From positions 1 through 64,000 of the forward strand of contig JAFEAT010000019.1 in NCBI GenBank assembly GCA_018266255.1: a stretch of DNA of 64,000 bases, written 5' to 3'. Of the stretch, positions 1-64,000 are shown one piece after another. The DNA comes from Cyanobacteria bacterium SZAS-4. GTDB taxonomy: Bacteria > Cyanobacteriota > Vampirovibrionia > Obscuribacterales > Obscuribacteraceae. Made by a program: the position numbers and the translations under genes. The number at the start of each line of letters is the position of its first letter. Within the stretch, counting starts at the first letter, position 1. The notes beneath the pieces are model-generated. The model searched no databases, had not been told where the DNA came from, and saw nothing but the letters and a program-made list of their open reading frames with translations.

Positions 1-53
1 CCCTATTGTTTAGTAAGTAAATAAAAATGGCCGCAAGCGCGGCGATGAAGGAG

Positions 54-80
54 GGTCGGTCTTCCGACCGGCGCTCCGTT
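54..80. repeat. REP-like palindrome with CGGCGCTCC tail
   Basis: A perfect 6-bp stem, GGTCGG / CCGACC (54-59 and 64-69), closes on a TCTT loop and is followed at once by GGCGCTCCGTT. The same tail follows palindromes at 124-144 and 52220-52245. The stem sequence differs between copies while the tail is conserved, which is typical of dispersed REP-type intergenic repeats. It lies downstream of the BlaI-type gene. Confidence 0.55.
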
Positions 81-123
81 GCAGTTGCGCGCTTGCTGCG
101 CCGGTTTGAGACCAACAGACCTT

Positions 124-144
124 GCCGGATGAAGCCGGCGCTCC
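124..144. repeat. REP-like palindrome, second copy
   Basis: GCCGG (124-128) pairs with CCGGC (135-139) around ATGAAG, and GCTCC follows. This is a shorter copy of the palindrome-plus-CGGCGCTCC unit found at 54-80 and near 52.2 kb. Confidence 0.45.
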
Positions 145-177
145 ACTGCTCACCACCATATTTGGTGGCATACTCAG

Positions 178-579
178 TTAGCGCTTGCGCGTGGGTTGCT
201 TCTTAACCCGATTGGCGTGCTCTTCTAAAAACTGAGCCGCTTCGTCAGGGAAATCTTTGATGAAAATATCGAGCACTCGTGCCACTGCGTTTTGCAAGAA
301 CTCGTCTCTTGTCTCTGCAGGCGCGTAGCAGTTGGCTAGTCCAGCTTTGTCTACGATGCGCAACATGCCCTTTTCAGCCAGCCGAACCATAGTCGTCATC
401 ACTGTTGTGTAAGCGATTTGACGCTCATGGCGCAAGACATCATAAATCTCGCGAACGGTAACTGTTGGTGCCGCTTTTTTCCAAACTAGCTCCATAATCT
501 CGCACTCGAGGTCGCCAAGAAATTTACGAAGGCCAGATTGATTGAAGCGGAACGAGGCATTGTCGTCGTGTAGTCTCAT
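178..579 (-). CDS. BlaI/MecI/CopY-family transcriptional repressor
   Basis: This is a small winged-helix DNA-binding protein of the penicillinase-repressor family. The N-terminal half carries the family pattern: LGDLECEIMELVWKK, then VREIYDVL, then IAYTTVMTTMVRLAEKGML, the recognition-helix and wing region. The C-terminal half, with FLQNAVARVLDIFIKDFP, fits the dimerisation helix. The length (about 133 residues) is normal. The ATG at 579 is preferred over a TTG two codons upstream because a TGAG sits about 10 bases before it. Family members repress beta-lactamase, metal or other stress genes and are usually cleaved by a BlaR1 membrane protease; no BlaR1 gene is adjacent. The target is unknown, but the upstream half-sites (622-678) suggest autoregulation. 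Confidence 0.88.
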   Translation of the reverse strand: MRLHDDNASFRFNQSGLRKFLGDLECEIMELVWKKAAPTVTVREIYDVLRHERQIAYTTVMTTMVRLAEKGMLRIVDKAGLANCYAPAETRDEFLQNAVARVLDIFIKDFPDEAAQFLEEHANRVKKQPTRKR

Positions 580-621
580 TCGCAACTCACTGGATAGATA
601 GAAATTCGATAGCTCATCCTA

Positions 622-678
622 ACATAGCAGCGATGGTAATTCGACTACGAGTTACGGCTATGTGCTACGTAAACATAG
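622..678. promoter_or_regulatory. Candidate operator: three ACATAG/CTATGT half-sites
   Basis: ACATAG occurs at 622-627 and 673-678, and its complement CTATGT at 658-663, so the last two form a perfect inverted repeat with a 9-base spacer. The sites lie between the repressor gene and the divergent gmhB. Known BlaI/MecI operators are inverted repeats built on TACA/TGTA, so this is a plausible autoregulatory site, not a proven one. Confidence 0.4.
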
Positions 679-741
679 TCCCTGCAAGCGTTTCCATTAT
701 CTCCTATTGACTGTAGCAAATGGTAATAATTTCGCCGGCAA

Positions 742-750
742 TGCTATAAA
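742..750 (+). promoter_or_regulatory. Extended -10 promoter candidate for gmhB
   Basis: TGCTATAAA matches the extended -10 form TGnTATAAT with one mismatch and lies about 60 bases before the gmhB ATG. There is no convincing -35 element, as expected for extended -10 promoters. Confidence 0.35.
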
Positions 751-810
751 TGTAGGATCAATCAAGCCGGATCGCCGTATCCGCTGCAAATAACGCCAGG
801 GACACAGGGA

Positions 811-1398
811 ATGAATAAGCGACCAGTTGTTTTTCTAGACCGCGATGGAACGCTCAATGTTGAGGTAGGTTACATTCGCAATGTAGATGATCTTGTCCTC
901 ATCGATGGTGCTGCAGAGGCAGTGCGTAAACTCAATCAAGCCGGAATTGCGGCAATTCTGGTGACCAATCAAACCGGCGCTGCACGCGGTTATTATGCGG
1001 AATCTCACATCCACGCCTTGCACGCGCGCCTCTTGAAATTGCTCAAGGCCGAGAACGCGCACCTCGATCAGATCTACTACTGTCCGCATCTAGACGAAGG
1101 AACGGTGCCCCCTTTCAATCGAGCTTGTGATTGTCGCAAGCCTGAGGTGGGCATGGTTGAGCAGGCTTACGCCGAACATCCCGAGCTGGATAAGTCTCAA
1201 TCATTCGTCATCGGAGACAAAGCAACCGACGTTGAATTGGCTAGAAACTGCGGTGCCAAGGGCATTCTTGTCACCACTGGTTATGGCACGGCAGTGCTCA
1301 AAGGTGAGTATCAGCATATTGTTGAACCAGATTTTCAAGCGCCATCAATTGTTGAAGCAGTTGATTGGATTTTGCAGCAAGTGCAAGTAGCGCACTAG
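811..1398 (+). CDS. gmhB: D-glycero-D-manno-heptose 1,7-bisphosphate 7-phosphatase (HAD family)
   Basis: This HAD-superfamily phosphatase removes the 7-phosphate from heptose bisphosphate in the ADP-heptose pathway that feeds LPS core or S-layer glycans. Motif I is FLDRDGT (nucleophile Asp10, acid Asp12), motif II is VTNQTG, and the Cys/His zinc loop of the GmhB and histidinol-phosphatase branch is visible as YYCPHL with CDCRKP. GDKATDVELA is the Mg-binding motif. The length (195 aa) is normal. The ATG follows CAGGGA. It stands alone on the plus strand between two minus-strand units. A nucleotide-sugar phosphatase of different specificity is possible, since no hldE or gmhA is in the window. 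Confidence 0.9.
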   Translation: MNKRPVVFLDRDGTLNVEVGYIRNVDDLVLIDGAAEAVRKLNQAGIAAILVTNQTGAARGYYAESHIHALHARLLKLLKAENAHLDQIYYCPHLDEGTVPPFNRACDCRKPEVGMVEQAYAEHPELDKSQSFVIGDKATDVELARNCGAKGILVTTGYGTAVLKGEYQHIVEPDFQAPSIVEAVDWILQQVQVAH

Positions 1399-1438
1399 AA
1401 CAATATCCCAGGGCGGCTCATAGCATTGCACGGAAAAA

Positions 1439-2782
1439 CTAAGCGCTGATGCCTGAGCGCAGCAAGTAACTTACTTCAGAAAGTAAGGCCGGCATATCGA
1501 AAGGCTTGGGTAAATACAGGTCAGCACCGGCTTCTAGAGCCAGTGATTGATCAGGATGCGAAGTTGCCATGACGATCCAGATGTTGCACAGTTCGCGATC
1601 TTCTTTCAAAACTCTGCACAATTCCCATCCATCCATCTGTCTATCTGATAGGTGCGATTCGAGCAGAACCAAGTCTGGATGCCGTTCTCGTGCGATTTCT
1701 AGCGCATCGTCTGCAGAGCTTGTTACTTCAACTGAATAACCTTCCAGCGACAGAGTCTCTTGCAGCAAGCAAGCCATCGCGCCATCTGGTTCAACCACAA
1801 GAATGCTCGGTAGCTTGTCTGAGTCTGGATGATGCTGTGAGCGCTTGACCGTAGGCGAAAGTTCGATCGATTGATTGTCGCTAACCCAGGCAGAGCCTGT
1901 CTTTCGTTTGGCTGCATAGCGATAGTCACGGCTGATCGTAAGCACGTCAACGTAGCTTTGGAATCTTCGCTTGGTACTAGATACGATACCAATGGCGAGT
2001 GAGATCAAAGGCACTCTTCTGCGAATTCCGCCACGCCCCGTTGAAATTAAATAGCCACGTTCGATGTCTCCGCGCGGATAGAAACGTCTGCTTATTTCAT
2101 CCCACTGGTCACAGATTTTCTTCGCTTTGCGTTCCAAGTGATCGCCGTGGCTGACCATCAAAAAGTCGTCAGCTTCAATGTGACCAACGAAGTCGTTTTC
2201 ATCAGCAACGTGGTTAAGAATAGCTCCCAGTGCCTTAATAAGTTGGTCGCCCGCTAAGTCGCCGTAGGTTTCGTTGTAGACACGAATTTTATTCAAGTCG
2301 CACGACATTGCCGTCCATGGTCGATCTGATACCAGACTTTGTTCCAGCATGCGCCGAATTAAATTCTGTCCGGGCAGCTGTGTGAGCGGGTTGAGGAACT
2401 CTTCCTGGCGCCTGCGCAAGTGAGCCAAAACGCGAATTGCCAGTTCATTTTTATCGATTGGATCACCAAGAACGTCATCGGCACCGTATCGAAACGCGCT
2501 GATTCGTTCGTTTACATCGGTTGATTCATGCAGCAAGACGAGCACCGGACGGGGATGCACGAGCGTTGCGCGAATTTGTTGACAGTAAAGACGTCCATCG
2601 CCTTCAGGCATGTTTGCCGCCAGAATAATCAAATCTGGATGTAAGAACGAGAGCAATTCGTTTGCTTCTTCAAAAGACGTAACGGCGCTGACGCGAGCGC
2701 CAGTCTTTTCTAAAACCGACGCGTAGTCGGCAGCCTGACGCGGTTGATGAATGACAAGGATCTGGGGCGTGGGCAACATCAT
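1439..2782 (-). CDS. REC-GGDEF-REC response-regulator-like protein with degenerate active sites
   Basis: Three domains are visible: a receiver at about 8-122, a GGDEF-like domain at about 130-290 and a second receiver at about 325-445. In the first receiver the phosphoacceptor Asp is Ala55 (LIILAANMP). In the second it is Glu375 (LVLLESHL), although the Lys of LPKPF is kept. The GGDEF motif reads EADDF (203-207), so diguanylate cyclase activity is unlikely. The gene overlaps the stop codon of the upstream histidine kinase by one base (TGATG), so the two are translated together. It may be a phosphorylation-independent scaffold or output partner of that kinase. The fold assignment is secure; the function is not. 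Confidence 0.88.
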   Translation of the reverse strand: MMLPTPQILVIHQPRQAADYASVLEKTGARVSAVTSFEEANELLSFLHPDLIILAANMPEGDGRLYCQQIRATLVHPRPVLVLLHESTDVNERISAFRYGADDVLGDPIDKNELAIRVLAHLRRRQEEFLNPLTQLPGQNLIRRMLEQSLVSDRPWTAMSCDLNKIRVYNETYGDLAGDQLIKALGAILNHVADENDFVGHIEADDFLMVSHGDHLERKAKKICDQWDEISRRFYPRGDIERGYLISTGRGGIRRRVPLISLAIGIVSSTKRRFQSYVDVLTISRDYRYAAKRKTGSAWVSDNQSIELSPTVKRSQHHPDSDKLPSILVVEPDGAMACLLQETLSLEGYSVEVTSSADDALEIARERHPDLVLLESHLSDRQMDGWELCRVLKEDRELCNIWIVMATSHPDQSLALEAGADLYLPKPFDMPALLSEVSYLLRSGISA

Positions 2783-3894
2783 CAGTCGCGCCCTCTGGCA
2801 GCTTGCTCTTCTAATGTCGCAGCTGGAAGTTGTACGGTGAACACTGTTCCGGTGCCTGAGCTCGCTACTTTGATCTGACCGCCCAGTGCTAACACAAGCG
2901 AGCGGGTGATGTAGAGACCCAAGCCAGTGCCTTCAGTTTGTCTGACAAGTGGATTGTCGAGGCGGCTGAACTTGGTGAAAATTTGCCCCAAGTGTTCTTG
3001 GGGAATGCCAACGCCCTGGTCGCTGACCGAGAATTCCACCATCTCTGAATTGTCCAGAGCGGTCACGGTGACAGTTGTTTTCGGTGGCGAATATTTGATG
3101 GCGTTGTCGACGAGATTTGTCAGAATTTGCTCTAATCTGTCGGCGTCTGCCCAGACTGGTGGTAGCCCTGCTGGCACCTTAATGACGATACGATGATCTT
3201 TCGCCTTGTCTGAAAGATTGCGGTGAACACGTTGTATTGCTCCGTTTAAATCGATCGCTCTGATAGTGAGCTGCATGCGCTTTGATTCCAGTCGCGACAC
3301 TGCCAGCAAATCTTCAACCAGACGTGTCAGTCGATCTGCCTGATCTTTGATGATTCCTACGTAACGGCGCTGCTGGCTCAAATCTAGCCTGTCTCCGGCT
3401 CGCAAAATAGTGTCGGCGAAGCCTTTGATGCTGGTCAGGGGTGTGCGCAATTCGTGACTGACTGTGCTGACAAACTCTGTTTGCGCCTGTTGAACAGTGT
3501 TCGCTTGAATGATGTAGATGATGGTGAGAGTGTTATCTGCGGCACCATCTTTCGATTTGATCGGAATGTGGCTGACGGGCAGAGTCAAGTTTCCGTTCTT
3601 GCAGACGATTGTTTGGTTGTGCGGAGTGAATGGATCTGTATCTTGCTTTTCTGCACTGCCTGTAGTGGCAGCAATGATCGGGTGTGGAGTTTCGTGCTTG
3701 TCGACAGGGTTCTCGTCGATGAGCGATTTGAGTTTTCGACCGACGATTTCCTTCTCCACTCTACCGAGCAGCTTTACAAAGGCCGGATTGCAGGCAGTGA
3801 TCATTCCACTGGCGTCGCTTACCACCATGCCGTCTGCGGAGTGCTCCACGAGGCAACTGTAAATGTCTTCCGACTTTATGCCTAAAGCTTGCAA
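2782..3894 (-). CDS. PAS-domain sensor histidine kinase (cytoplasmic)
   Basis: A PAS domain (about 8-130) is followed by a HisKA dimerisation domain with the phosphorylated His147 in SHELRTPLTS, then a HATPase domain with the N box (LVDNAIKYSP), G1 (SDQGVGIP) and G2 (GTGLGLYI). There are no membrane segments, so the signal is probably sensed in the cytoplasm through the PAS pocket. The start is TTG at 3894 behind AGAGAAACA; no closer ATG would keep the PAS domain. The downstream partner, overlapping by one base, is a regulator without phosphorylatable Asp residues, so the true phosphotransfer target is probably elsewhere. Confidence 0.9.
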   Translation of the reverse strand: MQALGIKSEDIYSCLVEHSADGMVVSDASGMITACNPAFVKLLGRVEKEIVGRKLKSLIDENPVDKHETPHPIIAATTGSAEKQDTDPFTPHNQTIVCKNGNLTLPVSHIPIKSKDGAADNTLTIIYIIQANTVQQAQTEFVSTVSHELRTPLTSIKGFADTILRAGDRLDLSQQRRYVGIIKDQADRLTRLVEDLLAVSRLESKRMQLTIRAIDLNGAIQRVHRNLSDKAKDHRIVIKVPAGLPPVWADADRLEQILTNLVDNAIKYSPPKTTVTVTALDNSEMVEFSVSDQGVGIPQEHLGQIFTKFSRLDNPLVRQTEGTGLGLYITRSLVLALGGQIKVASSGTGTVFTVQLPAATLEEQAARGRD

Positions 3895-4025
3895 TGTTTC
3901 TCTTTTATGCTCGACGGTAAACGGCGGAGATACTTCTCCTAAGCCTAAGTTAACACCAGAACCAGGCAGGAAAAGACATCAGCAACCTATCCTTAAGGAT
4001 CTCGCCCCCAAAAGTGTAATCCTCA

Positions 4026-4364
4026 TTAAATTTGCGCCTCTGCCGTAATTTGCAATATTTCTTTGAGACGGGTTATGTCAGTCAAATATAAATAGCCTAG
4101 AAGCGCTTCGAAAGCGGTAGCGTAGCGATAGGAGCTCTGGTCTACCTTGCGAAATCCGGTTGCCTTCAGATTCCTTGCACGCCTGACCAAGTCTTGCTCA
4201 GGTTCTGTTAGCGCTGGCATCAAGAGCTGGAGCAGTTCGGCTTGCTGCGTAGCTTTGACTCGGGCTCGCTTATGCATTTGGCTGGCTGAACTCGTGCGCG
4301 TTACTTCTCGTTCGCGCTCATAGAGGTGGAAGACGGCGTCGCCGAGGTGGGCAAGCGAACGCAA
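4026..4364 (-). CDS. mrnC: Mini-ribonuclease III
   Basis: This is an RNase III catalytic domain without a dsRNA-binding domain; in Bacillus the family matures 23S rRNA. LAHLGDAVFHLY holds the first catalytic acidic cluster and YRYATAFEALLGYLYL the second, as in mini-III. The length (112 aa) is slightly short. The only standard start is TTG at 4364, which begins just before the GDAV motif. The frame stays open upstream to 4466 with family-like sequence (LSGQAIETSQVKDV) but no ATG, GTG or TTG. A non-standard start at the upstream wecG stop codon is therefore possible. It lies downstream of the WecG-type gene on the same strand. Confidence 0.88.
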   Translation of the reverse strand: MRSLAHLGDAVFHLYEREREVTRTSSASQMHKRARVKATQQAELLQLLMPALTEPEQDLVRRARNLKATGFRKVDQSSYRYATAFEALLGYLYLTDITRLKEILQITAEAQI

Positions 4365-4426
4365 CGGAACATCTTTGACTTGAGATGTTTCGATAGCCTG
4401 GCCTGAGAGCCAGAGCGACTGTAGAT

Positions 4427-5269
4427 CTATTTGTCCTTCGATCGTTCTTTCGATTTGTCGTGGGGTTTAGCTTGCCGACCTGTGCGCACCTTTTCTCCGT
4501 GCTTCTTTTCGGTGAGTTTGTTTTGCGCCAATTCTTGCAATACTTGCATGGCAAACGATGGAAGCGCTGCGCTCATTCGTTTGAAACGCCATGGTTCCGC
4601 CATTAGACGATAGAACCATTCCATGTGCATTTTTCGAAATGCCGCAGGTGCACGTTTGACATTACCTGCCCAAACGTCGAAACTGCCGCCTACACCAATC
4701 ATTACGGTATTTGGAAAAGCGTGGTTCCATCGATCGATAAAATATTCTTGCTTCGGCACACCGAGTGCGACCAGCAGCAAATCTGGCTTGGCGTCGGCAA
4801 TTTGATCGACCAACTGATCTTCATCATCAAGTGAAAAGTATCCGTTATGACTGGCAACGACTTGCAGACCGGGATGCATTGTCGGCAGAATTGCTTTTAT
4901 TTTGTCGAGAACTTCAGTTTTTCCACCGAGAAGCGCTACTCGTGCGCCTTTTCGTGCTGCCAGTGCAAGCGCGGCGTTGGCCAATTCTATGCCTGGCAAC
5001 CGATCGACGCCATGCCCTTGCAGTCGCAATGCCCAAACTACTCCTGAGCCGTCGGGCACGATCAAATGTGCGTGTCGGATAATTCTGTCGAGCGCCTGGT
5101 CTTGCTGAGAAGCGACAACCATCTCAGCGTTGAGTGTGACCACATGCAGTCCACGTTTGGCACCCCATGCTTCTTCGATAACCTCGAGCGCGAGTGGCTC
5201 GTCGACGGTGTCGACGGGATACCCAAGAACTTTTTGACGTTGTTTATATGTGGCTGACAATGTAGACAT
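4427..5269 (-). CDS. WecG/TagA/CpsF-family glycosyltransferase
   Basis: The family transfers N-acetylmannosamine or a related sugar onto undecaprenyl-diphospho-GlcNAc at the inner face of the cytoplasmic membrane, an early step of secondary cell-wall polymer, enterobacterial common antigen or exopolysaccharide synthesis. Diagnostic motifs are TLNAEMVVASQ, VPDGSGVVWA, LLGGKTEVLDKI, LLVALGVPKQEYF and GVGGSFDVWAG. The 280-aa length is normal; the last 35 residues are very basic and may bind membrane or polymer. It lies between csaB and mini-RNase III, all on the minus strand, which suggests a cell-surface polymer unit. The exact sugar cannot be told from sequence. Confidence 0.88.
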   Translation of the reverse strand: MSTLSATYKQRQKVLGYPVDTVDEPLALEVIEEAWGAKRGLHVVTLNAEMVVASQQDQALDRIIRHAHLIVPDGSGVVWALRLQGHGVDRLPGIELANAALALAARKGARVALLGGKTEVLDKIKAILPTMHPGLQVVASHNGYFSLDDEDQLVDQIADAKPDLLLVALGVPKQEYFIDRWNHAFPNTVMIGVGGSFDVWAGNVKRAPAAFRKMHMEWFYRLMAEPWRFKRMSAALPSFAMQVLQELAQNKLTEKKHGEKVRTGRQAKPHDKSKERSKDK

Positions 5270-5331
5270 TATATGCGGTGCCGATGGGAATGTGAACTTC
5301 CATCCGGTCCGCCTTCATCGCATCCAGAAGA

Positions 5332-6465
5332 TCACTTTGCATGTACTAGAATTTTAGCTAAAAGCTCGAAGTTCTGGCAAGCCAATTTTTTCGCACTTTC
5401 AGCCTCTTGCCGGGCGACTGCCGCCAGTTGGGGTCGCGTTGCGACTGCGGTCTGCATTGTCGGAAGCCACTCCTTGAAAGCGCCTGCACCTTCGCCGTCC
5501 TTGGTTAGATTTAAGATAGGCTGCTTGAATTGTGTCAACACGTGTCGCACTTTGGGATCGTAGGCGATGCCTACAACTGGCACACCGCTCTTCAATGACA
5601 TGATCAGGGCGTGCAAGCGCATGCCGACCAGCATGTCTAGTTGCGACAAAATTGCCAGCCACTGACTTGGTCGTTCAATCTCGTCAGTCTCCAGTATCTC
5701 TGCGTGTCGACCCTTTTCAGTCCACTGCTGCGCGAATTTGTTCAGTGGCTCCATGTCTTGATCCGCCTGCAGTGGCAGTAGTAAAAGCTTCGTATCGAGA
5801 GGCAAGGTGCGGTCCAGCACCGAAAGAAGCTCGAGCAATTGCTTGTCGGTAAAGTTTGGAGCACTGCGCAACGATAGTCCGACAGTCATTCCCTGCCTTT
5901 TTTTCAAATTATTGATTTGCCCAAGCGCCTGATTCGGGATTGCTGTTTGTTCCAAACACCAGACTGGGTCTGCAGTTAGCGCACTGGATATATTCCAATC
6001 AGCAAGCAGTTTCTGTGAGTCTTTGTCGCGCACGGTGATAAAGTTCGCCTGCGACAAGCTCATGCGTGCAAGTGCCCTAGCGGCACCACCCTTGAGGGGT
6101 CCGATTCCCTGTGCATATATGCACACCTTTCTGCCAAGGGCCTTGACCAGCAGAATTTGACAACCGTAGAACACAGTCGACTTTATTCCTGTTGCATCTT
6201 GAAAAAGTCCGCCGCCGCCGCTGACGAAAAGAGCGGTGTTTTTGAGCAGTGGCAGCAGATTAGCAGGCTGCCATCGGTCTACTGCGTCTACACCGAAAGC
6301 TCTTTTGGTTTGTTCAGGATCGTTGGAGAGAACGACGATTTGAGATGGTGCAACCAACTTTTTCAATTCGTTGGTGAGCTCTTCGAGAATGGCTTCATCG
6401 CCCAGGTTGCCAAAGCCGTAGTATCCTGAAACGAGTACAAGCTGATGATTCTTATTTTCTGCCAA
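5332..6465 (-). CDS. csaB: Polysaccharide pyruvyl transferase CsaB
   Basis: CsaB adds ketal pyruvate from PEP to a cell-wall polysaccharide; the pyruvylated polymer anchors SLH-domain S-layer proteins. GYYGFGNLGDEAIL at the N-terminus, FVSGGGGLFQD, YAQGIGPLKG and the C-terminal GMRLHALIMSLKSGVPVVGIAYDPK are characteristic of the family. The length (377 aa) is typical. The start is TTG at 6465: an in-frame TGA lies five codons upstream, and starting later would cut into the first Rossmann motif. It sits 62 bases upstream of the WecG-type gene, with mini-III after that. It is divergent from glcE. Confidence 0.9.
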   Translation of the reverse strand: MAENKNHQLVLVSGYYGFGNLGDEAILEELTNELKKLVAPSQIVVLSNDPEQTKRAFGVDAVDRWQPANLLPLLKNTALFVSGGGGLFQDATGIKSTVFYGCQILLVKALGRKVCIYAQGIGPLKGGAARALARMSLSQANFITVRDKDSQKLLADWNISSALTADPVWCLEQTAIPNQALGQINNLKKRQGMTVGLSLRSAPNFTDKQLLELLSVLDRTLPLDTKLLLLPLQADQDMEPLNKFAQQWTEKGRHAEILETDEIERPSQWLAILSQLDMLVGMRLHALIMSLKSGVPVVGIAYDPKVRHVLTQFKQPILNLTKDGEGAGAFKEWLPTMQTAVATRPQLAAVARQEAESAKKLACQNFELLAKILVHAK

Positions 6466-6590
6466 TTGAAGTCGATCTCAAGTGATGCGTGTGGTAATAG
6501 ATACATCTGGTGGCTCGCCGCATCAATACCCAGGGGAACTTCAACGGCTTGCACATAGGATAACCCAGGTAATTCAAGCTTATCGCACGG

Positions 6591-7910
6591 ATGTGCGGTG
6601 TTAATTTTCAACAAGCGAATAACAGAATGCAATCAGGCTCAGTTGGTTTATCGCAAAAACTTTCAAGACCCATCGATGGTGCCTCTGTGGTGGCAGCGTC
6701 TGCGCCGGGAAGTGGTGGAAAGTGGACTCAGATGGCGATCAGCCATGTTGACGGGTTAGCTTCTGTCGTTCGTGCTGCTGCCGCATCACAGGCGGGAGTG
6801 TTGACTGGCGTGGGGCGCGCCATCCCCGCCTCGAGGGTGAACGAGCGTGAATTTGTCTTTATCGATGTTACGCCAATGAACGGTGTTCTGCATCATGAGC
6901 CCCAAGATCAGGTTATCTCGGTGCAAACCGGCATAACTTTGCATGAACTGAACAGATACCTTGCACCATTTGGACAGTGGTTTCCGGTTGATGCACAGCG
7001 AGATACTACTCTGCTTGAGCTTATCAACCGGGGCGACGGCGGTACTCTCGAACACGGTTTTGGCGCTGTTCGAGACCTCGTTTTGGGATTAGATTCAGTC
7101 ACCGGCAGTGGTGCACTGATTAAGTCTGGTGGCATCGTAGTAAAAAACGTCACCGGGTATGACACGACCAAACTTTTTGTGGGATCGCATGGCACCTTGG
7201 CTCTCCCCTATGCTGCTCATCTGCGTCTTTACGCGCGCCCTGAGAAAAGTGCTGCTATTGTTTTCCATGGAGCGAAGCCAGAAGAATTGCTTTTACTGGC
7301 AAGCGATCTGATCGGCGCTGATTTGTCGTTGGCTTGTTGTGAGTTGTTCGATCTCTCGGATATGAAATTGTCGCCGCAACTGCCAGAAAGCACGTTGAGA
7401 ATTCTTCAGCGGTTCAATGAATACGGTCTGCTCGTGCGAATTTCAGGGCACGATGATTTGCTAAAGGAGATCGTGCCACAAATCCGAAACTTCAAAAGAG
7501 ATGGCACGAGTAATGCTGAACTTTCGCTCGATGATGCAGAAACTATGATCCGAATTCTTTCCTGCCAACGATATCCGGCGCTGGAAGTATCAGCGAGCAT
7601 CTCTGAGATGAACAACCTACTTTCGGATTGGCTGATAAACAGCGGTTCTCCACCATTCCAGTATCGACCGTCGACAGGTCGCGCATTTTTCTATGCAAAA
7701 GACTTATCGACCTTGATCGAATTAAACGAATTGCTCCGCTCGTTTCTGGTGAGAAAAGGCGCACCAAAGACGGTGGCAGTGGCTGCCACAGATTTAGAAT
7801 ACGAAATCGAATATTTAGGATCAGATATAAAGAAGCTGACGGAGATTAAAGCTTCGATCAAAGAGCGTTTCGACCCCAGTGGTTGTCTAAATCCACTGGC
7901 AATTCTCTGA
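6591..7910 (+). CDS. glcE: Glycolate oxidase FAD-binding subunit GlcE
   Basis: GlcE is the second flavin-type subunit of the membrane-associated glycolate dehydrogenase GlcDEF, which oxidises glycolate to glyoxylate. The PCMH-type FAD-binding fold is visible through VLTGVGRAIPAS, ISVQTGITLHEL, FPVDAQRDTTLLELI, FGAVRDLVLGLD and SGGIVVKNVTGYDTTKLFVGS. The C-terminal cap is less conserved and ends with FDPSGCLNPL, as in the family. The start is ATG at 6591 or ATG at 6627; both keep all domains. glcF follows after 60 bases. The catalytic subunit GlcD is not in the window. Confidence 0.88.
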   Translation: MCGVNFQQANNRMQSGSVGLSQKLSRPIDGASVVAASAPGSGGKWTQMAISHVDGLASVVRAAAASQAGVLTGVGRAIPASRVNEREFVFIDVTPMNGVLHHEPQDQVISVQTGITLHELNRYLAPFGQWFPVDAQRDTTLLELINRGDGGTLEHGFGAVRDLVLGLDSVTGSGALIKSGGIVVKNVTGYDTTKLFVGSHGTLALPYAAHLRLYARPEKSAAIVFHGAKPEELLLLASDLIGADLSLACCELFDLSDMKLSPQLPESTLRILQRFNEYGLLVRISGHDDLLKEIVPQIRNFKRDGTSNAELSLDDAETMIRILSCQRYPALEVSASISEMNNLLSDWLINSGSPPFQYRPSTGRAFFYAKDLSTLIELNELLRSFLVRKGAPKTVAVAATDLEYEIEYLGSDIKKLTEIKASIKERFDPSGCLNPLAIL

Positions 7911-7970
7911 TTGAGTTATCTGATCCAAATTCACTGGTAGGTAGCGGCAAATACGAGTTATGCTGACGTT

Positions 7971-9350
7971 ATGGCCGAAACATCCAACCAAACATCGCAG
8001 ACTAAAGGGCTAATCGACAAAGAGCTTTTGGATGCATGCATCCATTGTGGATTGTGCTTGCCTGCTTGTCCTACTTACCTCGCTACTGGTCGCGAGATGG
8101 AGTCGCCGCGCGGTCGTATATATCTCCTCAATCAATGGAATGAAGGTGCCTTGCCTCTAGAGTCGCGACTGGCCGAACACATCGATTCATGTCTCGGTTG
8201 TCTTGGTTGCCAAACTGCCTGCCCGTCGGGCGTCAGGTATGAAAGCATTCTCGATCAGGCTCGTCCGCACATTACGGCAAAAAAGGCTGGCTATCAGCGT
8301 TTAGCAATGCGTTTTGGCTTTTCGAGTTTGCTGCCCGATTATCCGAAACTGCATCTGGTGGCAGGAATAATGCGGCAATGGCAGCGCATAAACGGCAGCG
8401 AATGGCTGAGAAAATTGGCTGGAATAAAACCGAATCAACCGATCGCAACTAGTGAGCCCCTCAGGCTAAACCCTTTCCAGGCGCTGTTTTACAGGCTCTG
8501 GCAACTGGATGCTCTCTTGCCTCAAATTCCATCGTTTAAGCCTCTGCCGAAAAAATCGTGGCAATCAGGTGAGAAGAAAAATACAGTTCAGCTATTTGCT
8601 GGATGTGTAATGGATGTCTTTTATAACTCGGTCAACCACGCCTCGATCGATTTGCTCAAGGCTCAAGGTCATGTTGTTGAAGTGCCCGAGCAGACCTGTT
8701 GCGGAGCCCTGGCGGCACATGCCGGTGAGACGGACATCATGCGTTCTCTGGCGCGGCGCAACATCCGTTCGCTCGAGGTGACGAGTGGCCCTATCGTTGT
8801 AACGTCTGCCGGTTGCGGGGCGATGATGAAGCAATACGGTGAGCACCTGCACGACGACGAAGAGTACGCCGCGAGAGCTGCCGCTCTTTCAGATCGCATC
8901 GTCGACATCACAGAAGAACTGGCGAAGCACGAATTTAAGCGCAAAGATAGCGGCGCTGTGAATCTGCCCGACCTGAAAATCGCTTATCACGCAGCTTGCC
9001 ACCTGGCTCACGCTCAAGGCATTCGCGAAGCACCAGAGAAGTTGTTGATGGACTTTGCTGCCGATGTGAACGCCGTTGTTCCAAATAAAATTGAACTTAT
9101 CCCGCTGCGCGAAGCCGAACATTGCTGCGGTAGCGCTGGTATATACAATCTGCTCCACACTGAACTGAGCATGGAAGTGCTCAATCGCAAGATGGATTTG
9201 ATTAAGGAGAGCGGCGCGGATACGGTCGTGACGACCAATCCCGGTTGTATGCTGCAGATTAAAGCGGGCGTCAAACATCGCCGCGTGCCTGTGCAGGTCA
9301 TGCACCTGTGCGAGCTGCTCCGCGATGCCTACTGCGTTAATGACGATTAG
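7971..9350 (+). CDS. glcF: Glycolate oxidase iron-sulfur subunit GlcF
   Basis: GlcF carries electrons from the flavin subunits to the quinone pool. Two 4Fe-4S ferredoxin motifs are intact: Cys23, 26, 29, 33 (CIHCGLCLPACP) and Cys74, 77, 80, 84 (CLGCLGCQTACP). Two CCG-type motifs (EQTCCGALAAHAG and EHCCGSAGIYN) mark the heterodisulfide-reductase-like C-terminal half. The length of 459 aa is normal for GlcF, although LldE/GlpC relatives share these motifs. Adjacency to glcE supports the glycolate role. Confidence 0.9.
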   Translation: MAETSNQTSQTKGLIDKELLDACIHCGLCLPACPTYLATGREMESPRGRIYLLNQWNEGALPLESRLAEHIDSCLGCLGCQTACPSGVRYESILDQARPHITAKKAGYQRLAMRFGFSSLLPDYPKLHLVAGIMRQWQRINGSEWLRKLAGIKPNQPIATSEPLRLNPFQALFYRLWQLDALLPQIPSFKPLPKKSWQSGEKKNTVQLFAGCVMDVFYNSVNHASIDLLKAQGHVVEVPEQTCCGALAAHAGETDIMRSLARRNIRSLEVTSGPIVVTSAGCGAMMKQYGEHLHDDEEYAARAAALSDRIVDITEELAKHEFKRKDSGAVNLPDLKIAYHAACHLAHAQGIREAPEKLLMDFAADVNAVVPNKIELIPLREAEHCCGSAGIYNLLHTELSMEVLNRKMDLIKESGADTVVTTNPGCMLQIKAGVKHRRVPVQVMHLCELLRDAYCVNDD

Positions 9351-9425
9351 GTTGCCAATTGCTATTCCTTGTTTAACGTCGCTTTATAACTCGAAATGAG
9401 CCATTAGAGCGCGTTCGCAAGAGAC

Positions 9426-9431
9426 TATAAT
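9426..9431 (+). promoter_or_regulatory. Consensus -10 box (TATAAT)
   Basis: A perfect TATAAT lies 98 bases before the RNase D start in the glcF-rnd gap. The -35 region (ATTAGA at 9403, 17-base spacer) is weak. It would let rnd, and perhaps gcvP, be transcribed independently of glcEF. Confidence 0.3.
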
Positions 9432-9528
9432 GTACCGGGATAAGTCCGCGAACAGCTGCTGAGAGAATCTGCAGAATCGGCAGCATTTTCATGAATCGTC
9501 GCTAGCGGCATCAATCAAGGAGACGAAA

Positions 9529-10182
9529 GTGTCTACAGAGGTTGTGGTGAAGCATCGTAAGCCGGAACTGTTCGAGCACGACTTGCCAGAAGAACGGCTC
9601 AATCACTATTTGACCAAGTCGTGCATCGCGGTTGACACTGAAACCCGCGGGCTGATTATTCCGCGCGACAGGCTTTGTCTTGTGCAAATTTGCGACGACG
9701 AAGGGTTGGTGACGTTCGTGCGTTTCCAGCACCTGAGCGATTTACCGCGCGACAATTCCAATTTGAAAAAGCTTATGGAAGCGGAAAACGTGATGAAGCT
9801 TTTCCATTTCGCGCGCTTCGATGTTGCCGTAATGAAGCATTATCTCAACGCTACGGTCAACCCGATCTGGTGCACGAAGATCGCATCCAAGCTGGTTCGT
9901 ACCTACACAGACAGGCACAGTTTGAAAGATTTGACGCGCGAGTTGCTCGGTTTGGAAATGGATAAAACAGACCAATCAAGCGACTGGGCAAAACCTGATT
10001 TGACTGATTCGCAGCTCGAATACGCCGCCAACGATGTGCGCAATTTGCACGCACTGCAGACGAAATTGCGTTATCTGCTCGAGCGCGAAGATCGTATGCA
10101 TCTGGCGGAACGCTTATTCCAGGCGCTTCCTATTGTTTGCGAAATGGATTTGCGCGGTTGGCAAAATATATTCGAGCACTAA
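9529..10182 (+). CDS. rnd: Ribonuclease D-like 3'-5' exonuclease
   Basis: This is a DEDDy-family 3'-5' exoribonuclease involved in tRNA or small RNA 3' maturation. The metal ligands appear as VDTETRGL (Exo I), FHFARFDVAVM (Exo II) and YAANDVRNLHAL (Exo III with Tyr). At 217 aa it is only the exonuclease domain: the two HRDC domains of E. coli RNase D are absent, as in many cyanobacterial and proteobacterial short forms. The start is GTG at 9529 with AAGGAG at 9518-9523. It lies between glcF and gcvP on the same strand without an obvious functional link. Confidence 0.88.
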   Translation: MSTEVVVKHRKPELFEHDLPEERLNHYLTKSCIAVDTETRGLIIPRDRLCLVQICDDEGLVTFVRFQHLSDLPRDNSNLKKLMEAENVMKLFHFARFDVAVMKHYLNATVNPIWCTKIASKLVRTYTDRHSLKDLTRELLGLEMDKTDQSSDWAKPDLTDSQLEYAANDVRNLHALQTKLRYLLEREDRMHLAERLFQALPIVCEMDLRGWQNIFEH

Positions 10183-10220
10183 AGTCGTAACCGAATTTTG
10201 TAAGGGGGCCGAAAAGCAAG

Positions 10221-13160
10221 ATGGAAAAGTTGATGATTCAGGAGAAATCCAGCAGCGACCGTGCAGCTGATAAGCATGCGCAGAAATCGGTCGTTCCCGC
10301 CGGGTTTGCCGCAAGACACATCGGACCAAGCGAGCAAGAGATTGCCGAAATGCTCTCTGTTGTGGGTGCTGGGTCGCTGGATGAATTCATCAGTTCGGTC
10401 GTTCCCGAATCAATTCGCATGAAAGGCGCGCTCGGGTTGCCCGAAGCGATGAATGAATACGAATATCTCAACCACGCAAGAAAGCTGTCGAGAAAGAACA
10501 AGATCTTCCGCAGTTTCATCGGCATGGGCTACTACAACACTCTGACACCGCCTGTCATTCTCCGCAATCTTTTCGAGAATCCCGGTTGGTACACGCAGTA
10601 CACGCCGTATCAAGCTGAGATGGCCCAGGGGCGTCTGGAGTCGCTTTTGAATTTCCAGACAATGGTTTGCGATTTGACCGGAATGGAAATTGCCAATGCG
10701 TCGCTTTTGGATGAGTCGACAGCCGCTGGTGAAGCGATGACGATGCTCTTCCACTCGAGAGAAGAAGAAGAAAAACAGAAGACAAAGTTTTTCGTCTCGA
10801 ACAAACTTTTCCCGCAAAACATCGATGTTCTAACAACGCGCTCTGCGCCTCTGGGCATCGAGATGAACGTTTCCGACTTGCATGATTTTGATTTTGCCAA
10901 CGGCTACTTTGGCGCCATTCTGCAATATCCAGATGGTGACGGCACGGCCGAAGATTACACGCAGTGGATCGAAAAAGCGCACAAGGCCGGCATGAAGGTC
11001 GTGCTGGTTTCGGATCTTCTCGCTTTGACTTTGCTCAAGTCTCCTGGCGAGATGGGTGCCGAAGTTTGCGTCGGGTCTGCTCAACGTTTCGGCGTTCCGC
11101 TCGGCTACGGTGGACCGCACGCAGCCTTTTTTGCGACGAAGGAAAGTTACAAGCGTGTTATGCCGGGCCGAATTATCGGCGTCTCGATCGACTCACATGG
11201 CAATCAAGCCTATCGAATGGCGTTGCAAACGCGTGAACAGCACATTCGCCGCGAGAACGCCACGTCTAACATCTGCACGGCACAAGCGCTTCTGGCCAAC
11301 ATCGCTGCCATGTATGCCGTCTATCACGGACCGAAAGGACTGCAGGCGATTGCGGCGAAAGTCCATAAGCAAGCCGTTTGTCTGAGCGAGCAGTTGGAGC
11401 AGCTTGGTTTCAAACAAACAAATGAGTCGTTTTTTGACACCTTGCACATCGTGCCGGCGAAAAAGGATGCTCAGTTCCAAAGCAAGCTGAAATCAGCATC
11501 GGGCGTGAAAGAGATCAATTTCCGTTATTTCGCTGATGGAAGCGTAGGTATTTCTCTGGATGAAACCACGGCACCGAAAGATTTAGACGATATCGTCTCC
11601 GCGTTCGCTGAAGTCGTCGGCAAACCTGCTGCCAAGCCAGAACATAAGCATGGCTCGGAACAGATCGCCGCGTCGTTGAAACGCACATCGCCTTACCTCA
11701 CTCATCCAGTCTTCAATGCGCACCACTCGGAGACGAAGATGATGCGTTATTTGAAATCGCTCGAAAACAAAGACCTGGCGCTGAACACATCGATGATCTC
11801 GCTGGGTTCATGCACAATGAAATTGAATGCAGCGAGTGAAATGATGCCCGTCAGCTTCGCTGGATTCTCATACCTGCACCCATTCGTGCCTTCCGAACAA
11901 GCGCATGGCTATCACCAAGTTATTCTCGAACTCGAAAACATGTTGTGCAAAATCACTGGTTTTGCAGCCTGCTCGTTGCAGCCTAACTCAGGTGCTCAAG
12001 GCGAATATGCAGGCTTGATGGTGATCATGGCGTACCACAAAGATCGCGGTGACAAGCATCGTACAGTCGCCCTGATTCCAGCATCTGCGCACGGCACCAA
12101 TCCTGCCAGCGCGGTCTTTGCTGGCATGAAAGTGGTCGTCGTGAAGAGCGATGCGAATGGAAACATCGATGTGGACGATTTGAAGATCAAGGCTGAGCAA
12201 CACAAGGACAATCTTGCTTGCTTGATGGTCACATATCCTTCAACGCACGGCATTTACGAGGAGCGCATCAAAGAGGTGTGCGACCTCGTACACAAGCATG
12301 GTGGGCTCGTTTACATGGATGGCGCCAACATGAATGCGCAAGTTGGTTTGACCAACCCAGCGTTAATTGGAGCGGACGTAAACCACATCAACTTGCACAA
12401 AACATTTGCAATTCCGCATGGCGGTGGCGGACCCGGAATGGGACCAATTTGTGTCAATGAAAAGTTGGCACCATATCTGCCATCACATCCGGTTGTGAAA
12501 TGCGGTGGCGAGAAGGCTATCCATGCCGTTTCTGCTGCTCCGTGGGGCAGCGCCAGCATCCTGCTCATCTCTTACGGTTACCTGATGCTTCTTGGCGAAG
12601 AAGGATCGACCCTGTCTACGAAGATCGCAATTCTAAATGCTAACTACATGAAGGCGCGCCTGGAAGAGCATTTTTCGATTCTCTATCAAGGTCGAAACGG
12701 GCGTTGCGCACACGAAATGATCGTCGACATGCGCGAGTTCAAGAAAGACGGCATCGAAGTGGAAGACATTGCGAAGCGCTTGATGGACTACGGTTTCCAC
12801 GCTCCGACAGTTTCATTCCCAGTGGCAGGAACGTTGATGATCGAGCCGACCGAATCTGAAGACAAAGCCGAGCTCGATCGTTTCTGTGATGCGTTGATAA
12901 ACATTCGCCGCGAGATTCAAGAAATCCGTGACGGCAAAGCAGACAAGGTCGACAACGTCTTGAAAAACGCACCGCATCCAACCCACGAAGTAGTCGGCGA
13001 CAACTGGAAGCACTCATACTCTCGTGAGAAGGCTGCATATCCATTGCCATGGCTCAAAGAGCACAAGTTCTGGGTTCCAGTCGGCAGAATCAACAACACT
13101 CACGGTGACCGCAACTTGATCTGCAGTTGCCCACCACTTGAAGCCTACGCTGAAAGCTAG
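10221..13160 (+). CDS. gcvP: Glycine dehydrogenase (decarboxylating), P-protein
   Basis: The P-protein of the glycine cleavage system decarboxylates glycine on PLP and passes the aminomethyl group to lipoyl GcvH. It is the full-length fused form (979 aa) with both halves, as in E. coli, plants and cyanobacteria, not the split GcvPA/GcvPB form. The PLP lysine is Lys727 in HINLHKTFAIPHGGGGPG. SLGSCTMKLNA and the N-terminal RHIGPSEQE are also diagnostic. AAGGGGG lies upstream of the ATG. No gcvT or gcvH is in the window. Proximity to glcEF suggests that glycolate-derived glycine is one substrate source. Confidence 0.97.
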   Translation: MEKLMIQEKSSSDRAADKHAQKSVVPAGFAARHIGPSEQEIAEMLSVVGAGSLDEFISSVVPESIRMKGALGLPEAMNEYEYLNHARKLSRKNKIFRSFIGMGYYNTLTPPVILRNLFENPGWYTQYTPYQAEMAQGRLESLLNFQTMVCDLTGMEIANASLLDESTAAGEAMTMLFHSREEEEKQKTKFFVSNKLFPQNIDVLTTRSAPLGIEMNVSDLHDFDFANGYFGAILQYPDGDGTAEDYTQWIEKAHKAGMKVVLVSDLLALTLLKSPGEMGAEVCVGSAQRFGVPLGYGGPHAAFFATKESYKRVMPGRIIGVSIDSHGNQAYRMALQTREQHIRRENATSNICTAQALLANIAAMYAVYHGPKGLQAIAAKVHKQAVCLSEQLEQLGFKQTNESFFDTLHIVPAKKDAQFQSKLKSASGVKEINFRYFADGSVGISLDETTAPKDLDDIVSAFAEVVGKPAAKPEHKHGSEQIAASLKRTSPYLTHPVFNAHHSETKMMRYLKSLENKDLALNTSMISLGSCTMKLNAASEMMPVSFAGFSYLHPFVPSEQAHGYHQVILELENMLCKITGFAACSLQPNSGAQGEYAGLMVIMAYHKDRGDKHRTVALIPASAHGTNPASAVFAGMKVVVVKSDANGNIDVDDLKIKAEQHKDNLACLMVTYPSTHGIYEERIKEVCDLVHKHGGLVYMDGANMNAQVGLTNPALIGADVNHINLHKTFAIPHGGGGPGMGPICVNEKLAPYLPSHPVVKCGGEKAIHAVSAAPWGSASILLISYGYLMLLGEEGSTLSTKIAILNANYMKARLEEHFSILYQGRNGRCAHEMIVDMREFKKDGIEVEDIAKRLMDYGFHAPTVSFPVAGTLMIEPTESEDKAELDRFCDALINIRREIQEIRDGKADKVDNVLKNAPHPTHEVVGDNWKHSYSREKAAYPLPWLKEHKFWVPVGRINNTHGDRNLICSCPPLEAYAES

Positions 13161-13469
13161 AAAGAAAAAGAAGGCTAAACCAAGGACGCCACGCTGTTTC
13201 ACAGTGAATTGAAGAGCTGCTATTTTTAGAAAAAGTTTGATTCTAAAAAGGCAACTGCATATATTTTGCAGTCTACGGTTGTATGCTCATAGTAATGAAA
13301 GTACTGGTGTCCTCAAGCAGGATACAGTAGCGGGGCGGCGAGGCCGCCCCGTCGCTGGAAGCCTGATATAAGTGCTGGAAAATTTTCCGCGATGTGCACG
13401 CAATCAATCAATCATTTCCCTTTAACGCAGGGAAACTAGCACCGAAAACTTGAGTGCAAAAGCTAAAAC
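13161..13469. other. Intergenic region after gcvP
   Basis: There is no gene in these 309 bases between convergent gcvP and the zinc-ribbon gene. TTTTTAGAA (13223-13231) and TTCTAAAAA (13241-13249) form an A/T-rich inverted repeat, and a strong GC hairpin follows at 13331-13351. No tRNA-like fold was seen. Confidence 0.6.
13331..13351. terminator. GC-rich hairpin, probable bidirectional transcription block
   Basis: CGGGGCGGC and GCCGCCCCG form a perfect 9-bp stem with a GAG loop between convergent genes. There is no following T run, so it is not a classical intrinsic terminator. The convergent setting makes a termination or mRNA-end-protection role likely. Confidence 0.4.
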
Positions 13470-14075
13470 CTAAAACACGTTCCGATATTCGATTCTGAAT
13501 TTGACGTCGGTGAGCTGTTCTTTCAAGCGAGCGATCTCGCGTTTAGTGCCTTTGATTGGTGCCAGGCAGGCCAACGCAACAGCGTTGATGAACAGAAGTG
13601 GTGTCAGTGCCATGATTAGCTTGGTCATTTCGTCGCCGATGTAGCCGTTGTAGCAACGCATCGCAACGTAAAAGCCGAAAAGGTTTGCAGTTAGAAAAAT
13701 GCCGCAGTGCATGTAGAGGAAAATTCGCTCTCTGGCCAGAAGTACGATCAGTTTGGCTAGCTCTTCTTTGAGCTCCTGAGAGACTTCGTTTTTTGGCTTG
13801 GCGAAGGTTGGTACCTTTTGTGGCGCTCGTTGCAGCAACTGAGTCTTGACGCCGCTGGCGTGGTCAGCTGACTGGTGCATCGGTCCTGGAGTGCGGTGTG
13901 CCGCGAATGACTGGGCGAAATTTCGATTGTCTGAAGACGAATGGTGCGAGTGGCGTGGTCTGCCTGGAGCGCCACATTCACCACAAAATCGGGCGGTAAT
14001 TTCGAGCGCTGTCTGGCAGTGATCGCAAGTATCTGTCGAATGAACGGTGTGATTTGAGGATAAGCTGAGCGCCAT
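13470..14075 (-). CDS. Zinc-ribbon membrane protein of unknown function
   Basis: The N-terminus has two CxxC knuckles, CDHCQTALEITARFCGECG (about residues 18-36), forming a zinc ribbon. A low-complexity Ser/His/Pro linker follows to about residue 100. Near the C-terminus are two hydrophobic segments (about 123-140 and 150-172) and a short charged helix. This suggests a membrane-anchored protein with a cytoplasmic ribbon. I do not recognise a named family. A second protein at 36267-36797 has the same plan (ribbon, linker, membrane helix), so the pair may belong to one lineage-specific group. Confidence 0.75.
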   Translation of the reverse strand: MALSLSSNHTVHSTDTCDHCQTALEITARFCGECGAPGRPRHSHHSSSDNRNFAQSFAAHRTPGPMHQSADHASGVKTQLLQRAPQKVPTFAKPKNEVSQELKEELAKLIVLLARERIFLYMHCGIFLTANLFGFYVAMRCYNGYIGDEMTKLIMALTPLLFINAVALACLAPIKGTKREIARLKEQLTDVKFRIEYRNVF

Positions 14076-14349
14076 CTTGTTGTATCGTTACCTGACGGGT
14101 TGGGAGACTTGATCTGCCGAGATCTCTTCAGTAACCTACTGAGCCTGCTGAATTGGGCTCAAAAACCATGATATGCCTGATTCTCAAAAACTCCAGTCGA
14201 ATTAATCGCACAAGGCCGCCCTTAGTGGTGATTTCACCATAGGACGCCGGTTGGTCTTGCTTAACGCTCTGGAATTATTACATCACTATGAAGACTACGC
14301 AAGCATATGCAACTGTGTGAAACACATTCTTGGATAAGTATTCGATCAC

Positions 14350-15972
14350 CTAGACGATGCTGGAGAGCTTCGCCGCTGCCTTGAACAGCTTGATAGCTGC
14401 ATGGGGATTGAATCTTCCTTCAGTGAACACTTCTTTGACGATGGCATTGCCGATGATGGCGTTGTTCTTGAGCAACAGTCGTTGCGCGTAAGGCATGGCT
14501 GCGTCGATAAAGTTGAACTGCGGGTTGATCGAGAGTGCTACGCCTTCCAGGGTCAACAGTGCGCGCATGACATACGTAAAGTCAGTCGGCAAGCGGAAAG
14601 GATAGCGGTAGCAAACTTCCGAGAAGTCGAAGAGCATCTTTCTGAAGCGCACTTTGCTCATGCCTTCGGCGAAACGAGTTTCGACTATTGGTGACAAGTC
14701 GGCGAACAGTGCCTCTCTGTCTACGTCTGAATTCAAAAAACCCATGCCAACGAAGTCATCTATAAGACCTCTGTAGTCGCGCTGTATCACGTGCACAAGC
14801 GCGCTCACCAGGTGTTGTTTCAATTCAGGTGTGAGTCGACCCACCATGCCGAAGTCGAAGATACCGATGCGACCATCCGGCATCAAGCGCATGTTGCCTG
14901 GATGCGGATCTGCATGGAAGAAGCCATCTTCGAGCAGTTGGCGCAAGTAGAAGTCGGCGCCGATTCGAGTGATTTCGTCTGGTGTCATTTCGCTGTCGCG
15001 AATTGCATCCAAATCGGATATACGAGCGCCTGGAACGTATTCGATCGTCAACACACGTCTGCCGGTCAATCTCCACACGATGCGCGGAATGCAGATGCGC
15101 TCAACGTTTCGGAAGTTGTGTCTAAATCGATCGGCGTTTCGTCCTTCGCGGATGTAGTCGATCTCTTCAAATGTCGTGCGAGCAAATTCGTCTACGACGC
15201 CTGGCCAATCGGTGTGGCGACAGAGGCTCGGGTAGGTCATAACTTCATCGGCGACAGCCGCGAGTATCTGCACATCGGCAGCAATAATGTTCGGCAGATC
15301 GGGTCTTTGCACTTTGACGACGACGTCGCGCCCGTCTTTGAGCACGGCTCGATAAGCTTGAGAAAGGCTTGCCGCCGCAATCGGCACAGAATCGAACGAG
15401 GCGTAAAGTTCTTCTGGCGCTCCGCCCAATTCACGAGTGATGATTTCTTTGGCCAGTTCAGTTGGAAATGATTCGACGTTTTCCTGTAAGACTGACAACT
15501 CAAGCATCGCTGGCAGCGGCACGAGGTCGGCACGTGTCGATAGCGTTTGACCGATTTTTATAAACGTAGGACCAAGGTCACTTAGTTGTTTGCACAGATT
15601 GCGACCAAGAACGCGCAGTTCATCGTATTGACTGCTGGTCAGAGCAATTTCTTCTGGATCGCGGTTGTCCGAGCGGTCTTTCATGCGCTCGAATTCTTGA
15701 GTGTGATGCTTCGAGAAGCCGCGAACAGAGTAAATAATCATCCAAACGATGGGGATGACTCTCAAGGCGGCTTTGTAGCCCTGGATTCGCTGAATGCGCC
15801 AGAATACTCGCCACCAGGAGGCTAGAACTTTGCCCACCGAAAGGTCGCTGAACGCTTCGCTAATTGGATTGAATCCGTCGCTACCCATTTTTGATCCCGT
15901 GATGCCCTGTTTTGACCCGCTCTTGACCTCTAGTTTAAGCGTAGCGCAGCCGTTGTCAGAAGCGCAGAACAT
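14350..15972 (-). CDS. ABC1/AarF/UbiB-family protein kinase-like protein
   Basis: This is an atypical kinase-fold ATPase of the UbiB/ADCK family, linked in other bacteria to ubiquinone or other prenyl-lipid synthesis and export. The KxGQ motif appears as FIKIGQTLSTRADLVP, the ATP-anchoring Ala-rich loop as AAASLSQAYRAVLKDG, VVVKVQRP holds the phosphate-binding Lys, and FHADPHPGNM plus IFDFGMVGRL are the catalytic and metal-binding loops. The usual C-terminal membrane helices are poorly defined here. The start may be the ATG at 15972 or the Met at residue 29. It lies upstream of nothing related; rph is further upstream on the same strand. Confidence 0.88.
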   Translation of the reverse strand: MFCASDNGCATLKLEVKSGSKQGITGSKMGSDGFNPISEAFSDLSVGKVLASWWRVFWRIQRIQGYKAALRVIPIVWMIIYSVRGFSKHHTQEFERMKDRSDNRDPEEIALTSSQYDELRVLGRNLCKQLSDLGPTFIKIGQTLSTRADLVPLPAMLELSVLQENVESFPTELAKEIITRELGGAPEELYASFDSVPIAAASLSQAYRAVLKDGRDVVVKVQRPDLPNIIAADVQILAAVADEVMTYPSLCRHTDWPGVVDEFARTTFEEIDYIREGRNADRFRHNFRNVERICIPRIVWRLTGRRVLTIEYVPGARISDLDAIRDSEMTPDEITRIGADFYLRQLLEDGFFHADPHPGNMRLMPDGRIGIFDFGMVGRLTPELKQHLVSALVHVIQRDYRGLIDDFVGMGFLNSDVDREALFADLSPIVETRFAEGMSKVRFRKMLFDFSEVCYRYPFRLPTDFTYVMRALLTLEGVALSINPQFNFIDAAMPYAQRLLLKNNAIIGNAIVKEVFTEGRFNPHAAIKLFKAAAKLSSIV

Positions 15973-16124
15973 AAATTATAGTTCGCTTTGACGACGTGCC
16001 GAAATCGCACTGGCTGTAAGTCATACGCCGGGCTCATCTCGCCAGAGAGTGAACAAAGTTTGCAGGTCGAAATTGACCGCAATTTTAAGTTACGGAAGAT
16101 CTTGCAGCGATTCTTTCGGGCAGA

Positions 16125-16850
16125 TTAGCGTTGTTTCAGCGCCGCATACTGCATAGCGATGATTTCTTTGACGCCCTTTTCGGCAACTGCCATCAATTCA
16201 GGCAACTTATTGTTGTCGAACGGTTTTGTCTCAGCAGTTATCTGCAACTCGAGCACTTTGCCTGACTCGGTAAGAACGATATTGCTATCCATTTCTGCTT
16301 GCGAGTCTTCGTTGTAGTTGGGGTCGAGCAGAATCTGGTCTTTGACCTGGCAGACGCTCACTGCTGCCATATGTTCAAGCAAGGGAAGGTCGTCCCAGAC
16401 ACCCGACTTACGTAGCTTCAAAAGCGCGTCGTAGAGGGCTATAAACCCACCACTGATCGCTGCTACTCGGGTGCCGCCATCAGCTTGAAGCACGTCGCAG
16501 TCGAGCGTAATCGTGCGCTCGCCCAGTGCTCTGCGATCGACAACGGCTCGCATACAGCGTCCAATCAATCGTTGAATCTCGTTTGTGCGGCCGGAAGGCT
16601 GTCCACGTGTCACTTCGCGTTGTGAACGAGTCAGTGTCGAACCAGGCAAGAGTGAGTATTCGGCTGTAATCCAGCCCTCGCCTTTGCCGATCAAAAAGGC
16701 TGGAACGCGCTCTTCAATCTTGGCTGTGGTGAAAAGTTTGGTGTCGCCAAATTCGACGAGCACGGAGCCGTCGGCGTTTTTGGTGAAATTTCTGGTGAAT
16801 TTTATCGGTCTGAGTTGATCCCATTGCCGATTATCGCGTCGCTTGTGCAT
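16125..16850 (-). CDS. rph: Ribonuclease PH
   Basis: RNase PH is a phosphate-dependent 3'-5' exoribonuclease that trims tRNA 3' ends. Diagnostic stretches are RPIKFTRNFTKNADGSVLVEFGDTK, GWITAEYSLLPGST, RGQPSGRTNEIQRLIGR and LDCDVLQADGGTRVAAISGG, including the phosphate-binding GRT-x-EI region. The length of 241 aa is normal and the N-terminal RRDNRQWDQLRP fits the family start. Some bacteria place rph next to rdgB; no rdgB is present here. Confidence 0.96.
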   Translation of the reverse strand: MHKRRDNRQWDQLRPIKFTRNFTKNADGSVLVEFGDTKLFTTAKIEERVPAFLIGKGEGWITAEYSLLPGSTLTRSQREVTRGQPSGRTNEIQRLIGRCMRAVVDRRALGERTITLDCDVLQADGGTRVAAISGGFIALYDALLKLRKSGVWDDLPLLEHMAAVSVCQVKDQILLDPNYNEDSQAEMDSNIVLTESGKVLELQITAETKPFDNNKLPELMAVAEKGVKEIIAMQYAALKQR

Positions 16851-16940
16851 TCACACTCGTTTTCTTTCTACTAAAAGTGATACCAGTTTCAAACCATCCT
16901 AGAATAACCGCCCAACATCCCTAAAGTATATGGCTTGGAA

Positions 16941-17999
16941 TTATTCGGTCGGAGGTGGAAGCGGTGGGGGAACGAAAGCTGGAGGTTGTTGACCGGCTGG
17001 CGGAAATTGTTGGCCGAAGCGCAAGCGACTGATCTTGGCGGTTCCCTTAAGACTGAATTGCTTACCAGGCACCACTTTCAAGTCAGTAAAGCTGAATTGA
17101 ATATCATCAGATTTGCTGCCCCAACTTGCCAAGCCGTTCACTCTTTTGACAAGCATTTCTGACAATGTCGGAGAGATTTCGCTTCCGTTTGTATTTAGAT
17201 GAGTGTCGCTTACGGCGATCCAGCCGTTTTCCAAACCAAGCTTGGCATTTAATTCAAGCGGCATCGGCATGGCAGTTCCGCCCATGCCAATGTTGGCTTG
17301 AGTGGTGAATGAGATGCGATTTTGCTTTTGCAAAGTGACGTTGGCACCGCTGAGAGTGATACCAAAATTGGAGGCATTGGCGCCCAGCAAACTGGCTAAC
17401 ATGCCGACTTTTTTGTTGGCTGTGACTGACAAGCGTTCCAGTGTTTGTGGGTTTCCCAGAAATGCGTTCAAGTTTTGTTGACTGATCACAGCTGAGACTT
17501 CAGCGTCGATGGGTGTCTTGAACTGCAGAACCTTGTCGTTCTTCATCAAGGTAGGGTCGAAAGCCATGTCGCCAATTGCATTGAGCGTGAGCTGGTCGAA
17601 GACGAACATGGGGAAGTGTCCGCCATTAACGTTGATGGACAGCCCTTTGACAGTGCCCGCTCTCATGTCGAGGTTGGCAGCGCTCACGTGCAATTTGTCT
17701 ATGGAAGAATTTTGAAGGTGGGCGTCGTCTATCTCCAGCTCTACTTTTCCGAATCCACCGTTGCTTATATCTAAAAACGATAGAGGTGTTGGTTGAGTTG
17801 GTGGAATTGAAGGCTGCGCCAGTGGAGGAGTTGGCTGCGGTGTCGGCAAGACTTGAGTCTGTTCGATTGAGCCTGGAACGACTGTACCCGGTGACTGCGC
17901 CTGCGCAATGTCAATCGTGCAGAGGGTTGTTGCCGTCGATAAAGACAGGTAGACCAAAAGCGCTCGAATTCGTTTTCCCGTTCCGGAGTTGCCAATCAT
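16941..17999 (-). CDS. Exported DUF2993 (LmeA-like) protein
   Basis: A signal peptide (basic start, hydrophobic core, cut near AQA-QS) is followed by a proline-rich linker (about 40-70) and a beta-rich domain. Phrases such as VSAANLDMRAGTVKGLSINVNGG match the DUF2993/LmeA family, whose actinobacterial member binds phospholipid in the envelope. The C-terminus is Pro-rich (PPPLPPP). I chose the ATG at 17999, preceded by CAGGTG, because it directly starts the signal peptide; the longer frame to 18083 would bury it. Cyanobacteria also have many DUF2993 proteins. The envelope lipid role is inferred from family only. Confidence 0.75.
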   Translation of the reverse strand: MIGNSGTGKRIRALLVYLSLSTATTLCTIDIAQAQSPGTVVPGSIEQTQVLPTPQPTPPLAQPSIPPTQPTPLSFLDISNGGFGKVELEIDDAHLQNSSIDKLHVSAANLDMRAGTVKGLSINVNGGHFPMFVFDQLTLNAIGDMAFDPTLMKNDKVLQFKTPIDAEVSAVISQQNLNAFLGNPQTLERLSVTANKKVGMLASLLGANASNFGITLSGANVTLQKQNRISFTTQANIGMGGTAMPMPLELNAKLGLENGWIAVSDTHLNTNGSEISPTLSEMLVKRVNGLASWGSKSDDIQFSFTDLKVVPGKQFSLKGTAKISRLRFGQQFPPAGQQPPAFVPPPLPPPTE

Positions 18000-18061
18000 T
18001 TGTACACCTGAGATTTGGACGTATTTTAAAATTATAGTGTGAACGAAATTATTATGTGCAA

Positions 18062-18092
18062 AGCCACTCTCTGGACAATCCAAAGAGTGGCT
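18062..18092 (-). terminator. Stem-loop terminator of the threonine-rich lipoprotein gene
   Basis: On the minus strand AGCCACTCT and AGAGTGGCT form a 9-bp stem that can continue through GGA/TCC in the loop, followed by TTTGC. It lies 38 bases after the lipoprotein stop codon. The T run is short, so efficiency is uncertain. Confidence 0.55.
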
Positions 18093-18130
18093 AAGAAACC
18101 TGATTTATTCAGATTACCAGTGCAACAAAA

Positions 18131-18352
18131 CTACGGAGTAGTTGTTGTGCTCGTGGTGGTACCAGTTGTTGTTGTAGCTGGTGCACCAGTGGTGGTGGTA
18201 GTAGTTGTGGTAGTTGCAGTTGCGTCAGGCGTAGCTGTTGTGGTGCCTGTCGTTGTAGTAGTGGTTTCTGAAGTACCGCCACATGCTGTCAAGGAAGCTA
18301 CGAGTGCGAAGCTAGCCGCAGCAAGGGCGATGGTTTGGAATTTCGAAGTCAT
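18131..18352 (-). CDS. Small lipoprotein with poly-threonine tracts
   Basis: A 73-residue protein has a lipoprotein signal peptide with lipobox LTAC (Cys24). The mature part is almost entirely threonine: 32 of 50 residues, in runs of up to nine, broken by Gly, Ala, Pro and one SE. It should be a lipid-anchored, unstructured and possibly O-glycosylated surface tail. An AGGAGA lies about 12 bases before the ATG and a stem-loop follows the stop, so it looks like a genuine single-gene transcript. The repetitive ACN codons could change number by slippage. I do not recognise a named family. Confidence 0.75.
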   Translation of the reverse strand: MTSKFQTIALAAASFALVASLTACGGTSETTTTTTGTTTATPDATATTTTTTTTTGAPATTTTGTTTSTTTTP

Positions 18353-18693
18353 AAAGTCTGATCGTCTCCTTCTTTGCCTAATGAGATTGTTCTGTTGTGT
18401 AATTCGAAAGGCAAACTAGTAACTTTTTGCCAACTCTGGAACGGCCGCAATTATACATTTAATTGAAGCCGAGTCAAACCACTTGGAATGCATACCTGTA
18501 GCTAAGGTAACGGCTCCGCCTAGCATTCAGGCGGCGGAACGATATCGACAAGATTGCTTACATATGTATCGACTACGTCGCTACAAAGTGCCGTCAAGGC
18601 TGATTGAGTTTGAGTTCAACCGCATTGTAAAGAGAAGCGAAGCAAGCGCAGCATTTCGATCACTTCTACTGCGTAATATTTTTTTGTCTGTGA
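18353..18693. other. Intergenic region between lipoprotein gene and gpmI
   Basis: These 341 bases hold the upstream region of the lipoprotein gene. An open frame on the plus strand (18483-18704) runs through most of it, but it has no good ribosome binding site and overlaps the gpmI end; I do not call it a gene. No RNA fold was recognised. Confidence 0.5.
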
Positions 18694-20241
18694 TTATCTT
18701 TTAAAAAGAGAATTGCCTGTCATCTGGCTTGGCTTCTCCATTCCCATGAGGGCAAGAATTGTCGGCGCAACATCGGCCAAACCACCGTCACCTAATTTGG
18801 TGCCGGTTTTCAAGCCGAGATGGTCAGTCGCCTGAAAGTCTGCCACTACAAGTGGTACCGGGTTTGTCGTGTGAGCCGTGTGCGGGTCGCCGGTGCGTAA
18901 GTCGATCATTTGCTCGCAGTTGCCATGGTCTGCCGTAATAACCAGTGAGCCCTTTGCCTGACTGACAGCTTCGAGCAACATTCCAAAAGCTTGATCTACT
19001 GATTCCATTGCTTCGACTGCGGCTTCCAGAATTCCGGTGTGACCGACCATGTCAGGATTGGCAAAATTCAAAACAATAAAAGGATATTTGCCTGAAGTTA
19101 TAGATTGGCAAGCTACCTCGCAAACTTGCGGCGTTTGCATCTGTGGCGCCAGGTCGTAAGTGGCGATTTTCAACGATGGAACCAATTGCCTTTCTTCGAG
19201 CGGGCAGGCTTCCTCTTTGCCACCATTGAGGAAATAAGTGACATGGGCGTATTTTTCCGTTTCTGCAGTGTGAAATTGAGCTTTGTGGTGGCACGACATC
19301 CACTCGGGCAGGGAGTTGTCGATTTCTTGATTTGGTAGCACAGACGGGTTGAAGGCGACAGGCAAATTTAGAGAACTGTCGTATTCCGTTAGACATCCAT
19401 AGAAAATTGATGGTGACATGGGTCGCAAAAACGGATCGAAATTTTCTTGAGTGAGCGCGCGACTGATTTGTCTGACACGGTCCGGTCTGAAATTGAAGCA
19501 GAGCACCGCGTCGCCGTCTTGAATCGGTCGAGCCGTGACCACTCGCGGCAAGACAAACTCGTCACCGAGATTGTTGGCGTAAGACTCTTCTACTGCGGCA
19601 GTGGCTGAATCAGCTGCTGGAGCGTCACCTAAAACAAGTGCTCGCCAATACTTTTCCAGCCGCTCCCAGCGGTTGTCTCGGTCCATCGCATAATATCGCC
19701 CGCAGACAACTCCTACCTTGCCCACGCCAACTAGTTTTGCCTGTAGTTCGCGCATGAAACGCAGCGCCGAGCGTGGTGGCGTGTCGCGACCGTCCAAAAT
19801 CGGATGCACAATCAATTCGTTCACACCGTTACGTTTTGCCAGCTCGATCAGAGCATCCAGGTGGTCTGGACTGGAATGGACGCAACCATCGCTGACCAGT
19901 CCCAAAATATGTAGAGCTTTTCCTGGCGCCTTGGCGATGGCTGCTGCTTGCGCAAGAACCGGATTAGTGAAAAAAGTGCCGTCGGCAATTGTGTTGCTGA
20001 TCAGTGTCAGCTTCTGAATGACGACGCGTCCCGACCCTATTGTTAAATGACCGACTTCTGAATTGCCCATTAAGCCTGGCGGCAGTCCGACGTGGATGCC
20101 CGATGCCTGCAAGAGGCTGTTGGGAAATTTCTCCAACATATTGTTGTAGTGCGGAGTTTTGGCCGCTCTGATCGAGTTCCCCCGCTTCTCTTGGGAGACT
20201 CCCCAGCCGTCTAAGATCAACAAAGTCACAGGTGCTGCCAC
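18694..20241 (-). CDS. gpmI: 2,3-bisphosphoglycerate-independent phosphoglycerate mutase
   Basis: This two-Mn enzyme interconverts 3- and 2-phosphoglycerate in glycolysis. LLILDGWG holds a metal Asp, GNSEVGHLTIGSGR holds the phosphorylated Ser, and HPILDGRDTPP, CFNFRPDR, NFANPDMVGHTG and TADHGNCE complete the alkaline-phosphatase-like active site. The 515-aa length is normal. The start is GTG at 20241, since AGGAGA lies five bases upstream; a GTG five codons earlier would place that ribosome binding site inside the gene. The gene is divergent from the PhoR-like kinase. Confidence 0.96.
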   Translation of the reverse strand: MAAPVTLLILDGWGVSQEKRGNSIRAAKTPHYNNMLEKFPNSLLQASGIHVGLPPGLMGNSEVGHLTIGSGRVVIQKLTLISNTIADGTFFTNPVLAQAAAIAKAPGKALHILGLVSDGCVHSSPDHLDALIELAKRNGVNELIVHPILDGRDTPPRSALRFMRELQAKLVGVGKVGVVCGRYYAMDRDNRWERLEKYWRALVLGDAPAADSATAAVEESYANNLGDEFVLPRVVTARPIQDGDAVLCFNFRPDRVRQISRALTQENFDPFLRPMSPSIFYGCLTEYDSSLNLPVAFNPSVLPNQEIDNSLPEWMSCHHKAQFHTAETEKYAHVTYFLNGGKEEACPLEERQLVPSLKIATYDLAPQMQTPQVCEVACQSITSGKYPFIVLNFANPDMVGHTGILEAAVEAMESVDQAFGMLLEAVSQAKGSLVITADHGNCEQMIDLRTGDPHTAHTTNPVPLVVADFQATDHLGLKTGTKLGDGGLADVAPTILALMGMEKPSQMTGNSLFKR

Positions 20242-20404
20242 AATTAGTCTCCTCACATCCCAACGATTGATTGGCGATTGTATTCTCTTTGAATCTCTTT
20301 ATATCCTCACGACTAAGAATGTAGTTCGGCAATCTGAAAATACTGCGACGCCTTTCGCAACGACATCAGGTACTATTAGCACGCACGTCAGTCGTGGACT
20401 GGAT

Positions 20405-21232
20405 ATGCGTAATAAGCAGCCTAACGAAGCTTCGAGAAAAACTAAACGCAACGAAACTACGGTTGTCGAACAACCTAGGCAAGCTCGTGTGGAAGTATCA
20501 GTTGATGGCGACGGGCAGGCTCAGCCTGCGGTCAAAGCCGAGCCCGTGCGTGATGCCGATTGGATAGCGGAAGCGTCGCATGAACTGCGCTTGCCAATTG
20601 CGAACTTAAAACTGTTGATCGAAACTCTGCTGGATGGTGGCGCGCTTGAAGACGAAGCGACGGCACGACGCATGTTGTCGCGGGCAAAAACTGAAATCGA
20701 TCGATTGCAAAGCCTGGTCGTAAATTTGCTTTCTGTCGAGCAAAGCGCTTCCCGACGGGAAGTAACGAAGCTCTGGGTGCCGCTCGACGCTCGAGCAAAT
20801 TATGCAGTCGAGACGACAAAGAAACAGGCGTCCGAGAAAAACATACGCGTTGATATGCAGATCGAGGGTGGTTTCTATATCTACGCAAATCCAGAGCAGC
20901 TAGATCAAGTGATTCTCAATTTGGTCGAGAACGCCATTAAATTTACGCCTGAAGGTGGCGTTGTCACAATCAAGTCTGGCTCTAAACCTGGAATGTTTTC
21001 GGTGGAAGACACAGGCATCGGCATGGCTGCCCAGGAGATTCCCAAGATCTTCCAACGCTTCTATCGAGTCGACCGCGCTGCATCTCGCGGTAGCACGGGG
21101 CTAGGATTATCAATCGTGAAACATATTGCTGAAGTGCACGGTGCTAAGATAAACGTGATCTCGGAAGAAGGGCGCGGCTCTGTCTTCCAGTTAGAATTTC
21201 CATCGCCGCAAAGCGTTGGTGCAAGTCGTTGA
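20405..21232 (+). CDS. Membrane-free PhoR/SphS-like histidine kinase
   Basis: HisKA begins at about residue 53 with the phosphorylated His59 in SHELRLPIANL (Leu replaces the usual Thr of RTP), followed by a HATPase domain with LVENAIKFTPEGG, VEDTGIGMA and GSTGLGLSIV. The 50 residues before it are basic and disordered, with no membrane helix, PAS or HAMP domain. The ATG at 20405 is chosen because the longer frame runs antisense into gpmI. PhoB- and PhoU-like genes follow, which makes phosphate sensing by interaction with other proteins the best guess. No Pst transporter is in the window. Confidence 0.85.
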   Translation: MRNKQPNEASRKTKRNETTVVEQPRQARVEVSVDGDGQAQPAVKAEPVRDADWIAEASHELRLPIANLKLLIETLLDGGALEDEATARRMLSRAKTEIDRLQSLVVNLLSVEQSASRREVTKLWVPLDARANYAVETTKKQASEKNIRVDMQIEGGFYIYANPEQLDQVILNLVENAIKFTPEGGVVTIKSGSKPGMFSVEDTGIGMAAQEIPKIFQRFYRVDRAASRGSTGLGLSIVKHIAEVHGAKINVISEEGRGSVFQLEFPSPQSVGASR

Positions 21233-21242
21233 GAGAAAAGAA

Positions 21243-21953
21243 ATGACTACCAGTGCGCAAAAAGTGATGCTCGTTGACGATGATGAAACAATCATCGACA
21301 CGCTTGAGTTCAATTTGAAGCGTCACGGTTTTTCTGTCACGTCGTTCAATCGCGGCGCCGTCGCCCTGGCAAAGTTCGATGAACTGTCACCTGCACTGGT
21401 TATTTTGGATTGGATGCTGCCGGACATGATCGGTCCTGAAATTTGTAAATTGATTCGATCGCGATCTTCCGATGTGCCAATTTTGATGCTGACCGGACGC
21501 TCCAGTCCCGCTGATGTTGCGACTGGTCTCAGTGCCGGAGCCGATGATTATCTTTCCAAACCATTTAGCGCCATCGAGTTGCTTGCTCGTGTGCAAGCGC
21601 TTCTTCGTCGTGCTGGTAAGGCAAGTGGAAAAAATGGGCGCATTCAACTTGGCGATCTCGTTTTGGACAACGAGGCGAAGATGGTGCTCTGGCACAGCAA
21701 GCAGATAGATCTCTCGCCCAAAGAATTTTCTCTGCTGAGAACGCTCATGCAAAACGCGGGCAAAACTCTGTCGACTGAGACTTTGCTCAATCAAGTCTGG
21801 GGCTCGGATTTCTCTGGCGATGTGAAAACAGTGGCCGTGCATGTTCGCTGGCTCAGACAAAAATTAGAAGCGGATCCAAAAAATCCGCAGTTGCTGGAAA
21901 CCGTTCATCGCTCTGGATACAGATTGAATTCACCAGGTGAAAAGACGATTTAA
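21243..21953 (+). CDS. phoB: OmpR/PhoB-family response regulator
   Basis: The receiver domain (about 6-120) has the acidic pair in VDDDET, phosphoacceptor Asp in VILDWMLPD and Lys in LSKPF. The winged helix (about 135-230) shows LSPKEFSLLRTLMQNAGKTLS and VAVHVRWLRQKLEADP, ending HRSGYRL. The ATG at 21243 follows GAGAGAAAAG, 10 bases after the kinase stop. The order kinase, regulator, phoU points to phosphate control, so it is likely PhoB/SphR, but the symbol rests on context. Confidence 0.88.
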   Translation: MTTSAQKVMLVDDDETIIDTLEFNLKRHGFSVTSFNRGAVALAKFDELSPALVILDWMLPDMIGPEICKLIRSRSSDVPILMLTGRSSPADVATGLSAGADDYLSKPFSAIELLARVQALLRRAGKASGKNGRIQLGDLVLDNEAKMVLWHSKQIDLSPKEFSLLRTLMQNAGKTLSTETLLNQVWGSDFSGDVKTVAVHVRWLRQKLEADPKNPQLLETVHRSGYRLNSPGEKTI

Positions 21954-21979
21954 GAACTTAGCTAGATAGGAGTGGTGAT

Positions 21980-22639
21980 GTGAAAGCCGAAGCGATAATG
22001 CTCTTCAAAGAAGATGTCCTGACCCTGGGTCGGTTGGTGGATCGCACGGTCGAAGAGATGCTGCGCATGTTGAAAAAAGATCCCAGTGCCGATCTGGGAT
22101 TCATCGAGCAACAAGAGGTTCACATCAATCGCATGTTTACCGAGATCGAAGAGAAGTGTCTCGATCTCTTGCTTGAAAAAGATATGCTGCAAGAGAAAGA
22201 CATTCGCACCTTGTTTGTCAGCGCATCGATCGCATCCAAGTTCGAACGCATGGCAGACCATGCCAACCGAGTAGCGAGAATCGGCTCCTGGGCTCGTGAA
22301 GACAAGCTCGAAGTGCCATCTGAACTGCCTGAAATGGCCGACGTCGTGCACAAAATGGTGCAGGAAGTTTTGCTGTGTTACATCACTGATTCCGCGCAAA
22401 AAGCACAAGAAATTCTCAAACGCGACAGTGAAGTCGATTATTTAGACGACGTACTTTCAAAGAAATTGCTATCTGATCTAGGCTCGCAAGACTCAGCCAG
22501 GGCCCAGATGCGCGCTCAATTCTTGTTTGGTGGAAGATTCCTCGAACGCATGGGCGATCTAGCCGGTTCGATTGCAAAACGAAGTTATTTCATTGCCACA
22601 GGCGAACGATTGAAACCTGAAGCAAGCGGTATCGTATAA
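21980..22639 (+). CDS. phoU: Phosphate transport system regulator PhoU
   Basis: PhoU links the Pst transporter to the PhoR kinase and dampens the Pho response. Two three-helix PhoU repeats are visible: one around LGRLVDRTVEEMLRML to SIASKFERMADHANRVARIG, the second ending RFLERMGDLAGSIAKRSYFI, with the metal-binding E/D-x-x-x-D clusters. The length (219 aa) is normal. The start is GTG at 21980 with TAGGAG upstream. It lies directly after the PhoB-like gene in the same orientation. Confidence 0.92.
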   Translation: MKAEAIMLFKEDVLTLGRLVDRTVEEMLRMLKKDPSADLGFIEQQEVHINRMFTEIEEKCLDLLLEKDMLQEKDIRTLFVSASIASKFERMADHANRVARIGSWAREDKLEVPSELPEMADVVHKMVQEVLLCYITDSAQKAQEILKRDSEVDYLDDVLSKKLLSDLGSQDSARAQMRAQFLFGGRFLERMGDLAGSIAKRSYFIATGERLKPEASGIV

Positions 22640-22649
22640 GGGTAAGCAT

Positions 22650-23711
22650 TTGCCAGTTGTTATTATTGCCGGCGACGAAGAGTTCGAACTTTCCAGACGA
22701 GTACAGCATCTGCGCGTCAGTCTGGTTGATCCTAATTGGGCTTCAGTCAACTTTTTGCGCCTCGATAATCCACCTTTGCAAGAAATTATTGATGCGTCTG
22801 GAACTCTTCCGTTTGGTCCAGGCAACAAAGTTGTTTTGATCGATCGTTGCGAGCTATTTACCAAGAAGCGCACGAAGGGCGGCGATGACGCCGGTAGATC
22901 TGAATCAGACAGCAAGAGCAAAGACAAAGAGAAACTTTTAGATGAGCTGGAGAAATCTTTAGCGACAGTGGCAGAAAATACGTATGTGATTTTTGCCTGT
23001 CCATTCAATCTCGACCAGACGCTGAAAACCACTAAGGCTGTGCAAAAGCACGCAAAAATTGAAAAGTTCGAGAAACAAAAATTCTATGTCGGTAGCCCCA
23101 ACGGCGTACTCAGTTCGTGGTGCCGCACTGAGGCTAAGTCGCATGGTGCCACCATTGAAGACCAGGCAATTACTTATTTGCTTGATGGAACAGAGGCTAA
23201 TCTGCGACAGATCGCCGCTGAAATCGAAAAGGCGTCTATACATGTTTTACCGGGTAACCACATTACATATCAGGTTGTAGTTCAACTCAGCCCTTATCAC
23301 TCTCATGTCTTCGCTCTCGCTGACTACTGGCTAAGTGGCAAAGGAAAAGAAGCCTTAGCAAGCGCGGAAGAGATTCTCACTCGACAGAGTGCGATGCCTA
23401 TAATTGCCACCATGCAGACGATGATATCTAAGTGGATACTGATGAAGTCGCTGTGCGAAAAATTCAATCATGATTTGCCCACGCCGCCCGGTGTTCTTCG
23501 TCGCGAACTGCCTATGAACGAATTAGTTCGAAGAGTGGCAGGCGAACTTAAGGCAAAGGAGTTTATGATAGAAAAAGATCTCAAGAGAATATCCAAATTT
23601 CCGCTTGATAGGCTGATCGAAAAGCGTCTTGATTTGACAAGATTGGAAGATGCGATCAAGACGGGGATGATACCTGAGAGTCACGCATTGCAAGTATTCC
23701 TTGCCGGTTAA
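22650..23711 (+). CDS. holA: DNA polymerase III subunit delta
   Basis: Delta opens the beta sliding clamp within the clamp loader. The N-terminal domain (VIIAGDEEFELSRRV), the LPFGPGNKVVLID region, a charged insert (KGGDDAGRSESDSKSKDKEK, about 73-92), and the later QAITYLLDGTEANLRQIAAEIEK and collar helices match HolA. The length of 353 aa is normal. The start is TTG at 22650 behind AAGGGTAA. It is 10 bases after phoU, likely cotranscribed. The charged insert is longer than in E. coli. Confidence 0.88.
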   Translation: MPVVIIAGDEEFELSRRVQHLRVSLVDPNWASVNFLRLDNPPLQEIIDASGTLPFGPGNKVVLIDRCELFTKKRTKGGDDAGRSESDSKSKDKEKLLDELEKSLATVAENTYVIFACPFNLDQTLKTTKAVQKHAKIEKFEKQKFYVGSPNGVLSSWCRTEAKSHGATIEDQAITYLLDGTEANLRQIAAEIEKASIHVLPGNHITYQVVVQLSPYHSHVFALADYWLSGKGKEALASAEEILTRQSAMPIIATMQTMISKWILMKSLCEKFNHDLPTPPGVLRRELPMNELVRRVAGELKAKEFMIEKDLKRISKFPLDRLIEKRLDLTRLEDAIKTGMIPESHALQVFLAG

Positions 23712-23741
23712 AGCAACGTCGATTCAGTCGAGGAAAGAAGT

Positions 23742-24512
23742 ATGTCGGATACACAATTCGTCTTAGAAGAGATGACCGCACGAGACACGTGGCGGATTTT
23801 CAGAATCATGGCCGAGCTTGTCGAGGGCTTCGACGAATTATCAAAGATTGGTCCAGCCGTATCAATGTTTGGATCAGCGCGCTGCGGACCAGATTCAGAA
23901 GAGTACAAGCTGGCTGAAATCATCGCTCGCAAGTTAGCCGAAAGAGGATTCGCTGTCATCACAGGCGGCGGACCCGGCATCATGGAAGCTGGAAACAAAG
24001 GCGCTCTCGCTGCCGGTGGAACGTCAATCGGTTTGAACATCCAGCTGCCGCGCGAACAACAAGGCAACCGGCACCAGACAGTTTCAGTCGACTTCAAATA
24101 CTTTTTCGTGCGCAAGCTCATGTTCGTCAAGTACGCGATGGCATTTGTCATCATGCCAGGCGGCTTTGGTTCGTTGGATGAACTGTTTGAAGCACTGACA
24201 TTGATTCAAACACGCCGAATCAAGCACTTCCCGCTCTTCCTGGTGGATTCCAAATTCTGGCAACCATTGCTGGACTGGTTACGCAAAGACGTAGTGCAAA
24301 GGGGCTTCCTCACTGAACTGGAACTGGATCTGATCACGGTGGTTGACGATCCTGATGAGTTGGTTGAGCAAATCGCCTGGTGCGATCAAGAAAAGTGTTA
24401 TCTATCGGATCAAGGACTCCTGAGCTATCCAAAACGAAACGGCAAAGGGATTGTTATCGAGCCCGGAAACCCTGCACAAACACAAAACAACAGCCGAGAC
24501 GAACTCCTCTAA
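23742..24512 (+). CDS. LOG-family (TIGR00730) nucleotide-binding protein
   Basis: Members of this Rossmann-fold family hydrolyse nucleoside 5'-monophosphates, as in cytokinin LOG or PpnN. GGGPGIMEAGNKGA and PGGFGSLDELFE are the two signature motifs of the active site and are intact. The N-terminal SMFGSARCGPD fits the family. The length of 256 aa is at the long end. The ATG is preceded by GAGGAAAG. In most bacteria the physiological substrate is unclear, and the sequence cannot settle it. Confidence 0.88.
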   Translation: MSDTQFVLEEMTARDTWRIFRIMAELVEGFDELSKIGPAVSMFGSARCGPDSEEYKLAEIIARKLAERGFAVITGGGPGIMEAGNKGALAAGGTSIGLNIQLPREQQGNRHQTVSVDFKYFFVRKLMFVKYAMAFVIMPGGFGSLDELFEALTLIQTRRIKHFPLFLVDSKFWQPLLDWLRKDVVQRGFLTELELDLITVVDDPDELVEQIAWCDQEKCYLSDQGLLSYPKRNGKGIVIEPGNPAQTQNNSRDELL

Positions 24513-24627
24513 CAGTCGAACTCTTTACTACCGCAGCCACACCCTAATTAAGGAATGTGGTAAAAATCCGGCTTTCCGCATACCTGTACTTATAATCTTC
24601 ATTCGTGAAGTGGCGGGAGGAAGGTCC

Positions 24628-25410
24628 TTGAAGATTGCTGTGTGTGTAAAAGCCGTGCCTGACACGGAAGCGAAGATCGTCGTTGCTGCAGACAAGACGA
24701 ATATCGATCTAGCCGGTGTGCGTTTTATCACAAGCCCTTACGATGAGTTCGCCGTCGAAGAGGCGCTGAGAATCAAAGAGAAGCACGGTGGCGAAACCGT
24801 GGTTATCTCGATGGGTGGCGACGAATGCACAGACGTGATTCGTGACTCGCTCGCTCGTGGCATCGATGCCGCTATTCATTTAAAGGACGACGACTTCAAG
24901 AACCTCGATCCTCTCAGCACTGGCAAAGTGTTGGCTGCTGCCATCAAAGATGGTGGCTATGATGTTATTCTCTGCGGTCAACAAGGCGTAGGTGGCGACA
25001 ACAATCAGGTGCCATCAATCCTCGCTGAATTGCTTGATTTGCCCCAGGCAACTGTATTGATGAAGCTCGAAATCGAGGGCGGAAAGTTCAAAGCCGAGCG
25101 TGAAGTTGAAGGCGCTCACGACACTGTCGAAGGATCACTACCAGCTTTATTCAGCGCCCAGAAAGGGCTCAATGAGCCACGTTACTCCTCGATCAAAGGT
25201 GTAATGGCTGCTCGCAAAAAAGAAATCGTAGTCAAGGATGCCACCGCTCTTGGAGTCAAGGGCAAGGTTGGCGGAGACCAGCGCAAAGTCAAATTGAAAG
25301 AGATGATCATGCCGCCCGATCGTCCATCAGGCAAGAAAATTGAGGGCGATGCTGACACACAAGCTAAGACATTGGTTCAGCTTTTGCGTAGCGAAGCACG
25401 CGTCATCTAA
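24628..25410 (+). CDS. etfB: Electron transfer flavoprotein subunit beta
   Basis: EtfB binds AMP and forms a heterodimer with EtfA, which shuttles electrons from acyl-CoA dehydrogenases to the quinone pool. VCVKAVPDTEAKI, TSPYDEFAVEEALRIKEK, CGQQGVGGDNNQVPSILAELL and ARKKEI are typical. The start is TTG at 24628 behind GGGAGGAAGG; the longer open frame back to 24451 overlaps the LOG gene and has no homology. The resulting 260 aa is the standard size. etfA follows after 21 bases. Confidence 0.95.
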   Translation: MKIAVCVKAVPDTEAKIVVAADKTNIDLAGVRFITSPYDEFAVEEALRIKEKHGGETVVISMGGDECTDVIRDSLARGIDAAIHLKDDDFKNLDPLSTGKVLAAAIKDGGYDVILCGQQGVGGDNNQVPSILAELLDLPQATVLMKLEIEGGKFKAEREVEGAHDTVEGSLPALFSAQKGLNEPRYSSIKGVMAARKKEIVVKDATALGVKGKVGGDQRKVKLKEMIMPPDRPSGKKIEGDADTQAKTLVQLLRSEARVI

Positions 25411-25431
25411 TTTTTTAACTAGGAGAGAGAA

Positions 25432-26415
25432 ATGTCACAAGGTATTTTGGTTTTCATCGAACAGCGCGACGGTCAAATTCGCAAAGCCAGCTCAGAAGCT
25501 CTGTCGGAAGCAGTTCGTCAGGCCGCAAAGATGAACGAGCCAGTCAGCGCTGTGATTATCGGTGCCGGCGCTAAATCTGCGACCGCCGAAGTGAGCAAGT
25601 TCAAGCCTGCAAAGATCTACACTGTTGAAGGTGATGATTTCGTCAGCTATTCCACTGAAGGCTACGCAGCCGCCATCGCCGACGCCGTTGCCAAAGCTGA
25701 TCCTAAATTCGTCTTCGCTGCTGTCACTTCCTTGTCTAAGGACTTGATGCCTAGAGCCGCAGCCAGACTCGATGCGCCATGTGTTTCAGACGTAAGCGAA
25801 TTGCGAGCGAGTGGAGCTGGATTCGAAGCTGTAAAGCCAATGTATTCAAGTAAGACATTGGGTATTTTCGAATTCAACTCACCGTTGTCGTTCGTTACTT
25901 TGAGACCAAACGTGTTTCCTGCCAACGAACCAGACACTGGTCACCAGGCTGCTGTTGAAGAGCTGACCGTTAAGCCTGAGAAGATTCGGGCTAAGGTCAC
26001 TGCCACTCACACCGCTGAAGGTCAGAAAGTCGAATTGAGCGAAGCTGCAATCATCGTATCTGGTGGCAGAGGCATCAAGGGACCTGAGAATTGGCCAATG
26101 CTGCAAAACCTTTGCGACGTGTTGGGTGCAGCACTAGGTGCCAGCCGAGCTGTTGTAGACGCAGGCTGGATCGACCATGGTCATCAGGTGGGGCAGACAG
26201 GAAAGACTGTCAGTCCACAGCTCTACATCGCAGTAGGTATCTCGGGAGCGATTCAGCATCTTGCTGGCATGTCTTCATCAAAAGTAATCGTCGCGATTAA
26301 CAAAGATCCTGAAGCACCGATCTTCAAGTACGCCAACTATGGTGTCGTCGGTGATGTTATGGAAGTCGTGCCGAAAATCACTGAAGAAGTGCGTAAGCTT
26401 CACGAAAATAACTAA
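25432..26415 (+). CDS. etfA: Electron transfer flavoprotein subunit alpha
   Basis: EtfA carries the redox FAD. The C-terminal FAD domain is clear: GGRGIKGPENW, GAALGASRAVVDAGW, GQTGKTVSPQLYIAVGISGAIQHLAGM, VIVAINKDPEAPIF. The length (327 aa) is normal. The ATG follows AGGAGAGAGA. It is cotranscribed with etfB, and the LRR gene starts six bases downstream. An acyl-CoA dehydrogenase lies 8.5 kb away. Confidence 0.96.
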   Translation: MSQGILVFIEQRDGQIRKASSEALSEAVRQAAKMNEPVSAVIIGAGAKSATAEVSKFKPAKIYTVEGDDFVSYSTEGYAAAIADAVAKADPKFVFAAVTSLSKDLMPRAAARLDAPCVSDVSELRASGAGFEAVKPMYSSKTLGIFEFNSPLSFVTLRPNVFPANEPDTGHQAAVEELTVKPEKIRAKVTATHTAEGQKVELSEAAIIVSGGRGIKGPENWPMLQNLCDVLGAALGASRAVVDAGWIDHGHQVGQTGKTVSPQLYIAVGISGAIQHLAGMSSSKVIVAINKDPEAPIFKYANYGVVGDVMEVVPKITEEVRKLHENN

Positions 26416-26421
26416 GGCTCG

Positions 26422-27531
26422 ATGCATGCCGGTCGCAAGTCGTTAGCAATTCTGACGCTGGCACTGGCTTTGCTTCTCTTTCAGAGCAGTTGCTTTGCCG
26501 CTCCCGCCGAGCAGCATTCTCAAACCACTGCTGGTGACAGTTCGCGCGCGTTTGGCGAGGCATTATTGCTGAAACTGTCCGGGTCCAATGTGGAATACGA
26601 TAAGAGCCTTGGCGCGCATGCGGTTTTCAAAGGAAGCAAAGAAACTGCTTTCGACTTGCACAACCGCAAGCTGACCTATGCTGACTGGACGATTCTGGGC
26701 GGTCAGAAAACTATCAAGAAGCTCAATCTTGCTGGTACAAATCTGACCGACCAGGAGCTTGAGAAGTTGAAAGGGTTAGTCAATGTCGAGCAACTCGACC
26801 TTGCTAGAACCAAAGTTTCAGCGAAGGGCTTGGCAGTTCTTCAATCATTTCCGAAATTGCAGGTGCTATCAGTTAGAGGCATATACATCTCGGATCAGTC
26901 GGCTCAACTTTTGAGTAAATTGAAAACGCTCATTGCCCTGGATGTGACCGATACAGCCATTTCAAATGCGGGAATTGCATCGCTAGAAAAGTTGACTCAG
27001 CTCGAGCGGTTGACCGCCAACCAATTAGCTCTCTCGGAATCTGGTTGCAAGTCAATTGCCAAATTGAAACGGCTGCAGTTGCTGGCAATCGACAAAACCG
27101 GATTGACCGATAACTTGCTCAATGCAATGGCTCCACTTACTTCTTTGCGTGAATTGAGAGTGCGAGACAACGACCTTACCGATGCAGGTCTCGAAACTAT
27201 TTCTGGTTTTACTCTACTTGAAGAGTTGGATCTCGGTAATAGCAAATCAATCGACGATGCTGGAGTGAAAAAACTCACCGGACTAAAAAATCTGCGTTTA
27301 CTGGGTTTGGCCGGAACTAACATCACTAATCAAACTCTCGACACTATCACCGTGTTTAAGCAGTTAGAGAATCTCGGGCTGCGCAACACAAGGAATATAG
27401 ATGATAGTAATTTGCAGGCGCTGACCAAACTGAAGAATTTGAAAGAGCTAACCACTGTAGGCAGTAAAATCACAGCCAAAGGACGCAACTATCTGACCGC
27501 TCATTTCCCTCAACTGCATATACTTTACTAA
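26422..27531 (+). CDS. Exported leucine-rich-repeat protein
   Basis: A signal peptide (LAILTLALALLLFQSS, cut near CFA-AP) precedes about ten LRR units of 23-25 residues, for example VEQLDLARTKVSAKGLAVL and LRELRVRDNDLTDAGLETI. The repeats run from about residue 90 to the end and have the 'T-x-I-T/S-D-x-G' form of bacterial RNI-like LRRs also common in Planctomycetes. It should form a curved, protein-binding solenoid in the periplasm or outside the cell. The lipobox is not canonical. It starts six bases after etfA, so it may be cotranscribed, without an obvious functional link. Confidence 0.82.
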   Translation: MHAGRKSLAILTLALALLLFQSSCFAAPAEQHSQTTAGDSSRAFGEALLLKLSGSNVEYDKSLGAHAVFKGSKETAFDLHNRKLTYADWTILGGQKTIKKLNLAGTNLTDQELEKLKGLVNVEQLDLARTKVSAKGLAVLQSFPKLQVLSVRGIYISDQSAQLLSKLKTLIALDVTDTAISNAGIASLEKLTQLERLTANQLALSESGCKSIAKLKRLQLLAIDKTGLTDNLLNAMAPLTSLRELRVRDNDLTDAGLETISGFTLLEELDLGNSKSIDDAGVKKLTGLKNLRLLGLAGTNITNQTLDTITVFKQLENLGLRNTRNIDDSNLQALTKLKNLKELTTVGSKITAKGRNYLTAHFPQLHILY

Positions 27532-27558
27532 AACAAAGCGAAGAAATTCTCTTCCTAA

Positions 27559-27693
27559 CTACGAACGCCAGTGCTAGCTGCTGAGCACAAGACGCTTGGG
27601 CCTCACGATGTTAATGTCGTTGAAGTCTTGAAAAAAGAAAAGTTCGTGGAAGACGGGAAAGAATACAGTGGCGATCTTTTTGCTCACTTTTGA
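27559..27693 (+). pseudogene. Remnant of a kinesin-light-chain-type TPR gene
   Basis: The frame from 27559 to the TGA at 27691-27693 encodes AEHKTLGPHDVNVVEVLK and then GKEYSGDLFAHF. This resembles one TPR_12 unit (consensus like A-LGP-HPDVA-SL-NLA, then GKYxEAE) with missing residues. A stop codon lies just upstream, there is no ATG, and the frame ends mid-repeat, so it is probably a decayed fragment. TPR proteins of this kind are often multicopy, so gene duplication and loss is a simple explanation. Confidence 0.35.
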
Positions 27694-27714
27694 ACGCCCT
27701 GATCCTGAGCTTAT

Positions 27715-27869
27715 TGAGAATGATTGTCTTGTTGAGAATTCGTTGAGAATGCGGAAAGTCTGCTATCGCCTATTCTGACTATCTCTTGGTTAAATTCTTC
27801 GGGGTCGCTTGACGGGTCCATCCACCATGGTGTAACTTGAATCTAGTCGCTAATTGAGAATACTTCTCA
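27715..27869. promoter_or_regulatory. Cluster of TTGAGAAT motifs with a 15-bp palindrome
   Basis: TGAGAAT occurs as direct copies at 27715, 27733 and 27744. TGAGAA(TAC)TTCTCA at 27855-27869 is a perfect palindrome of the same half-site. All lie upstream of the small gene at 27958. Such repeated half-sites suggest a transcription factor site; Fur/PerR boxes share the GAGAAT flavour, but the identity is unknown. Confidence 0.4.
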
Positions 27870-27957
27870 TCAGCTCATCATCAAATTAGTAACCACTCAA
27901 TTCGTTGTGGTCAGTCTTTATCGACTGCCATCCCATTTGCGCGCTTGCGAGGATAAC

Positions 27958-28164
27958 ATGAATAGCAAATTTGATAAGGATGAATTCCTTCGCGCCCTTC
28001 AATTGCAGAAAGAGTACGTAGCGCCACTGGAATCAGGACAGTACCTGGGTTTCTATTTGCCTGGCGAAAATGTTGTGATGAGCCGAGTTCTTTCGGCTGC
28101 TCAGAATGAAGCACCTAATGTAGTGTCGTGCAGCGTCTCTAAACTTTTTGAGCAAGATCAGTAA
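27958..28164 (+). CDS. Small conserved-looking protein of unknown function
   Basis: This is a 68-residue, soluble, acidic protein with a stretch LQLQKEYVAPLESGQYLGFYLPGENV and a C-terminal helix SKLFEQDQ. The ATG at 27958 is preferred, since GAGGATAAC lies just before it; the frame is open upstream to 27907. I recognise no family. It sits alone between a decayed TPR fragment and convergent ispG, downstream of the TTGAGAAT cluster, so it may be the regulated gene. Confidence 0.6.
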   Translation: MNSKFDKDEFLRALQLQKEYVAPLESGQYLGFYLPGENVVMSRVLSAAQNEAPNVVSCSVSKLFEQDQ

Positions 28165-28172
28165 GGCGAATC

Positions 28173-29399
28173 CTATTTTACCGTTGTTGGGATTCCGTAG
28201 CGCTTTTGCACATATGAGTCCAACATTTTGATAAATTCGGGAACGATTGTCGCGCCACTGAGAGTGGTGACATGTTGTCCGTCGACGAATACCGGTGCTT
28301 TTGGATCTTCGCCAGTGCCTGGAAGCGAGATGCCGATATTGGCGTGCTTTGACTCACCTGGTCCGTTGACGATGCAGCCCATCACTGCCACTTTCAGTTC
28401 CTCGGAACCGGGATAGATCTTCTGCCAATTTGGTCGTTGCTCGACAAGATAGGCTTGAATATCTTCGGCCATTTCTTGGAACAGTGTGCTCGTTGTTCGT
28501 CCACAACCCGGACAGGCTGTCACTTGCGCTGTGAAGGATCTCAAGCCGATTGATTGCAAGATTTGCTGGCAAATTTCAACTTCTTCTGTTCGGCTAGCGC
28601 CTGGTCGAGGTGTAAGACTGACTCGAATTGTGTCTCCGATGCCATCCATAAGAAGAACAGATAAGGCTGCAGCAGATGCTACTGTGCCCTTCATGCCCAT
28701 GCCGGCTTCTGTCAGACCGAGATGCAGAGCCTGATTACATTGAGCAGCGAGGCGTCTGTACACTTCGATCATATCAGGCACTTCTGACACTTTCGCGCTG
28801 AGAATTATCTTGTCGCGTCCCATACCTAGTTTCTCAGCCATCTTTGCTGATTGAATCGCACTTTCCACAATTGCTTGAATTAGCACTTCATGCGAATCGA
28901 CAGGATCTGCTGCCTTTGCATTTGCGTCCATCATCTTTGCCAGTAGATCTTGGTCCAACGAACCCCAGTTCACACCGATTCGCACTGGCTTGTCCCACTT
29001 CAACGCAACATCGATCATGCGCTGAAAATTCTCGTCGTGCCTTTCTCCCCAGCCTACATTGCCTGGATTGATTCTGTATTTGGCCAACAACTTTGCGCAG
29101 TCAGGAAAGTCTGTCAGGAGAAGATGTCCATTGTAATGAAAGTCGCCGACAATCGGCGTATTGAGACCTTGCTTTTCCAGCTCAGCAACAATCTTCGGCA
29201 CTGCAATTGCAGCGTCTCTCGTGTTTACTGTGATGCGAACAATTTCCGAACCGGCCTGGGCTAAGTCTTTGATTTGGTTGGCAGTCGCCATGTAATCTTC
29301 AGTCGGTGTGTTCGTCATCGACTGCACAAGCACCGGCGAATTCCCACCGATAATGGTGTTGCCTACTCTGACGGGAATTGATTCGCGTCTCTTGACCAT
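28173..29399 (-). CDS. ispG: 4-hydroxy-3-methylbut-2-enyl diphosphate synthase IspG
   Basis: IspG (GcpE) is the 4Fe-4S enzyme that reductively opens MEcPP to HMBPP in the MEP isoprenoid pathway. The cluster ligands lie in [10 protein letters not shown] and [28 protein letters not shown] and GVNWGSLD belong to the TIM barrel. It is the short bacterial form (about 408 aa). The ATG at 29399 is chosen because AGGAG lies seven bases upstream; a Met five codons earlier would place that site inside the gene. Confidence 0.97.
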
Positions 29400-29525
29400 T
29401 GCCAAACTCCTCATTTACACCCTAGATTTTAAATGAAAGTGCCCAGGCATTTTCTGATTGTAATGAAGGTTTCCCGCGGATCTGACGGGCTCTTAACGAA
29501 TGATCCCGTCCCTTATCAATCGGCT

Positions 29526-30032
29526 CTAGCAGCGACAACGTTGCTTTTGCCATAAATGCGGCATATTTTCGCGCAAGCTGTAGACTTCGTCTGCTTCTGT
29601 TGGACTGACGATCAGATGGTCGATGACAGCAATGCCCATGAGATTTCCGGCACTTAGTAACTGCTTGGTTGTGTCGACATCTTCTTTGCTCGGTGTTATA
29701 GACGAACCGGACGGATGGTTATGGCAAACGATGATGGCGTAGCTGTTGGCGATGATGGCTGCTTTGAAGACCTCTCTTGGATGCACCAAGCTGGATGAGA
29801 GCGTTCCATGCGAGACTTCATGGATGCCTATCACTTCGTTTCTTGCGTTTAAATGCAGGCTGACGAAGTATTCTTCCGACGCTTGTTTGAGCGGTCTGAG
29901 CAGTCTTCCTGCATCCACTGGTGACTGGATGGGATAGGGCTCTCGCGCTTTTGTATGTTCGTTCACCAGACAAAGTCGAATCTTTGGGACGCCGTAGTCG
30001 AGTTTATCCACCAGGCTGCTTTTTCGCGCCAT
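29526..30032 (-). CDS. radC: RadC-family JAB-domain protein
   Basis: The JAB/MPN zinc-hydrolase fold of RadC is intact: HEVSHGTLSSSLVHPREVFKAAI, then the metal-binding CHNHPSGSSITPSKED and HLIVSP. The N-terminal helix-hairpin-helix of full RadC is missing; the protein is about 168 aa. The ATG at 30032 follows GGAGG by seven bases; the longer frame to 30134 has no support. RadC proteins are common in mobile elements and DNA repair or competence contexts, but their biochemical role is unresolved. Confidence 0.85.
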   Translation of the reverse strand: MARKSSLVDKLDYGVPKIRLCLVNEHTKAREPYPIQSPVDAGRLLRPLKQASEEYFVSLHLNARNEVIGIHEVSHGTLSSSLVHPREVFKAAIIANSYAIIVCHNHPSGSSITPSKEDVDTTKQLLSAGNLMGIAVIDHLIVSPTEADEVYSLRENMPHLWQKQRCRC

Positions 30033-30156
30033 GAGTTTCCTCCTTAGTTTGCAGGGCGGTGTAAGCAGACTTCGGAGCATCTTCCGAAATTTACTTCTAC
30101 TGACTAATACGTGCAAACATGCAAAAAAGTTCAAAGCTCGAACAAATTGCTCGAGC

Positions 30157-31554
30157 TTAGACTTTTTGTGTTTTCCAGATGCCTGTCTTGAAGCGCCACA
30201 CCGCTATCAATCCAATTGCGATGGCGGTGGAAGACATGGCGAACCATGTACCACTTGGTCCCCAAGCAAGGGTCACCGTCAGGTAATACGCGAGCGGCAA
30301 TCTCACCGCGGTGAGGAAGAAGCAGCTGCACCACATTGGCCAATTTGTGTAGCCTGCACCTTGCATCGCACCAAACAAAGTAATCCAGGCAGCGACGAAC
30401 GGTTCGCAGATGCCGATTATTTGCAGGTATGAGACGGTGTGGCGCACGACGGTTTCATCTGTGCTCATTATTCGTGCGATTGGCTCAGCAAAGATGAACA
30501 TCAACACGCCGCACAACAAGTTGAATCCGCAACCGATAGCAGCTACCTGCCACCCTGCTTTTTCCGCTCTGTCTGGCTGTTTTGCGCCCAAGTTTTGGCC
30601 GACGATGGTTCCAATTGCCATGCTCAAAGCATGAATTGGCAAACCTGCCACCATCTCTTCCAATCTCAAACCAATAGCCCATGCGGCTTGACATGATGTT
30701 GGATCTTTTGTCTGAGCAAAAATCAAGAAGAGAACAAAGTTTCCTCCTACCCAGGCAACGTCTTGAATGCAGGCTGGAAGCCCGATCTTCATGATACGTA
30801 CGATCCACTCTTTGTCGAACCCTGTGCGCCAGAGCAGTGTTGGATTCAAGCACTCACCGATCTCAGACTTGCTCAAAATGAACAGGGCGATGGAAGTTCC
30901 AATCGTCCCAGCAAGCAACCAGGCCATTCCGAATCCGGCAATGCCGAAGTGGAATGGTCCAAGACAGAAAGTGAAGTCGAGCGCGATTACCAGTGCGACC
31001 ATCAAAATCCAAATCGCCATAGGCGTTCTGGCATTGCCTTTCGCTCTGAAGATGGTGTTTGTGATCCACAACATCGTGAACGGAATTTGCGACCAGATGT
31101 CCCAACTCAGATATTGCCATCCCAGTTCCTCAACTTTCGGTGAGGCGCCCAGAACGTGGAAGAACGGCTTCGCGAGAAGATAACCAACGGTAGCCGAACC
31201 GACTCCAAAGATCATTCCGAAAACCAAACATTGCCTTGCAGCTTCGATAGCACCAGGTATGTCTTTGGCTCCCCAGTAACGGCTGACGATCGCCGTAGCG
31301 CCCGCACAAAGTGCGACAGCAAGCATGATCATGAAGAACCAGACTTGCCCGCCAACGCCGATTGCGGCTTGAACATCGCTGCCCAATTTGCCTGCCACCC
31401 ATACGTCGACGAAACTTGCTGCCGCAATCGCCAACATCTGCACGAGCGAAGGCCAGGACATGTGCCAGATGGCTGCCCAAGTCGAGCCAGAGGTGATCAC
31501 GGAATCCGGATCATCCTGCGCACGAATATCTTCAAGCTCTTGAAGTGCAACCAT
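30157..31554 (-). CDS. MATE-family multidrug exporter
   Basis: This is an inner-membrane antiporter of the MATE (NorM/DinF-like) family with about twelve hydrophobic segments from residue 30 to 450. Typical stretches are WPSLVQMLAIAAASFVDVWVAGKLG, VALCAGATAIVSRYWGAKD, GLPACIQDVAWVGGNFVL and GTIVGQNLGAK in the second half. The ATG at 31554 is preferred; a GTG five codons earlier lacks a ribosome binding site. It is divergent from the TOPRIM gene across a 109-base region with two inverted repeats. Confidence 0.92.
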   Translation of the reverse strand: MVALQELEDIRAQDDPDSVITSGSTWAAIWHMSWPSLVQMLAIAAASFVDVWVAGKLGSDVQAAIGVGGQVWFFMIMLAVALCAGATAIVSRYWGAKDIPGAIEAARQCLVFGMIFGVGSATVGYLLAKPFFHVLGASPKVEELGWQYLSWDIWSQIPFTMLWITNTIFRAKGNARTPMAIWILMVALVIALDFTFCLGPFHFGIAGFGMAWLLAGTIGTSIALFILSKSEIGECLNPTLLWRTGFDKEWIVRIMKIGLPACIQDVAWVGGNFVLFLIFAQTKDPTSCQAAWAIGLRLEEMVAGLPIHALSMAIGTIVGQNLGAKQPDRAEKAGWQVAAIGCGFNLLCGVLMFIFAEPIARIMSTDETVVRHTVSYLQIIGICEPFVAAWITLFGAMQGAGYTNWPMWCSCFFLTAVRLPLAYYLTVTLAWGPSGTWFAMSSTAIAIGLIAVWRFKTGIWKTQKV

Positions 31555-31575
31555 ACATAAAGCCCGCACGAAATA

Positions 31576-31640
31576 ATTTAGATCTCTAGACTATCTAAAT
31601 AGATGACAATAGGAAAGGGGATATCACGAAAAATTGTCAT
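31576..31640. promoter_or_regulatory. Two perfect 8-bp inverted repeats in a divergent promoter region
   Basis: ATTTAGAT (31576-31583) and ATCTAAAT (31593-31600) are separated by 9 bases. ATGACAAT (31603-31610) and ATTGTCAT (31633-31640) are separated by 22 bases. Both lie between the divergent MATE and TOPRIM genes. The first has the size and symmetry of a repressor operator; the second could be an operator pair or an mRNA hairpin before the TOPRIM start. Confidence 0.5.
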
Positions 31641-31663
31641 TAAGCGTGGAATGCTAGGATCTA

Positions 31664-32932
31664 TTGGGCTTAAGACATAAGCGTGCGCTCTGTTTTACTG
31701 ATTTGGTGCAAACTACACATTTGAAAATTGTTGGCGACAAATTCAATCTCGATGTAAGCGAATTACCAGCGCCTTTTGCCGACGACTTCTGGTCGATGTT
31801 GCAGAAGTATCTTCTCTTCGATGAACCGTCGAGCCGCTGCACCCGCTTGAAAAAATCGATTGCGAAACAGATGAAATCGCCGCGGGCGAAAGAGATTGAT
31901 CTGAGTGTCGCCAATCAGGATGAGCAAGATCGTTTGTTCGATGCGATTTTTGGTGCTCGCCCAAACAGTGACACCAGCCGGCTTTTGAGCGTTTTGCTGG
32001 GTCTGGAGGAAATTGCGCGCTTCGACGAAATTACATTCGCCAGTTGGTCGATAGAAGCAGGACCAGCAGAGACGAATTCGCTGCGAGGAACCGATTTTTG
32101 GAAAGGTTTGGATCAGTGGTTCGCGGCTGCCAATTTATCCGCGGGGCAAATTCGCTGGTTGCATCATTGCGCGGTCGCATCGCCGAATTGGTCTGCCTTG
32201 AAAGAATCTGGTCCATGGAGCGGAGTTTCAATTGCGATATTTCTGTTGCAAGCGCTCAAGCAAATAGAAAATCAAATTTCTGCAGAAACTGTATTTGATA
32301 CCAAAACTTTCGCAACTGCTCACGCTCACTTCAACAAATTGTTGAAATCAATGCGACCAGAATTGCCAGGTCACTTCATGCCTAACGCTATCGTGATTGT
32401 CGAGGGCTCGACTGAGGAGGTCTTGTTGCCTCGTTTTGGGCAAGTATTGGGAATGAATTTTCAAGCTGAGGCGATCATGATTGTCTCCGCTGGTGGTGCC
32501 AAGCAAGTGGCCAAACGCTACCTTTTTCTTCGTGATTTGGTCGCGATACCGATCGTGTGTATTTTGGATCGTGATGCAGAAGAACAGTCAGCTTTAATTG
32601 CTGACACGATTCGAGACTGCGACCGACTCTTTGTTTTGCAAGCTGGTGAAATTGAGGATACTTTCAATTCGAAGTCATTTGCCCGCTATTTGAATTCTTA
32701 TTTGGAATCGTTTCCTGGATCGGTGCAACCTGTTGTTGAAGGCGATGTTCCCGCTGGAGCAAGTCGTAAAGCGGTTCTTGCCAGGTTGTGGAAGGCCCGT
32801 AAGCTCGGAGATTTCGACAAAATAGCTTTCGCCGAATCTGTTGCACACAGCCTTGATACCGCCAGTGATGTGCCTGTAGAGTTTGTCCAAATACTCAAAT
32901 TTTTGGCTGAGGTGGCTGCAGAAAATGCCTGA
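31664..32932 (+). CDS. OLD-like TOPRIM-domain protein without ATPase
   Basis: The C-terminal half (about 240-415) is a TOPRIM domain of the OLD type: VIVEGSTEEVLLPRFG gives the catalytic Glu, VCILDRDAEEQ the DxD metal motif, and GEIEDTF a further acidic motif usual in OLD nucleases. Helices ending DVPVEFVQILKFL follow, as in family members. The N-terminal 230 residues are mainly helical and unrecognised; no Walker A motif is present, so the usual ABC-ATPase half is missing. The start is TTG at 31664 behind AGGATC. A four-helix membrane protein overlaps its 3' end by 8 bases. A metal-dependent nuclease activity is predicted; a defence role is only a hypothesis. Confidence 0.8.
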   Translation: MGLRHKRALCFTDLVQTTHLKIVGDKFNLDVSELPAPFADDFWSMLQKYLLFDEPSSRCTRLKKSIAKQMKSPRAKEIDLSVANQDEQDRLFDAIFGARPNSDTSRLLSVLLGLEEIARFDEITFASWSIEAGPAETNSLRGTDFWKGLDQWFAAANLSAGQIRWLHHCAVASPNWSALKESGPWSGVSIAIFLLQALKQIENQISAETVFDTKTFATAHAHFNKLLKSMRPELPGHFMPNAIVIVEGSTEEVLLPRFGQVLGMNFQAEAIMIVSAGGAKQVAKRYLFLRDLVAIPIVCILDRDAEEQSALIADTIRDCDRLFVLQAGEIEDTFNSKSFARYLNSYLESFPGSVQPVVEGDVPAGASRKAVLARLWKARKLGDFDKIAFAESVAHSLDTASDVPVEFVQILKFLAEVAAENA

Positions 32933-33395
32933 GAAAGAGGGCTCTAAGAAGAAGGAAAAGAAGACTGGCGCTGCAAAAGTAGCCGCGATTGCATCAACTG
33001 TCTTGTGGATTTTAGGCTTTGCTCTAGCTTTTGTCGTACCTGCTAACTCGCCATTTGGCTGGGTTCCTGATGGTATGCTCCTGGTCGGCTTCTTTCCCCT
33101 ACTTTATGCCTGGAAGCCCGGTTGGCCATGGGTTGTATTCGGTGTTCTCAACACTATTGTCGGTTTTCTTCTTCTTGTCGCCTTTTACATTCCAGACACG
33201 AATTTCACGCGCGACATGATCATCGTGCGCAAGCATCTAGCCGAGCAACATTCTCCCTACACCTGGATGGTGATTGGGATTATGTCGACAATTTTTGGAA
33301 TGGTGCGAATGGCGATCCACTTGTTTCAGTGGATCAGGAAGAAAAGCTCCAAGCAATCGGCGCCAGTAGAAGCCAGTACGAGCCTCGAACCGTAA
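32925..33395 (+). CDS. Small four-helix membrane protein overlapping the TOPRIM gene
   Basis: The protein of 156 residues has a Lys-rich N-terminus (about 1-18) and four hydrophobic segments: around ASTVLWILGFALAFVVPA, GMLLVGFFPLLYAW, VVFGVLNTIVGFLLLVAFYI and VIGIMSTIFGMVRMAIHLFQW. The tail is short and polar. The ATG at 32925 lies inside the TOPRIM stop region (8-base overlap) with GAGGTGG upstream, indicating translational coupling. No family is recognised. Confidence 0.75.
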   Translation: MPEKEGSKKKEKKTGAAKVAAIASTVLWILGFALAFVVPANSPFGWVPDGMLLVGFFPLLYAWKPGWPWVVFGVLNTIVGFLLLVAFYIPDTNFTRDMIIVRKHLAEQHSPYTWMVIGIMSTIFGMVRMAIHLFQWIRKKSSKQSAPVEASTSLEP

Positions 33396-33407
33396 CAGCC
33401 TCGAGAC

Positions 33408-33974
33408 TTAGTAGTTTTCAGTGCCCGCTTTTGCTCTGCCTTCAGCAACTTGCTGGTCTTCAGGCTTGAGTACGCGAGCAAGAAAGCGATCTTCGGTTTC
33501 TAACATGCGTGGTTTTGAGCCGCAAATGTTGGACAGATGTTTCAGTCCCTGTACCTTCTGATCCATGTAATCGCCCCTCTTGGCGATGTACAACCATTGC
33601 TTGATCGCTAAGTTATACAGTTGTGGATTCTTTGTAGTTTGCTGTGCCAGCTTCTTTTCCAGAGCTTCAGCGTAAAGGATTCGACCGTCCATATCGGCTG
33701 GTGACATCTCAACCGACTTGGCCAAAACACTTACTGCTTTGTCAATTTTATTTACGCGAATCAGCTGTTCGCCTTCCATACGCAACGCACTCGAATTGGA
33801 GGTGCTTATATCCAGCATCTGGTCTGATGTGACTAAGGACTGTTCGCCATGAACAATGGGCGTTGTGTCTTGAGAGAAAGCTATGTCTCTGGCCAATGAC
33901 GGCTGCGAAAACATTCCCGCCGCGGCTATTGCCACCATGAGGTGATATTTGATCTTCAGGATGTCACTTCGCAT
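33408..33974 (-). CDS. Exported TPR-like protein of unknown function
   Basis: A signal peptide (YHLMVAIAAAGMFSQPSLA) is followed by a polar stretch and one clear TPR-like helical pair (GEQLIRVNKIDKAVSVLAKSVEMSPADMDGRILYAEALEK) and a second, weaker pair to about residue 140. The ATG at 33974 is chosen because GGAG lies six bases upstream, inside the longer frame that starts at 33986. It is likely periplasmic. It lies between convergent membrane protein and rpe, on the same strand as rpe. Confidence 0.68.
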   Translation of the reverse strand: MRSDILKIKYHLMVAIAAAGMFSQPSLARDIAFSQDTTPIVHGEQSLVTSDQMLDISTSNSSALRMEGEQLIRVNKIDKAVSVLAKSVEMSPADMDGRILYAEALEKKLAQQTTKNPQLYNLAIKQWLYIAKRGDYMDQKVQGLKHLSNICGSKPRMLETEDRFLARVLKPEDQQVAEGRAKAGTENY

Positions 33975-34003
33975 TAACAGCTCCATTTCATTGCCAACTC
34001 TTA

Positions 34004-34678
34004 CTAAGTGATGCTTGCTGCGGTTTGATTCATGTGCAGATCTGCGATTGCTTTGTTGATGTCACTGGCGCCGTAGACCGCATTTCCAGCTACAAGAACG
34101 TCAGCGCCGGCATCAACCACAACTCTACCAGTTGTTGGGTTGATGCCACCATCCACGGAGATGCGCACATCTGGATGTCCGGCATTGTCCAACATTGACC
34201 TTACGGTTTTGATCTTCGGCACCACAGCCTCGATAAACTTTTGTCCGCCAAACCCGGGATTCACAGACATGATCAGAACTAAGTCGAGATCGTCCAATAC
34301 GTATCTTATCGTCTCTGGCGACGTTCCAGGGTTAAGGGAGACCCCAGCTTTTTTGCCTAATTTACGTATATGCGAAAGCGTTCGTTGCAGGTGAACACAG
34401 GCTTCAACATGCACTGTAATATAGTCAGAGCCTGCTTCTGCGAAATCTTCCAGATATCTGTCAGGTTCGACAATCATCAAATGAACGTCGAGTGGCAAAG
34501 TCGTTTGTTTGCGAATCGCGCGCACCACAGGTGGTCCTATGGTGATATTCGGCACGAACTGACCGTCCATGACGTCGACGTGAATCCAGTCAGCACCAGC
34601 GCTTTCGACTCGTTTTATTTCTTCGCCAAGTTTGGCGAAGTCGGCGGACAAAATCGAAGGAGCTACCAGTACAGCCAT
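34004..34678 (-). CDS. rpe: Ribulose-phosphate 3-epimerase
   Basis: Rpe interconverts ribulose 5-phosphate and xylulose 5-phosphate in the pentose phosphate pathway. The metal-dependent TIM barrel shows [75 protein letters not shown] and [10 protein letters not shown]. The ATG at 34678 gives the usual 225 aa; the frame extends upstream to 34774 without homology. A regulatory link to neighbours was not seen. Confidence 0.96.
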
Positions 34679-34917
34679 GAGTGAAGTGCCTAAAAAATTG
34701 TCGACGTGATGAGTGACCGACCCGCTAAATAAACGGGTTTTGCATATCATGACTACCTCGCAACTTCCGGTCAAGTGGAACTAAAACGGTTTTACGCTTT
34801 TGAGATGAAGTTCTTTTTAGATGCTTGAAGCCGATTCCAATTGCCTTGTTCCGTGTGGTTCTCCAATAAACTGTTGTACGGATATATATGCGCAATGTAA
34901 CGCGCGAGGGAAAGATT

Positions 34918-36018
34918 ATGCCGGACTTAGCATTGACGGAAGAGCAGCTTGAATTTCAGAAACTGGCACGGGAGTTTGCTGAAAACGAGCTGGCACCCAA
35001 AGCCTACGAGTGCGACCAGAAAGCGGAGGCTGCGCAGGATGTTCTGAAGCAATGTTGGGAATTGGGCCTGGTGACAACGTTGATCCCCGAGCAGTTTGGT
35101 GGGCTTGGTTTGTCCCTTGTGGAATCGTGCGTGATCGGCGAAGAACTCGCCGCCGGCTGCAGTGGCATCTACGGCGCTATCGAGACTAATACGCTCGCTC
35201 AACTCGTTCTGCTAGCCCTAGGGTCAGAAGCGCACAAGAAGAAATTTTTGCAACCACTGACAGAGACTGCAATTTTTGCCGGTGTCGACGTTGGGCTGTT
35301 AGGCTCTGCCGAGGCAAAGATTGACTGTTTGAGAGTCAAAGATGATTTTGTTCTGAGCGGCTCTGCTGTAGTCGCTAATGGAGCTAACTCAGAATGGTTT
35401 TTAGTTGCTGCCACCGGTTCGCCAAAAAGAATCTTTATCGTCTCTAGAAATGCTAAAGGTGTAGAAATCGGAGAACCGGTTTTTACGATTGGCAGAAAAG
35501 CACTGGCACTCACCAATGTCAAGCTGAAGAGCGTTCAAGTTGCTCCCAGTGACACTCTTGAAGTGAATCAGCATGCGCTGCAACTCTTGCACGACCAGGC
35601 TGCTTGTTTGTTAGCAGCCGGGTCGCTTGGTATCGCCCGCAGTGCAATGAAAAATGCCATTCAATATTCGAAAGAAAGAAAAACATTCGGAGTTGCGATT
35701 GCGCAGCACCAGGCAGTAGGTTTCATGATTGCTGATATGGCAAAAGATATCGAAGCGGCGCGCTTGTTGATCTTCCAAGCCTGTGCCATCGCTGGGTCCG
35801 AACAAACTGGCTTGGTATCAGCTGCGGTGGCGCGAACATTCGCTCAAGACATGGCGATGAGAATTGCCACAGATGCGGTTCAAATTTACGGTGGTTACGG
35901 GTATTCGAAAGAATATCCAGTGGAAAAACTGATGCGTGACGCAAAGTCATATCAGGTGTACCAGGGAAGCAACGTGGATTCAAAAGTTGAAATCGGACGG
36001 CAGCTTGTTCATCAGTAA
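34918..36018 (+). CDS. Acyl-CoA dehydrogenase-family protein lacking the catalytic Glu
   Basis: The acyl-CoA dehydrogenase fold is clear: LTEEQLEFQKLAREFAENELAP, PEQFGGLGLSLVES, SKERKTFGVAIAQHQAVGFMIADMA and DAVQIYGGYGYSKEYPVEKLMRDAK. The catalytic base of the medium-chain type, Glu of IYEGT, is Gln349 (VYQGSN). The alternative Glu of the isovaleryl type, before the AAG of helix G, is also absent (DQAACLLAAG). It may be an inactive or altered family member. The ATG at 34918 follows GAGGGAAAG. Etf genes exist at 24.6 kb, and a small gene follows after 12 bases. Confidence 0.9.
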   Translation: MPDLALTEEQLEFQKLAREFAENELAPKAYECDQKAEAAQDVLKQCWELGLVTTLIPEQFGGLGLSLVESCVIGEELAAGCSGIYGAIETNTLAQLVLLALGSEAHKKKFLQPLTETAIFAGVDVGLLGSAEAKIDCLRVKDDFVLSGSAVVANGANSEWFLVAATGSPKRIFIVSRNAKGVEIGEPVFTIGRKALALTNVKLKSVQVAPSDTLEVNQHALQLLHDQAACLLAAGSLGIARSAMKNAIQYSKERKTFGVAIAQHQAVGFMIADMAKDIEAARLLIFQACAIAGSEQTGLVSAAVARTFAQDMAMRIATDAVQIYGGYGYSKEYPVEKLMRDAKSYQVYQGSNVDSKVEIGRQLVHQ

Positions 36019-36030
36019 GTTTGAAATCGA

Positions 36031-36255
36031 GTGACAGACGAACTAAAAAAAGGTCAACTGCTACTGGTTAAGGCGCCGCCTTATTACGAGAAGGAATACT
36101 TCTACGAAGTAACTGGTGCTGGGGGCAAACAGATTCGCGCGTCTCTGTATCACTCACCGAAAGTCAAAAAAGCCTGGACTGTTGAAGAGTTTAAGCTGCT
36201 CGTTGAAATGGGTGTGGTTCGTTTAGCTAAAGACGATGAGCGACCGACTACGTAA
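36031..36255 (+). CDS. Small basic protein following the acyl-CoA dehydrogenase
   Basis: A 74-residue protein, starting at GTG 36031, has a compact beta-rich N-terminus (GQLLLVKAPPYYEKEYFYEVTG) and a helix WTVEEFKLLVEMGVVRLAK. It follows the dehydrogenase by 12 bases in the same orientation, which supports it being real, but there is no clear ribosome binding site. I recognise no family. Confidence 0.55.
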   Translation: MTDELKKGQLLLVKAPPYYEKEYFYEVTGAGGKQIRASLYHSPKVKKAWTVEEFKLLVEMGVVRLAKDDERPTT

Positions 36256-36266
36256 TCAGAGATGAT

Positions 36267-36797
36267 CTAGTGGCGATGACGCTTGCGATGCTTTTTAGAC
36301 CCATTCTTTGCCGCAGCAGCTGCCTTTGCTTTGGCATCGGCCTTGGCTTTTGCTTCGGCAGCTTCTTTCTCTTCGTCTGTTGGAGCATCGGGATCCTCCA
36401 GCTCATCAGCTGGATTTCCAGTCAGCGTCTGCTCGACTACATTTGCATTTTTGCCGAGAATTGGTGCCAGTACCGTGTGAATTTTATGCGGAAACCATGT
36501 CTGCACAGTGAAGCGAATGGCGCAGAAGAAGAGCGCCACGCCGATGAAGATGTAGATCGCATGTTCCGAGAAGCTTTTGACGTGCTTGCGCAGTCTTGTC
36601 GGTTTGCGTGAGCTGTTGAAATCGTTGGAAGAGAGATTATCGTCTAACCGGCGGGTCATGTCCTGCTGCTTGATTCCGCTCTTCAAGCCGCCACCCATTT
36701 TGCTCATTTCGTTAGCCGAAGTGTGTCTACCGCACACTACGCAAAATTTGAGTCCGAAATTAAGAGTGGCGCCACAGTAGGGACAAGAGGCTGGCAT
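36267..36797 (-). CDS. Zinc-ribbon protein with one membrane helix and basic tail
   Basis: The N-terminus has two CxxC knuckles in CPYCGATLNFGLKFCVVCG (about 5-23), followed by a polar linker, a single hydrophobic segment IYIFIGVALFFCAIRF (about 81-97), an acidic stretch (DEEKEAAEAKAKADAK) and a very basic end (KKHRKRHRH). It resembles the gene at 13470-14075 in plan. The lysine/alanine helix and basic tail may bind nucleic acid or membrane. The function is unknown. Confidence 0.72.
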   Translation of the reverse strand: MPASCPYCGATLNFGLKFCVVCGRHTSANEMSKMGGGLKSGIKQQDMTRRLDDNLSSNDFNSSRKPTRLRKHVKSFSEHAIYIFIGVALFFCAIRFTVQTWFPHKIHTVLAPILGKNANVVEQTLTGNPADELEDPDAPTDEEKEAAEAKAKADAKAKAAAAAKNGSKKHRKRHRH

Positions 36798-36957
36798 CTG
36801 TTATTCGATCATTCCCCGACTTGTTCGAAGCACGAGTATCTACAACGTTAGGTTCCACTATAGCACCTTGTAATACCGAGTTACGCGGCTTGCATAACTT
36901 AGACAAACAGGGCGATAAGCGGCTTTCATCTAAGGACGGTAGTAAAAATGTGCAGAC

Positions 36958-37194
36958 TTAAAAATCGGACTGGGACGCACCGGCATCAGTGGCACAATAT
37001 CGATTAAACATCTCTGATATCGATTCTTTGTCGTGCGAAAGAGTCTGCTGCTTACCATTCAGTTGAACGATGCGCTCTTTCAATTCCAGAATCTGTTCTT
37101 GAATCACATTGACTTCTTCAGTGATTTCAGACTCGGTCAGAGTAAGCGCTTCTGCAAGCGTAGCAAATGCTTTCTCTAGCTCGCTTTCAGCCAT
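36958..37194 (-). CDS. Small coiled-coil protein
   Basis: A 78-residue acidic protein is almost entirely predicted helix, with heptads through SEITEEVNVIQEQILELKER and IVQLNGKQQTLSHDKES. TTTCTCCG precedes it on the plus strand, so GGAGAAAGGA precedes the ATG on the minus strand, a good ribosome binding site. It is probably a dimerising accessory protein. No family is recognised; cysE lies on the same strand upstream. Confidence 0.62.
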   Translation of the reverse strand: MAESELEKAFATLAEALTLTESEITEEVNVIQEQILELKERIVQLNGKQQTLSHDKESISEMFNRYCATDAGASQSDF

Positions 37195-37330
37195 TGAGTT
37201 TCCTTTCTCCGAAAAGTGGATGGGCTACTGCTGGATGGTTTCGCGCCGAGTTAATCTGCGCCAACACCGTCAGGAATATATTACCCACAATCGCCGCCTC
37301 ATACGTCACTTGATTTCAACTTCGAACTGT

Positions 37331-38092
37331 CTAAATTCCAGCGCCATGCAAGAAGACGTCGACGGGATCGGTGGATGTAGGAGAAGTGGGTGCCTCTTCT
37401 TCTTCGTTTACAGGAGCGACAGGCGTCGAAAGTTGCAAAGATTCTATGCACGCGGTGACCGATTGTAGTTGTTTTTCCAGCTTGCGCACTTTGTCTTTCA
37501 GGCTTTTGATAGCTTCTGCCTCTATATCTGGCACTTCGTCCTTGACTTTCTGCCCGTCACGGTAGATGACGCGTCCCGGAACCCCAACTACGACGGAATT
37601 ATCGGGAACGTCTTTGAGGAGAATCGAGCCGGAGGCGATGCGAACGTTGTCGCCAACCATAATGTCGCCTTGAATTTCAGCACCGCTGCCGACGACTACG
37701 CCATTGCCCAGCGTGGGATGGCGTTTCGTGCCCCGGGTGGCTGAGCCCATGCGGGCTGCAGCTCCTGCGCCCAGCGTGACGCCCTGGTAGATGGTCACGT
37801 CGTCTCCGATGATTGTCGTTTCGCCCACGACAACGCCCATACCGTGGTCGATGAACACGCGCCGACCGAGGGTGGCGCCTGGGTGAATTTCGATTCCTGT
37901 CCAAACTCGACTGAAGTGAGAGACACACCGAGCGAGCGTATAGAAATCGTGCGTCCAGAGCATGTGGGAGAGCTGGTGCAAGGTGACGGCGTGGAAGCCC
38001 GGATAGCAGAGAACCACCTCCAGCCTGGACCTCGCTGCGGGGTCCTGGTCGAAAATGGCGTCGATATTCTCTCTTATGCGCCGTAGTATCAT
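37331..38092 (-). CDS. cysE: Serine O-acetyltransferase
   Basis: CysE acetylates L-serine with acetyl-CoA, the first step of cysteine synthesis. An N-terminal helical part ([14 protein letters not shown]) precedes a left-handed beta helix of hexapeptides: [43 protein letters not shown], with the catalytic His in [20 protein letters not shown] is characteristic. The C-terminal 60 residues are a charged coiled coil with a Pro/Thr tail, longer than E. coli CysE. The ATG at 38092 has GGAG about nine bases upstream. Confidence 0.94.
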
Positions 38093-38422
38093 GCCGAAAT
38101 GCTCCAAAATCAGATTAGTATTGCCTCTTGACAAGTTTGGATGGGTTTAAGGATCCCCCTGAAAAGGGAATCTATGTAAGTGGACAGGAATTTTCACATT
38201 AATAATGTTGAGAAACAGGGTATCTCCACCGACCAACTGCGTAGTTTCCCCATACTTGCGGGGCTTTTAAGGATTATTCTGGGTTAAAAGTTATCACTTA
38301 AATGTCGAAAGTGTCAGGTATTCGGATACAAGACAAGATGTCAGGAGAGTCAAATTGACTGCCGTACCCCACAAAAAAGTTCAGAGACAGCGAGCCCGTT
38401 AGGTTCTTCAAGTTTTCCATAA
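38093..38422. other. Intergenic region between cysE and the giant gene
   Basis: These 330 bases contain no gene. CCCC (38248-38251) and GGGG (38260-38263) can pair with TTTT following, a short terminator-like hairpin. CACATTAATAATG near 38198 is AT-rich and could hold a promoter for the giant gene. No strong ribosome binding site precedes its ATG. Confidence 0.5.
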
Positions 38423-41400
38423 ATGACAAACGACTGGAACAATTTCTCAATAGGCAAGGTGGAACCGAAAGATTCCACTACACCTACGCCTGCTGTTCCA
38501 CTCGGGACCACACTAAACCTGGCTAGCCTCAGACCGAACGATCGTCCTGCTGGACCAGCGGCGCCTGTTGCTCCTGCTGGAAGCGGAACTTTCATGGACG
38601 CCGCCGGCGGATTCATGACCGGTATGGGCAAGCAAGCCGTTGGCACGGTTGATTCCCTCCTTGGGATGGACAACGTCCTCCTGAAGAAAAATATCGCTAT
38701 GGGCGGCAGCGGCACCACCGCCGAGGGTGTTGGCTGGATGCCTGTTGCCGGAAAGCTCATTCACGGTGTCAGTGAGACTGTTTCGGTTGCCTGGCATAAC
38801 CCGGGTGCGATTATGGCCATCCCCGGTCAAATCGCGCAGCAATGGAACAACGGCGATATGCGCACCCGAGGCGACATCGCTGGTCAGGCTACATTTATTA
38901 TCGGTTCTCTGTTTGTTGGTGGTAGCGGCGCTGCGAAAGCCGGCAATATCGCTGGCGACGTGCGGGAAGCCTCAGTTTTGTCCAAGGGAATGACCACACT
39001 TGGCGAAACCGGCAACACCGTACGAACCCTCGAAACCACAGTCACCGGATTGCGCGGCTCGAACCTTGTCGCTGATGCCAGCAATTTCGGAAAAACCGGT
39101 CTCATGGCAGATGCCGCCGGACTGACCAGAACGACAGCTTTAGCAGGCGATGTGACAGCCGAAGCCGGATTATTGACTCGCGGCGCCGGAGTTTTGGACC
39201 AGACTGCTAACGGTTTAATCAGAACCGGAAGCTTCACTGAGAAAGTATTGCCTGCCACTGAAGGCGCAACCAAGTTCCTGGTTAAAGGTGGCGAAACTGC
39301 ATCGAGCCTCGGTCTTGGCGAAATGTCCATGCCGAATCGTTTACTTGGGTTGCAGACGACTGAGCAAGGTGCCGGCGTCGTCAGCAAATTCCTTTCCCGC
39401 TTCAAAGCAGCGCCCGAGCTGGAAACCAGCCTAGGCACAACCGTTCAAAGCATTCCAAAATTTGGCAAAGGCGCGGCGCTCACCGAAGATCTTGCTGCCG
39501 CCGGCAGAGTGGCTGACTTCACTACCGATGCAGGAAAACTCACGGGACTTACATCTGACCTCAGTCACGCAGGTACGATGGGTCGCGCCGCTACTGACGC
39601 TGAAAAACTTCTCGCTGGTGGAGCTGGCAAAGTTGAAGCTCTCGGCACCAATGCCGGTAAAGTTGAAGCGCTCGGCACCAATGTCGGCAGAGTCGAAACA
39701 TTCGGCGCCAAGGCAGAAACGCTCGGCGTCAAGGCTGAAACGCTCGGCGTGAAAGCTGAGACCGTTGGCGGAAAAGTCGAGACGCTTGGTGGCGCCGGTC
39801 GATTGACCGAGACAGTTGCACCACAGGCGGTGAGAGCAGAGCATGCAGTTCAGACCGCTGAGCAACTGGCTCCTCACATCGATCAATTTGCTGAACAAGC
39901 AAGACTCTTAAGAACTACCGAGAATCTCGGCGCTCACAGCACACCACTGGCTGAACTGGAAACTGGTTTGACCAAGTTCAAGACAGCAGCAGGAGCCGGA
40001 GAACGCGCCGAAGCCTTAACTCAATTGAACAAGACCGTCAGTGCACTCGAAGCGCAAGGTGTTGAAACCTCGGCTCTGCGCAGCTCACTGACTCGCTTGC
40101 AAGCTGAAACTCAAACCATCGAAAGAGTGTCGCAGCTTCGCACTGCCACTACTCAGATCGCCGAACACTCTACAACGTTGACTTCGCAGACTGCCGAATT
40201 GACCACTAAGTTCGGTGGACGAGCCTCAGTTCAAGAGCTGGAGCAAGCTACTAAGCAACTGGCACAAGCCAAAAACGCTGGGGAAACAGCTCAAGCTCTT
40301 GGCGCCGTAGAGAAAGCGACCGCCAAAGTGATTGCAGACTTGCCTGCTGAATCAACCGCCGCACTGCGTACGACAGTTGAATCTCTAAGAGCGCCAGTTC
40401 AGTTCGCGGCCAAAGCCGAAGCTGCCGAAGCTGTCGCCACGCAATTCGCAGAGCGCTCCGCTTCACTCACCAAGCAAGTTTCAGAACTGACTACAAGCCC
40501 CGCCGTGCGTGAGTTGGATGTCGCTACCAAACAATTGGCGCAAGCAGGAAGTGCGGCTGATAGAGCACAAGCTCTGTCTGCAGTAGAGAGAGCTTCGGCC
40601 AAAGTAATGACTGAAGTTCCTGCAGAGACTGCGACCGCGCTTCGCACTACTATTGAATCGCTGAAAACTCCAGTACAAGCTGCTCTCAGAAGCGAAGTGG
40701 CTGACGTTGCTGCTGCCCAAATCGTTGAACGCACTTCTGCATTGACCGAACAGACTACTCAAATTGCAGCGAAATATGGCAGCAAAGCTTCGGTTCAAGA
40801 ACTATCCAACGCCACCAAGGCGTTTAATGAAGCTGAAACCTTCAGCGAAAAAGCGCGGGCGCTCGGAGCTGTCGAAAGAGCTACCGCTAGAGTCGCCAAT
40901 GAAATTCCTGAAGCTGGTGCCAGCTTGACGAAGACTGTAGAAAGTCTGAGAGCGCCAGTTCAAACCGCTGTCAAAGTTGAACAAACCGAGATGGTGGCGG
41001 CGCAAATCGCTGAACGTTCGAATCAGTTAGCTGCCGAAACTTCGCAACTGGCTGCCAAATTTGCTGAGAATCCAGCAGTTCGTGAGATGAGCACGGCATC
41101 GAGAGAATTCGCTCAAGCGAAAAGCGCAGTTGAACAAGCTGAAGCTTACGCGAAGATGGAAAAAGCGGCAGCCGCTGTCAAAGAATTGGGACCAGAAGGT
41201 GCCAAAGTTGCACGCACCGTCGAGTCGCTCGGTGCGCCGGTTGAGACCGCTGCTCGTGCTCAAAGAATTGAAAATGCAGTCGTACAAGTTGAAGAACGCG
41301 TCGGCTCGTTGACGACTCAGACAAAATCTCTCGTAACAGAACTTGCTGCTGAAGGTAAGGTTCCAGCTTCTGTTCGTGACCTCGATGCAGCCGCAGCCCG

Positions 41401-43663
41401 CCTGCAGCAAGCAACCACAGCTTCCGAAAAAGCTGAAGCTTTCGCCGCAGTGCAGAAATCTGCCACCGAAGTCGCTACAGAACTGCCAGGTAAATCAGCA
41501 CAGATCACCAAGACTGTTGAATCGATTGCACCACACGTCGAGCAAGCAGAGCGCTTGACTCAGTTCGAAAACGTATCGTCGAAACTTGCTTATCATGCCG
41601 ATGATGTTGCCAAAGAAGCATCGCTTCTCAAAGCAACCAATTCGACTCTCAAGTCTGAAGCCGCGTTGGCCGATTTGCAAACTAGCGCCAGCACTTTCAA
41701 AGCCGCAACAGCCACCGAACGCACTGAGCAGCTCGCTCAGATGAACAAGAACTTGCGCCTCGTTGAAGCAGAAGTCGGCGAAGCGAAAGTTGCAGGTCTT
41801 CGTACAAGCGTCGCTCGTTTGGAAAACGAAGCTGGCACATTCGAGCGCATGGCCACTGTCGATAAGTCAGTTGCTCAAGTGAGCGAACAATCGCAATCGT
41901 TGATTCGCCAGGTTGCTGAACTTGACGCGAAGACAACCAATGCCGCAGTCAAGCTTTCACTGGAAAACCTCAGAACCGCTGCCACCGAAACTGGTACCGC
42001 GAACGCTCTGAGCCGCACCGAGTTGCTCGCACAACATGCGAAGGATATCGCAGTTGTTGAGCGTGAAATGGGCACCATCGCCGGTGGACAGATGCGCACT
42101 GCCGTCGCTGAGTTGGACCGCGCCACCGCTGCTGCTAGATCGAATGCGATTGAATTAGTCGAGTACCAAGGCGCTAAGATCACACAACAACTCGGCTACT
42201 TGCAAGAAGGCAACCTCGGTTCACGTGTTCAAGCTCTGCGCCTCGAACAGTTGCAGCATGACGTTGCTGTAATGAAGTCGATGGTGTCAGCCAACGCTGA
42301 AGCCTCGACACAGTTGTTGAAACTAGAACAACAAATCAAGGGCGTTGATGCCGTTGCTAACATTCTGGCTCATCCTGAAGTTGCTAGAGCCCCTGGCAAA
42401 GAGTTGCTTAGACTGGCTCAGAGCGCTGATTCCGCCACTGCAACAGCTGCTGCAGATAGACTCGTTCTCAGTGGCAAGTACGAGAAGCTTGGCGAAGGTC
42501 CTGTTTCTGGCTTGATTTCAGAGCGCGCACAATTCTGGAATACACAAAACAAACTTACGGCTCTAGAAGACACCGTCAAGACAAAGCTGTTCGAATCAGG
42601 CAAGTTGTTCGGTCTGCCATTCGGCGATCCGATTTTGAAGAAGACATTGTTCGACATCGCCGCAGCCTCAGGTGGCATTCTCCTGCTCGACGGCGTTGCC
42701 GGCTACAACTTGAACAAGATCGCAGCCATGGCTCGCGACAATGTGCTTAGTGCCCAGGCTGAAGCGCAGGCACGCAAAGACGACCAACCTAAGAAAGAAG
42801 CAGAAGTTAAGCCAACCGAAGTCAAAACAACTAACGCTCAAGGTCAAACAATTTCGAACACCACCCAAGCTAGCAACAGTGGCAATTCGAACGCCGTCGC
42901 AAACGTACAAGCTACCAGAGCTTCCGACAACACCGGTTCGGAAACCTACACTCGCACATCGCAACAAGTCGTCTTCAAGAGTGATGCTCAAGAAGTGAAG
43001 ATGTCGCCAGTAGCGCAGGTCTATGCCACTCCGAAGTTCTTAGCTTCTGAAGAAACCAACAACATTCCAGCCGGAAGTTTCCCAACAAGCGGCGCAAGCT
43101 GGTGGTGGAAGCAACAACATGGTGGCAACCCATGGGGCTTCAACCGCGGTCCTGGAGCTGCTCCTGTCGTTCAAGAAGACGTGAAGCAGTCCGTGCAAAT
43201 TACACCGCGTGCTCGTGGTATCGCCGCAACTCCTCAAGACGATCTGACCAAGATCGCTCAGGTGCGTTTCCCCATTCCTCGCGTAATGGACATTACAAAT
43301 CAGGCAATGCTGCTCAACAGTCCTAACCAGTTCTCTTCCAAAGCCGGAAGACCTGGTGGCGTCGGTGGCACCGGCGGTGGTACGAGAAGCTGGGCTACGG
43401 TTGACTGGAGTCAAATCGGAGCACACCGCTCATCTACATCAGAAGGCGGCAAAGGCAACAAAGATTTGGCTAACCTCGAGAAGGACGAAGAGCAGGGAAT
43501 TGACGGAGCCGGCGGCACTGTCACCGCTCAGAATCAGCCTGGCATTCCAGTTTTAGCTCAAAATGCCAACGATCCAAATGCAGTCGATCCTAACGATCCG
43601 AACTCAGTTGTCGCTCTCAATGCGCAACAGAAAAAAGACGACGATAACTTCGCCAAAGTTTAG
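38423..43663 (+). CDS. Giant alanine-rich coiled-coil repeat protein (1746 aa)
   Basis: I recognise no family for the whole protein. There is no signal peptide. Residues about 55-190 are Gly/Ala-rich and hydrophobic, with WHNPGAIMAIPGQIAQQW and GDIAGQATFIIGSLFVG, resembling segments that precede toxins in polymorphic toxin proteins. Residues about 403-457 are short 'KVEALG' repeats. From about 470 to 1300 helical units of 92-99 residues repeat; the anchor TVESL occurs at about residues 652, 744, 839, 933 and 1032. A hydrophobic stretch lies near 1412-1430. The last 300 residues are disordered, rich in Asn, Gln, Ser and Gly, and end in repeated DPN. It may be a structural scaffold or surface fibre. 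It stands alone. Confidence 0.85.
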   Translation: MTNDWNNFSIGKVEPKDSTTPTPAVPLGTTLNLASLRPNDRPAGPAAPVAPAGSGTFMDAAGGFMTGMGKQAVGTVDSLLGMDNVLLKKNIAMGGSGTTAEGVGWMPVAGKLIHGVSETVSVAWHNPGAIMAIPGQIAQQWNNGDMRTRGDIAGQATFIIGSLFVGGSGAAKAGNIAGDVREASVLSKGMTTLGETGNTVRTLETTVTGLRGSNLVADASNFGKTGLMADAAGLTRTTALAGDVTAEAGLLTRGAGVLDQTANGLIRTGSFTEKVLPATEGATKFLVKGGETASSLGLGEMSMPNRLLGLQTTEQGAGVVSKFLSRFKAAPELETSLGTTVQSIPKFGKGAALTEDLAAAGRVADFTTDAGKLTGLTSDLSHAGTMGRAATDAEKLLAGGAGKVEALGTNAGKVEALGTNVGRVETFGAKAETLGVKAETLGVKAETVGGKVETLGGAGRLTETVAPQAVRAEHAVQTAEQLAPHIDQFAEQARLLRTTENLGAHSTPLAELETGLTKFKTAAGAGERAEALTQLNKTVSALEAQGVETSALRSSLTRLQAETQTIERVSQLRTATTQIAEHSTTLTSQTAELTTKFGGRASVQELEQATKQLAQAKNAGETAQALGAVEKATAKVIADLPAESTAALRTTVESLRAPVQFAAKAEAAEAVATQFAERSASLTKQVSELTTSPAVRELDVATKQLAQAGSAADRAQALSAVERASAKVMTEVPAETATALRTTIESLKTPVQAALRSEVADVAAAQIVERTSALTEQTTQIAAKYGSKASVQELSNATKAFNEAETFSEKARALGAVERATARVANEIPEAGASLTKTVESLRAPVQTAVKVEQTEMVAAQIAERSNQLAAETSQLAAKFAENPAVREMSTASREFAQAKSAVEQAEAYAKMEKAAAAVKELGPEGAKVARTVESLGAPVETAARAQRIENAVVQVEERVGSLTTQTKSLVTELAAEGKVPASVRDLDAAAARLQQATTASEKAEAFAAVQKSATEVATELPGKSAQITKTVESIAPHVEQAERLTQFENVSSKLAYHADDVAKEASLLKATNSTLKSEAALADLQTSASTFKAATATERTEQLAQMNKNLRLVEAEVGEAKVAGLRTSVARLENEAGTFERMATVDKSVAQVSEQSQSLIRQVAELDAKTTNAAVKLSLENLRTAATETGTANALSRTELLAQHAKDIAVVEREMGTIAGGQMRTAVAELDRATAAARSNAIELVEYQGAKITQQLGYLQEGNLGSRVQALRLEQLQHDVAVMKSMVSANAEASTQLLKLEQQIKGVDAVANILAHPEVARAPGKELLRLAQSADSATATAAADRLVLSGKYEKLGEGPVSGLISERAQFWNTQNKLTALEDTVKTKLFESGKLFGLPFGDPILKKTLFDIAAASGGILLLDGVAGYNLNKIAAMARDNVLSAQAEAQARKDDQPKKEAEVKPTEVKTTNAQGQTISNTTQASNSGNSNAVANVQATRASDNTGSETYTRTSQQVVFKSDAQEVKMSPVAQVYATPKFLASEETNNIPAGSFPTSGASWWWKQQHGGNPWGFNRGPGAAPVVQEDVKQSVQITPRARGIAATPQDDLTKIAQVRFPIPRVMDITNQAMLLNSPNQFSSKAGRPGGVGGTGGGTRSWATVDWSQIGAHRSSTSEGGKGNKDLANLEKDEEQGIDGAGGTVTAQNQPGIPVLAQNANDPNAVDPNDPNSVVALNAQQKKDDDNFAKV

Positions 43664-43702
43664 GCGCGATGCGCAACAACAAAAAGAACTAGACGCTTAG
43701 CT

Positions 43703-44968
43703 TTAGGCTACGTAGCGCTTCATAGCCAGGACTGTGTTGTGCCCGCCAAAGCCTAATGCTTCGGTGAGAGCGTAGTCGACTTTTGCCTCTCGACACACAT
43801 TTGGAATGAAGTCCAGATCGCATTTTGGATCCGGGTTGTTCAGGTTTATAGTTGGATGTAATTTTTGATGGTGCAGAGAAAGCGCAGTTGCAGCCGCTCC
43901 TATGGCTCCTGCGCCACCGAGCAGGTGACCGACCATAGATTTGGTGCTCGAGATAGCCAGCTTGTAAGCATGGTCTCCAAATACCGATTTGATAGCCATT
44001 GTTTCGCGTTCATCGTTGAGCATCGTCGATGTGCCATGAGCATTGATGTAGTCGATGTCAGTCGGCTCTAGCTGTGCGTCGCGCAGTGCTTCGCGAATAG
44101 CTCTGGCTGCCCCGTCGCCTGTCTCTTCTGGCGCTACTATGTGTGACGCATCGCATGTTGCGCCACCGCCTACGATTTCGGCGTAGATTGTGGCGTTACG
44201 ACGCAGTGCGTGTTCGAGTTCTTCCAAGATCAAAATTACAGAACCCTCGCCGATTACAAATCCATCTCTATCAACTGAGAATGGGCGGCTGGCTTCTTTT
44301 GGCGCATCGTTTCGGCGTGACAGCGCCATCATGTTGTTGAATGAGGCGACTGTAAATGAGTTCAAGCAAGCTTCGCTTCCGCCTGAAATCATTACATCGG
44401 CACGATTGTCTCTAATGTACATGAATGCGTCGAACAGTGAATCCAAGCCACTTGCGCAGGCGGTTGCATCGCTCTTGGCGCGTCCCTTGGCACCATGGGC
44501 GATGGCGACCTGACCTGATGGAGCGTTTGGCATCAGCTTGATGATCGAGCGAATGCCAATCTTCTTAGGTCCGCCTTGCATCAGCTTGATGTGGTCTTCG
44601 GTAGTTGTGATGATTCCGCCAACGCCTGTTCCGATGAATGTACCGACTCGTTCTGCGTTGGTTTCGCGAATGTTCAAATTAGCGTCTTCGAGGGCAAGTT
44701 TTGCTGCTGCCATGCTGAAGAGCGTTACTCTATCCATCTCCTTGAGCATCGAGCCAACTCTTCGAGCATCTGAATAGAAGTCTTGAATGTTGAAGCCTTT
44801 CACTTCTGCTGCGATCCTTACGGATAAGCCGATCGCTTCAGCGTCGAACTGAGTGATGTACGACACACCGCTGTCGCCTCGCAACATCGCTTTCCACAAA
44901 TCTTCTCGTCCTGAGCCGATCGGGGTAACACCACCTATACCGGTCACGACAACTCTTCGGCTTACCAT
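43703..44968 (-). CDS. fabF: 3-oxoacyl-[acyl-carrier-protein] synthase II
   Basis: FabF elongates acyl-ACP with malonyl-ACP in fatty acid synthesis. The Cys-His-His triad is intact: Cys171 in DATACASGLD, His in NAHGTST and His in KSMVGHLLGGAG. The N-terminal RRVVVTGIGGVTPIG and C-terminal EALGFGGHN are typical; the length (421 aa) is normal. No acpP or fabD is adjacent, so it is outside a fab cluster. Its leader carries a possible alternative-hairpin structure (45012-45043). Confidence 0.96.
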   Translation of the reverse strand: MVSRRVVVTGIGGVTPIGSGREDLWKAMLRGDSGVSYITQFDAEAIGLSVRIAAEVKGFNIQDFYSDARRVGSMLKEMDRVTLFSMAAAKLALEDANLNIRETNAERVGTFIGTGVGGIITTTEDHIKLMQGGPKKIGIRSIIKLMPNAPSGQVAIAHGAKGRAKSDATACASGLDSLFDAFMYIRDNRADVMISGGSEACLNSFTVASFNNMMALSRRNDAPKEASRPFSVDRDGFVIGEGSVILILEELEHALRRNATIYAEIVGGGATCDASHIVAPEETGDGAARAIREALRDAQLEPTDIDYINAHGTSTMLNDERETMAIKSVFGDHAYKLAISSTKSMVGHLLGGAGAIGAAATALSLHHQKLHPTINLNNPDPKCDLDFIPNVCREAKVDYALTEALGFGGHNTVLAMKRYVA

Positions 44969-45011
44969 CTAAAATCACACACAGGCGAACAGTAACACTT
45001 GGCTGGAAAGC

Positions 45012-45043
45012 CGCCCCACTTTTCCTTTTGGGGCGACGCCCCC
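45012..45043 (-). promoter_or_regulatory. fabF leader with mutually exclusive hairpins
   Basis: Read on the minus strand, GGGGC (segment A) can pair with GCCCC (B) across a 3-base loop, or the overlapping CGCCCCA (B) can pair with TGGGGCG (C) across 10 bases. The loop of the second form contains AAAGGAAAAG. It lies 44-75 bases upstream of the fabF ATG. The adjacent GGCT...AGCC at 45001-45012 resembles the REP-like repeats, so a repeat remnant is the alternative. Confidence 0.35.
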
Positions 45044-45289
45044 AGAGCATCGTCATTCTAACAAGTTATTACTATCAATAATAAGAAAAAAACAGTAACC
45101 CCTGGTATTTCAGAACTTCTTGATCTCTAAGATGTAGTCTGGATGAGCATCTCCGCGATTCAAAGAGATTGTGCGCTATCCGTGCGTTCCTTTGTTTACA
45201 ATTGCAGTTCGAGGTCTGTTCCTCTTGAGTATCTCTCGGGCGAACCTGATCAGACGAAGAATTGCTGCTGTAGAGCCGGTCGCTAAGAG
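45044..45289. other. Upstream region of fabF
   Basis: With 44969-45043 this makes 321 bases without a gene between fabF and the metallopeptidase gene, both on the minus strand. It includes an AT-rich stretch (45060-45095) where a fabF promoter is likely; no good -10/-35 pair could be fixed. I saw nothing else. Confidence 0.45.
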
Positions 45290-45946
45290 CTAATCTTCGT
45301 CGTCGTCTGAGCCACCGTTAATGGTGCCAGCACCGTTGTCGTCCCACATGCTAAACTCGTCTTCCATGCATTCGTAGCTCTCGCCAGAATCTTCATCGAA
45401 CCTTTCTTCTGACGATTGAGTCGTAAGTAGAAGTGATTCTACTGTTTTGTTGTTCATCAGCCTCGCGCCCAGAATTTTTGCAGCCGTCTCGATCTGTCCA
45501 TCCACTGGGTTCTTCAGCAATTCGAGAACTCGCTTCTGCTGCTCTTCTCTGACGTTTTTCGAGAAGGCTGATTGCAACGATTTACCGACGTGTCTGTAGT
45601 CTGGCTCGAATCTCTCGACGTGCCCCCAGAACTTTTGATTGTGATTGTACTCTTTGACATGAGCCAACTCGTGCAGCACGAGGTAGCGTCTGCCTCGCTC
45701 CGGCACATTCTCAACGGCAAAGCGAGAAAACGTGATCACTCTGGTGCGCAAGTTGATTTGCGCCAGACGTGAATATTTGGCCGATCCTATTCTGACTCCA
45801 CCAATGGTGACTCCGAATGTGGCGTCATTTATTCTTTTAACATATCCGGCCATAAATGCCTGATACATCTCAAGTACGGCGCGGTCTCCGATAGCTGCAT
45901 ATTCAGCGCTTTCTACACCGACTTGTTTGATGGACTTTTTTGGCAT
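45290..45946 (-). CDS. YgjP-like (DUF45) metallopeptidase
   Basis: HELAHVKEYNHNQKFWGHVERFEPDY contains the HExxH zinc motif and the downstream His and F-W region of the YgjP/DUF45 family; SRLAQINLRTRVITFSRFAVENVP precedes it as usual. The C-terminal 70 residues are an added, highly acidic tail (ending GGSDDDED). Family members are cytosolic and their substrates are unknown. Length is 218 aa. Alternative: a SprT-type protease, but the spacing fits DUF45 better. Confidence 0.82.
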   Translation of the reverse strand: MPKKSIKQVGVESAEYAAIGDRAVLEMYQAFMAGYVKRINDATFGVTIGGVRIGSAKYSRLAQINLRTRVITFSRFAVENVPERGRRYLVLHELAHVKEYNHNQKFWGHVERFEPDYRHVGKSLQSAFSKNVREEQQKRVLELLKNPVDGQIETAAKILGARLMNNKTVESLLLTTQSSEERFDEDSGESYECMEDEFSMWDDNGAGTINGGSDDDED

Positions 45947-46028
45947 ATTCTGATTGAAAGTTTTCCAGGCTCAGTTTATAGGATAGGCTTTTCATGTAGC
46001 TTAGGCAAGGTTTTGGAGTGATAAGAAA

Positions 46029-46616
46029 TTGGAAACTGTGAAAACGGTGTTCGATGTCAAGAATTTAACGCTCATCACGGGCGGTGCGCGCTCTGGAAAG
46101 TCAGCCTTCGCAGAGGCGCTAGCTAACAGCGATGGCGGTAAAGTTCTCTACATTGCGACGATGGAAGAAATCGTTGAGGACAGTGAAGCACTCGAAAGAA
46201 TTAAGAGGCACCGCGAACGTCGTCCTTTATCTTGGAGCACAGTTGAAGTTCCATTCGATGTCGATCAAGCGGTGGCAAAAATTTCCAAAGATACCGATGT
46301 TTGCTTGATTGATTGTTTGTCGCTATATGTGTCGAATATGCTTCTGGCTCTGGATGAAAAGTCGACATCAGCAAAAGAGTTGGAAGATCCAATTCAAGAA
46401 GCTGCTTCTAAACTGCTTACGGCAATGAGCAATCGTCCGGAAATTCGTTTCATTGTTGTGACGAACGAAGTCGGTTGGGGCATCGTACCCGAACACAAAT
46501 TGGCTCGTTCATATCGAGATCTGCTCGGCTTTACCAACCAACAATTTGCGCACGCAGCCAGCGAAGTTTGGCTCAGTTGCGTGGGATTGCAAGTTAAACT
46601 GAAGCCGGCCAACTAA
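46029..46616 (+). CDS. cobU: Adenosylcobinamide kinase / guanylyltransferase
   Basis: CobU phosphorylates adenosylcobinamide and attaches GMP in late cobalamin assembly or cobinamide salvage. The Walker A motif is GGARSGKS (about 18-25), RIKRHRERRPLSWSTVEVP includes the GMP-accepting His region, LIDCLSLYVSNML is motif B and VVTNEVGWGIVPEHKLARSYRDLLG is highly conserved. The start is TTG at 46029 behind GGAGTG. No other cob gene or cobalamin riboswitch is in the window. It ends 4 bases into the convergent neighbour. Confidence 0.93.
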   Translation: METVKTVFDVKNLTLITGGARSGKSAFAEALANSDGGKVLYIATMEEIVEDSEALERIKRHRERRPLSWSTVEVPFDVDQAVAKISKDTDVCLIDCLSLYVSNMLLALDEKSTSAKELEDPIQEAASKLLTAMSNRPEIRFIVVTNEVGWGIVPEHKLARSYRDLLGFTNQQFAHAASEVWLSCVGLQVKLKPAN

Positions 46617-47680
46617 TTCAATTTGGGATGCCACGGACCGTTTGCAAAAATTGTTGTGATTAAGGGATCCTTGATGTCGCTCGAGGGCGGCTTACCCATT
46701 GTGTATTGCTCGAATAATTGTTTTCGGTCAGATTCATTTGCAGACAGCCATGTCACTTTGAATTTCGACCAACTAAGAGAAAAATTGGCCATGGCTCTCT
46801 TATCTTTATCGGTTGGTGCTTCGCTGTATTTTCGCGCAATCACTGATGCAAAGACGGTTCTGTTGTCCATCGCGTCAATTGTCTTTCCAGGATGCGCCTG
46901 CTCATACATGAAGCATGTCATGTCACCATACGCGTCTACAGATTCTTCTGTTAGCGGTGGATCGCCTGGCACTGAGATTCTTTCTGGACCGAGCAATTCG
47001 CTCAGGACGGTCGAATCATCTTCAGTTACAGTTTTTGATTTTAGGACAAAGCGCAATAGTGCTCTGAAGAAGGCAGCAAATGCAGATTTCTCGTCTTCAC
47101 TGTTTTTGATTCTGCCGCGCACTTCCGGCCAAAATTCAGTAATCTGTGAAACTTCCACACCGCGTGGTGTTGTGAGCTTGTGATTGAGAGCCTCTGCATA
47201 TCTGGTCTTTTGGTCTGCCGTAACTTGTTCTTTCGAGACCAGGTCAAAAAGTTCCAACCACTGGTCGACAGCGGTGCCTTTTCCGGCACTTGTCGCCGGT
47301 TTAGATCTGGCTGCTGCCGCGCTTTTTGCAGATGCCGGGACTTTTGGAGTTGTCTTCAGTGAAGCTTTTGCGGGGGGATGCGTGCTCGGTTTTGGTGACA
47401 AACTCAGAGCTGCAGGAGTGGCTTTCAGTTCTTCAGGAGCATCCGCGCCTTCAGTTGAGGTGGCTGCGTGTGAGGCTGAAGCAGCGGCTTTTGATGCTGC
47501 TGAAGGCGAAGGTGTTCGTGCAAATGGATTTGCTGATTTGGGTTGCAGTGACTTCGCCGGTGATGCCTTCAATTCTGTCGGCTGTTTGCTTTCGTCATAA
47601 CCCCAATCTGCTGCCAATGCCGTAGTTTGACTGGTCATGAGCAATGCCGATAGGAACGCAGATAGTTTCTGTTTTTGCAT
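46613..47680 (-). CDS. Exported protein with Ala/Pro/Ser-rich linker
   Basis: A signal peptide (FLSALLMTSQTTALA) is followed by a low-complexity linker rich in Ala, Ser, Pro, Lys and Thr (about 25-145), then a helical domain of about 200 residues with no recognised motif (WLELFDLVSKEQVTADQK, FAAFFRALLRFVLKSK, ANFSLSWSKFKVTW). Probably a periplasmic or surface protein. The gene is followed, 3 bases apart, by the alpha/beta hydrolase gene upstream on the same strand, so the two may form an operon. Confidence 0.7.
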   Translation of the reverse strand: MQKQKLSAFLSALLMTSQTTALAADWGYDESKQPTELKASPAKSLQPKSANPFARTPSPSAASKAAASASHAATSTEGADAPEELKATPAALSLSPKPSTHPPAKASLKTTPKVPASAKSAAAARSKPATSAGKGTAVDQWLELFDLVSKEQVTADQKTRYAEALNHKLTTPRGVEVSQITEFWPEVRGRIKNSEDEKSAFAAFFRALLRFVLKSKTVTEDDSTVLSELLGPERISVPGDPPLTEESVDAYGDMTCFMYEQAHPGKTIDAMDNRTVFASVIARKYSEAPTDKDKRAMANFSLSWSKFKVTWLSANESDRKQLFEQYTMGKPPSSDIKDPLITTIFANGPWHPKLN

Positions 47681-47682
47681 GA

Positions 47683-48450
47683 TTAGTGCATCGCCTTATG
47701 CAACCATGTTGCAATCTGTTTGGGGAGTTCGGGGTGTGCAGCGAACATTTGTGAGCCGTGTCCGCCGTTCGGAAGCAAATCAAAACTTGTGTTTTTTTCC
47801 ATCTTACTCAATTTCAATCCAGAGTCTGCTGAATAAGCGTCATCTCTGGCTGCAACGATCAATGTCGGTTTGCGCGAGTTTGTCATTGCAGCGGCTGGTT
47901 TCAATCCGTGAAAATCTAGCCCTGGAGACAGCGCCACGACTGCCTTCACACCTGGCGCGCTTTGACCTTCGATAATCGACGCGTTCGAACCGATGGAGGC
48001 ACCAATTAACGCTAGTTGTTGTTTGTCTATGTTCGGAACTGTACTTATGTTCTGTACAATGAGGTTTAAGTCTGTGGGAAGTTGCGCCCAATCAGAGTTG
48101 GTGAACTTGGTGAAGGGAATCGTGACGTTCTTTCGTGCTTGAGACGACCCGTGCCCCCTCATGTCAAGATTGACCACGGCAAAACCTTCAGCCAGGAGAG
48201 GCGCGATCAGAGGCACCATATCTGCGTTTGTCTTCCCAAGTTGATGAAGCAAAATCGCGCATGGATGCGCTTTCGCTCCCTTCGCAGGGTAGATGTCCGC
48301 TATTAAACGTGTGTCATCGGCAGCTAAAAACGTCTGTTTGTGGGGAGCCGACGAACTTTCCGCTAACGCCGTTTGAACAGCCGCGGAGCAAGCCGCAACA
48401 CTCAAAACACTTCCCCAGATGATTCGACAAAAGACTTTGTTTTTGAGCAT
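47683..48450 (-). CDS. Exported alpha/beta hydrolase
   Basis: The catalytic triad of an alpha/beta hydrolase is visible: nucleophile Ser in GASIGS, Asp in ARDDAYS and His in NGGHGSQM; the oxyanion region is LLHQLGKTNADM. An N-terminal signal is present; VAAC may be a lipobox, otherwise cleavage at TALA-ES is likely. The ATG at 48450 is preferred, with GGAAAAAACG upstream; the frame continues to 48489. It should act in the periplasm on an ester or peptide substrate. The substrate is unknown. Confidence 0.8.
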   Translation of the reverse strand: MLKNKVFCRIIWGSVLSVAACSAAVQTALAESSSAPHKQTFLAADDTRLIADIYPAKGAKAHPCAILLHQLGKTNADMVPLIAPLLAEGFAVVNLDMRGHGSSQARKNVTIPFTKFTNSDWAQLPTDLNLIVQNISTVPNIDKQQLALIGASIGSNASIIEGQSAPGVKAVVALSPGLDFHGLKPAAAMTNSRKPTLIVAARDDAYSADSGLKLSKMEKNTSFDLLPNGGHGSQMFAAHPELPKQIATWLHKAMH

Positions 48451-48590
48451 CGTTTTTTCCATTGCTGAAAGCGCATAATTGCGCAACAAATCGCGATCCC
48501 GTTTTGCTAGTACCGGCCATCATTCTACCCGGCAGAGGCTTAACCGTGCTCAACGATTAGCCAGACAGGCGTGAAATCTTGGCAAGTCTA

Positions 48591-48599
48591 TGGTAATAT
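48591..48599 (+). promoter_or_regulatory. Extended -10 promoter candidate for def
   Basis: TGGTAATAT fits the extended -10 form TGnTATAAT with TAATAT as the hexamer. It lies about 55 bases before the def start. There is no clear -35, as for the gmhB promoter candidate. Confidence 0.35.
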
Positions 48600-48653
48600 C
48601 GGCGGAGAAGCCCATGAGATCTAGGTTCTTGGGACCACTGGAGGAATTTCGAG

Positions 48654-49247
48654 ATGTCCAAACTGCAGCTGAGATACTTTCCTGATGAGGTTCTCAAACA
48701 ACAGGCCAAGAAGATAAGCAGTTTCGACGCTTCGACACGCAAGCTGGCTCAAGATATGTTGGACACCATGTACGAGAACGATGGCGTCGGTCTGGCTGCT
48801 CCCCAGGTGGGAATTTCCAAGCGGCTAATGGTTATCGATGTTGCCGGCGAAGATGAGAAACGCAAACCGATCGTCTTCATTAATCCGGTTATCGTTCACA
48901 AAGAAGGCGAGTTAGTCGGATTGGAAGGCTGCTTGAGCTTTCCGGGTGTTTACTTCGAAGTAAAACGCGCCAACAAAATTGTTGTTCGTTATCAAAATGT
49001 CCAGGGACGAGACCAGAAATTGGAAGCGGAAGGCAACCTTCTGTGTCGGGCTATTCAGCACGAAATCGACCACCTTGACGGTGAATTGTTTATCAATAAA
49101 GCAGTGAATAATTTAGTGCGCGACCTCGAGATGACGAAACATGGTTTCGCTGAAGGCGATGTAAATCAGCTGCAAGACAAGATTACCGCCACAACAGGGC
49201 ATACGATATCCACGAAACAATCGCAGCAACAGCCTGTAGTCGGTTAG
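48654..49247 (+). CDS. def: Peptide deformylase
   Basis: Def removes the formyl group from nascent N-formylmethionine. The three signature motifs are intact: GVGLAAPQVG, EGCLSFPG and QHEIDHLDG, with the Cys and two His metal ligands. Length is 197 aa with an extended C-terminus after FINKAV. The ATG follows GGAGGAATTTCGAG. The downstream gene at 49250 starts two bases later. Confidence 0.96.
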   Translation: MSKLQLRYFPDEVLKQQAKKISSFDASTRKLAQDMLDTMYENDGVGLAAPQVGISKRLMVIDVAGEDEKRKPIVFINPVIVHKEGELVGLEGCLSFPGVYFEVKRANKIVVRYQNVQGRDQKLEAEGNLLCRAIQHEIDHLDGELFINKAVNNLVRDLEMTKHGFAEGDVNQLQDKITATTGHTISTKQSQQQPVVG

Positions 49248-49249
49248 TC

Positions 49250-49618
49250 GTGGGTGGCGAAAAAAGCAGAAAAGCATTCGTTCCATTTCCGTTCAATGGA
49301 AGTGACACTATCTCTGGTTTATCGCATCTGTCGCTGGGCCTGAAGCGTAAACTGCAAAAGTTAGATCCAACATTTTACGTGCAGCGCTATTTGGAACAAG
49401 ACCTGAAAGGGCTTTCTGCTGTCTTAATTAAAGACAGGTTCTGCCATGTTTGCGGGTTTTCACTGATCAGTCTAACTGCGCCAAATGGCTGGGTTCTTGA
49501 AACATGTTCTGCGCATGATATTGAAAAGGGAATTAAAAACGGAAGCCTGGTTAACTTTTTAAATGAGATGGGCACTCAACACTCGTATAATCGGAGTGAT
49601 GAGCGTTCCAAAGTCTGA
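49250..49618 (+). CDS. Small protein of unknown function downstream of def
   Basis: The protein of 122 residues starts at GTG 49250, two bases after def stops. It has a helical middle (GLKRKLQKLDPTFYVQRYLEQDL) and a CHVCGF motif followed by beta-rich SLISLTAPNGWVLETC, which could bind a metal through three or four Cys. No family is recognised. The tight spacing supports cotranslation with def. Confidence 0.65.
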   Translation: MGGEKSRKAFVPFPFNGSDTISGLSHLSLGLKRKLQKLDPTFYVQRYLEQDLKGLSAVLIKDRFCHVCGFSLISLTAPNGWVLETCSAHDIEKGIKNGSLVNFLNEMGTQHSYNRSDERSKV

Positions 49619-49655
49619 GTTTGCAACAGCCACTAATTGAGCCTATACTGCGACT

Positions 49656-50144
49656 ATGTCACCAAAATCAACTAAAGAATTGGAAAATCGAACTGCTAGT
49701 TCGGACAGCGATAAAGAAGATGCTTTGAAGATCATCATCACTTCTTTCGGCTATAAACAAGGACCGCCACCACTAGCAAACATTGTCTGGGATGTTCGAT
49801 TTCTCAAAAATCCTTACTGGGTTGAAGAGCTGCGCCCCTTGACTGGGCTTGACCATCCGGTTCAGCAGTATGTGCTCGAACAAGAACTCGCTCAAGATTT
49901 TTTAGAGTCGATGAAAGGTCTGCTTTCTAAGATTTTGCCGAAGATGGCAGAACTGAAAGTCGAAAAATTTGTCATTGCCTTGGGTTGCACTGGCGGGCAA
50001 CACCGGTCCGCTACCCTCGTGGAGAAGCTCGCAGACGAGCTGACTGAAGCTTGTCCTTCTTATCGAATCATCAAGCAGCATCGCGAATTGGATAAGTCAT
50101 CTGAAGTTGAAGATCATGCTGGCACCACAGATGGTGCGGAGTAA
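49656..50144 (+). CDS. Stand-alone RapZ C-terminal domain protein
   Basis: This 162-aa protein matches only the C-terminal half of RapZ/YvcJ: IIITSFGYKQGPPPLANIVWDVRFLKNPYW, LTGLDHPVQQYVLEQ and the anion-binding ALGCTGGQHRSATLVEKLA. The N-terminal P-loop kinase-like domain of RapZ is missing entirely. In E. coli RapZ the C-terminal domain binds GlmZ/GlmY RNA and GlcN6P, so this protein may be a minimal amino-sugar or RNA sensor. yvcK follows after 3 bases, mirroring the yvcJ-yvcK order in Firmicutes. Confidence 0.85.
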   Translation: MSPKSTKELENRTASSDSDKEDALKIIITSFGYKQGPPPLANIVWDVRFLKNPYWVEELRPLTGLDHPVQQYVLEQELAQDFLESMKGLLSKILPKMAELKVEKFVIALGCTGGQHRSATLVEKLADELTEACPSYRIIKQHRELDKSSEVEDHAGTTDGAE

Positions 50145-50147
50145 TCT

Positions 50148-51659
50148 GTGAAAAACAAGAACTCCTTAGACCGAAGAATCAAGGCGTTGCTTTTACCGGG
50201 GTTGAAGCGATGGATCGTGTTCATCGTTTTTGGAATTGGAATCATCATATTTGGTGTTGCCTTGTTGCTCGGCTATCACCCGATCTTCAATTCGGTCAAC
50301 TTCGTTGAGGACGTATTTAAATACGTGACCAAGGTTCTGCCTTATCGAATTTCGGGAGTGATTGCAATCGCTGCCGGCGGATTGTTCCTGTTCTGGGCAA
50401 TCACCAAAATGACGCAATCCGTCCTTGGGGCATACCTGCCTGACGACCGAGAATCCATTCCAGACGTGCTTTTTAGACGCAGACACTTGGCCAGAGGTCC
50501 ACGAGTAGTCGTCATCGGTGGTGGCACCGGACTGGCAAACTTGTTGAAAGGGCTGAAAGCTTTTACCAACAACATAACTGCGATTGTCACTGTCGGTGAC
50601 GATGGTGGCAGTTCTGGAAGACTGCGTGAGGAGCTGGGTGTTTTGCCTCCGGGCGATATTCGAAACTGCATCACGGCCCTGGCTGATGAAGAAAAGCTGG
50701 TTACAGAACTGTTCCGCTATCGCTTTGAAGCTGGTGAAGGTCTGGAAGGACATAGCTTTGGCAACCTCTTTCTCACGGCACTCAGTCAGATCACCAAAGG
50801 TGACATGTTGGAAGCAGTGAGAGTGGCGAGCCGAGTGTTGAATAGCTGCGGACAAGTGTTGCCGTCCACACTGAGTAATATGATTTTAGTTGCCGAGATG
50901 GCTGACGGTCAGCAGATCCGAGGCGAGTCACGTATACCAGCTGCGAACGGAAGAATTATACGAGTCAGATGCGAACCTGAAAGTCCAGATGCAACACCAG
51001 AGGCTATCGAGGCTATTCTCGGTGCGGAGCTGATTGTTCTTGGTCCTGGAAGTCTGTATACATCAGTAATTCCGAACTTTCTTATTCGCGGAATTCCGGA
51101 AGCTGTTCGTGATTCGCAGGCTAGAAAAATCTATGTTTGCAATGTTATGACTCAGCAAGGCGAGACTACAAATTACTCCGTCGCGGATCACGTTGAAGCA
51201 TTGCTCAAGCATGCTGGAGCGTCACCTCAAGCGGGTTACCGCTACATCAACGCGGTGTTGGTCAATGATGAATTGCCGATTGCGCAAACAGGTGATGAAC
51301 ACCAGGGCGCGATCGCTCCAGTTAAATACGATCCTGATCGGCTGCGAAAACTTTCTGTTGTTCCTGTCCGACGAGCTTTGCTTAGCCCTACGTTGAGCGG
51401 ACATCATGACCCGAACAAACTAGCGCGAGTGATCATGATGTGGTTCCATCGCAAAAAGCGTCGCAGACCGCTGGAAAAAAAAACTAATTTCGCGCAGCGA
51501 CCAGAAATCTCTGCAGGCAATTCTCGTGTCGATGCTAAACCGCCTGCCTCGAAAAATGGTGGTAAGCCTGGCGAAGAACAAGCCGAATCACCTTCGATTA
51601 TCAACACCACTGTCACGAACAAAGAACCAATGAACATCAATAACAATCGGCGCTCCTAA
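50148..51659 (+). CDS. yvcK: YvcK-family protein with N-terminal membrane anchor
   Basis: YvcK (gluconeogenesis factor, CofD-like) binds UDP-sugars and supports cell-wall precursor allocation. The Rossmann core has VIGGGTGLANLLKGLK, VGDDGGSSGRLREELG, PPGDIRNCI, and LGPGSLYTSVIPNFLI. Two hydrophobic segments, about 22-44 and 69-90, precede the core, as in longer cyanobacterial-type members. The C-terminus is basic then disordered. The start is GTG at 50148 behind GCGGAGT. It is coupled to the RapZ-C gene. Confidence 0.9.
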   Translation: MKNKNSLDRRIKALLLPGLKRWIVFIVFGIGIIIFGVALLLGYHPIFNSVNFVEDVFKYVTKVLPYRISGVIAIAAGGLFLFWAITKMTQSVLGAYLPDDRESIPDVLFRRRHLARGPRVVVIGGGTGLANLLKGLKAFTNNITAIVTVGDDGGSSGRLREELGVLPPGDIRNCITALADEEKLVTELFRYRFEAGEGLEGHSFGNLFLTALSQITKGDMLEAVRVASRVLNSCGQVLPSTLSNMILVAEMADGQQIRGESRIPAANGRIIRVRCEPESPDATPEAIEAILGAELIVLGPGSLYTSVIPNFLIRGIPEAVRDSQARKIYVCNVMTQQGETTNYSVADHVEALLKHAGASPQAGYRYINAVLVNDELPIAQTGDEHQGAIAPVKYDPDRLRKLSVVPVRRALLSPTLSGHHDPNKLARVIMMWFHRKKRRRPLEKKTNFAQRPEISAGNSRVDAKPPASKNGGKPGEEQAESPSIINTTVTNKEPMNINNNRRS

Positions 51660-51691
51660 CAAACTTCTGAATACCAAACAACGGGTGAAAA

Positions 51692-52189
51692 ATGACTGCT
51701 GCAACAACTGAAGAGACACGCGAAAATATTGGTCGTGCCATCGGGCGCATCGCCAGTGGTGTCTACATCGTTACGATCAAACATGATGGAATTCCTGATG
51801 GCATGTTGACGACATGGATTGCCCAGGCTGGCTTTGAGCCTCCAATGTTGTCGTTGGCTGTGAAAAATGATCGACCGATTCTTCAAACGCTGAAGAAGGG
51901 CGCACCTTTTGTTGTGAATGTTCTGTCGAAGAAAAACATGGACATTTTCAAGAACTTTGCCAAACCGCATACTGATGGAATGAATCGGTTCGAAGGTTTG
52001 GAAGCTGATATGGATCGGGCTCCGGCTGCGGTTTTTACTGGCGCGATAGCTTATATGTCATGCAAGGTGCATGAGGTTGTGTCGGCTGGTGACCACCATA
52101 TTGTTCTTGGCGAGATTATTGATGGAGCTGGCTTGAATTGCGATGATGAGGCTATGGTTCATCTTCGTAAGAGTGGGTTTCAGTATTAG
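51692..52189 (+). CDS. Flavin reductase-like FMN-binding protein
   Basis: The split-barrel flavin-reductase fold is seen: IGRIASGVYIVTIKHDG, MLTTWIAQAGFEPPMLSLAVK, PFVVNVLSKKN, and VLGEIIDGAGL near the end. At 165 aa it is a single domain, similar to the C-terminal domain of cyanobacterial flavodiiron proteins but here free-standing. It should bind FMN and reduce it or another acceptor with NAD(P)H; partners are unknown. The REP-like repeats follow immediately. Confidence 0.82.
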   Translation: MTAATTEETRENIGRAIGRIASGVYIVTIKHDGIPDGMLTTWIAQAGFEPPMLSLAVKNDRPILQTLKKGAPFVVNVLSKKNMDIFKNFAKPHTDGMNRFEGLEADMDRAPAAVFTGAIAYMSCKVHEVVSAGDHHIVLGEIIDGAGLNCDDEAMVHLRKSGFQY

Positions 52190-52194
52190 TTGAG

Positions 52195-52245
52195 CCGGTT
52201 TGGAAACCGGCGGCCACAGCCGTCTTGGAAGACGGCGCTCCGTTG
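52195..52245. repeat. Tandem pair of REP-like palindromes
   Basis: CCGGTTT-GG-AAACCGG (52195-52210) is followed nine bases later by CCGTCTT-GG-AAGACGG (52220-52235) and the tail CGCTCCGTTG. Both stems are perfect with a GG centre. The tail equals that at 70-80. They lie between convergent genes. Confidence 0.65.
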
Positions 52246-52275
52246 AGATCTACACTTCGTTGGATCGGAGCGCTG

Positions 52276-53220
52276 TTAGCAGGCTCTGGCGGATGCTTCG
52301 GCTTCGCTTGGGTAGTCTACTAGTTGCTCTAGGGCTTCTTCGTAGCCTTGTTTCATTAGTCTTCTCGAGCGATCTGGATCGATTTCCAACAAGGTTGTGT
52401 TGACCGCTCTTCTTGGTTGGAAGACTCGGATGTTTACGTTTTTGCGTCCTTGCGATTCGACAGAACCGGCTGCGATTAAGCGGTTGTAGAGTTCGGCTGA
52501 CTGGATTTCTCTTCTTGCCGATGCGTCTAGAACAATGTCTAAGCAGCGCACTAAAACTTCGAACATGTTGGTTGGGCAGACGTTGATTTTTTCAGGATGC
52601 AAAAGCACCATGAATATTTCGTCAGCACCCATGTGAATTGCAGTTTCCATCGGTGTGTTGCGCACCAGACCGCCATCAACCCAGAGCCCGCTTCCGTGAA
52701 TGTGTCTTGGTGGAAACGCCATCGGAATTGCAGACGTGGCCATCAATATGTCGATCAACTCGTTTGTCGACATGATGTCGTCGATTGAGATAAGTCTCGT
52801 CTCAAGGCTGCAAAGATCGGTGGTGCACAGCCCAACTTTCGTTGCGCTAGCTTTCAACTTTTGCAAATTGATTTCGCGACGCAAGATTTCTTCGAGCGGT
52901 GATGTGTCGAGTAAACCTAATTTATGTCCAAGTACCAGTCGGCCGATTAATCCAGCAGAAGGTAGGTGGAAAATATCTCGGGCTCGAATCGAACTCCAGA
53001 GCACTTCCAATCGGTCGATGGCACCTTGAGCGATAAGTGTGGCGTTGATTCCACCGATGCTTGTGCCATATGCAAAATCGAAGGTGATTCCTTTTTCCAG
53101 CAAGGCTTTGGCGACGCCTACCTGGTAAGCTCCACGTCCCCCGCCGCCTGGCAGCACTAACGCTCGTTTCGGTTTCTCTACCGGAGCGTTTGCCTGGTTG
53201 CCTGCTATTGCGTCATTCAT
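52276..53220 (-). CDS. Patatin-like phospholipase
   Basis: This is a Ser-Asp dyad lipase: the oxyanion loop is LPGGGGRGAYQVG, the nucleophile is Ser54 in GTSIGG and the Asp is Asp182 in WVDGGLVRNTP. ATSAIPMAFPP precedes the Asp as usual. Length is 314 aa. It has no signal peptide, so it is cytoplasmic or membrane-associated like RssA-type bacterial patatins. The substrate may be phospholipid; not determined. Confidence 0.9.
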   Translation of the reverse strand: MNDAIAGNQANAPVEKPKRALVLPGGGGRGAYQVGVAKALLEKGITFDFAYGTSIGGINATLIAQGAIDRLEVLWSSIRARDIFHLPSAGLIGRLVLGHKLGLLDTSPLEEILRREINLQKLKASATKVGLCTTDLCSLETRLISIDDIMSTNELIDILMATSAIPMAFPPRHIHGSGLWVDGGLVRNTPMETAIHMGADEIFMVLLHPEKINVCPTNMFEVLVRCLDIVLDASARREIQSAELYNRLIAAGSVESQGRKNVNIRVFQPRRAVNTTLLEIDPDRSRRLMKQGYEEALEQLVDYPSEAEASARAC

Positions 53221-53368
53221 TTGTGTTTCCCGAATTCCAGGTGCCCGAATTCAACGATCGACTTGATTGGATCTTACTCAAACTTGAGTGGATCCTCTCT
53301 GATCAGTCTATCGTAAAAATTGAGGTTTTTTGGAGTTTAATCCCAGGATAATCTCTTCAGCAAACGAC

Positions 53369-53402
53369 AACGCGGTTGCAAGTACTTCTTGCAAACCGCG
53401 TT
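53369..53402 (-). terminator. Hairpin after sucD
   Basis: AACGCGGTT-GCAAG (53369-53382) and CTTGCAAACCGCGTT (53388-53402) form a long stem with a single bulged base, 20 bases after the sucD stop. A run of T is lacking on the minus strand, so termination is probable rather than certain. Confidence 0.5.
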
Positions 53403-53422
53403 AATCATTTTGTATTTGGTTT

Positions 53423-54304
53423 TTATGCGCGCGTTAGTGTTTTGCGTGCTTCGCCAACTTTCTGTGCCACTTCATTTGGTGTCTTAGCAACTTTGACACC
53501 AGCAGCTTCGAAAGCTTCGACTTTCGATTGGGCTGTACCCTTGCCACCAGATACGATAGCACCGGCGTGACCCATTCTCTTTCCAGGAGGTGCTGTCTGA
53601 CCTGCGATGTAAGCGATCACGGGCTTCTTGATGTTCTTCTTGATGAAAACAGCAGCTTCTTCTTCTGCGTTCCCACCGATTTCACCAATCAATACGATCA
53701 CTTCTGTTTGCGGATCGTTTTCGAACATCTGCAGCACTTCAGGATATTCCAGCCCTTTGACTGGGTCGCCACCGACACCGACGCAGGTTGATTGTCCCTG
53801 TCCAGCATCAGTCAATGCCAGACCGATTTCATAGGTCAAGGTTCCGCTCTTGCTTACCATTCCGATTGGTCCAGATTTGAAGATCGAACCAGGCAAAATT
53901 CCGATCAAGCTTTCACCTGGAGTGATGATTCCAGGGCAGTTTGGTCCGATCAGTTTGGCGCCTTTTGCTTTCACTGCAGCAACCAACTTGGCTGTGTCTT
54001 GTGGAGGCATGCCTTCGGTAATCAGAACCAGCAATGTGATACCACCGCTGAGTGCTTCGTATCCTGCATCGAGTGCGAGGTATGGTGGAACGAAGATCAC
54101 TGAGCAAGTTGCGCCAGTTTTTTGCACTGCTTCTGCAACTGTGTCGAACACAGGCACGCCGTGAATGTCGCTGCCGCCGCGACCAGGTGTGACACCACCA
54201 ACAATCTTGGTGCCATACTCGATCATTCTCTTGGTGTGCGCTGAACCCATCTTGCCGGTTGCGCCCTGTACGATGACTTTAGTGTCTTTATTTACCAGAA
54301 TCAC
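53423..54304 (-). CDS. sucD: Succinate-CoA ligase subunit alpha
   Basis: SucD is phosphorylated on a His during conversion of succinyl-CoA to succinate in the TCA cycle. [35 protein letters not shown] and [15 protein letters not shown] bind CoA; the active His lies in [18 protein letters not shown]. Length is 293 aa, normal. The start is GTG at 54304 behind AAGGAG. sucC lies 11 bases upstream on the same strand. Confidence 0.97.
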
Positions 54305-54315
54305 AATGTTTCTCC

Positions 54316-55449
54316 TTACGCTTTGGCGCCGACTGGCTGTTTGACTTTCGACTTAGCGACTGCTTCTTTGACCGCTTCTTCCAAATCTGGAAAAAGTTTC
54401 AGACCTGACTTAGCAAGCATTTGCTCTGCTTTGTCCTGGTTGTTGCCGCGCAGTCTGACGATCATGGTGCGCTCTGGATGCTTGGCCATGAACTCCACAA
54501 GGGCTCCGGCAACTTCATCACAGGCGGTGATGCCGCCGAGAATGTTCAACAGAATTACTTGTACTTTTGGGTTCTCATTGACGATTTCGAGGGCCGTCAA
54601 AGTCTTCTTCTGGTCGCCGCCGCCGCCGACATCGAGGAAGTTTCCAGGTTCGCCGCCGAATGCTTTCACCATGTCCATGGTTGCCATTGTCAAGCCAGCA
54701 CCGTTGCAGAGAATACCGATGTTGCCATCTAATTCAACGAGATTGAGGTCAGCCAATTTGGCGCGCTGTTCGAGGTGGCTCAAATCACTGAGGTGCTTTT
54801 CTTGCCAACCTTCGAAGTATTTCTGGCGGTGGATGGAGTCGTCGTTGACGGTGATTTTTCCGTCGAGAGCGATAACATCTTCGCCTTCAGTGATAACTAA
54901 TGGATTGATTTCGGCCAGATCCAAATCTTTGCTTTCAAAGAGTTTGTAGAGCTTGTTGGCGACGTCGGCTACTTTGGTGAGCAAGCTGCCTGAAAGTCCC
55001 AACTTCTGCGCCAATTCTCTGCCGACGAATGGGTGGAATGGATATGGAATTGGCATCGTCACTACGTTGTGTGATGATTCGATTTCAACGCCGCCCTCTG
55101 CGCTGGCGATGAAGATAGGGCATCCCTGGGCTCTGTCGAGCACAACCGCCAGGTAAAGTTCGCGAGCAATGCTCAATCTTGGCTCAACCAACAGGCTTTC
55201 GGTCTTAGAACCTTTGATGGTCAGTTGCAACAAATCTTTGGCGATTGCTTCGCCTTCTTTCAAATCCTTAGGAAATTTGATGCCGCCTGCCTTGCCTCTT
55301 CCTCCTGACAGAACTTGGCACTTGAGAGTTAGTGGCCAGCCGAGATGAACCTTCCGTAGCTCTTCCGGTTTTGTGATGCGAACCGATGGTGGAACCGTAA
55401 TTCCATGGTCTTGGAAAATTCGCTTTGCTTCGTACTCATATAAGTCCAA
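54316..55449 (-). CDS. sucC: Succinate-CoA ligase subunit beta
   Basis: SucC is the ATP-grasp subunit that binds nucleotide and succinate. [21 protein letters not shown] at the N-terminus, [59 protein letters not shown], and [13 protein letters not shown] are typical. The start is TTG at 55449, since GGAGGA lies upstream and the next residues match the family N-terminus; the frame is open to 55635 but has no homology there. This gives 378 aa. It forms an operon with sucD. Confidence 0.95.
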
Positions 55450-55779
55450 TGTCCAGTCCTCCCGACGCTCTGCTGTTGCACGTCCAATTCGAGACTCAGG
55501 GCGCATTGCCCCTGCTGACCGCGCACTCCGCACAGCCATGTCATCACCTAACTGTAGTTGAACATCCGTGCGCACCCGGCGATATTTTGGAAGCTTTAAT
55601 TTAGTAGAGAAAAACACGTCAAAAACCTTCGTCACACAGCTTAGGTGCGAGCCGTGATCCGCAATATACTTATGACCCCACTTGCGGAGCTTCTTGGCTA
55701 CTTGTCGCCCAGAAGCTCACCAGGTACGACTGAAGATGCGCTCGACCGAGCCAAGCTATCAACAAAGAGGCAGACACAG
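55450..55779. other. Divergent region between sucC and the phosphofructokinase gene
   Basis: These 330 bases hold no supported gene. On the minus strand TTGACG (55622-55617), a 17-base spacer and TTAAAG (55599-55594) form a fair promoter for sucCD. On the plus strand TATACT at 55665-55670 is a possible -10 for the phosphofructokinase. Both neighbouring frames are open into this region but lack homology there. Confidence 0.4.
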
Positions 55780-56811
55780 ATGAGAATGGGAATTCTGACG
55801 GGAGGCGGTGATTGCCCGGGCTTGAACGCGGTCATTCGCGCCGTCGTCAGACACGGCATGAAGGAGCACAACGGTGAGGTTGTGGGCTTTCTCGAAGGAT
55901 GGCGTGGACCCATGCAAAACATGGTCATGCCTCTGACTCTTAAATCCACTGATGGATTGATTCAGCGTGGTGGAACGATCTTGCGGACTTCGCGTATCGA
56001 TCCATTCACGCTCGACCGTGGACCAGAGCTAATTGTCGAGTCGATGAAAAAGAATAATTTGGATGGATTGATTGTTGTTGGCGGTCAAGAAACGTGCAGT
56101 GTTGCCTTGCGAATGTATCAGGAGCACAAGCTCAACGTAGTTTGCATTCCCAAAACAATCGATAATGATTTAAGCGCCACCGATTTTACGTTTGGATTTG
56201 ACACAGCCGTCAACATCGTTTCAGATGCGCTAGACCGGCTGCACACGACAGCGGAGTCGCACAATCGCGTTCTTGTTTGCGAAGTGATGGGCAGACATGC
56301 CGGTTGGATTGCTTGTTATGGCGGTATCGCAGGTGGTGCAGACTTTATTCTCGTGCCAGAGAAAGAGATCGCGTTGCACGATATAACCGAAGCGATCAAA
56401 AAGCGACACGCTCGTGGAAAAGACCATTCGATCATCGTTGTGGCTGAAGGCGCAAAGCTAGAGGGTGACAGCGGCACACACGGAGCCGAAGAGATCGATC
56501 CAGAAAATCCACCGAGACTTGGTGGCATTGGTGACCGATTGGCTAAGCTTGTTGAAACAGAAACTGGATTCGAAACACGAGCGATGGTGCTTGGACACAT
56601 CCAGCGCGGCGGCTCCCCGACTGCATACGACAGAGTGCTTGCCACTCGATTTGGTGTAGCAGCTGTGGATCTTGTCACCGAGAAAAAGTTCGGAAGAATG
56701 GTGGCACTCCAGCACAATCAAATTGTCGACGTGTCACTGGAAGAAGCAACCGGCGTCATGAAGACGCTAGACATGGAACTCTACAAAGTCGCTTCGGTGT
56801 TTTTCGGTTAA
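55780..56811 (+). CDS. pfkA: 6-phosphofructokinase, phosphoryl donor uncertain
   Basis: The enzyme phosphorylates fructose 6-phosphate. LTGGGDCPGLNAVIRAVVRHG, IPKTIDNDLSATDFTFGFDTAVN, EVMGRHAGWIA and LGHIQRGGSPTAYDR are typical, with catalytic Asp in TIDND. Donor markers conflict: Lys in PKTIDND (E. coli position 124) is usual for PPi and some ATP enzymes, while the position-104 region reads GGQET rather than GGDG (ATP) or GGDD (PPi). The ATG at 55780 gives 343 aa with GAGG upstream. ribD follows after 11 bases. Confidence 0.92.
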   Translation: MRMGILTGGGDCPGLNAVIRAVVRHGMKEHNGEVVGFLEGWRGPMQNMVMPLTLKSTDGLIQRGGTILRTSRIDPFTLDRGPELIVESMKKNNLDGLIVVGGQETCSVALRMYQEHKLNVVCIPKTIDNDLSATDFTFGFDTAVNIVSDALDRLHTTAESHNRVLVCEVMGRHAGWIACYGGIAGGADFILVPEKEIALHDITEAIKKRHARGKDHSIIVVAEGAKLEGDSGTHGAEEIDPENPPRLGGIGDRLAKLVETETGFETRAMVLGHIQRGGSPTAYDRVLATRFGVAAVDLVTEKKFGRMVALQHNQIVDVSLEEATGVMKTLDMELYKVASVFFG

Positions 56812-56822
56812 TCTGTGCATAA

Positions 56823-57935
56823 ATGAGCATCGATCCGAACACGACCGAGCGAGACAAAACGTTCATGAAAGCGTGTCTGGAGCTTGCTCAGCAAGCTGAA
56901 GGTCGAACATCTCCGAATCCAATGGTGGGAGCGATTGTCGTTGATGCGAGCGGCGAAATCGTTGGAAGAGGATTTCACAAGAAGCACGGCACTCCGCACG
57001 CTGAAGTTCACGCGCTGGCAGAAGCTGGTGAAAAGGCCCGCGGAGCGACCATTTACGTCTCTCTAGAGCCATGTTGTCACACTGGTAAAACACCACCTTG
57101 CAGTGACCTTGTCACCAAAAGCGGTGTCAGCAGAGTGGTGGCAGCGATGATTGATCCGAATCCCAAAGTGGCGGGCAAAGGCATCAAACAGATTGAGGAA
57201 GCCGGGATCGCAGTGACAGTCGGTGTTCGCGAGGCGGAAGCGACATGGCAAAATCGTGGCTTCATCAAACGAATCACCAGAGGTTTGCCCTGGGTGTGTC
57301 TGAAAATGGCGCTCACTTTAGATGGTCGCATTGCCGACCGAAGCGGAAGCAGCCGCTGGGTAACCAATTCCGAGTCTAGGGCGAAAGTTCACGAGCTTCG
57401 GAATAAATTCGATGCCGTAATGATCGGTGGCAATACGTTGCAGACAGACGATCCAGAACTAACAGTGCGCGACATCTCCGATTCTCGAAATCCTGCCAGA
57501 GTCGCTATAGACAGTCGTTTAGTAACAAGTGCGAGCTCACGCTTTTGTTTAACCAATCCCAACGCACGAACTTTTCTCTTCACGTTGCAAAAATCGATCG
57601 ATCTGATGACACACGCATATCCCGAACATATCGAGCTAGCGGCAGTACCAGCCGATGGCTCGCACATTAACATAACTTCGGCTTTGCAATTTCTAGCGCA
57701 ACAAGGGGTCAATTCTGTTCTCTGCGAAGGTGGTGGCAAGCTCGCTGGAAGTCTCTTGGCTGGTGGATTGCTCGATGAGGTTTACTGGGTGGTGGCACCT
57801 AAATTCATTGGCGACGTGCAAGCGAAACCAGCATTGCAGCTTGAAAGTAGCGTTACCTTGTCTGACGCCTGGACTTTGAAGAATGTGTCAACTGAAATGC
57901 TCGCTTCCGATATTTGGATTCATGGAACCCTATAA
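56823..57935 (+). CDS. ribD: Bifunctional riboflavin biosynthesis protein RibD
   Basis: RibD performs deamination and reduction in riboflavin synthesis. The N-terminal deaminase has SPNPMVGAIVV, the zinc motif HAEVHAL and PCCHTGKTPPC. The C-terminal reductase begins near GLPWVCLKMALTLDGRIADRSGSSRWVTN and has GGNTLQTDDPELTVR and VLCEGGGKLAGSLL. The length of 370 aa is normal. No other rib genes or FMN riboswitch is nearby. It likely shares a transcript with the phosphofructokinase gene. Confidence 0.96.
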   Translation: MSIDPNTTERDKTFMKACLELAQQAEGRTSPNPMVGAIVVDASGEIVGRGFHKKHGTPHAEVHALAEAGEKARGATIYVSLEPCCHTGKTPPCSDLVTKSGVSRVVAAMIDPNPKVAGKGIKQIEEAGIAVTVGVREAEATWQNRGFIKRITRGLPWVCLKMALTLDGRIADRSGSSRWVTNSESRAKVHELRNKFDAVMIGGNTLQTDDPELTVRDISDSRNPARVAIDSRLVTSASSRFCLTNPNARTFLFTLQKSIDLMTHAYPEHIELAAVPADGSHINITSALQFLAQQGVNSVLCEGGGKLAGSLLAGGLLDEVYWVVAPKFIGDVQAKPALQLESSVTLSDAWTLKNVSTEMLASDIWIHGTL

Positions 57936-58152
57936 TCAGCAGCATCTCGGACGAACATTGCGGTAATCTAAGGCATCTTGTCTGGTGCTATTTCGACACC
58001 TGGGTTGTGGTTTTAAGCATTAATTCGCGCTTGTCAAGAGATTTCAATTCGCTACTACGATCTAGAATGAACGAAATCTTATACCCGTTTGCGGATTACA
58101 AGAGTACCCTGGAATAAATTGCCAAGTCCCCCAAACACAGCATTGGTGACAT

Positions 58153-58365
58153 ATGTCGGTTCAGAACTTAGCCAGAAATCTAGATTTGACGATCGAGACA
58201 GATCGCAATGGCAATCATTTCGTCGTTTTCCCAAGACGATATGAAAATCTCATGACACCTGAATTGCACGAGGAAAAAATGGACTGGATTCGCAGTTCTT
58301 ACGACACTTTCCTCGAGCGCGTTCGCGAAATTGATTCACTAAGGAAGCCCGCGCAGTACAACTGA
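58153..58365 (+). CDS. Small protein of unknown function upstream of miaB
   Basis: A 70-residue protein (ATG 58153, GGTGAC upstream) has a beta hairpin (LDLTIETDRNGNHFVVFPRRY) and a long amphipathic helix (HEEKMDWIRSSYDTFLERVREI). No family is recognised. The compact alpha-beta pattern and codon use suggest a real gene rather than a chance frame. Confidence 0.55.
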   Translation: MSVQNLARNLDLTIETDRNGNHFVVFPRRYENLMTPELHEEKMDWIRSSYDTFLERVREIDSLRKPAQYN

Positions 58366-58405
58366 GCGTGACCTATAGTATGCTGGCATATCGAAGGAAG
58401 CGCTG

Positions 58406-58480
58406 ATGCCTTCCCGTTATGTTTGGAGCGACTTACTTGAGCGCCATCAATACTGTTGCGCCGCCAAAGCAGGCGACTGA
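58406..58480 (+). CDS. 24-codon reading frame overlapping the miaB start
   Basis: ATG at 58406 follows a strong AAGGAAG (58394-58400) by five bases and opens a 24-codon frame, MPSRYVWSDLLE... with an adjacent Cys-Cys pair, ending at TGA 58478-58480. It overlaps the miaB N-terminus in another frame. It may be a leader peptide coupling translation to miaB, or just a displaced ribosome binding site. Weakly supported as a protein. Confidence 0.3.
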   Translation: MPSRYVWSDLLERHQYCCAAKAGD

Positions 58481-59795
58481 GAAAAAGTCAGTTTACATAG
58501 AGACGTTTGGCTGTCAGATGAATAAATCCGACTCCGAACACATGCTCGGTCTCTTAGACGACATTGGCTACTCCCAGATTGACGACAAAAATGACGCTGA
58601 CTTGATGATTCTCAACACCTGCGCGATTCGCGAGAATGCGGAGGACAAAGTCTTCAGCTACCTCGGCGCCTGGAAAAAGATCAAAGACAGGCGACCCGGC
58701 ACCATGATTGCCGTCGGTGGTTGCGTAGCTCAAGACGAAGGCACCAGTTTGCAAAGACGCGTACCGTATGTCGACATCGTTTTTGGAACGCACAATCTCC
58801 ATCGGCTTCCTGACCTGGTTTTGAAGGCGCGAGCAACGAAAGAATCTGTCTGCGAAGTCTTTCAAGAATTGCCAGAAGATTTGCCGGAAATTCCAGTTAT
58901 TAGACAAAGCGCTATCAGCGCCTGGGTTTCGATCATCTACGGTTGTGATTACAACTGCACTTATTGCATTGTGCCTTTCGTTCGTGGTCGTGAAAAGAGC
59001 CGCGAGATGGACGTGATCGCTAAAGAGATTGAAGGGCTGGGGCTCGGTGGCTACAAAGAAGTGACGCTGCTTGGACAAAATGTCACAGCTTACGGACACG
59101 ATTTAGACCCTAAAGTTCACCTTGGTCATTTGATCGAGCGCATCGGCAAGATAGATCAAATCAAGCGAATACGCTTTCTTACTGGACATCCACGTGACTT
59201 AAATCCAGAAATTATCGATGCTGTAAAGAACACTGAAAGTGCGTGCGAATATTTCCACCTCCCCATCCAATCTGGTGACAATCGCACACTTCGGCGTATG
59301 GCTAGAGGCTACACCGTCGATTTCTACAAACGTTGCATCGATCAAATTCGCACCAAGATGCCGAACGCTGCAATTAGCACTGACATCATTGTTGGTTTTC
59401 CAGGCGAGACCGAGCAAGAGTTCATGAACTCGATCAATCTCATTGAAGAACTGCAATTCGACGCAGCAAATACTGCCGCCTACTCTCCGCGTCCACATAC
59501 ACCCGCGGCTGATTGGGAGGGACAACTTTCGCAAGAAGAAAAATTCGAGCGGTTGAGATTTATGAATTCAGTTGTTACTGATGTCGCACACAAAATCAAC
59601 AAACGCTACATAGGACGACGCGAACAGATTCTGGTGGAAGGACGCAGCGATAGGCATCCCGAGCGCTTCATGGGACGCACCGGCACTAATAAGATCGTCA
59701 ATTTCGAAGGACAAGAGTCGATGATCGGTCAGCTTGTTGATGTAGAAATCACAACAGCAAATCCGTGGGCTTTGCGCGGAAAGCTGCCTGAATAG
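58437..59795 (+). CDS. miaB: tRNA-2-methylthio-N6-dimethylallyladenosine synthase
   Basis: MiaB is a radical-SAM methylthiotransferase acting on A37 of tRNAs. The N-terminal UPF0004 domain has VYIETFGCQMNKSDSE, LNTCAIRENAEDKV and VGGCVAQDEG, giving three cluster Cys. The radical-SAM motif is CDYNCTYC, followed by VPFVRGREKSRE, typical of MiaB. The C-terminal TRAM domain begins near GRREQILVEG. The TTG at 58437 has GGAG eight bases upstream; an ATG at 58419 is the alternative but lacks a ribosome binding site. Confidence 0.93.
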   Translation: MSAINTVAPPKQATEKKSVYIETFGCQMNKSDSEHMLGLLDDIGYSQIDDKNDADLMILNTCAIRENAEDKVFSYLGAWKKIKDRRPGTMIAVGGCVAQDEGTSLQRRVPYVDIVFGTHNLHRLPDLVLKARATKESVCEVFQELPEDLPEIPVIRQSAISAWVSIIYGCDYNCTYCIVPFVRGREKSREMDVIAKEIEGLGLGGYKEVTLLGQNVTAYGHDLDPKVHLGHLIERIGKIDQIKRIRFLTGHPRDLNPEIIDAVKNTESACEYFHLPIQSGDNRTLRRMARGYTVDFYKRCIDQIRTKMPNAAISTDIIVGFPGETEQEFMNSINLIEELQFDAANTAAYSPRPHTPAADWEGQLSQEEKFERLRFMNSVVTDVAHKINKRYIGRREQILVEGRSDRHPERFMGRTGTNKIVNFEGQESMIGQLVDVEITTANPWALRGKLPE

Positions 59796-59849
59796 TGGAA
59801 GACCGTTGGATCCCTTGAGCCTTGTTTGCCAAGTTAGACCGTTGTTCGA

Positions 59850-60197
59850 CTAGCCGTGATATTGGAGTTTGTCAAAGTATTTGCAAATGTCACCGCGCGA
59901 AATGCCGTCGGTGTCTGGATTTACATCTTCTATATGCGCCTTCTTGATGTCGTCCAAACGATAAAGCATGAATCGAATGAATGATTTGGCGCGCATACTT
60001 GTCGCTTTCGAATTCAAGAAATAATTCAGTTCAGTGCGCGAAACAAAGCCATCGCTGTCTTTGTCCATAACTTCGAATGAGCGATACGCGAATTCTTGAA
60101 TTTCTTGAAACGCATCTGCGATCTCGATGCCATTATCTCTAACGGGTCTTTGCCACTCAACAAGAAGCTCTTCATCTGTGGGAATTGGATCGTTCAC
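59850..60197 (-). CDS. EF-hand calcium-binding protein
   Basis: Two EF-hand-like loops are seen: DKDSDGFVSRTE with helices on both sides is a canonical 12-residue loop, and NPDTDGISRGD is a shorter, imperfect second loop. The protein is about 115 aa, soluble and helical. The GTG at 60197 has GAGGTG six bases upstream and is preferred to TTG at 60230. Its function is unknown; Ca-dependent switching is possible. It is divergent from tsaC with a short gap. Confidence 0.72.
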   Translation of the reverse strand: MNDPIPTDEELLVEWQRPVRDNGIEIADAFQEIQEFAYRSFEVMDKDSDGFVSRTELNYFLNSKATSMRAKSFIRFMLYRLDDIKKAHIEDVNPDTDGISRGDICKYFDKLQYHG

Positions 60198-60289
60198 TGA
60201 AGACACCTCGAATATTGAGGAGTTTTGCAACTCGCGTCGTAGAAAGATTTATCGCGCACATCCGTCTTATACTTTTGCAGAGGCAAAAG

Positions 60290-61255
60290 ATGAATAAGGA
60301 TATGACCATCATAGAACAAGCGGTTGATTTGCTCCAGAGCGGTGAGCTGGTCGCTTTTCCAACCGAGACAGTTTACGGATTGGGTGCGGATGCCTCGAAT
60401 CCCGCTGCCATTGCCAGGCTTTACGCCGCGAAGGGGCGTCCGACGAATCACCCTGTAATAGTGCATCTAGCAGATTTTGGCCAGCTCCGTAAATGGGCAA
60501 GTTCAGTTCCGGACGATGCTTTCAAGCTCGCGGAAAGATTTTGGCCGGGACCGTTGACGTTAATTCTTCCAAAAGCCTCTCATGTGCTAGGTGAAATCAC
60601 TGGTGGTCAGCAAAGCGTAGGGCTTCGTGTACCTGCACATCCACTCGCGCTGCAGCTGCTGAAAGCCTTTGGCGGCGGAGTAATCGCGCCTTCTGCCAAC
60701 AAGTTCGGACGTCTGAGTCCCACGCGAGCTGAAGACGTTCGCAGCGAGTTCAAAGATGAGGTCGCGCTTGTTTTGGATGGCGGGCCGTGCGCCGTCGGAA
60801 TAGAATCCACGATCGTCGATCTTTCAAAACCACAAGCAATGATTTTGCGACCAGGCATGATCGAACAATCTGAGATTGAATCTGTAATCGGTCCCGTGCT
60901 CGTCTCGCACAAACAATCCGAAAAGGAATCTATTACCCGGGCTCCAGGCGACCTTGCCAGCCACTACGCGCCGACTACGCCGCTGCAATTAGTGAGCGCC
61001 GAAGAGTTGAATCGTATTGCAAAGAGTCCGGCGGCAGATTTAGATCGCACCGCAGTTCTTTCCTTTTCTGTAGCGCCGGGTTGTTGCAACTGGATAGTCG
61101 CCGAAAACGATCCAAACTCATTCGCGCGCGATTTGTATCAAAATTTGCGTCAACTGGATAAGTTGAAACTGGACAAAATTCTCGTTGAAACGCCGCCTCA
61201 AGAACCTCACTGGGAAGGCATTCTCGATAGATTGAATAGAGCCGCCGCAAAGTAA
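60290..61255 (+). CDS. tsaC: L-threonylcarbamoyladenylate synthase
   Basis: TsaC/Sua5 makes threonylcarbamoyl-AMP for t6A37 modification of tRNA. The YrdC core has VAFPTETVYGLGADASNPAAIARLYAAKGRPTNHPVIVH, WPGPLTLIL, VGLRVPAHP and APSANKFGRLSPT. A C-terminal Sua5 domain begins at RAPGDLASHYAPTTPL, so this is the long Sua5 form (321 aa from ATG 60290). AGAGGC precedes the ATG; the frame upstream to 60185 overlaps the EF-hand gene and is not used. Confidence 0.93.
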   Translation: MNKDMTIIEQAVDLLQSGELVAFPTETVYGLGADASNPAAIARLYAAKGRPTNHPVIVHLADFGQLRKWASSVPDDAFKLAERFWPGPLTLILPKASHVLGEITGGQQSVGLRVPAHPLALQLLKAFGGGVIAPSANKFGRLSPTRAEDVRSEFKDEVALVLDGGPCAVGIESTIVDLSKPQAMILRPGMIEQSEIESVIGPVLVSHKQSEKESITRAPGDLASHYAPTTPLQLVSAEELNRIAKSPAADLDRTAVLSFSVAPGCCNWIVAENDPNSFARDLYQNLRQLDKLKLDKILVETPPQEPHWEGILDRLNRAAAK

Positions 61256-61334
61256 CGCCGCAAAGTAATCACGAGCAGAAAAATAATTCAAAGCAGAAAT
61301 TATTTTGCGACTAGCAATCCAAACTTCACCTGAA

Positions 61335-62258
61335 TCATCCGAGCATAAGTTCAAAAGGTTTCGGGGTGCCTTCTCTCAACTTGAGTTGCGGATCTAGTTC
61401 CAGAGCGCGTTTGATGTCGTTCATGGAGCCCTCGCGGTCGTTCATGGATTCTCTCAGCAAACCTCGATTGAAGTATGCTTTCGGATTCGATCCGTTCAAT
61501 TCAATGTATTTATTGTAGTCCGCGAGCGAGCCATCCTTGTTTCCAAGCTCGTTTCGAAGTACTGCTCGATTGTATAAAGCCGCTATGTATGAGGGATTTT
61601 CCGAAAGTGCCGCATCCAACTCTTGCACCGCTTTTTCTTTGAAACCAAAGTGATTGTGTGCGTTCGATAGAGTCAGATGTTGCGATTGGCTTTTAGCTTC
61701 TATCTTTGAGAGTCTCTCGTATTCGGCTCTGGCAGCAGTCTGATCCGGAAGCAGTCGCAAGCGGTTGAAACGAGCGATGAGATTGTTGTCGATTGAAATT
61801 GCCTTCTCAAAGTCAGCTAGTGCCTCTTTTGTCTCTCCCATATTTACGCGCATGATACCGCGATTGGTATAAGCAGAAGTATCTCTTTTATTCCATTTGA
61901 TCGCTTCGTTATAATCAGCCAGCGCGCCTTTGTAATTGTTGCTGCCTGCTTTGAAATCTGCTCTGGTGCGAAGGGCGTTGAAGTCGATCATGTTCACCTT
62001 CAAGGCTCGATCGATATCGGCAAAAGCAGCTTGTTTCTCGCCACTGTTGAACTTCAAAATGGCGCGGTCTATGAGAGCAACGGAATCGTTGGGGTCCTGA
62101 CGAAGCGCCTTTCCATATTCGAGCAAGGCTCCTGCTCGGTCGCCATGCTTTTCCAGCGACAGTGCTTTTTCAACGAAGTCCGAATTATTTGATGCCTGTG
62201 TCTGCGGCGCGGCTAGAATTAGTGGTACCAGAAGCAGTATCAAAGACTGTTTGAACAT
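61335..62258 (-). CDS. Exported tetratricopeptide-repeat protein
   Basis: A signal peptide (LILLLVPLILAAPQTQA) is followed by about seven TPR units of 34 residues, for example ALLEYGKALRQDPNDSVALIDRAILKFNSG, ADYNEAIKWNKRDTSAYTNRGIMRVNMGE, and SLADYNKYIELNGSNPKAYFNRGLLRE. A middle section (about 180-205) is a weaker repeat. It is likely a periplasmic protein-interaction scaffold. No enzymatic domain is present. The unknown His/Gln-rich gene lies upstream on the same strand with a 9-base gap. Confidence 0.85.
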   Translation of the reverse strand: MFKQSLILLLVPLILAAPQTQASNNSDFVEKALSLEKHGDRAGALLEYGKALRQDPNDSVALIDRAILKFNSGEKQAAFADIDRALKVNMIDFNALRTRADFKAGSNNYKGALADYNEAIKWNKRDTSAYTNRGIMRVNMGETKEALADFEKAISIDNNLIARFNRLRLLPDQTAARAEYERLSKIEAKSQSQHLTLSNAHNHFGFKEKAVQELDAALSENPSYIAALYNRAVLRNELGNKDGSLADYNKYIELNGSNPKAYFNRGLLRESMNDREGSMNDIKRALELDPQLKLREGTPKPFELMLG

Positions 62259-62267
62259 TCACAGTTC

Positions 62268-62897
62268 CTATTTCTTCTTAAGCTCAATATCGACTTGATA
62301 GTTGAGTGCAGTCGCAGTGCGTCCGTTCACTACATGTACTGGATTGCCGTAAAGGTGACCATGTTCGAAGTGGGCATTAGCCAGACCATTATAATAGTTG
62401 GTTTTCCCTCTTTCGGCTGGAATGTTTAATACCTGCGGGAAGTACTGTCCTTCGTGATAGTCAGACGCTTTCAGGGATGTGCTAATCGTTTCGCTGGCGT
62501 GATGACCGTCGCGTTGCTGTGATTCTGGAATTGTCGCAGTTCCTCCGTACATTTGCTCACGATGATGTTGCTGTTGTGGCTGTCTGTGACCTTGTGAATT
62601 GCCATCGCTGACCACCGAATATAAGCGGTTGTGATGTTGCTGGGGAACGTCCAGCTGATCGTATGCTGAGTGGTACACCGGAGTTTCCGCTTTGTGCTTT
62701 ACCTCCGCAGCGCCTTGCAACGGCTTTTGTCCGTCGTATGTAATTTGCAAATTGCCGAATTCGCTGGGAACCTGGGGCGCTGAACCGGACAAATCCAACT
62801 TAGGCGTCATCATCTGTGGTGTCCACGGCTGCGCATATTGAGGCTGCTTGCCTGAATCACTGGTATTTTCGATACGCCCTAAATGTTTGTCGCTCAT
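62268..62897 (-). CDS. His/Gln-rich protein of unknown function
   Basis: The ATG at 62897 (GAGG upstream) gives about 209 residues without a signal peptide. It is polar and low in hydrophobic residues, with Gln/His-rich parts (QPQQQHHREQM, PQQHHNRLY) and a better-ordered C-terminus (YFPQVLNIPAERGKTNYYNG, VVNGRTATALNYQVDIELKKK). It is probably largely disordered and might bind metal through His. No family is recognised. It lies just upstream of the exported TPR gene in the same direction. Confidence 0.65.
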   Translation of the reverse strand: MSDKHLGRIENTSDSGKQPQYAQPWTPQMMTPKLDLSGSAPQVPSEFGNLQITYDGQKPLQGAAEVKHKAETPVYHSAYDQLDVPQQHHNRLYSVVSDGNSQGHRQPQQQHHREQMYGGTATIPESQQRDGHHASETISTSLKASDYHEGQYFPQVLNIPAERGKTNYYNGLANAHFEHGHLYGNPVHVVNGRTATALNYQVDIELKKK

Positions 62898-63092
62898 TCG
62901 TACCAACCTCTGAACCCAACGATTTGATATTAGGGATAAGTTTTGGCAATTCCTTGGCACGGCAAAACCAATTTTCAAGGCTGGATTTTCCAACTTGCTT
63001 CGCACACATCGGTTTCGTGATTTATATTTGCACTCGCATTTAAAACGGCTTATCCGAGTGATACTACATAAGGTGCGCAGGGAGGAAGAGAA

Positions 63093-63650
63093 TTGAAGAA
63101 ATACTCGAAGAAGAAATTACCGCTAGACAAAACTAGGAGCTTGCTCGAACCAGGTCCTATCGTACTCGTGTCATCTCAGTGGAAAGACGACCGCAGCATA
63201 ATGACGATGGGATGGCACGCGATGATGGGTTACGAGGCGATCGGTTGTTACATCTGGGATGCAAATTTCAGTCACAACTTAATCAAGAAGAGCAAACAAT
63301 GCGTGATCAACCTTCCTGAAAAGCATCTGCTAGAGACAGCTATCGCCATCGGAAACACAACTGGCGCTGATATCGACAAATTTGCTGAGTTCGGTTTGAC
63401 TGCTGAGAAGGGCAGGAAAGTGCAAGCTCCTCTTATAAAAGAATGCTACGCGAACTTTGAATGCGAGGTTATTGATACGAGGCTGGTGAATCAGTTCAAC
63501 TTCTTCGTTTTGCAGGTCGTTGCTGCTCAGTCAGCGATTTCACCAAAATATCCAGAGACTTTTCACTATCGAGGCAGCGGAGTGTTTATGGTTTCTGGGG
63601 AAAATATCGACCGCAGCAAATTCTTCACCCCTGAAATGCTGGATGGCTGA
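63093..63650 (+). CDS. Flavin reductase-family protein
   Basis: The split-barrel fold shows PGPIVLVSSQWKDDRSIMTMGWHAM, VINLPEKHL and FECEVIDTRLVNQFNFFVLQVVAAQ. It resembles the flavoredoxin/FMN-binding branch that handles reduced flavin. Length is 185 aa. The start is TTG at 63093 behind GGGAGGAAGAGAA. It is distinct from the family member at 51692, with low visible similarity. Its electron donor and acceptor are unknown. Confidence 0.85.
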   Translation: MKKYSKKKLPLDKTRSLLEPGPIVLVSSQWKDDRSIMTMGWHAMMGYEAIGCYIWDANFSHNLIKKSKQCVINLPEKHLLETAIAIGNTTGADIDKFAEFGLTAEKGRKVQAPLIKECYANFECEVIDTRLVNQFNFFVLQVVAAQSAISPKYPETFHYRGSGVFMVSGENIDRSKFFTPEMLDG

Positions 63651-64000
63651 AGAGAGTAGACCGTCATGCCCGCGCCACATCTTTGGGTTTATCCTTTGCT
63701 GGTCGGTTTTTCAGGGAACAGCCAATATGCCGCCAAAAAAGAAACAATTTAGACACTATATTCTGAGAAACTCAATTCATTGAAGAGCCGGGTTGTCCTT
63801 GCGAAGGGGTGTGGACACCCCGACTACTTCGATAAATCGAGCAGCTTGCTGCATAGATTATCCTAGGATAAAAGACCCAGTCCCTTCTCATCAAACTCTC
63901 ACAACTGTTGCTTACTATCTCTGTACTGATTACCAACCCAAGCGTCCCTTCGAAAAAAGTTTCTCCCCCGCCGCGTTGGTAACCTATCGGTAACAACAGA
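63651..64000. other. Gene-free window end
   Basis: No supported gene lies in the last 350 bases; short frames on both strands lack ribosome binding sites and homology. Four palindromes cluster at 63806-63871. GGTAAC occurs twice near 63978-63995. Confidence 0.6.
63806..63871. repeat. Cluster of four adjacent palindromes
   Basis: GGGGTGT-GG-ACACCCC (63806-63821), CGAT-AA-ATCG (63830-63839), GCAGC-TT-GCTGC (63841-63852) and TTATCCTAGGATAA (63858-63871) follow each other in 66 bases, all perfect. The first three have two-base centres, like the REP-like units elsewhere. It could be a larger repeat element or a structured RNA. Confidence 0.5.

What the first reader, a model, noticed from the sequence alone, without database searches (positions are those of the whole stretch)
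31664..33395. TOPRIM (OLD-type) protein without ATPase, translationally coupled to a four-helix membrane protein
The sequence shows a C-terminal OLD-type TOPRIM domain with its catalytic Glu and DxD residues, no Walker A motif, and an unrecognised 230-residue N-terminal half. A small membrane protein starts inside its stop region (8-base overlap) behind GAGGTGG. OLD-family TOPRIM proteins are normally fused to an ATPase and several act in phage defence (OLD, Gabija GajA). A nuclease plus membrane-protein pair could be a simple toxin-effector or defence module. The defence idea is inference; the coupling and domain calls are from sequence.
Basis: partly seen in the sequence, partly recalled or inferred. 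Interest (0 to 1): 0.68.

Follow-up and report, generated by a model that had tools for sequence, protein, structure and literature searches.

The report
Core ATPase-less TOPRIM nuclease with membrane partner
This is a two-gene chromosomal operon, kept by almost every sequenced member of one group of non-photosynthetic cyanobacteria, that pairs a DNA/RNA-cutting enzyme of the 'OLD' type, stripped of its usual ATP-driven motor, with a small four-helix membrane protein; it looks like a standing housekeeping unit of unknown role rather than an anti-virus or toxin cassette.

Summary
A C-terminal OLD-type TOPRIM/helical nuclease core is present (Pfam E 9e-11; predicted structure matches Xcc/Bp class 2 OLD, TM 0.65), with the complete two-metal site plus catalytic lysine. 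There is no Walker A. The N-terminal half is predicted all-helical and matches nothing known. A 156-aa four-helix membrane protein starts 8 bases inside its stop. The gene probably starts at TTG 31721 (403 aa), not 31664.

The defence/toxin reading is not supported. The TOPRIM gene is present in 48/50 genomes of the window's family (21/21 high-quality ones). It sits in fixed synteny among ispG, radC, MATE and rpe, with no defence neighbours. Orthologues without the membrane gene occur in 128/129 genomes of another family and in three more families. They are not detected in three further families of the class or in photosynthetic cyanobacteria.

The membrane gene was found only in the window's order. 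It is adjacent to the TOPRIM gene in all 49 genomes where that could be tested.

Best reading: a vertically inherited, ATP-independent OLD-type nuclease with a lineage-specific helical module, co-expressed with a membrane partner. The closest parallel is archaeal Cran1, a housekeeping OLD also paired with a membrane protein. Substrate and partner role are inferred. Rated a new variant of a known kind.

The parts
31602..31643 (.). 8-bp inverted repeat ATGACAAT / ATTGTCAT (22-nt spacer) between the divergent MATE gene and the TOPRIM gene; probably back-to-back promoter elements (TTGTCA) or an operator
   Evidence: Read: both arms and most of the spacer are identical in three congeneric species. 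The consensus scan did not flag a sigma-70 promoter here. Function inferred.
31721..32932 (+). OLD-type TOPRIM nuclease without ATPase; probable real CDS (TTG start, 403 aa). The longest ORF starts at 31664 (422 aa)
   Evidence: start
31766..32371 (+). N-terminal all-helical domain with no known match; conserved motif LxFxxP near its start (L50, F52, P55)
   Evidence: no Pfam, NCBIfam or fold hit on this part
32384..32929 (+). TOPRIM plus helical domain = OLD catalytic core: E247, E251, D302-x-D304, E329-x-E331, and K386 in the motif FDKxxFA
   Evidence: residue equivalence to Bp OLD E400/E404/D455/D457/T506/E508/K562 from PMC6755086
32909..32915 (+). Shine-Dalgarno-like GAGGTGG inside the TOPRIM gene, 9 nt before the ATG of the next gene
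   Evidence: GAGGTGG kept in L055 but not in L054
32925..33395 (+). Four-transmembrane-helix protein, 156 aa, start overlapping the TOPRIM stop by 8 bases; invariant W28, L34, D49, G55, F56, P58, F72, G73, G80, L83, H109, W114, G125
   Evidence: no family or fold match

Best explanation
The pair is a vertically inherited housekeeping operon of the order of non-photosynthetic cyanobacteria to which this genome belongs (Obscuribacterales). Gene 1 is an ATP-independent OLD-type nuclease: a class 2 OLD-like TOPRIM/helical catalytic core that cuts phosphodiester bonds by two-metal catalysis. Its usual ABC ATPase is replaced by a lineage-specific helical module that probably binds substrate or a partner, or shields the active site. 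I think a nick or limited cut in chromosomal DNA (replication, repair or segregation) is the most likely reaction, by analogy with Cran1; RNA is the main alternative substrate. Gene 2 is a small four-helix inner-membrane protein made by translational coupling, so that the two are produced together; it most likely tethers or gates the nuclease at the membrane. Shown: fold, complete active site, lack of ATPase, coupling, near-universal retention, fixed synteny. Inferred: nuclease activity, substrate, role of the helical module, physical interaction with the membrane protein.
For: Complete OLD active site with matching spacing (E+4E, D+2D, E+2E; 55 residues from the last Glu to Lys against 54 in Bp OLD), invariant over 31 divergent sequences. 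48/50 family genomes carry the gene, 21/21 of those at least 90% complete and at most 5% contaminated; one of the two misses holds the membrane gene at the very end of a contig. 128/129 genomes of family f5, 3/3 of f3, 2/2 of f8 and 1/1 of f9 also carry it. Conserved block ispG-radC-MATE< >TOPRIM>mem< 192-aa gene-rpe< >acyl-CoA dehydrogenase. The pair stays together where its flanks rearrange (L052, L053, L059, L062, L065, L066). TOPRIM and membrane genes adjacent and co-oriented in 48/48 genomes where both lie on one contig, plus L065, making 49. No PADLOC hit in 10 neighbouring genes. The only OLD-like TOPRIM in this genome is this one. Literature parallel: class 5 OLD Cran1 is apparently essential, non-defensive, and in a conserved operon with a membrane protein (PMC12796447).
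Against: TOPRIM is the fastest-diverging of the 12 conserved genes compared (64-67% identity within the genus against 73-95%), and its N-half is faster still. That is more typical of a conflict gene or a loosely constrained one than of a core enzyme. It is not detected in three families of the class (f4, f6, f7), so it is dispensable somewhere. The nuclease exists without the membrane gene in f3, f5 and f8, so the partner is not needed for its basic role. The most polar conserved residues of the membrane protein (D49, H104, H109) are predicted to face outward, not towards the cytoplasm. In the Cran1 precedent the membrane gene was dispensable and overexpressing it had no effect. The residual rate correlation of TOPRIM with the membrane gene (0.55) is little above that with MATE (0.46) or the acyl-CoA dehydrogenase (0.44).
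Confidence: 0.55

Rival explanations
1. A fixed (non-mobile) abortive-infection or genome-surveillance effector: the nuclease is held inactive and released when the membrane partner senses infection or damage to the envelope.
For: OLD TOPRIM domains are mostly known from defence (GajA and Old PADLOC profiles hit the TOPRIM part, E 6e-11 to 7e-7). A nuclease with a membrane partner, fast divergence, and especially the variable N-half, would fit.
Against: Present in nearly every genome of the family in a fixed core locus. No defence genes nearby. No full-length match in phage or plasmid collections apart from one record that looks bacterial. Orthologues without the membrane partner in other families.
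Confidence: 0.17
2. The nuclease acts on RNA, like RNase M5 or the PARIS effector AriB: a maturation or decay nuclease for rRNA or tRNA.
For: The OLD active site is structurally shared with RNase M5 (PMC6755086). AriB, an OLD-related TOPRIM, is a tRNase (PMC12409363). No RNase M5 above cut-off in 11 genomes of the class, so that job is vacant.
Against: RNase M5 is absent from many bacteria (hits over cut-off in only 2 of 14 control genomes). The sequence is nearest to DNA-cutting class 2 OLD, not to M5. No RNA-related neighbours.
Confidence: 0.2
3. The two genes are only co-transcribed: the membrane protein has an independent envelope function and the nuclease does not interact with it.
For: The nuclease exists without it in other families. 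Its most conserved polar residues are predicted to face outward. The membrane protein paired with archaeal Cran1 proved functionally unlinked (PMC12796447). The whole block is syntenic, which inflates pairing.
Against: The pair is kept in all 49 testable genomes, including those where the other flank changed. Start overlaps or abuts the stop in most genomes. The membrane gene was never found without the nuclease gene in the class, except at contig ends.
Confidence: 0.35
4. A toxin-immunity or toxin-antitoxin pair.
For: Two overlapping genes, a nuclease and a small protein.
Against: The immunity candidate is missing in most lineages that keep the nuclease. The nuclease is the larger protein and cytosolic; no signal or polymorphic-toxin domain. 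Single-copy core gene, not patchy.
Confidence: 0.04

Closest known systems
Class 2 OLD nucleases (Xcc/Bp OLD, GajA): catalytic C-terminal region
   Same: TOPRIM plus helical domain fold (TMt up to 0.65); all metal ligands and the catalytic Lys at matching spacing
   Different: No N-terminal ABC ATPase, and a helical module in its place; no UvrD-like helicase (GajB) neighbour; core gene, not a defence-island gene
Cran1, class 5 OLD of Sulfolobales (PMC12796447)
   Same: Non-defensive, vertically kept OLD in a conserved operon with a small membrane protein; two Glu in the ExE position (E409/E411, as E329/E331 here)
   Different: Cran1 keeps an active ATPase that its nickase activity depends on; archaeal; its membrane partner was not compared by sequence here
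PARIS AriB (class 4 OLD)
   Same: TOPRIM nuclease encoded apart from any ATPase; two-metal site
   Different: AriB is held by the AriA ABC ATPase encoded next to it; here no ATPase gene is adjacent and no DUF4435-type match was found
Standalone OLD-like TOPRIM protein of Hymenobacter plasmids (WP_052381936.1)
   Same: No ATPase; long N-terminal half of other sequence, C-terminal TOPRIM ending in FDKVAFA
   Different: 512 aa, unrelated N-half with a CxxC pair, beside a site-specific integrase and transposase; no membrane partner seen
RNase M5 / RecR (stand-alone TOPRIM housekeeping proteins)
   Same: Small TOPRIM proteins without ATPase; M5 shares active-site geometry
   Different: Not hit by sequence; RecR is separately present in all 11 genomes tested, so this is not a RecR replacement; M5 profile misses it

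Membership tests
OLD family nuclease | OLD-type TOPRIM domain | tested here: met
   Pfam PF20469, 42.6 bits against a cut-off of 23.2; all 31 aligned orthologues match; fold match to OLD CTR structures
OLD family nuclease | Two-metal acidic site plus helical-domain Lys | tested here: met
   E247, E251, D302, D304, E331, K386 invariant; equivalence by spacing and by PDB profile alignment
OLD family nuclease | N-terminal ABC-type ATPase domain with Walker A | tested here: not met
   No Walker A; no ATPase Pfam hit; N-half predicted all-helical. So it is a relative sharing the catalytic core, not a canonical OLD.
Gabija (GajA-GajB) | GajA with ATPase plus adjacent UvrD-like helicase GajB | tested here: not met
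   GajA profiles match only the TOPRIM part; neighbours are MATE and a 4-TM protein
PARIS (AriA-AriB) | Adjacent ABC ATPase AriA and DUF4435-type TOPRIM effector | tested here: not met
   No ATPase gene adjacent; no DUF4435 match
Cran1 / class 5 OLD | Operon with a membrane protein | tested here: met
   49/49 testable genomes; homology of the two membrane proteins not tested
Cran1 / class 5 OLD | ATPase domain needed for nickase activity | tested here: not met
   No ATPase domain
Cran1 / class 5 OLD | Essential, cell-cycle regulated | not testable with these tools
   Needs a cultivated relative and genetics; near-universal retention is only consistent with it
Anti-phage defence system | Patchy distribution, defence-island or mobile context | tested here: not met
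   48/50 genomes, fixed synteny; no PADLOC hits in 10 neighbouring genes
RNase M5 | M5 sequence profile | tested here: not met
   TIGR00334 finds nothing in this genome
RecR | RecR profile / replacing a missing RecR | tested here: not met
   A separate full RecR is present in all 11 genomes tested

The most novel reading that the evidence does not exclude
A new, non-defensive class of OLD-core nuclease: an ATPase-free, lineage-core enzyme of non-photosynthetic cyanobacteria that works in chromosome maintenance and, in one order, is bound to the membrane by a dedicated four-helix partner, a bacterial counterpart of archaeal Cran1 with its membrane protein.
Probability: 0.25. Interest if true: 0.75.

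Novelty: new variant of a known kind. Interest (0 to 1): 0.52.

Why it matters
OLD-type TOPRIM nucleases are known almost wholly from phage defence and as parts of ATPases. A near-universal, single-copy, ATPase-free version fixed in the core genome of one bacterial lineage suggests that the catalytic core can work, and be controlled, without the ATPase, and that housekeeping OLD nucleases are not only archaeal. The recurrence of an 'OLD plus small membrane protein' operon in two domains of life is a testable coincidence or a real functional link.

Tried and rejected
(a) Degenerate ABC ATPase in the N-half: rejected, no Walker A in homologues and an all-helical model. (b) Defence island: rejected, core neighbours and no PADLOC hits. 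(c) Replacement of a missing RecR: rejected, RecR present. (d) RNase M5: no profile match; an RNA role stays possible. (e) Mobile gene: the one phage match, 'Microcystis phage MaAM05', is syntenic with a bacterial genome of this class and looks mislabelled; the plasmid matches are 25% identical standalone TOPRIMs of Hymenobacter with another N-half. (f) In-frame stops reported in some homologues: at least one case is the gene's own terminal stop inside the matched stretch (L037), not recoding; the others were not checked one by one. (g) Second hit in this genome, C14:91970 (E 5e-5): a tetratricopeptide-like repeat protein without TOPRIM, chance. (h) Co-evolution of rates between the two genes: only slightly above background, inconclusive. 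(i) Fold search of the membrane protein: nothing significant. (j) Viral contig scan with the alignment: not possible, too few conserved columns. (k) Search for a dedicated OLD-type ATPase partner with AAA_15: only weak matches to several ATPase-like frames in this genome, no clear candidate.

Full report
What is there. The window carries a 1,269-bp ORF (31664-32932, +) and, overlapping its stop by 8 bases, a 156-codon ORF with ATG at 32925 behind GAGGTGG. The first protein matches Pfam OLD-like_TOPRIM, and a 31-sequence profile finds the Xanthomonas class 2 OLD catalytic region in PDB. An AlphaFold model built from six natural sequences (mean pLDDT 71; about 80 over residues 100-235 and over the C-terminal core) matches the OLD catalytic regions 6njw and 6nk8, and nothing else at E <= 0.001. 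The matched region includes the helical domain that follows TOPRIM in OLD.

Active site. PMC6755086 assigns E400, E404, D455, D457, T506, E508 and K562 of Bp OLD to the two metals and the scissile phosphate. Here E247, E251, D302, D304, E331 and K386 are invariant in 31 sequences, and E329 (the T506 position, Glu also in Cran1) is nearly so. Spacings match almost exactly. The sequence therefore shows an intact nuclease site, kept while the rest of the protein fell to about 20-35% identity.

No ATPase. No Walker A occurs in the protein or in its divergent homologues. The N-terminal half is predicted entirely helical and matches no family. It shares a short LxFxxP motif with orthologues and evolves faster than the core.

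Start codon. In two congeneric species the DNA from about 120 bases upstream is conserved, and TTG-AAA at window 31721 is shared. In one of them no start codon lies between that TTG and the preceding stop. Orthologues that do have ATG starts begin 22-23 residues before the first conserved Trp, against 24 for a start at 31721 and 43 for one at 31664. I take 31721 as the start. An 8-bp inverted repeat at 31602-31643, identical in the three species, lies between this gene and the divergent MATE gene and may hold back-to-back promoter elements. The promoter scan did not flag it, so this is only a reading.

Distribution. In the window's family 48 of 50 genomes have the TOPRIM gene; of the 21 that are at least 90% complete and at most 5% contaminated, all have it. 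Outside the family it is in 3/3 genomes of family f2 (same order), 128/129 of f5, 3/3 of f3, 2/2 of f8 and 1/1 of f9. It is not detected in the sampled genomes of f4, f6 and f7, or in photosynthetic cyanobacteria beyond weak matches, two of which lie in 750-800-aa frames. Longer OLD-like frames (573-638 aa) appear in only 4 of the 50 family genomes. Named relatives include 'Candidatus Obscuribacter sp.' and 'Candidatus Melainabacteria bacterium palsa_1080'; the order name Obscuribacterales, and Gastranaerophilales for f5, are my inference.

The partner. The membrane protein is in 50 of 52 genomes sampled from the order and was found nowhere else in the class. Wherever both genes lie on one contig they are adjacent and co-oriented: 48 of 48, plus L065. 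The remaining apparent exceptions are contig ends. In most genomes the second start lies between 32 bases before and 26 bases after the first stop. The block around them is itself conserved (ispG, radC, MATE; a 192-aa gene, rpe, acyl-CoA dehydrogenase). Pairing is thus partly inherited synteny, but the pair survives where one or both flanks have changed. The protein has four predicted membrane helices. By the positive-inside rule the termini are inside, so invariant D49 and H109 and near-invariant H104 would face outward. It matches no known fold.

Interpretation. Fixed synteny, near-universal retention, single copy and the lack of defence neighbours argue for a chromosomal housekeeping role, not a defence or toxin cassette. 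The published archaeal Cran1 is a striking parallel: an OLD nuclease that could not be deleted, showed no defence effect, and forms a conserved operon with a predicted membrane protein (PMC12796447). The same paper also warns that its membrane partner was dispensable and appeared unlinked in function. Fast divergence of this TOPRIM gene relative to its neighbours is the main fact that does not fit a quiet housekeeping enzyme, and it keeps the surveillance rival alive. The substrate is not known. DNA is favoured by the nearest structures; RNA is possible because M5 and AriB use related sites.

Conclusion. The defence reading is not supported. The unit is best filed as a new variant that uses the OLD catalytic core without the ATPase that defines the OLD family.

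Noticed in passing
GenBank MW495066.1 (L085): 'Microcystis phage MaAM05' (274 kb) is syntenic with bacterial locus L037 of this class (pxpA, GNAT, TOPRIM, pabC-like, MgtC-like; 31-56% identity), so the record is probably a bacterial contig mislabelled as a phage.
   Followed up: partly
window 31602-31643: Perfect 8-bp inverted repeat (ATGACAAT/ATTGTCAT, 22-nt spacer) between the divergent MATE and TOPRIM genes, identical in three congeners; back-to-back promoter elements or operator.
   Followed up: partly
window 29526-30134: RadC-like JAB-domain gene, conserved two genes upstream of the pair in nearly all family genomes.
   Followed up: no
window 33408-33986: 192-aa protein with no Pfam match, conserved immediately downstream (opposite strand) in most family genomes; reads like a TPR-type exported protein.
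   Followed up: no
window 26422-27531: 369-aa leucine-rich-repeat protein, not shared with the neighbouring regions of relatives.
   Followed up: no
NZ_CP006588.1 and NZ_CP040937.1 (L086 3071-4606): Hymenobacter plasmids carry a 512-aa standalone OLD-like TOPRIM protein with a different, non-ATPase N-half, next to an integrase: an ATPase-free OLD form outside the cyanobacterial phylum.
   Followed up: partly
window 38423-43663: A 1,746-aa ORF, with shorter or diverged counterparts in the two congeners; not examined.
   Followed up: no
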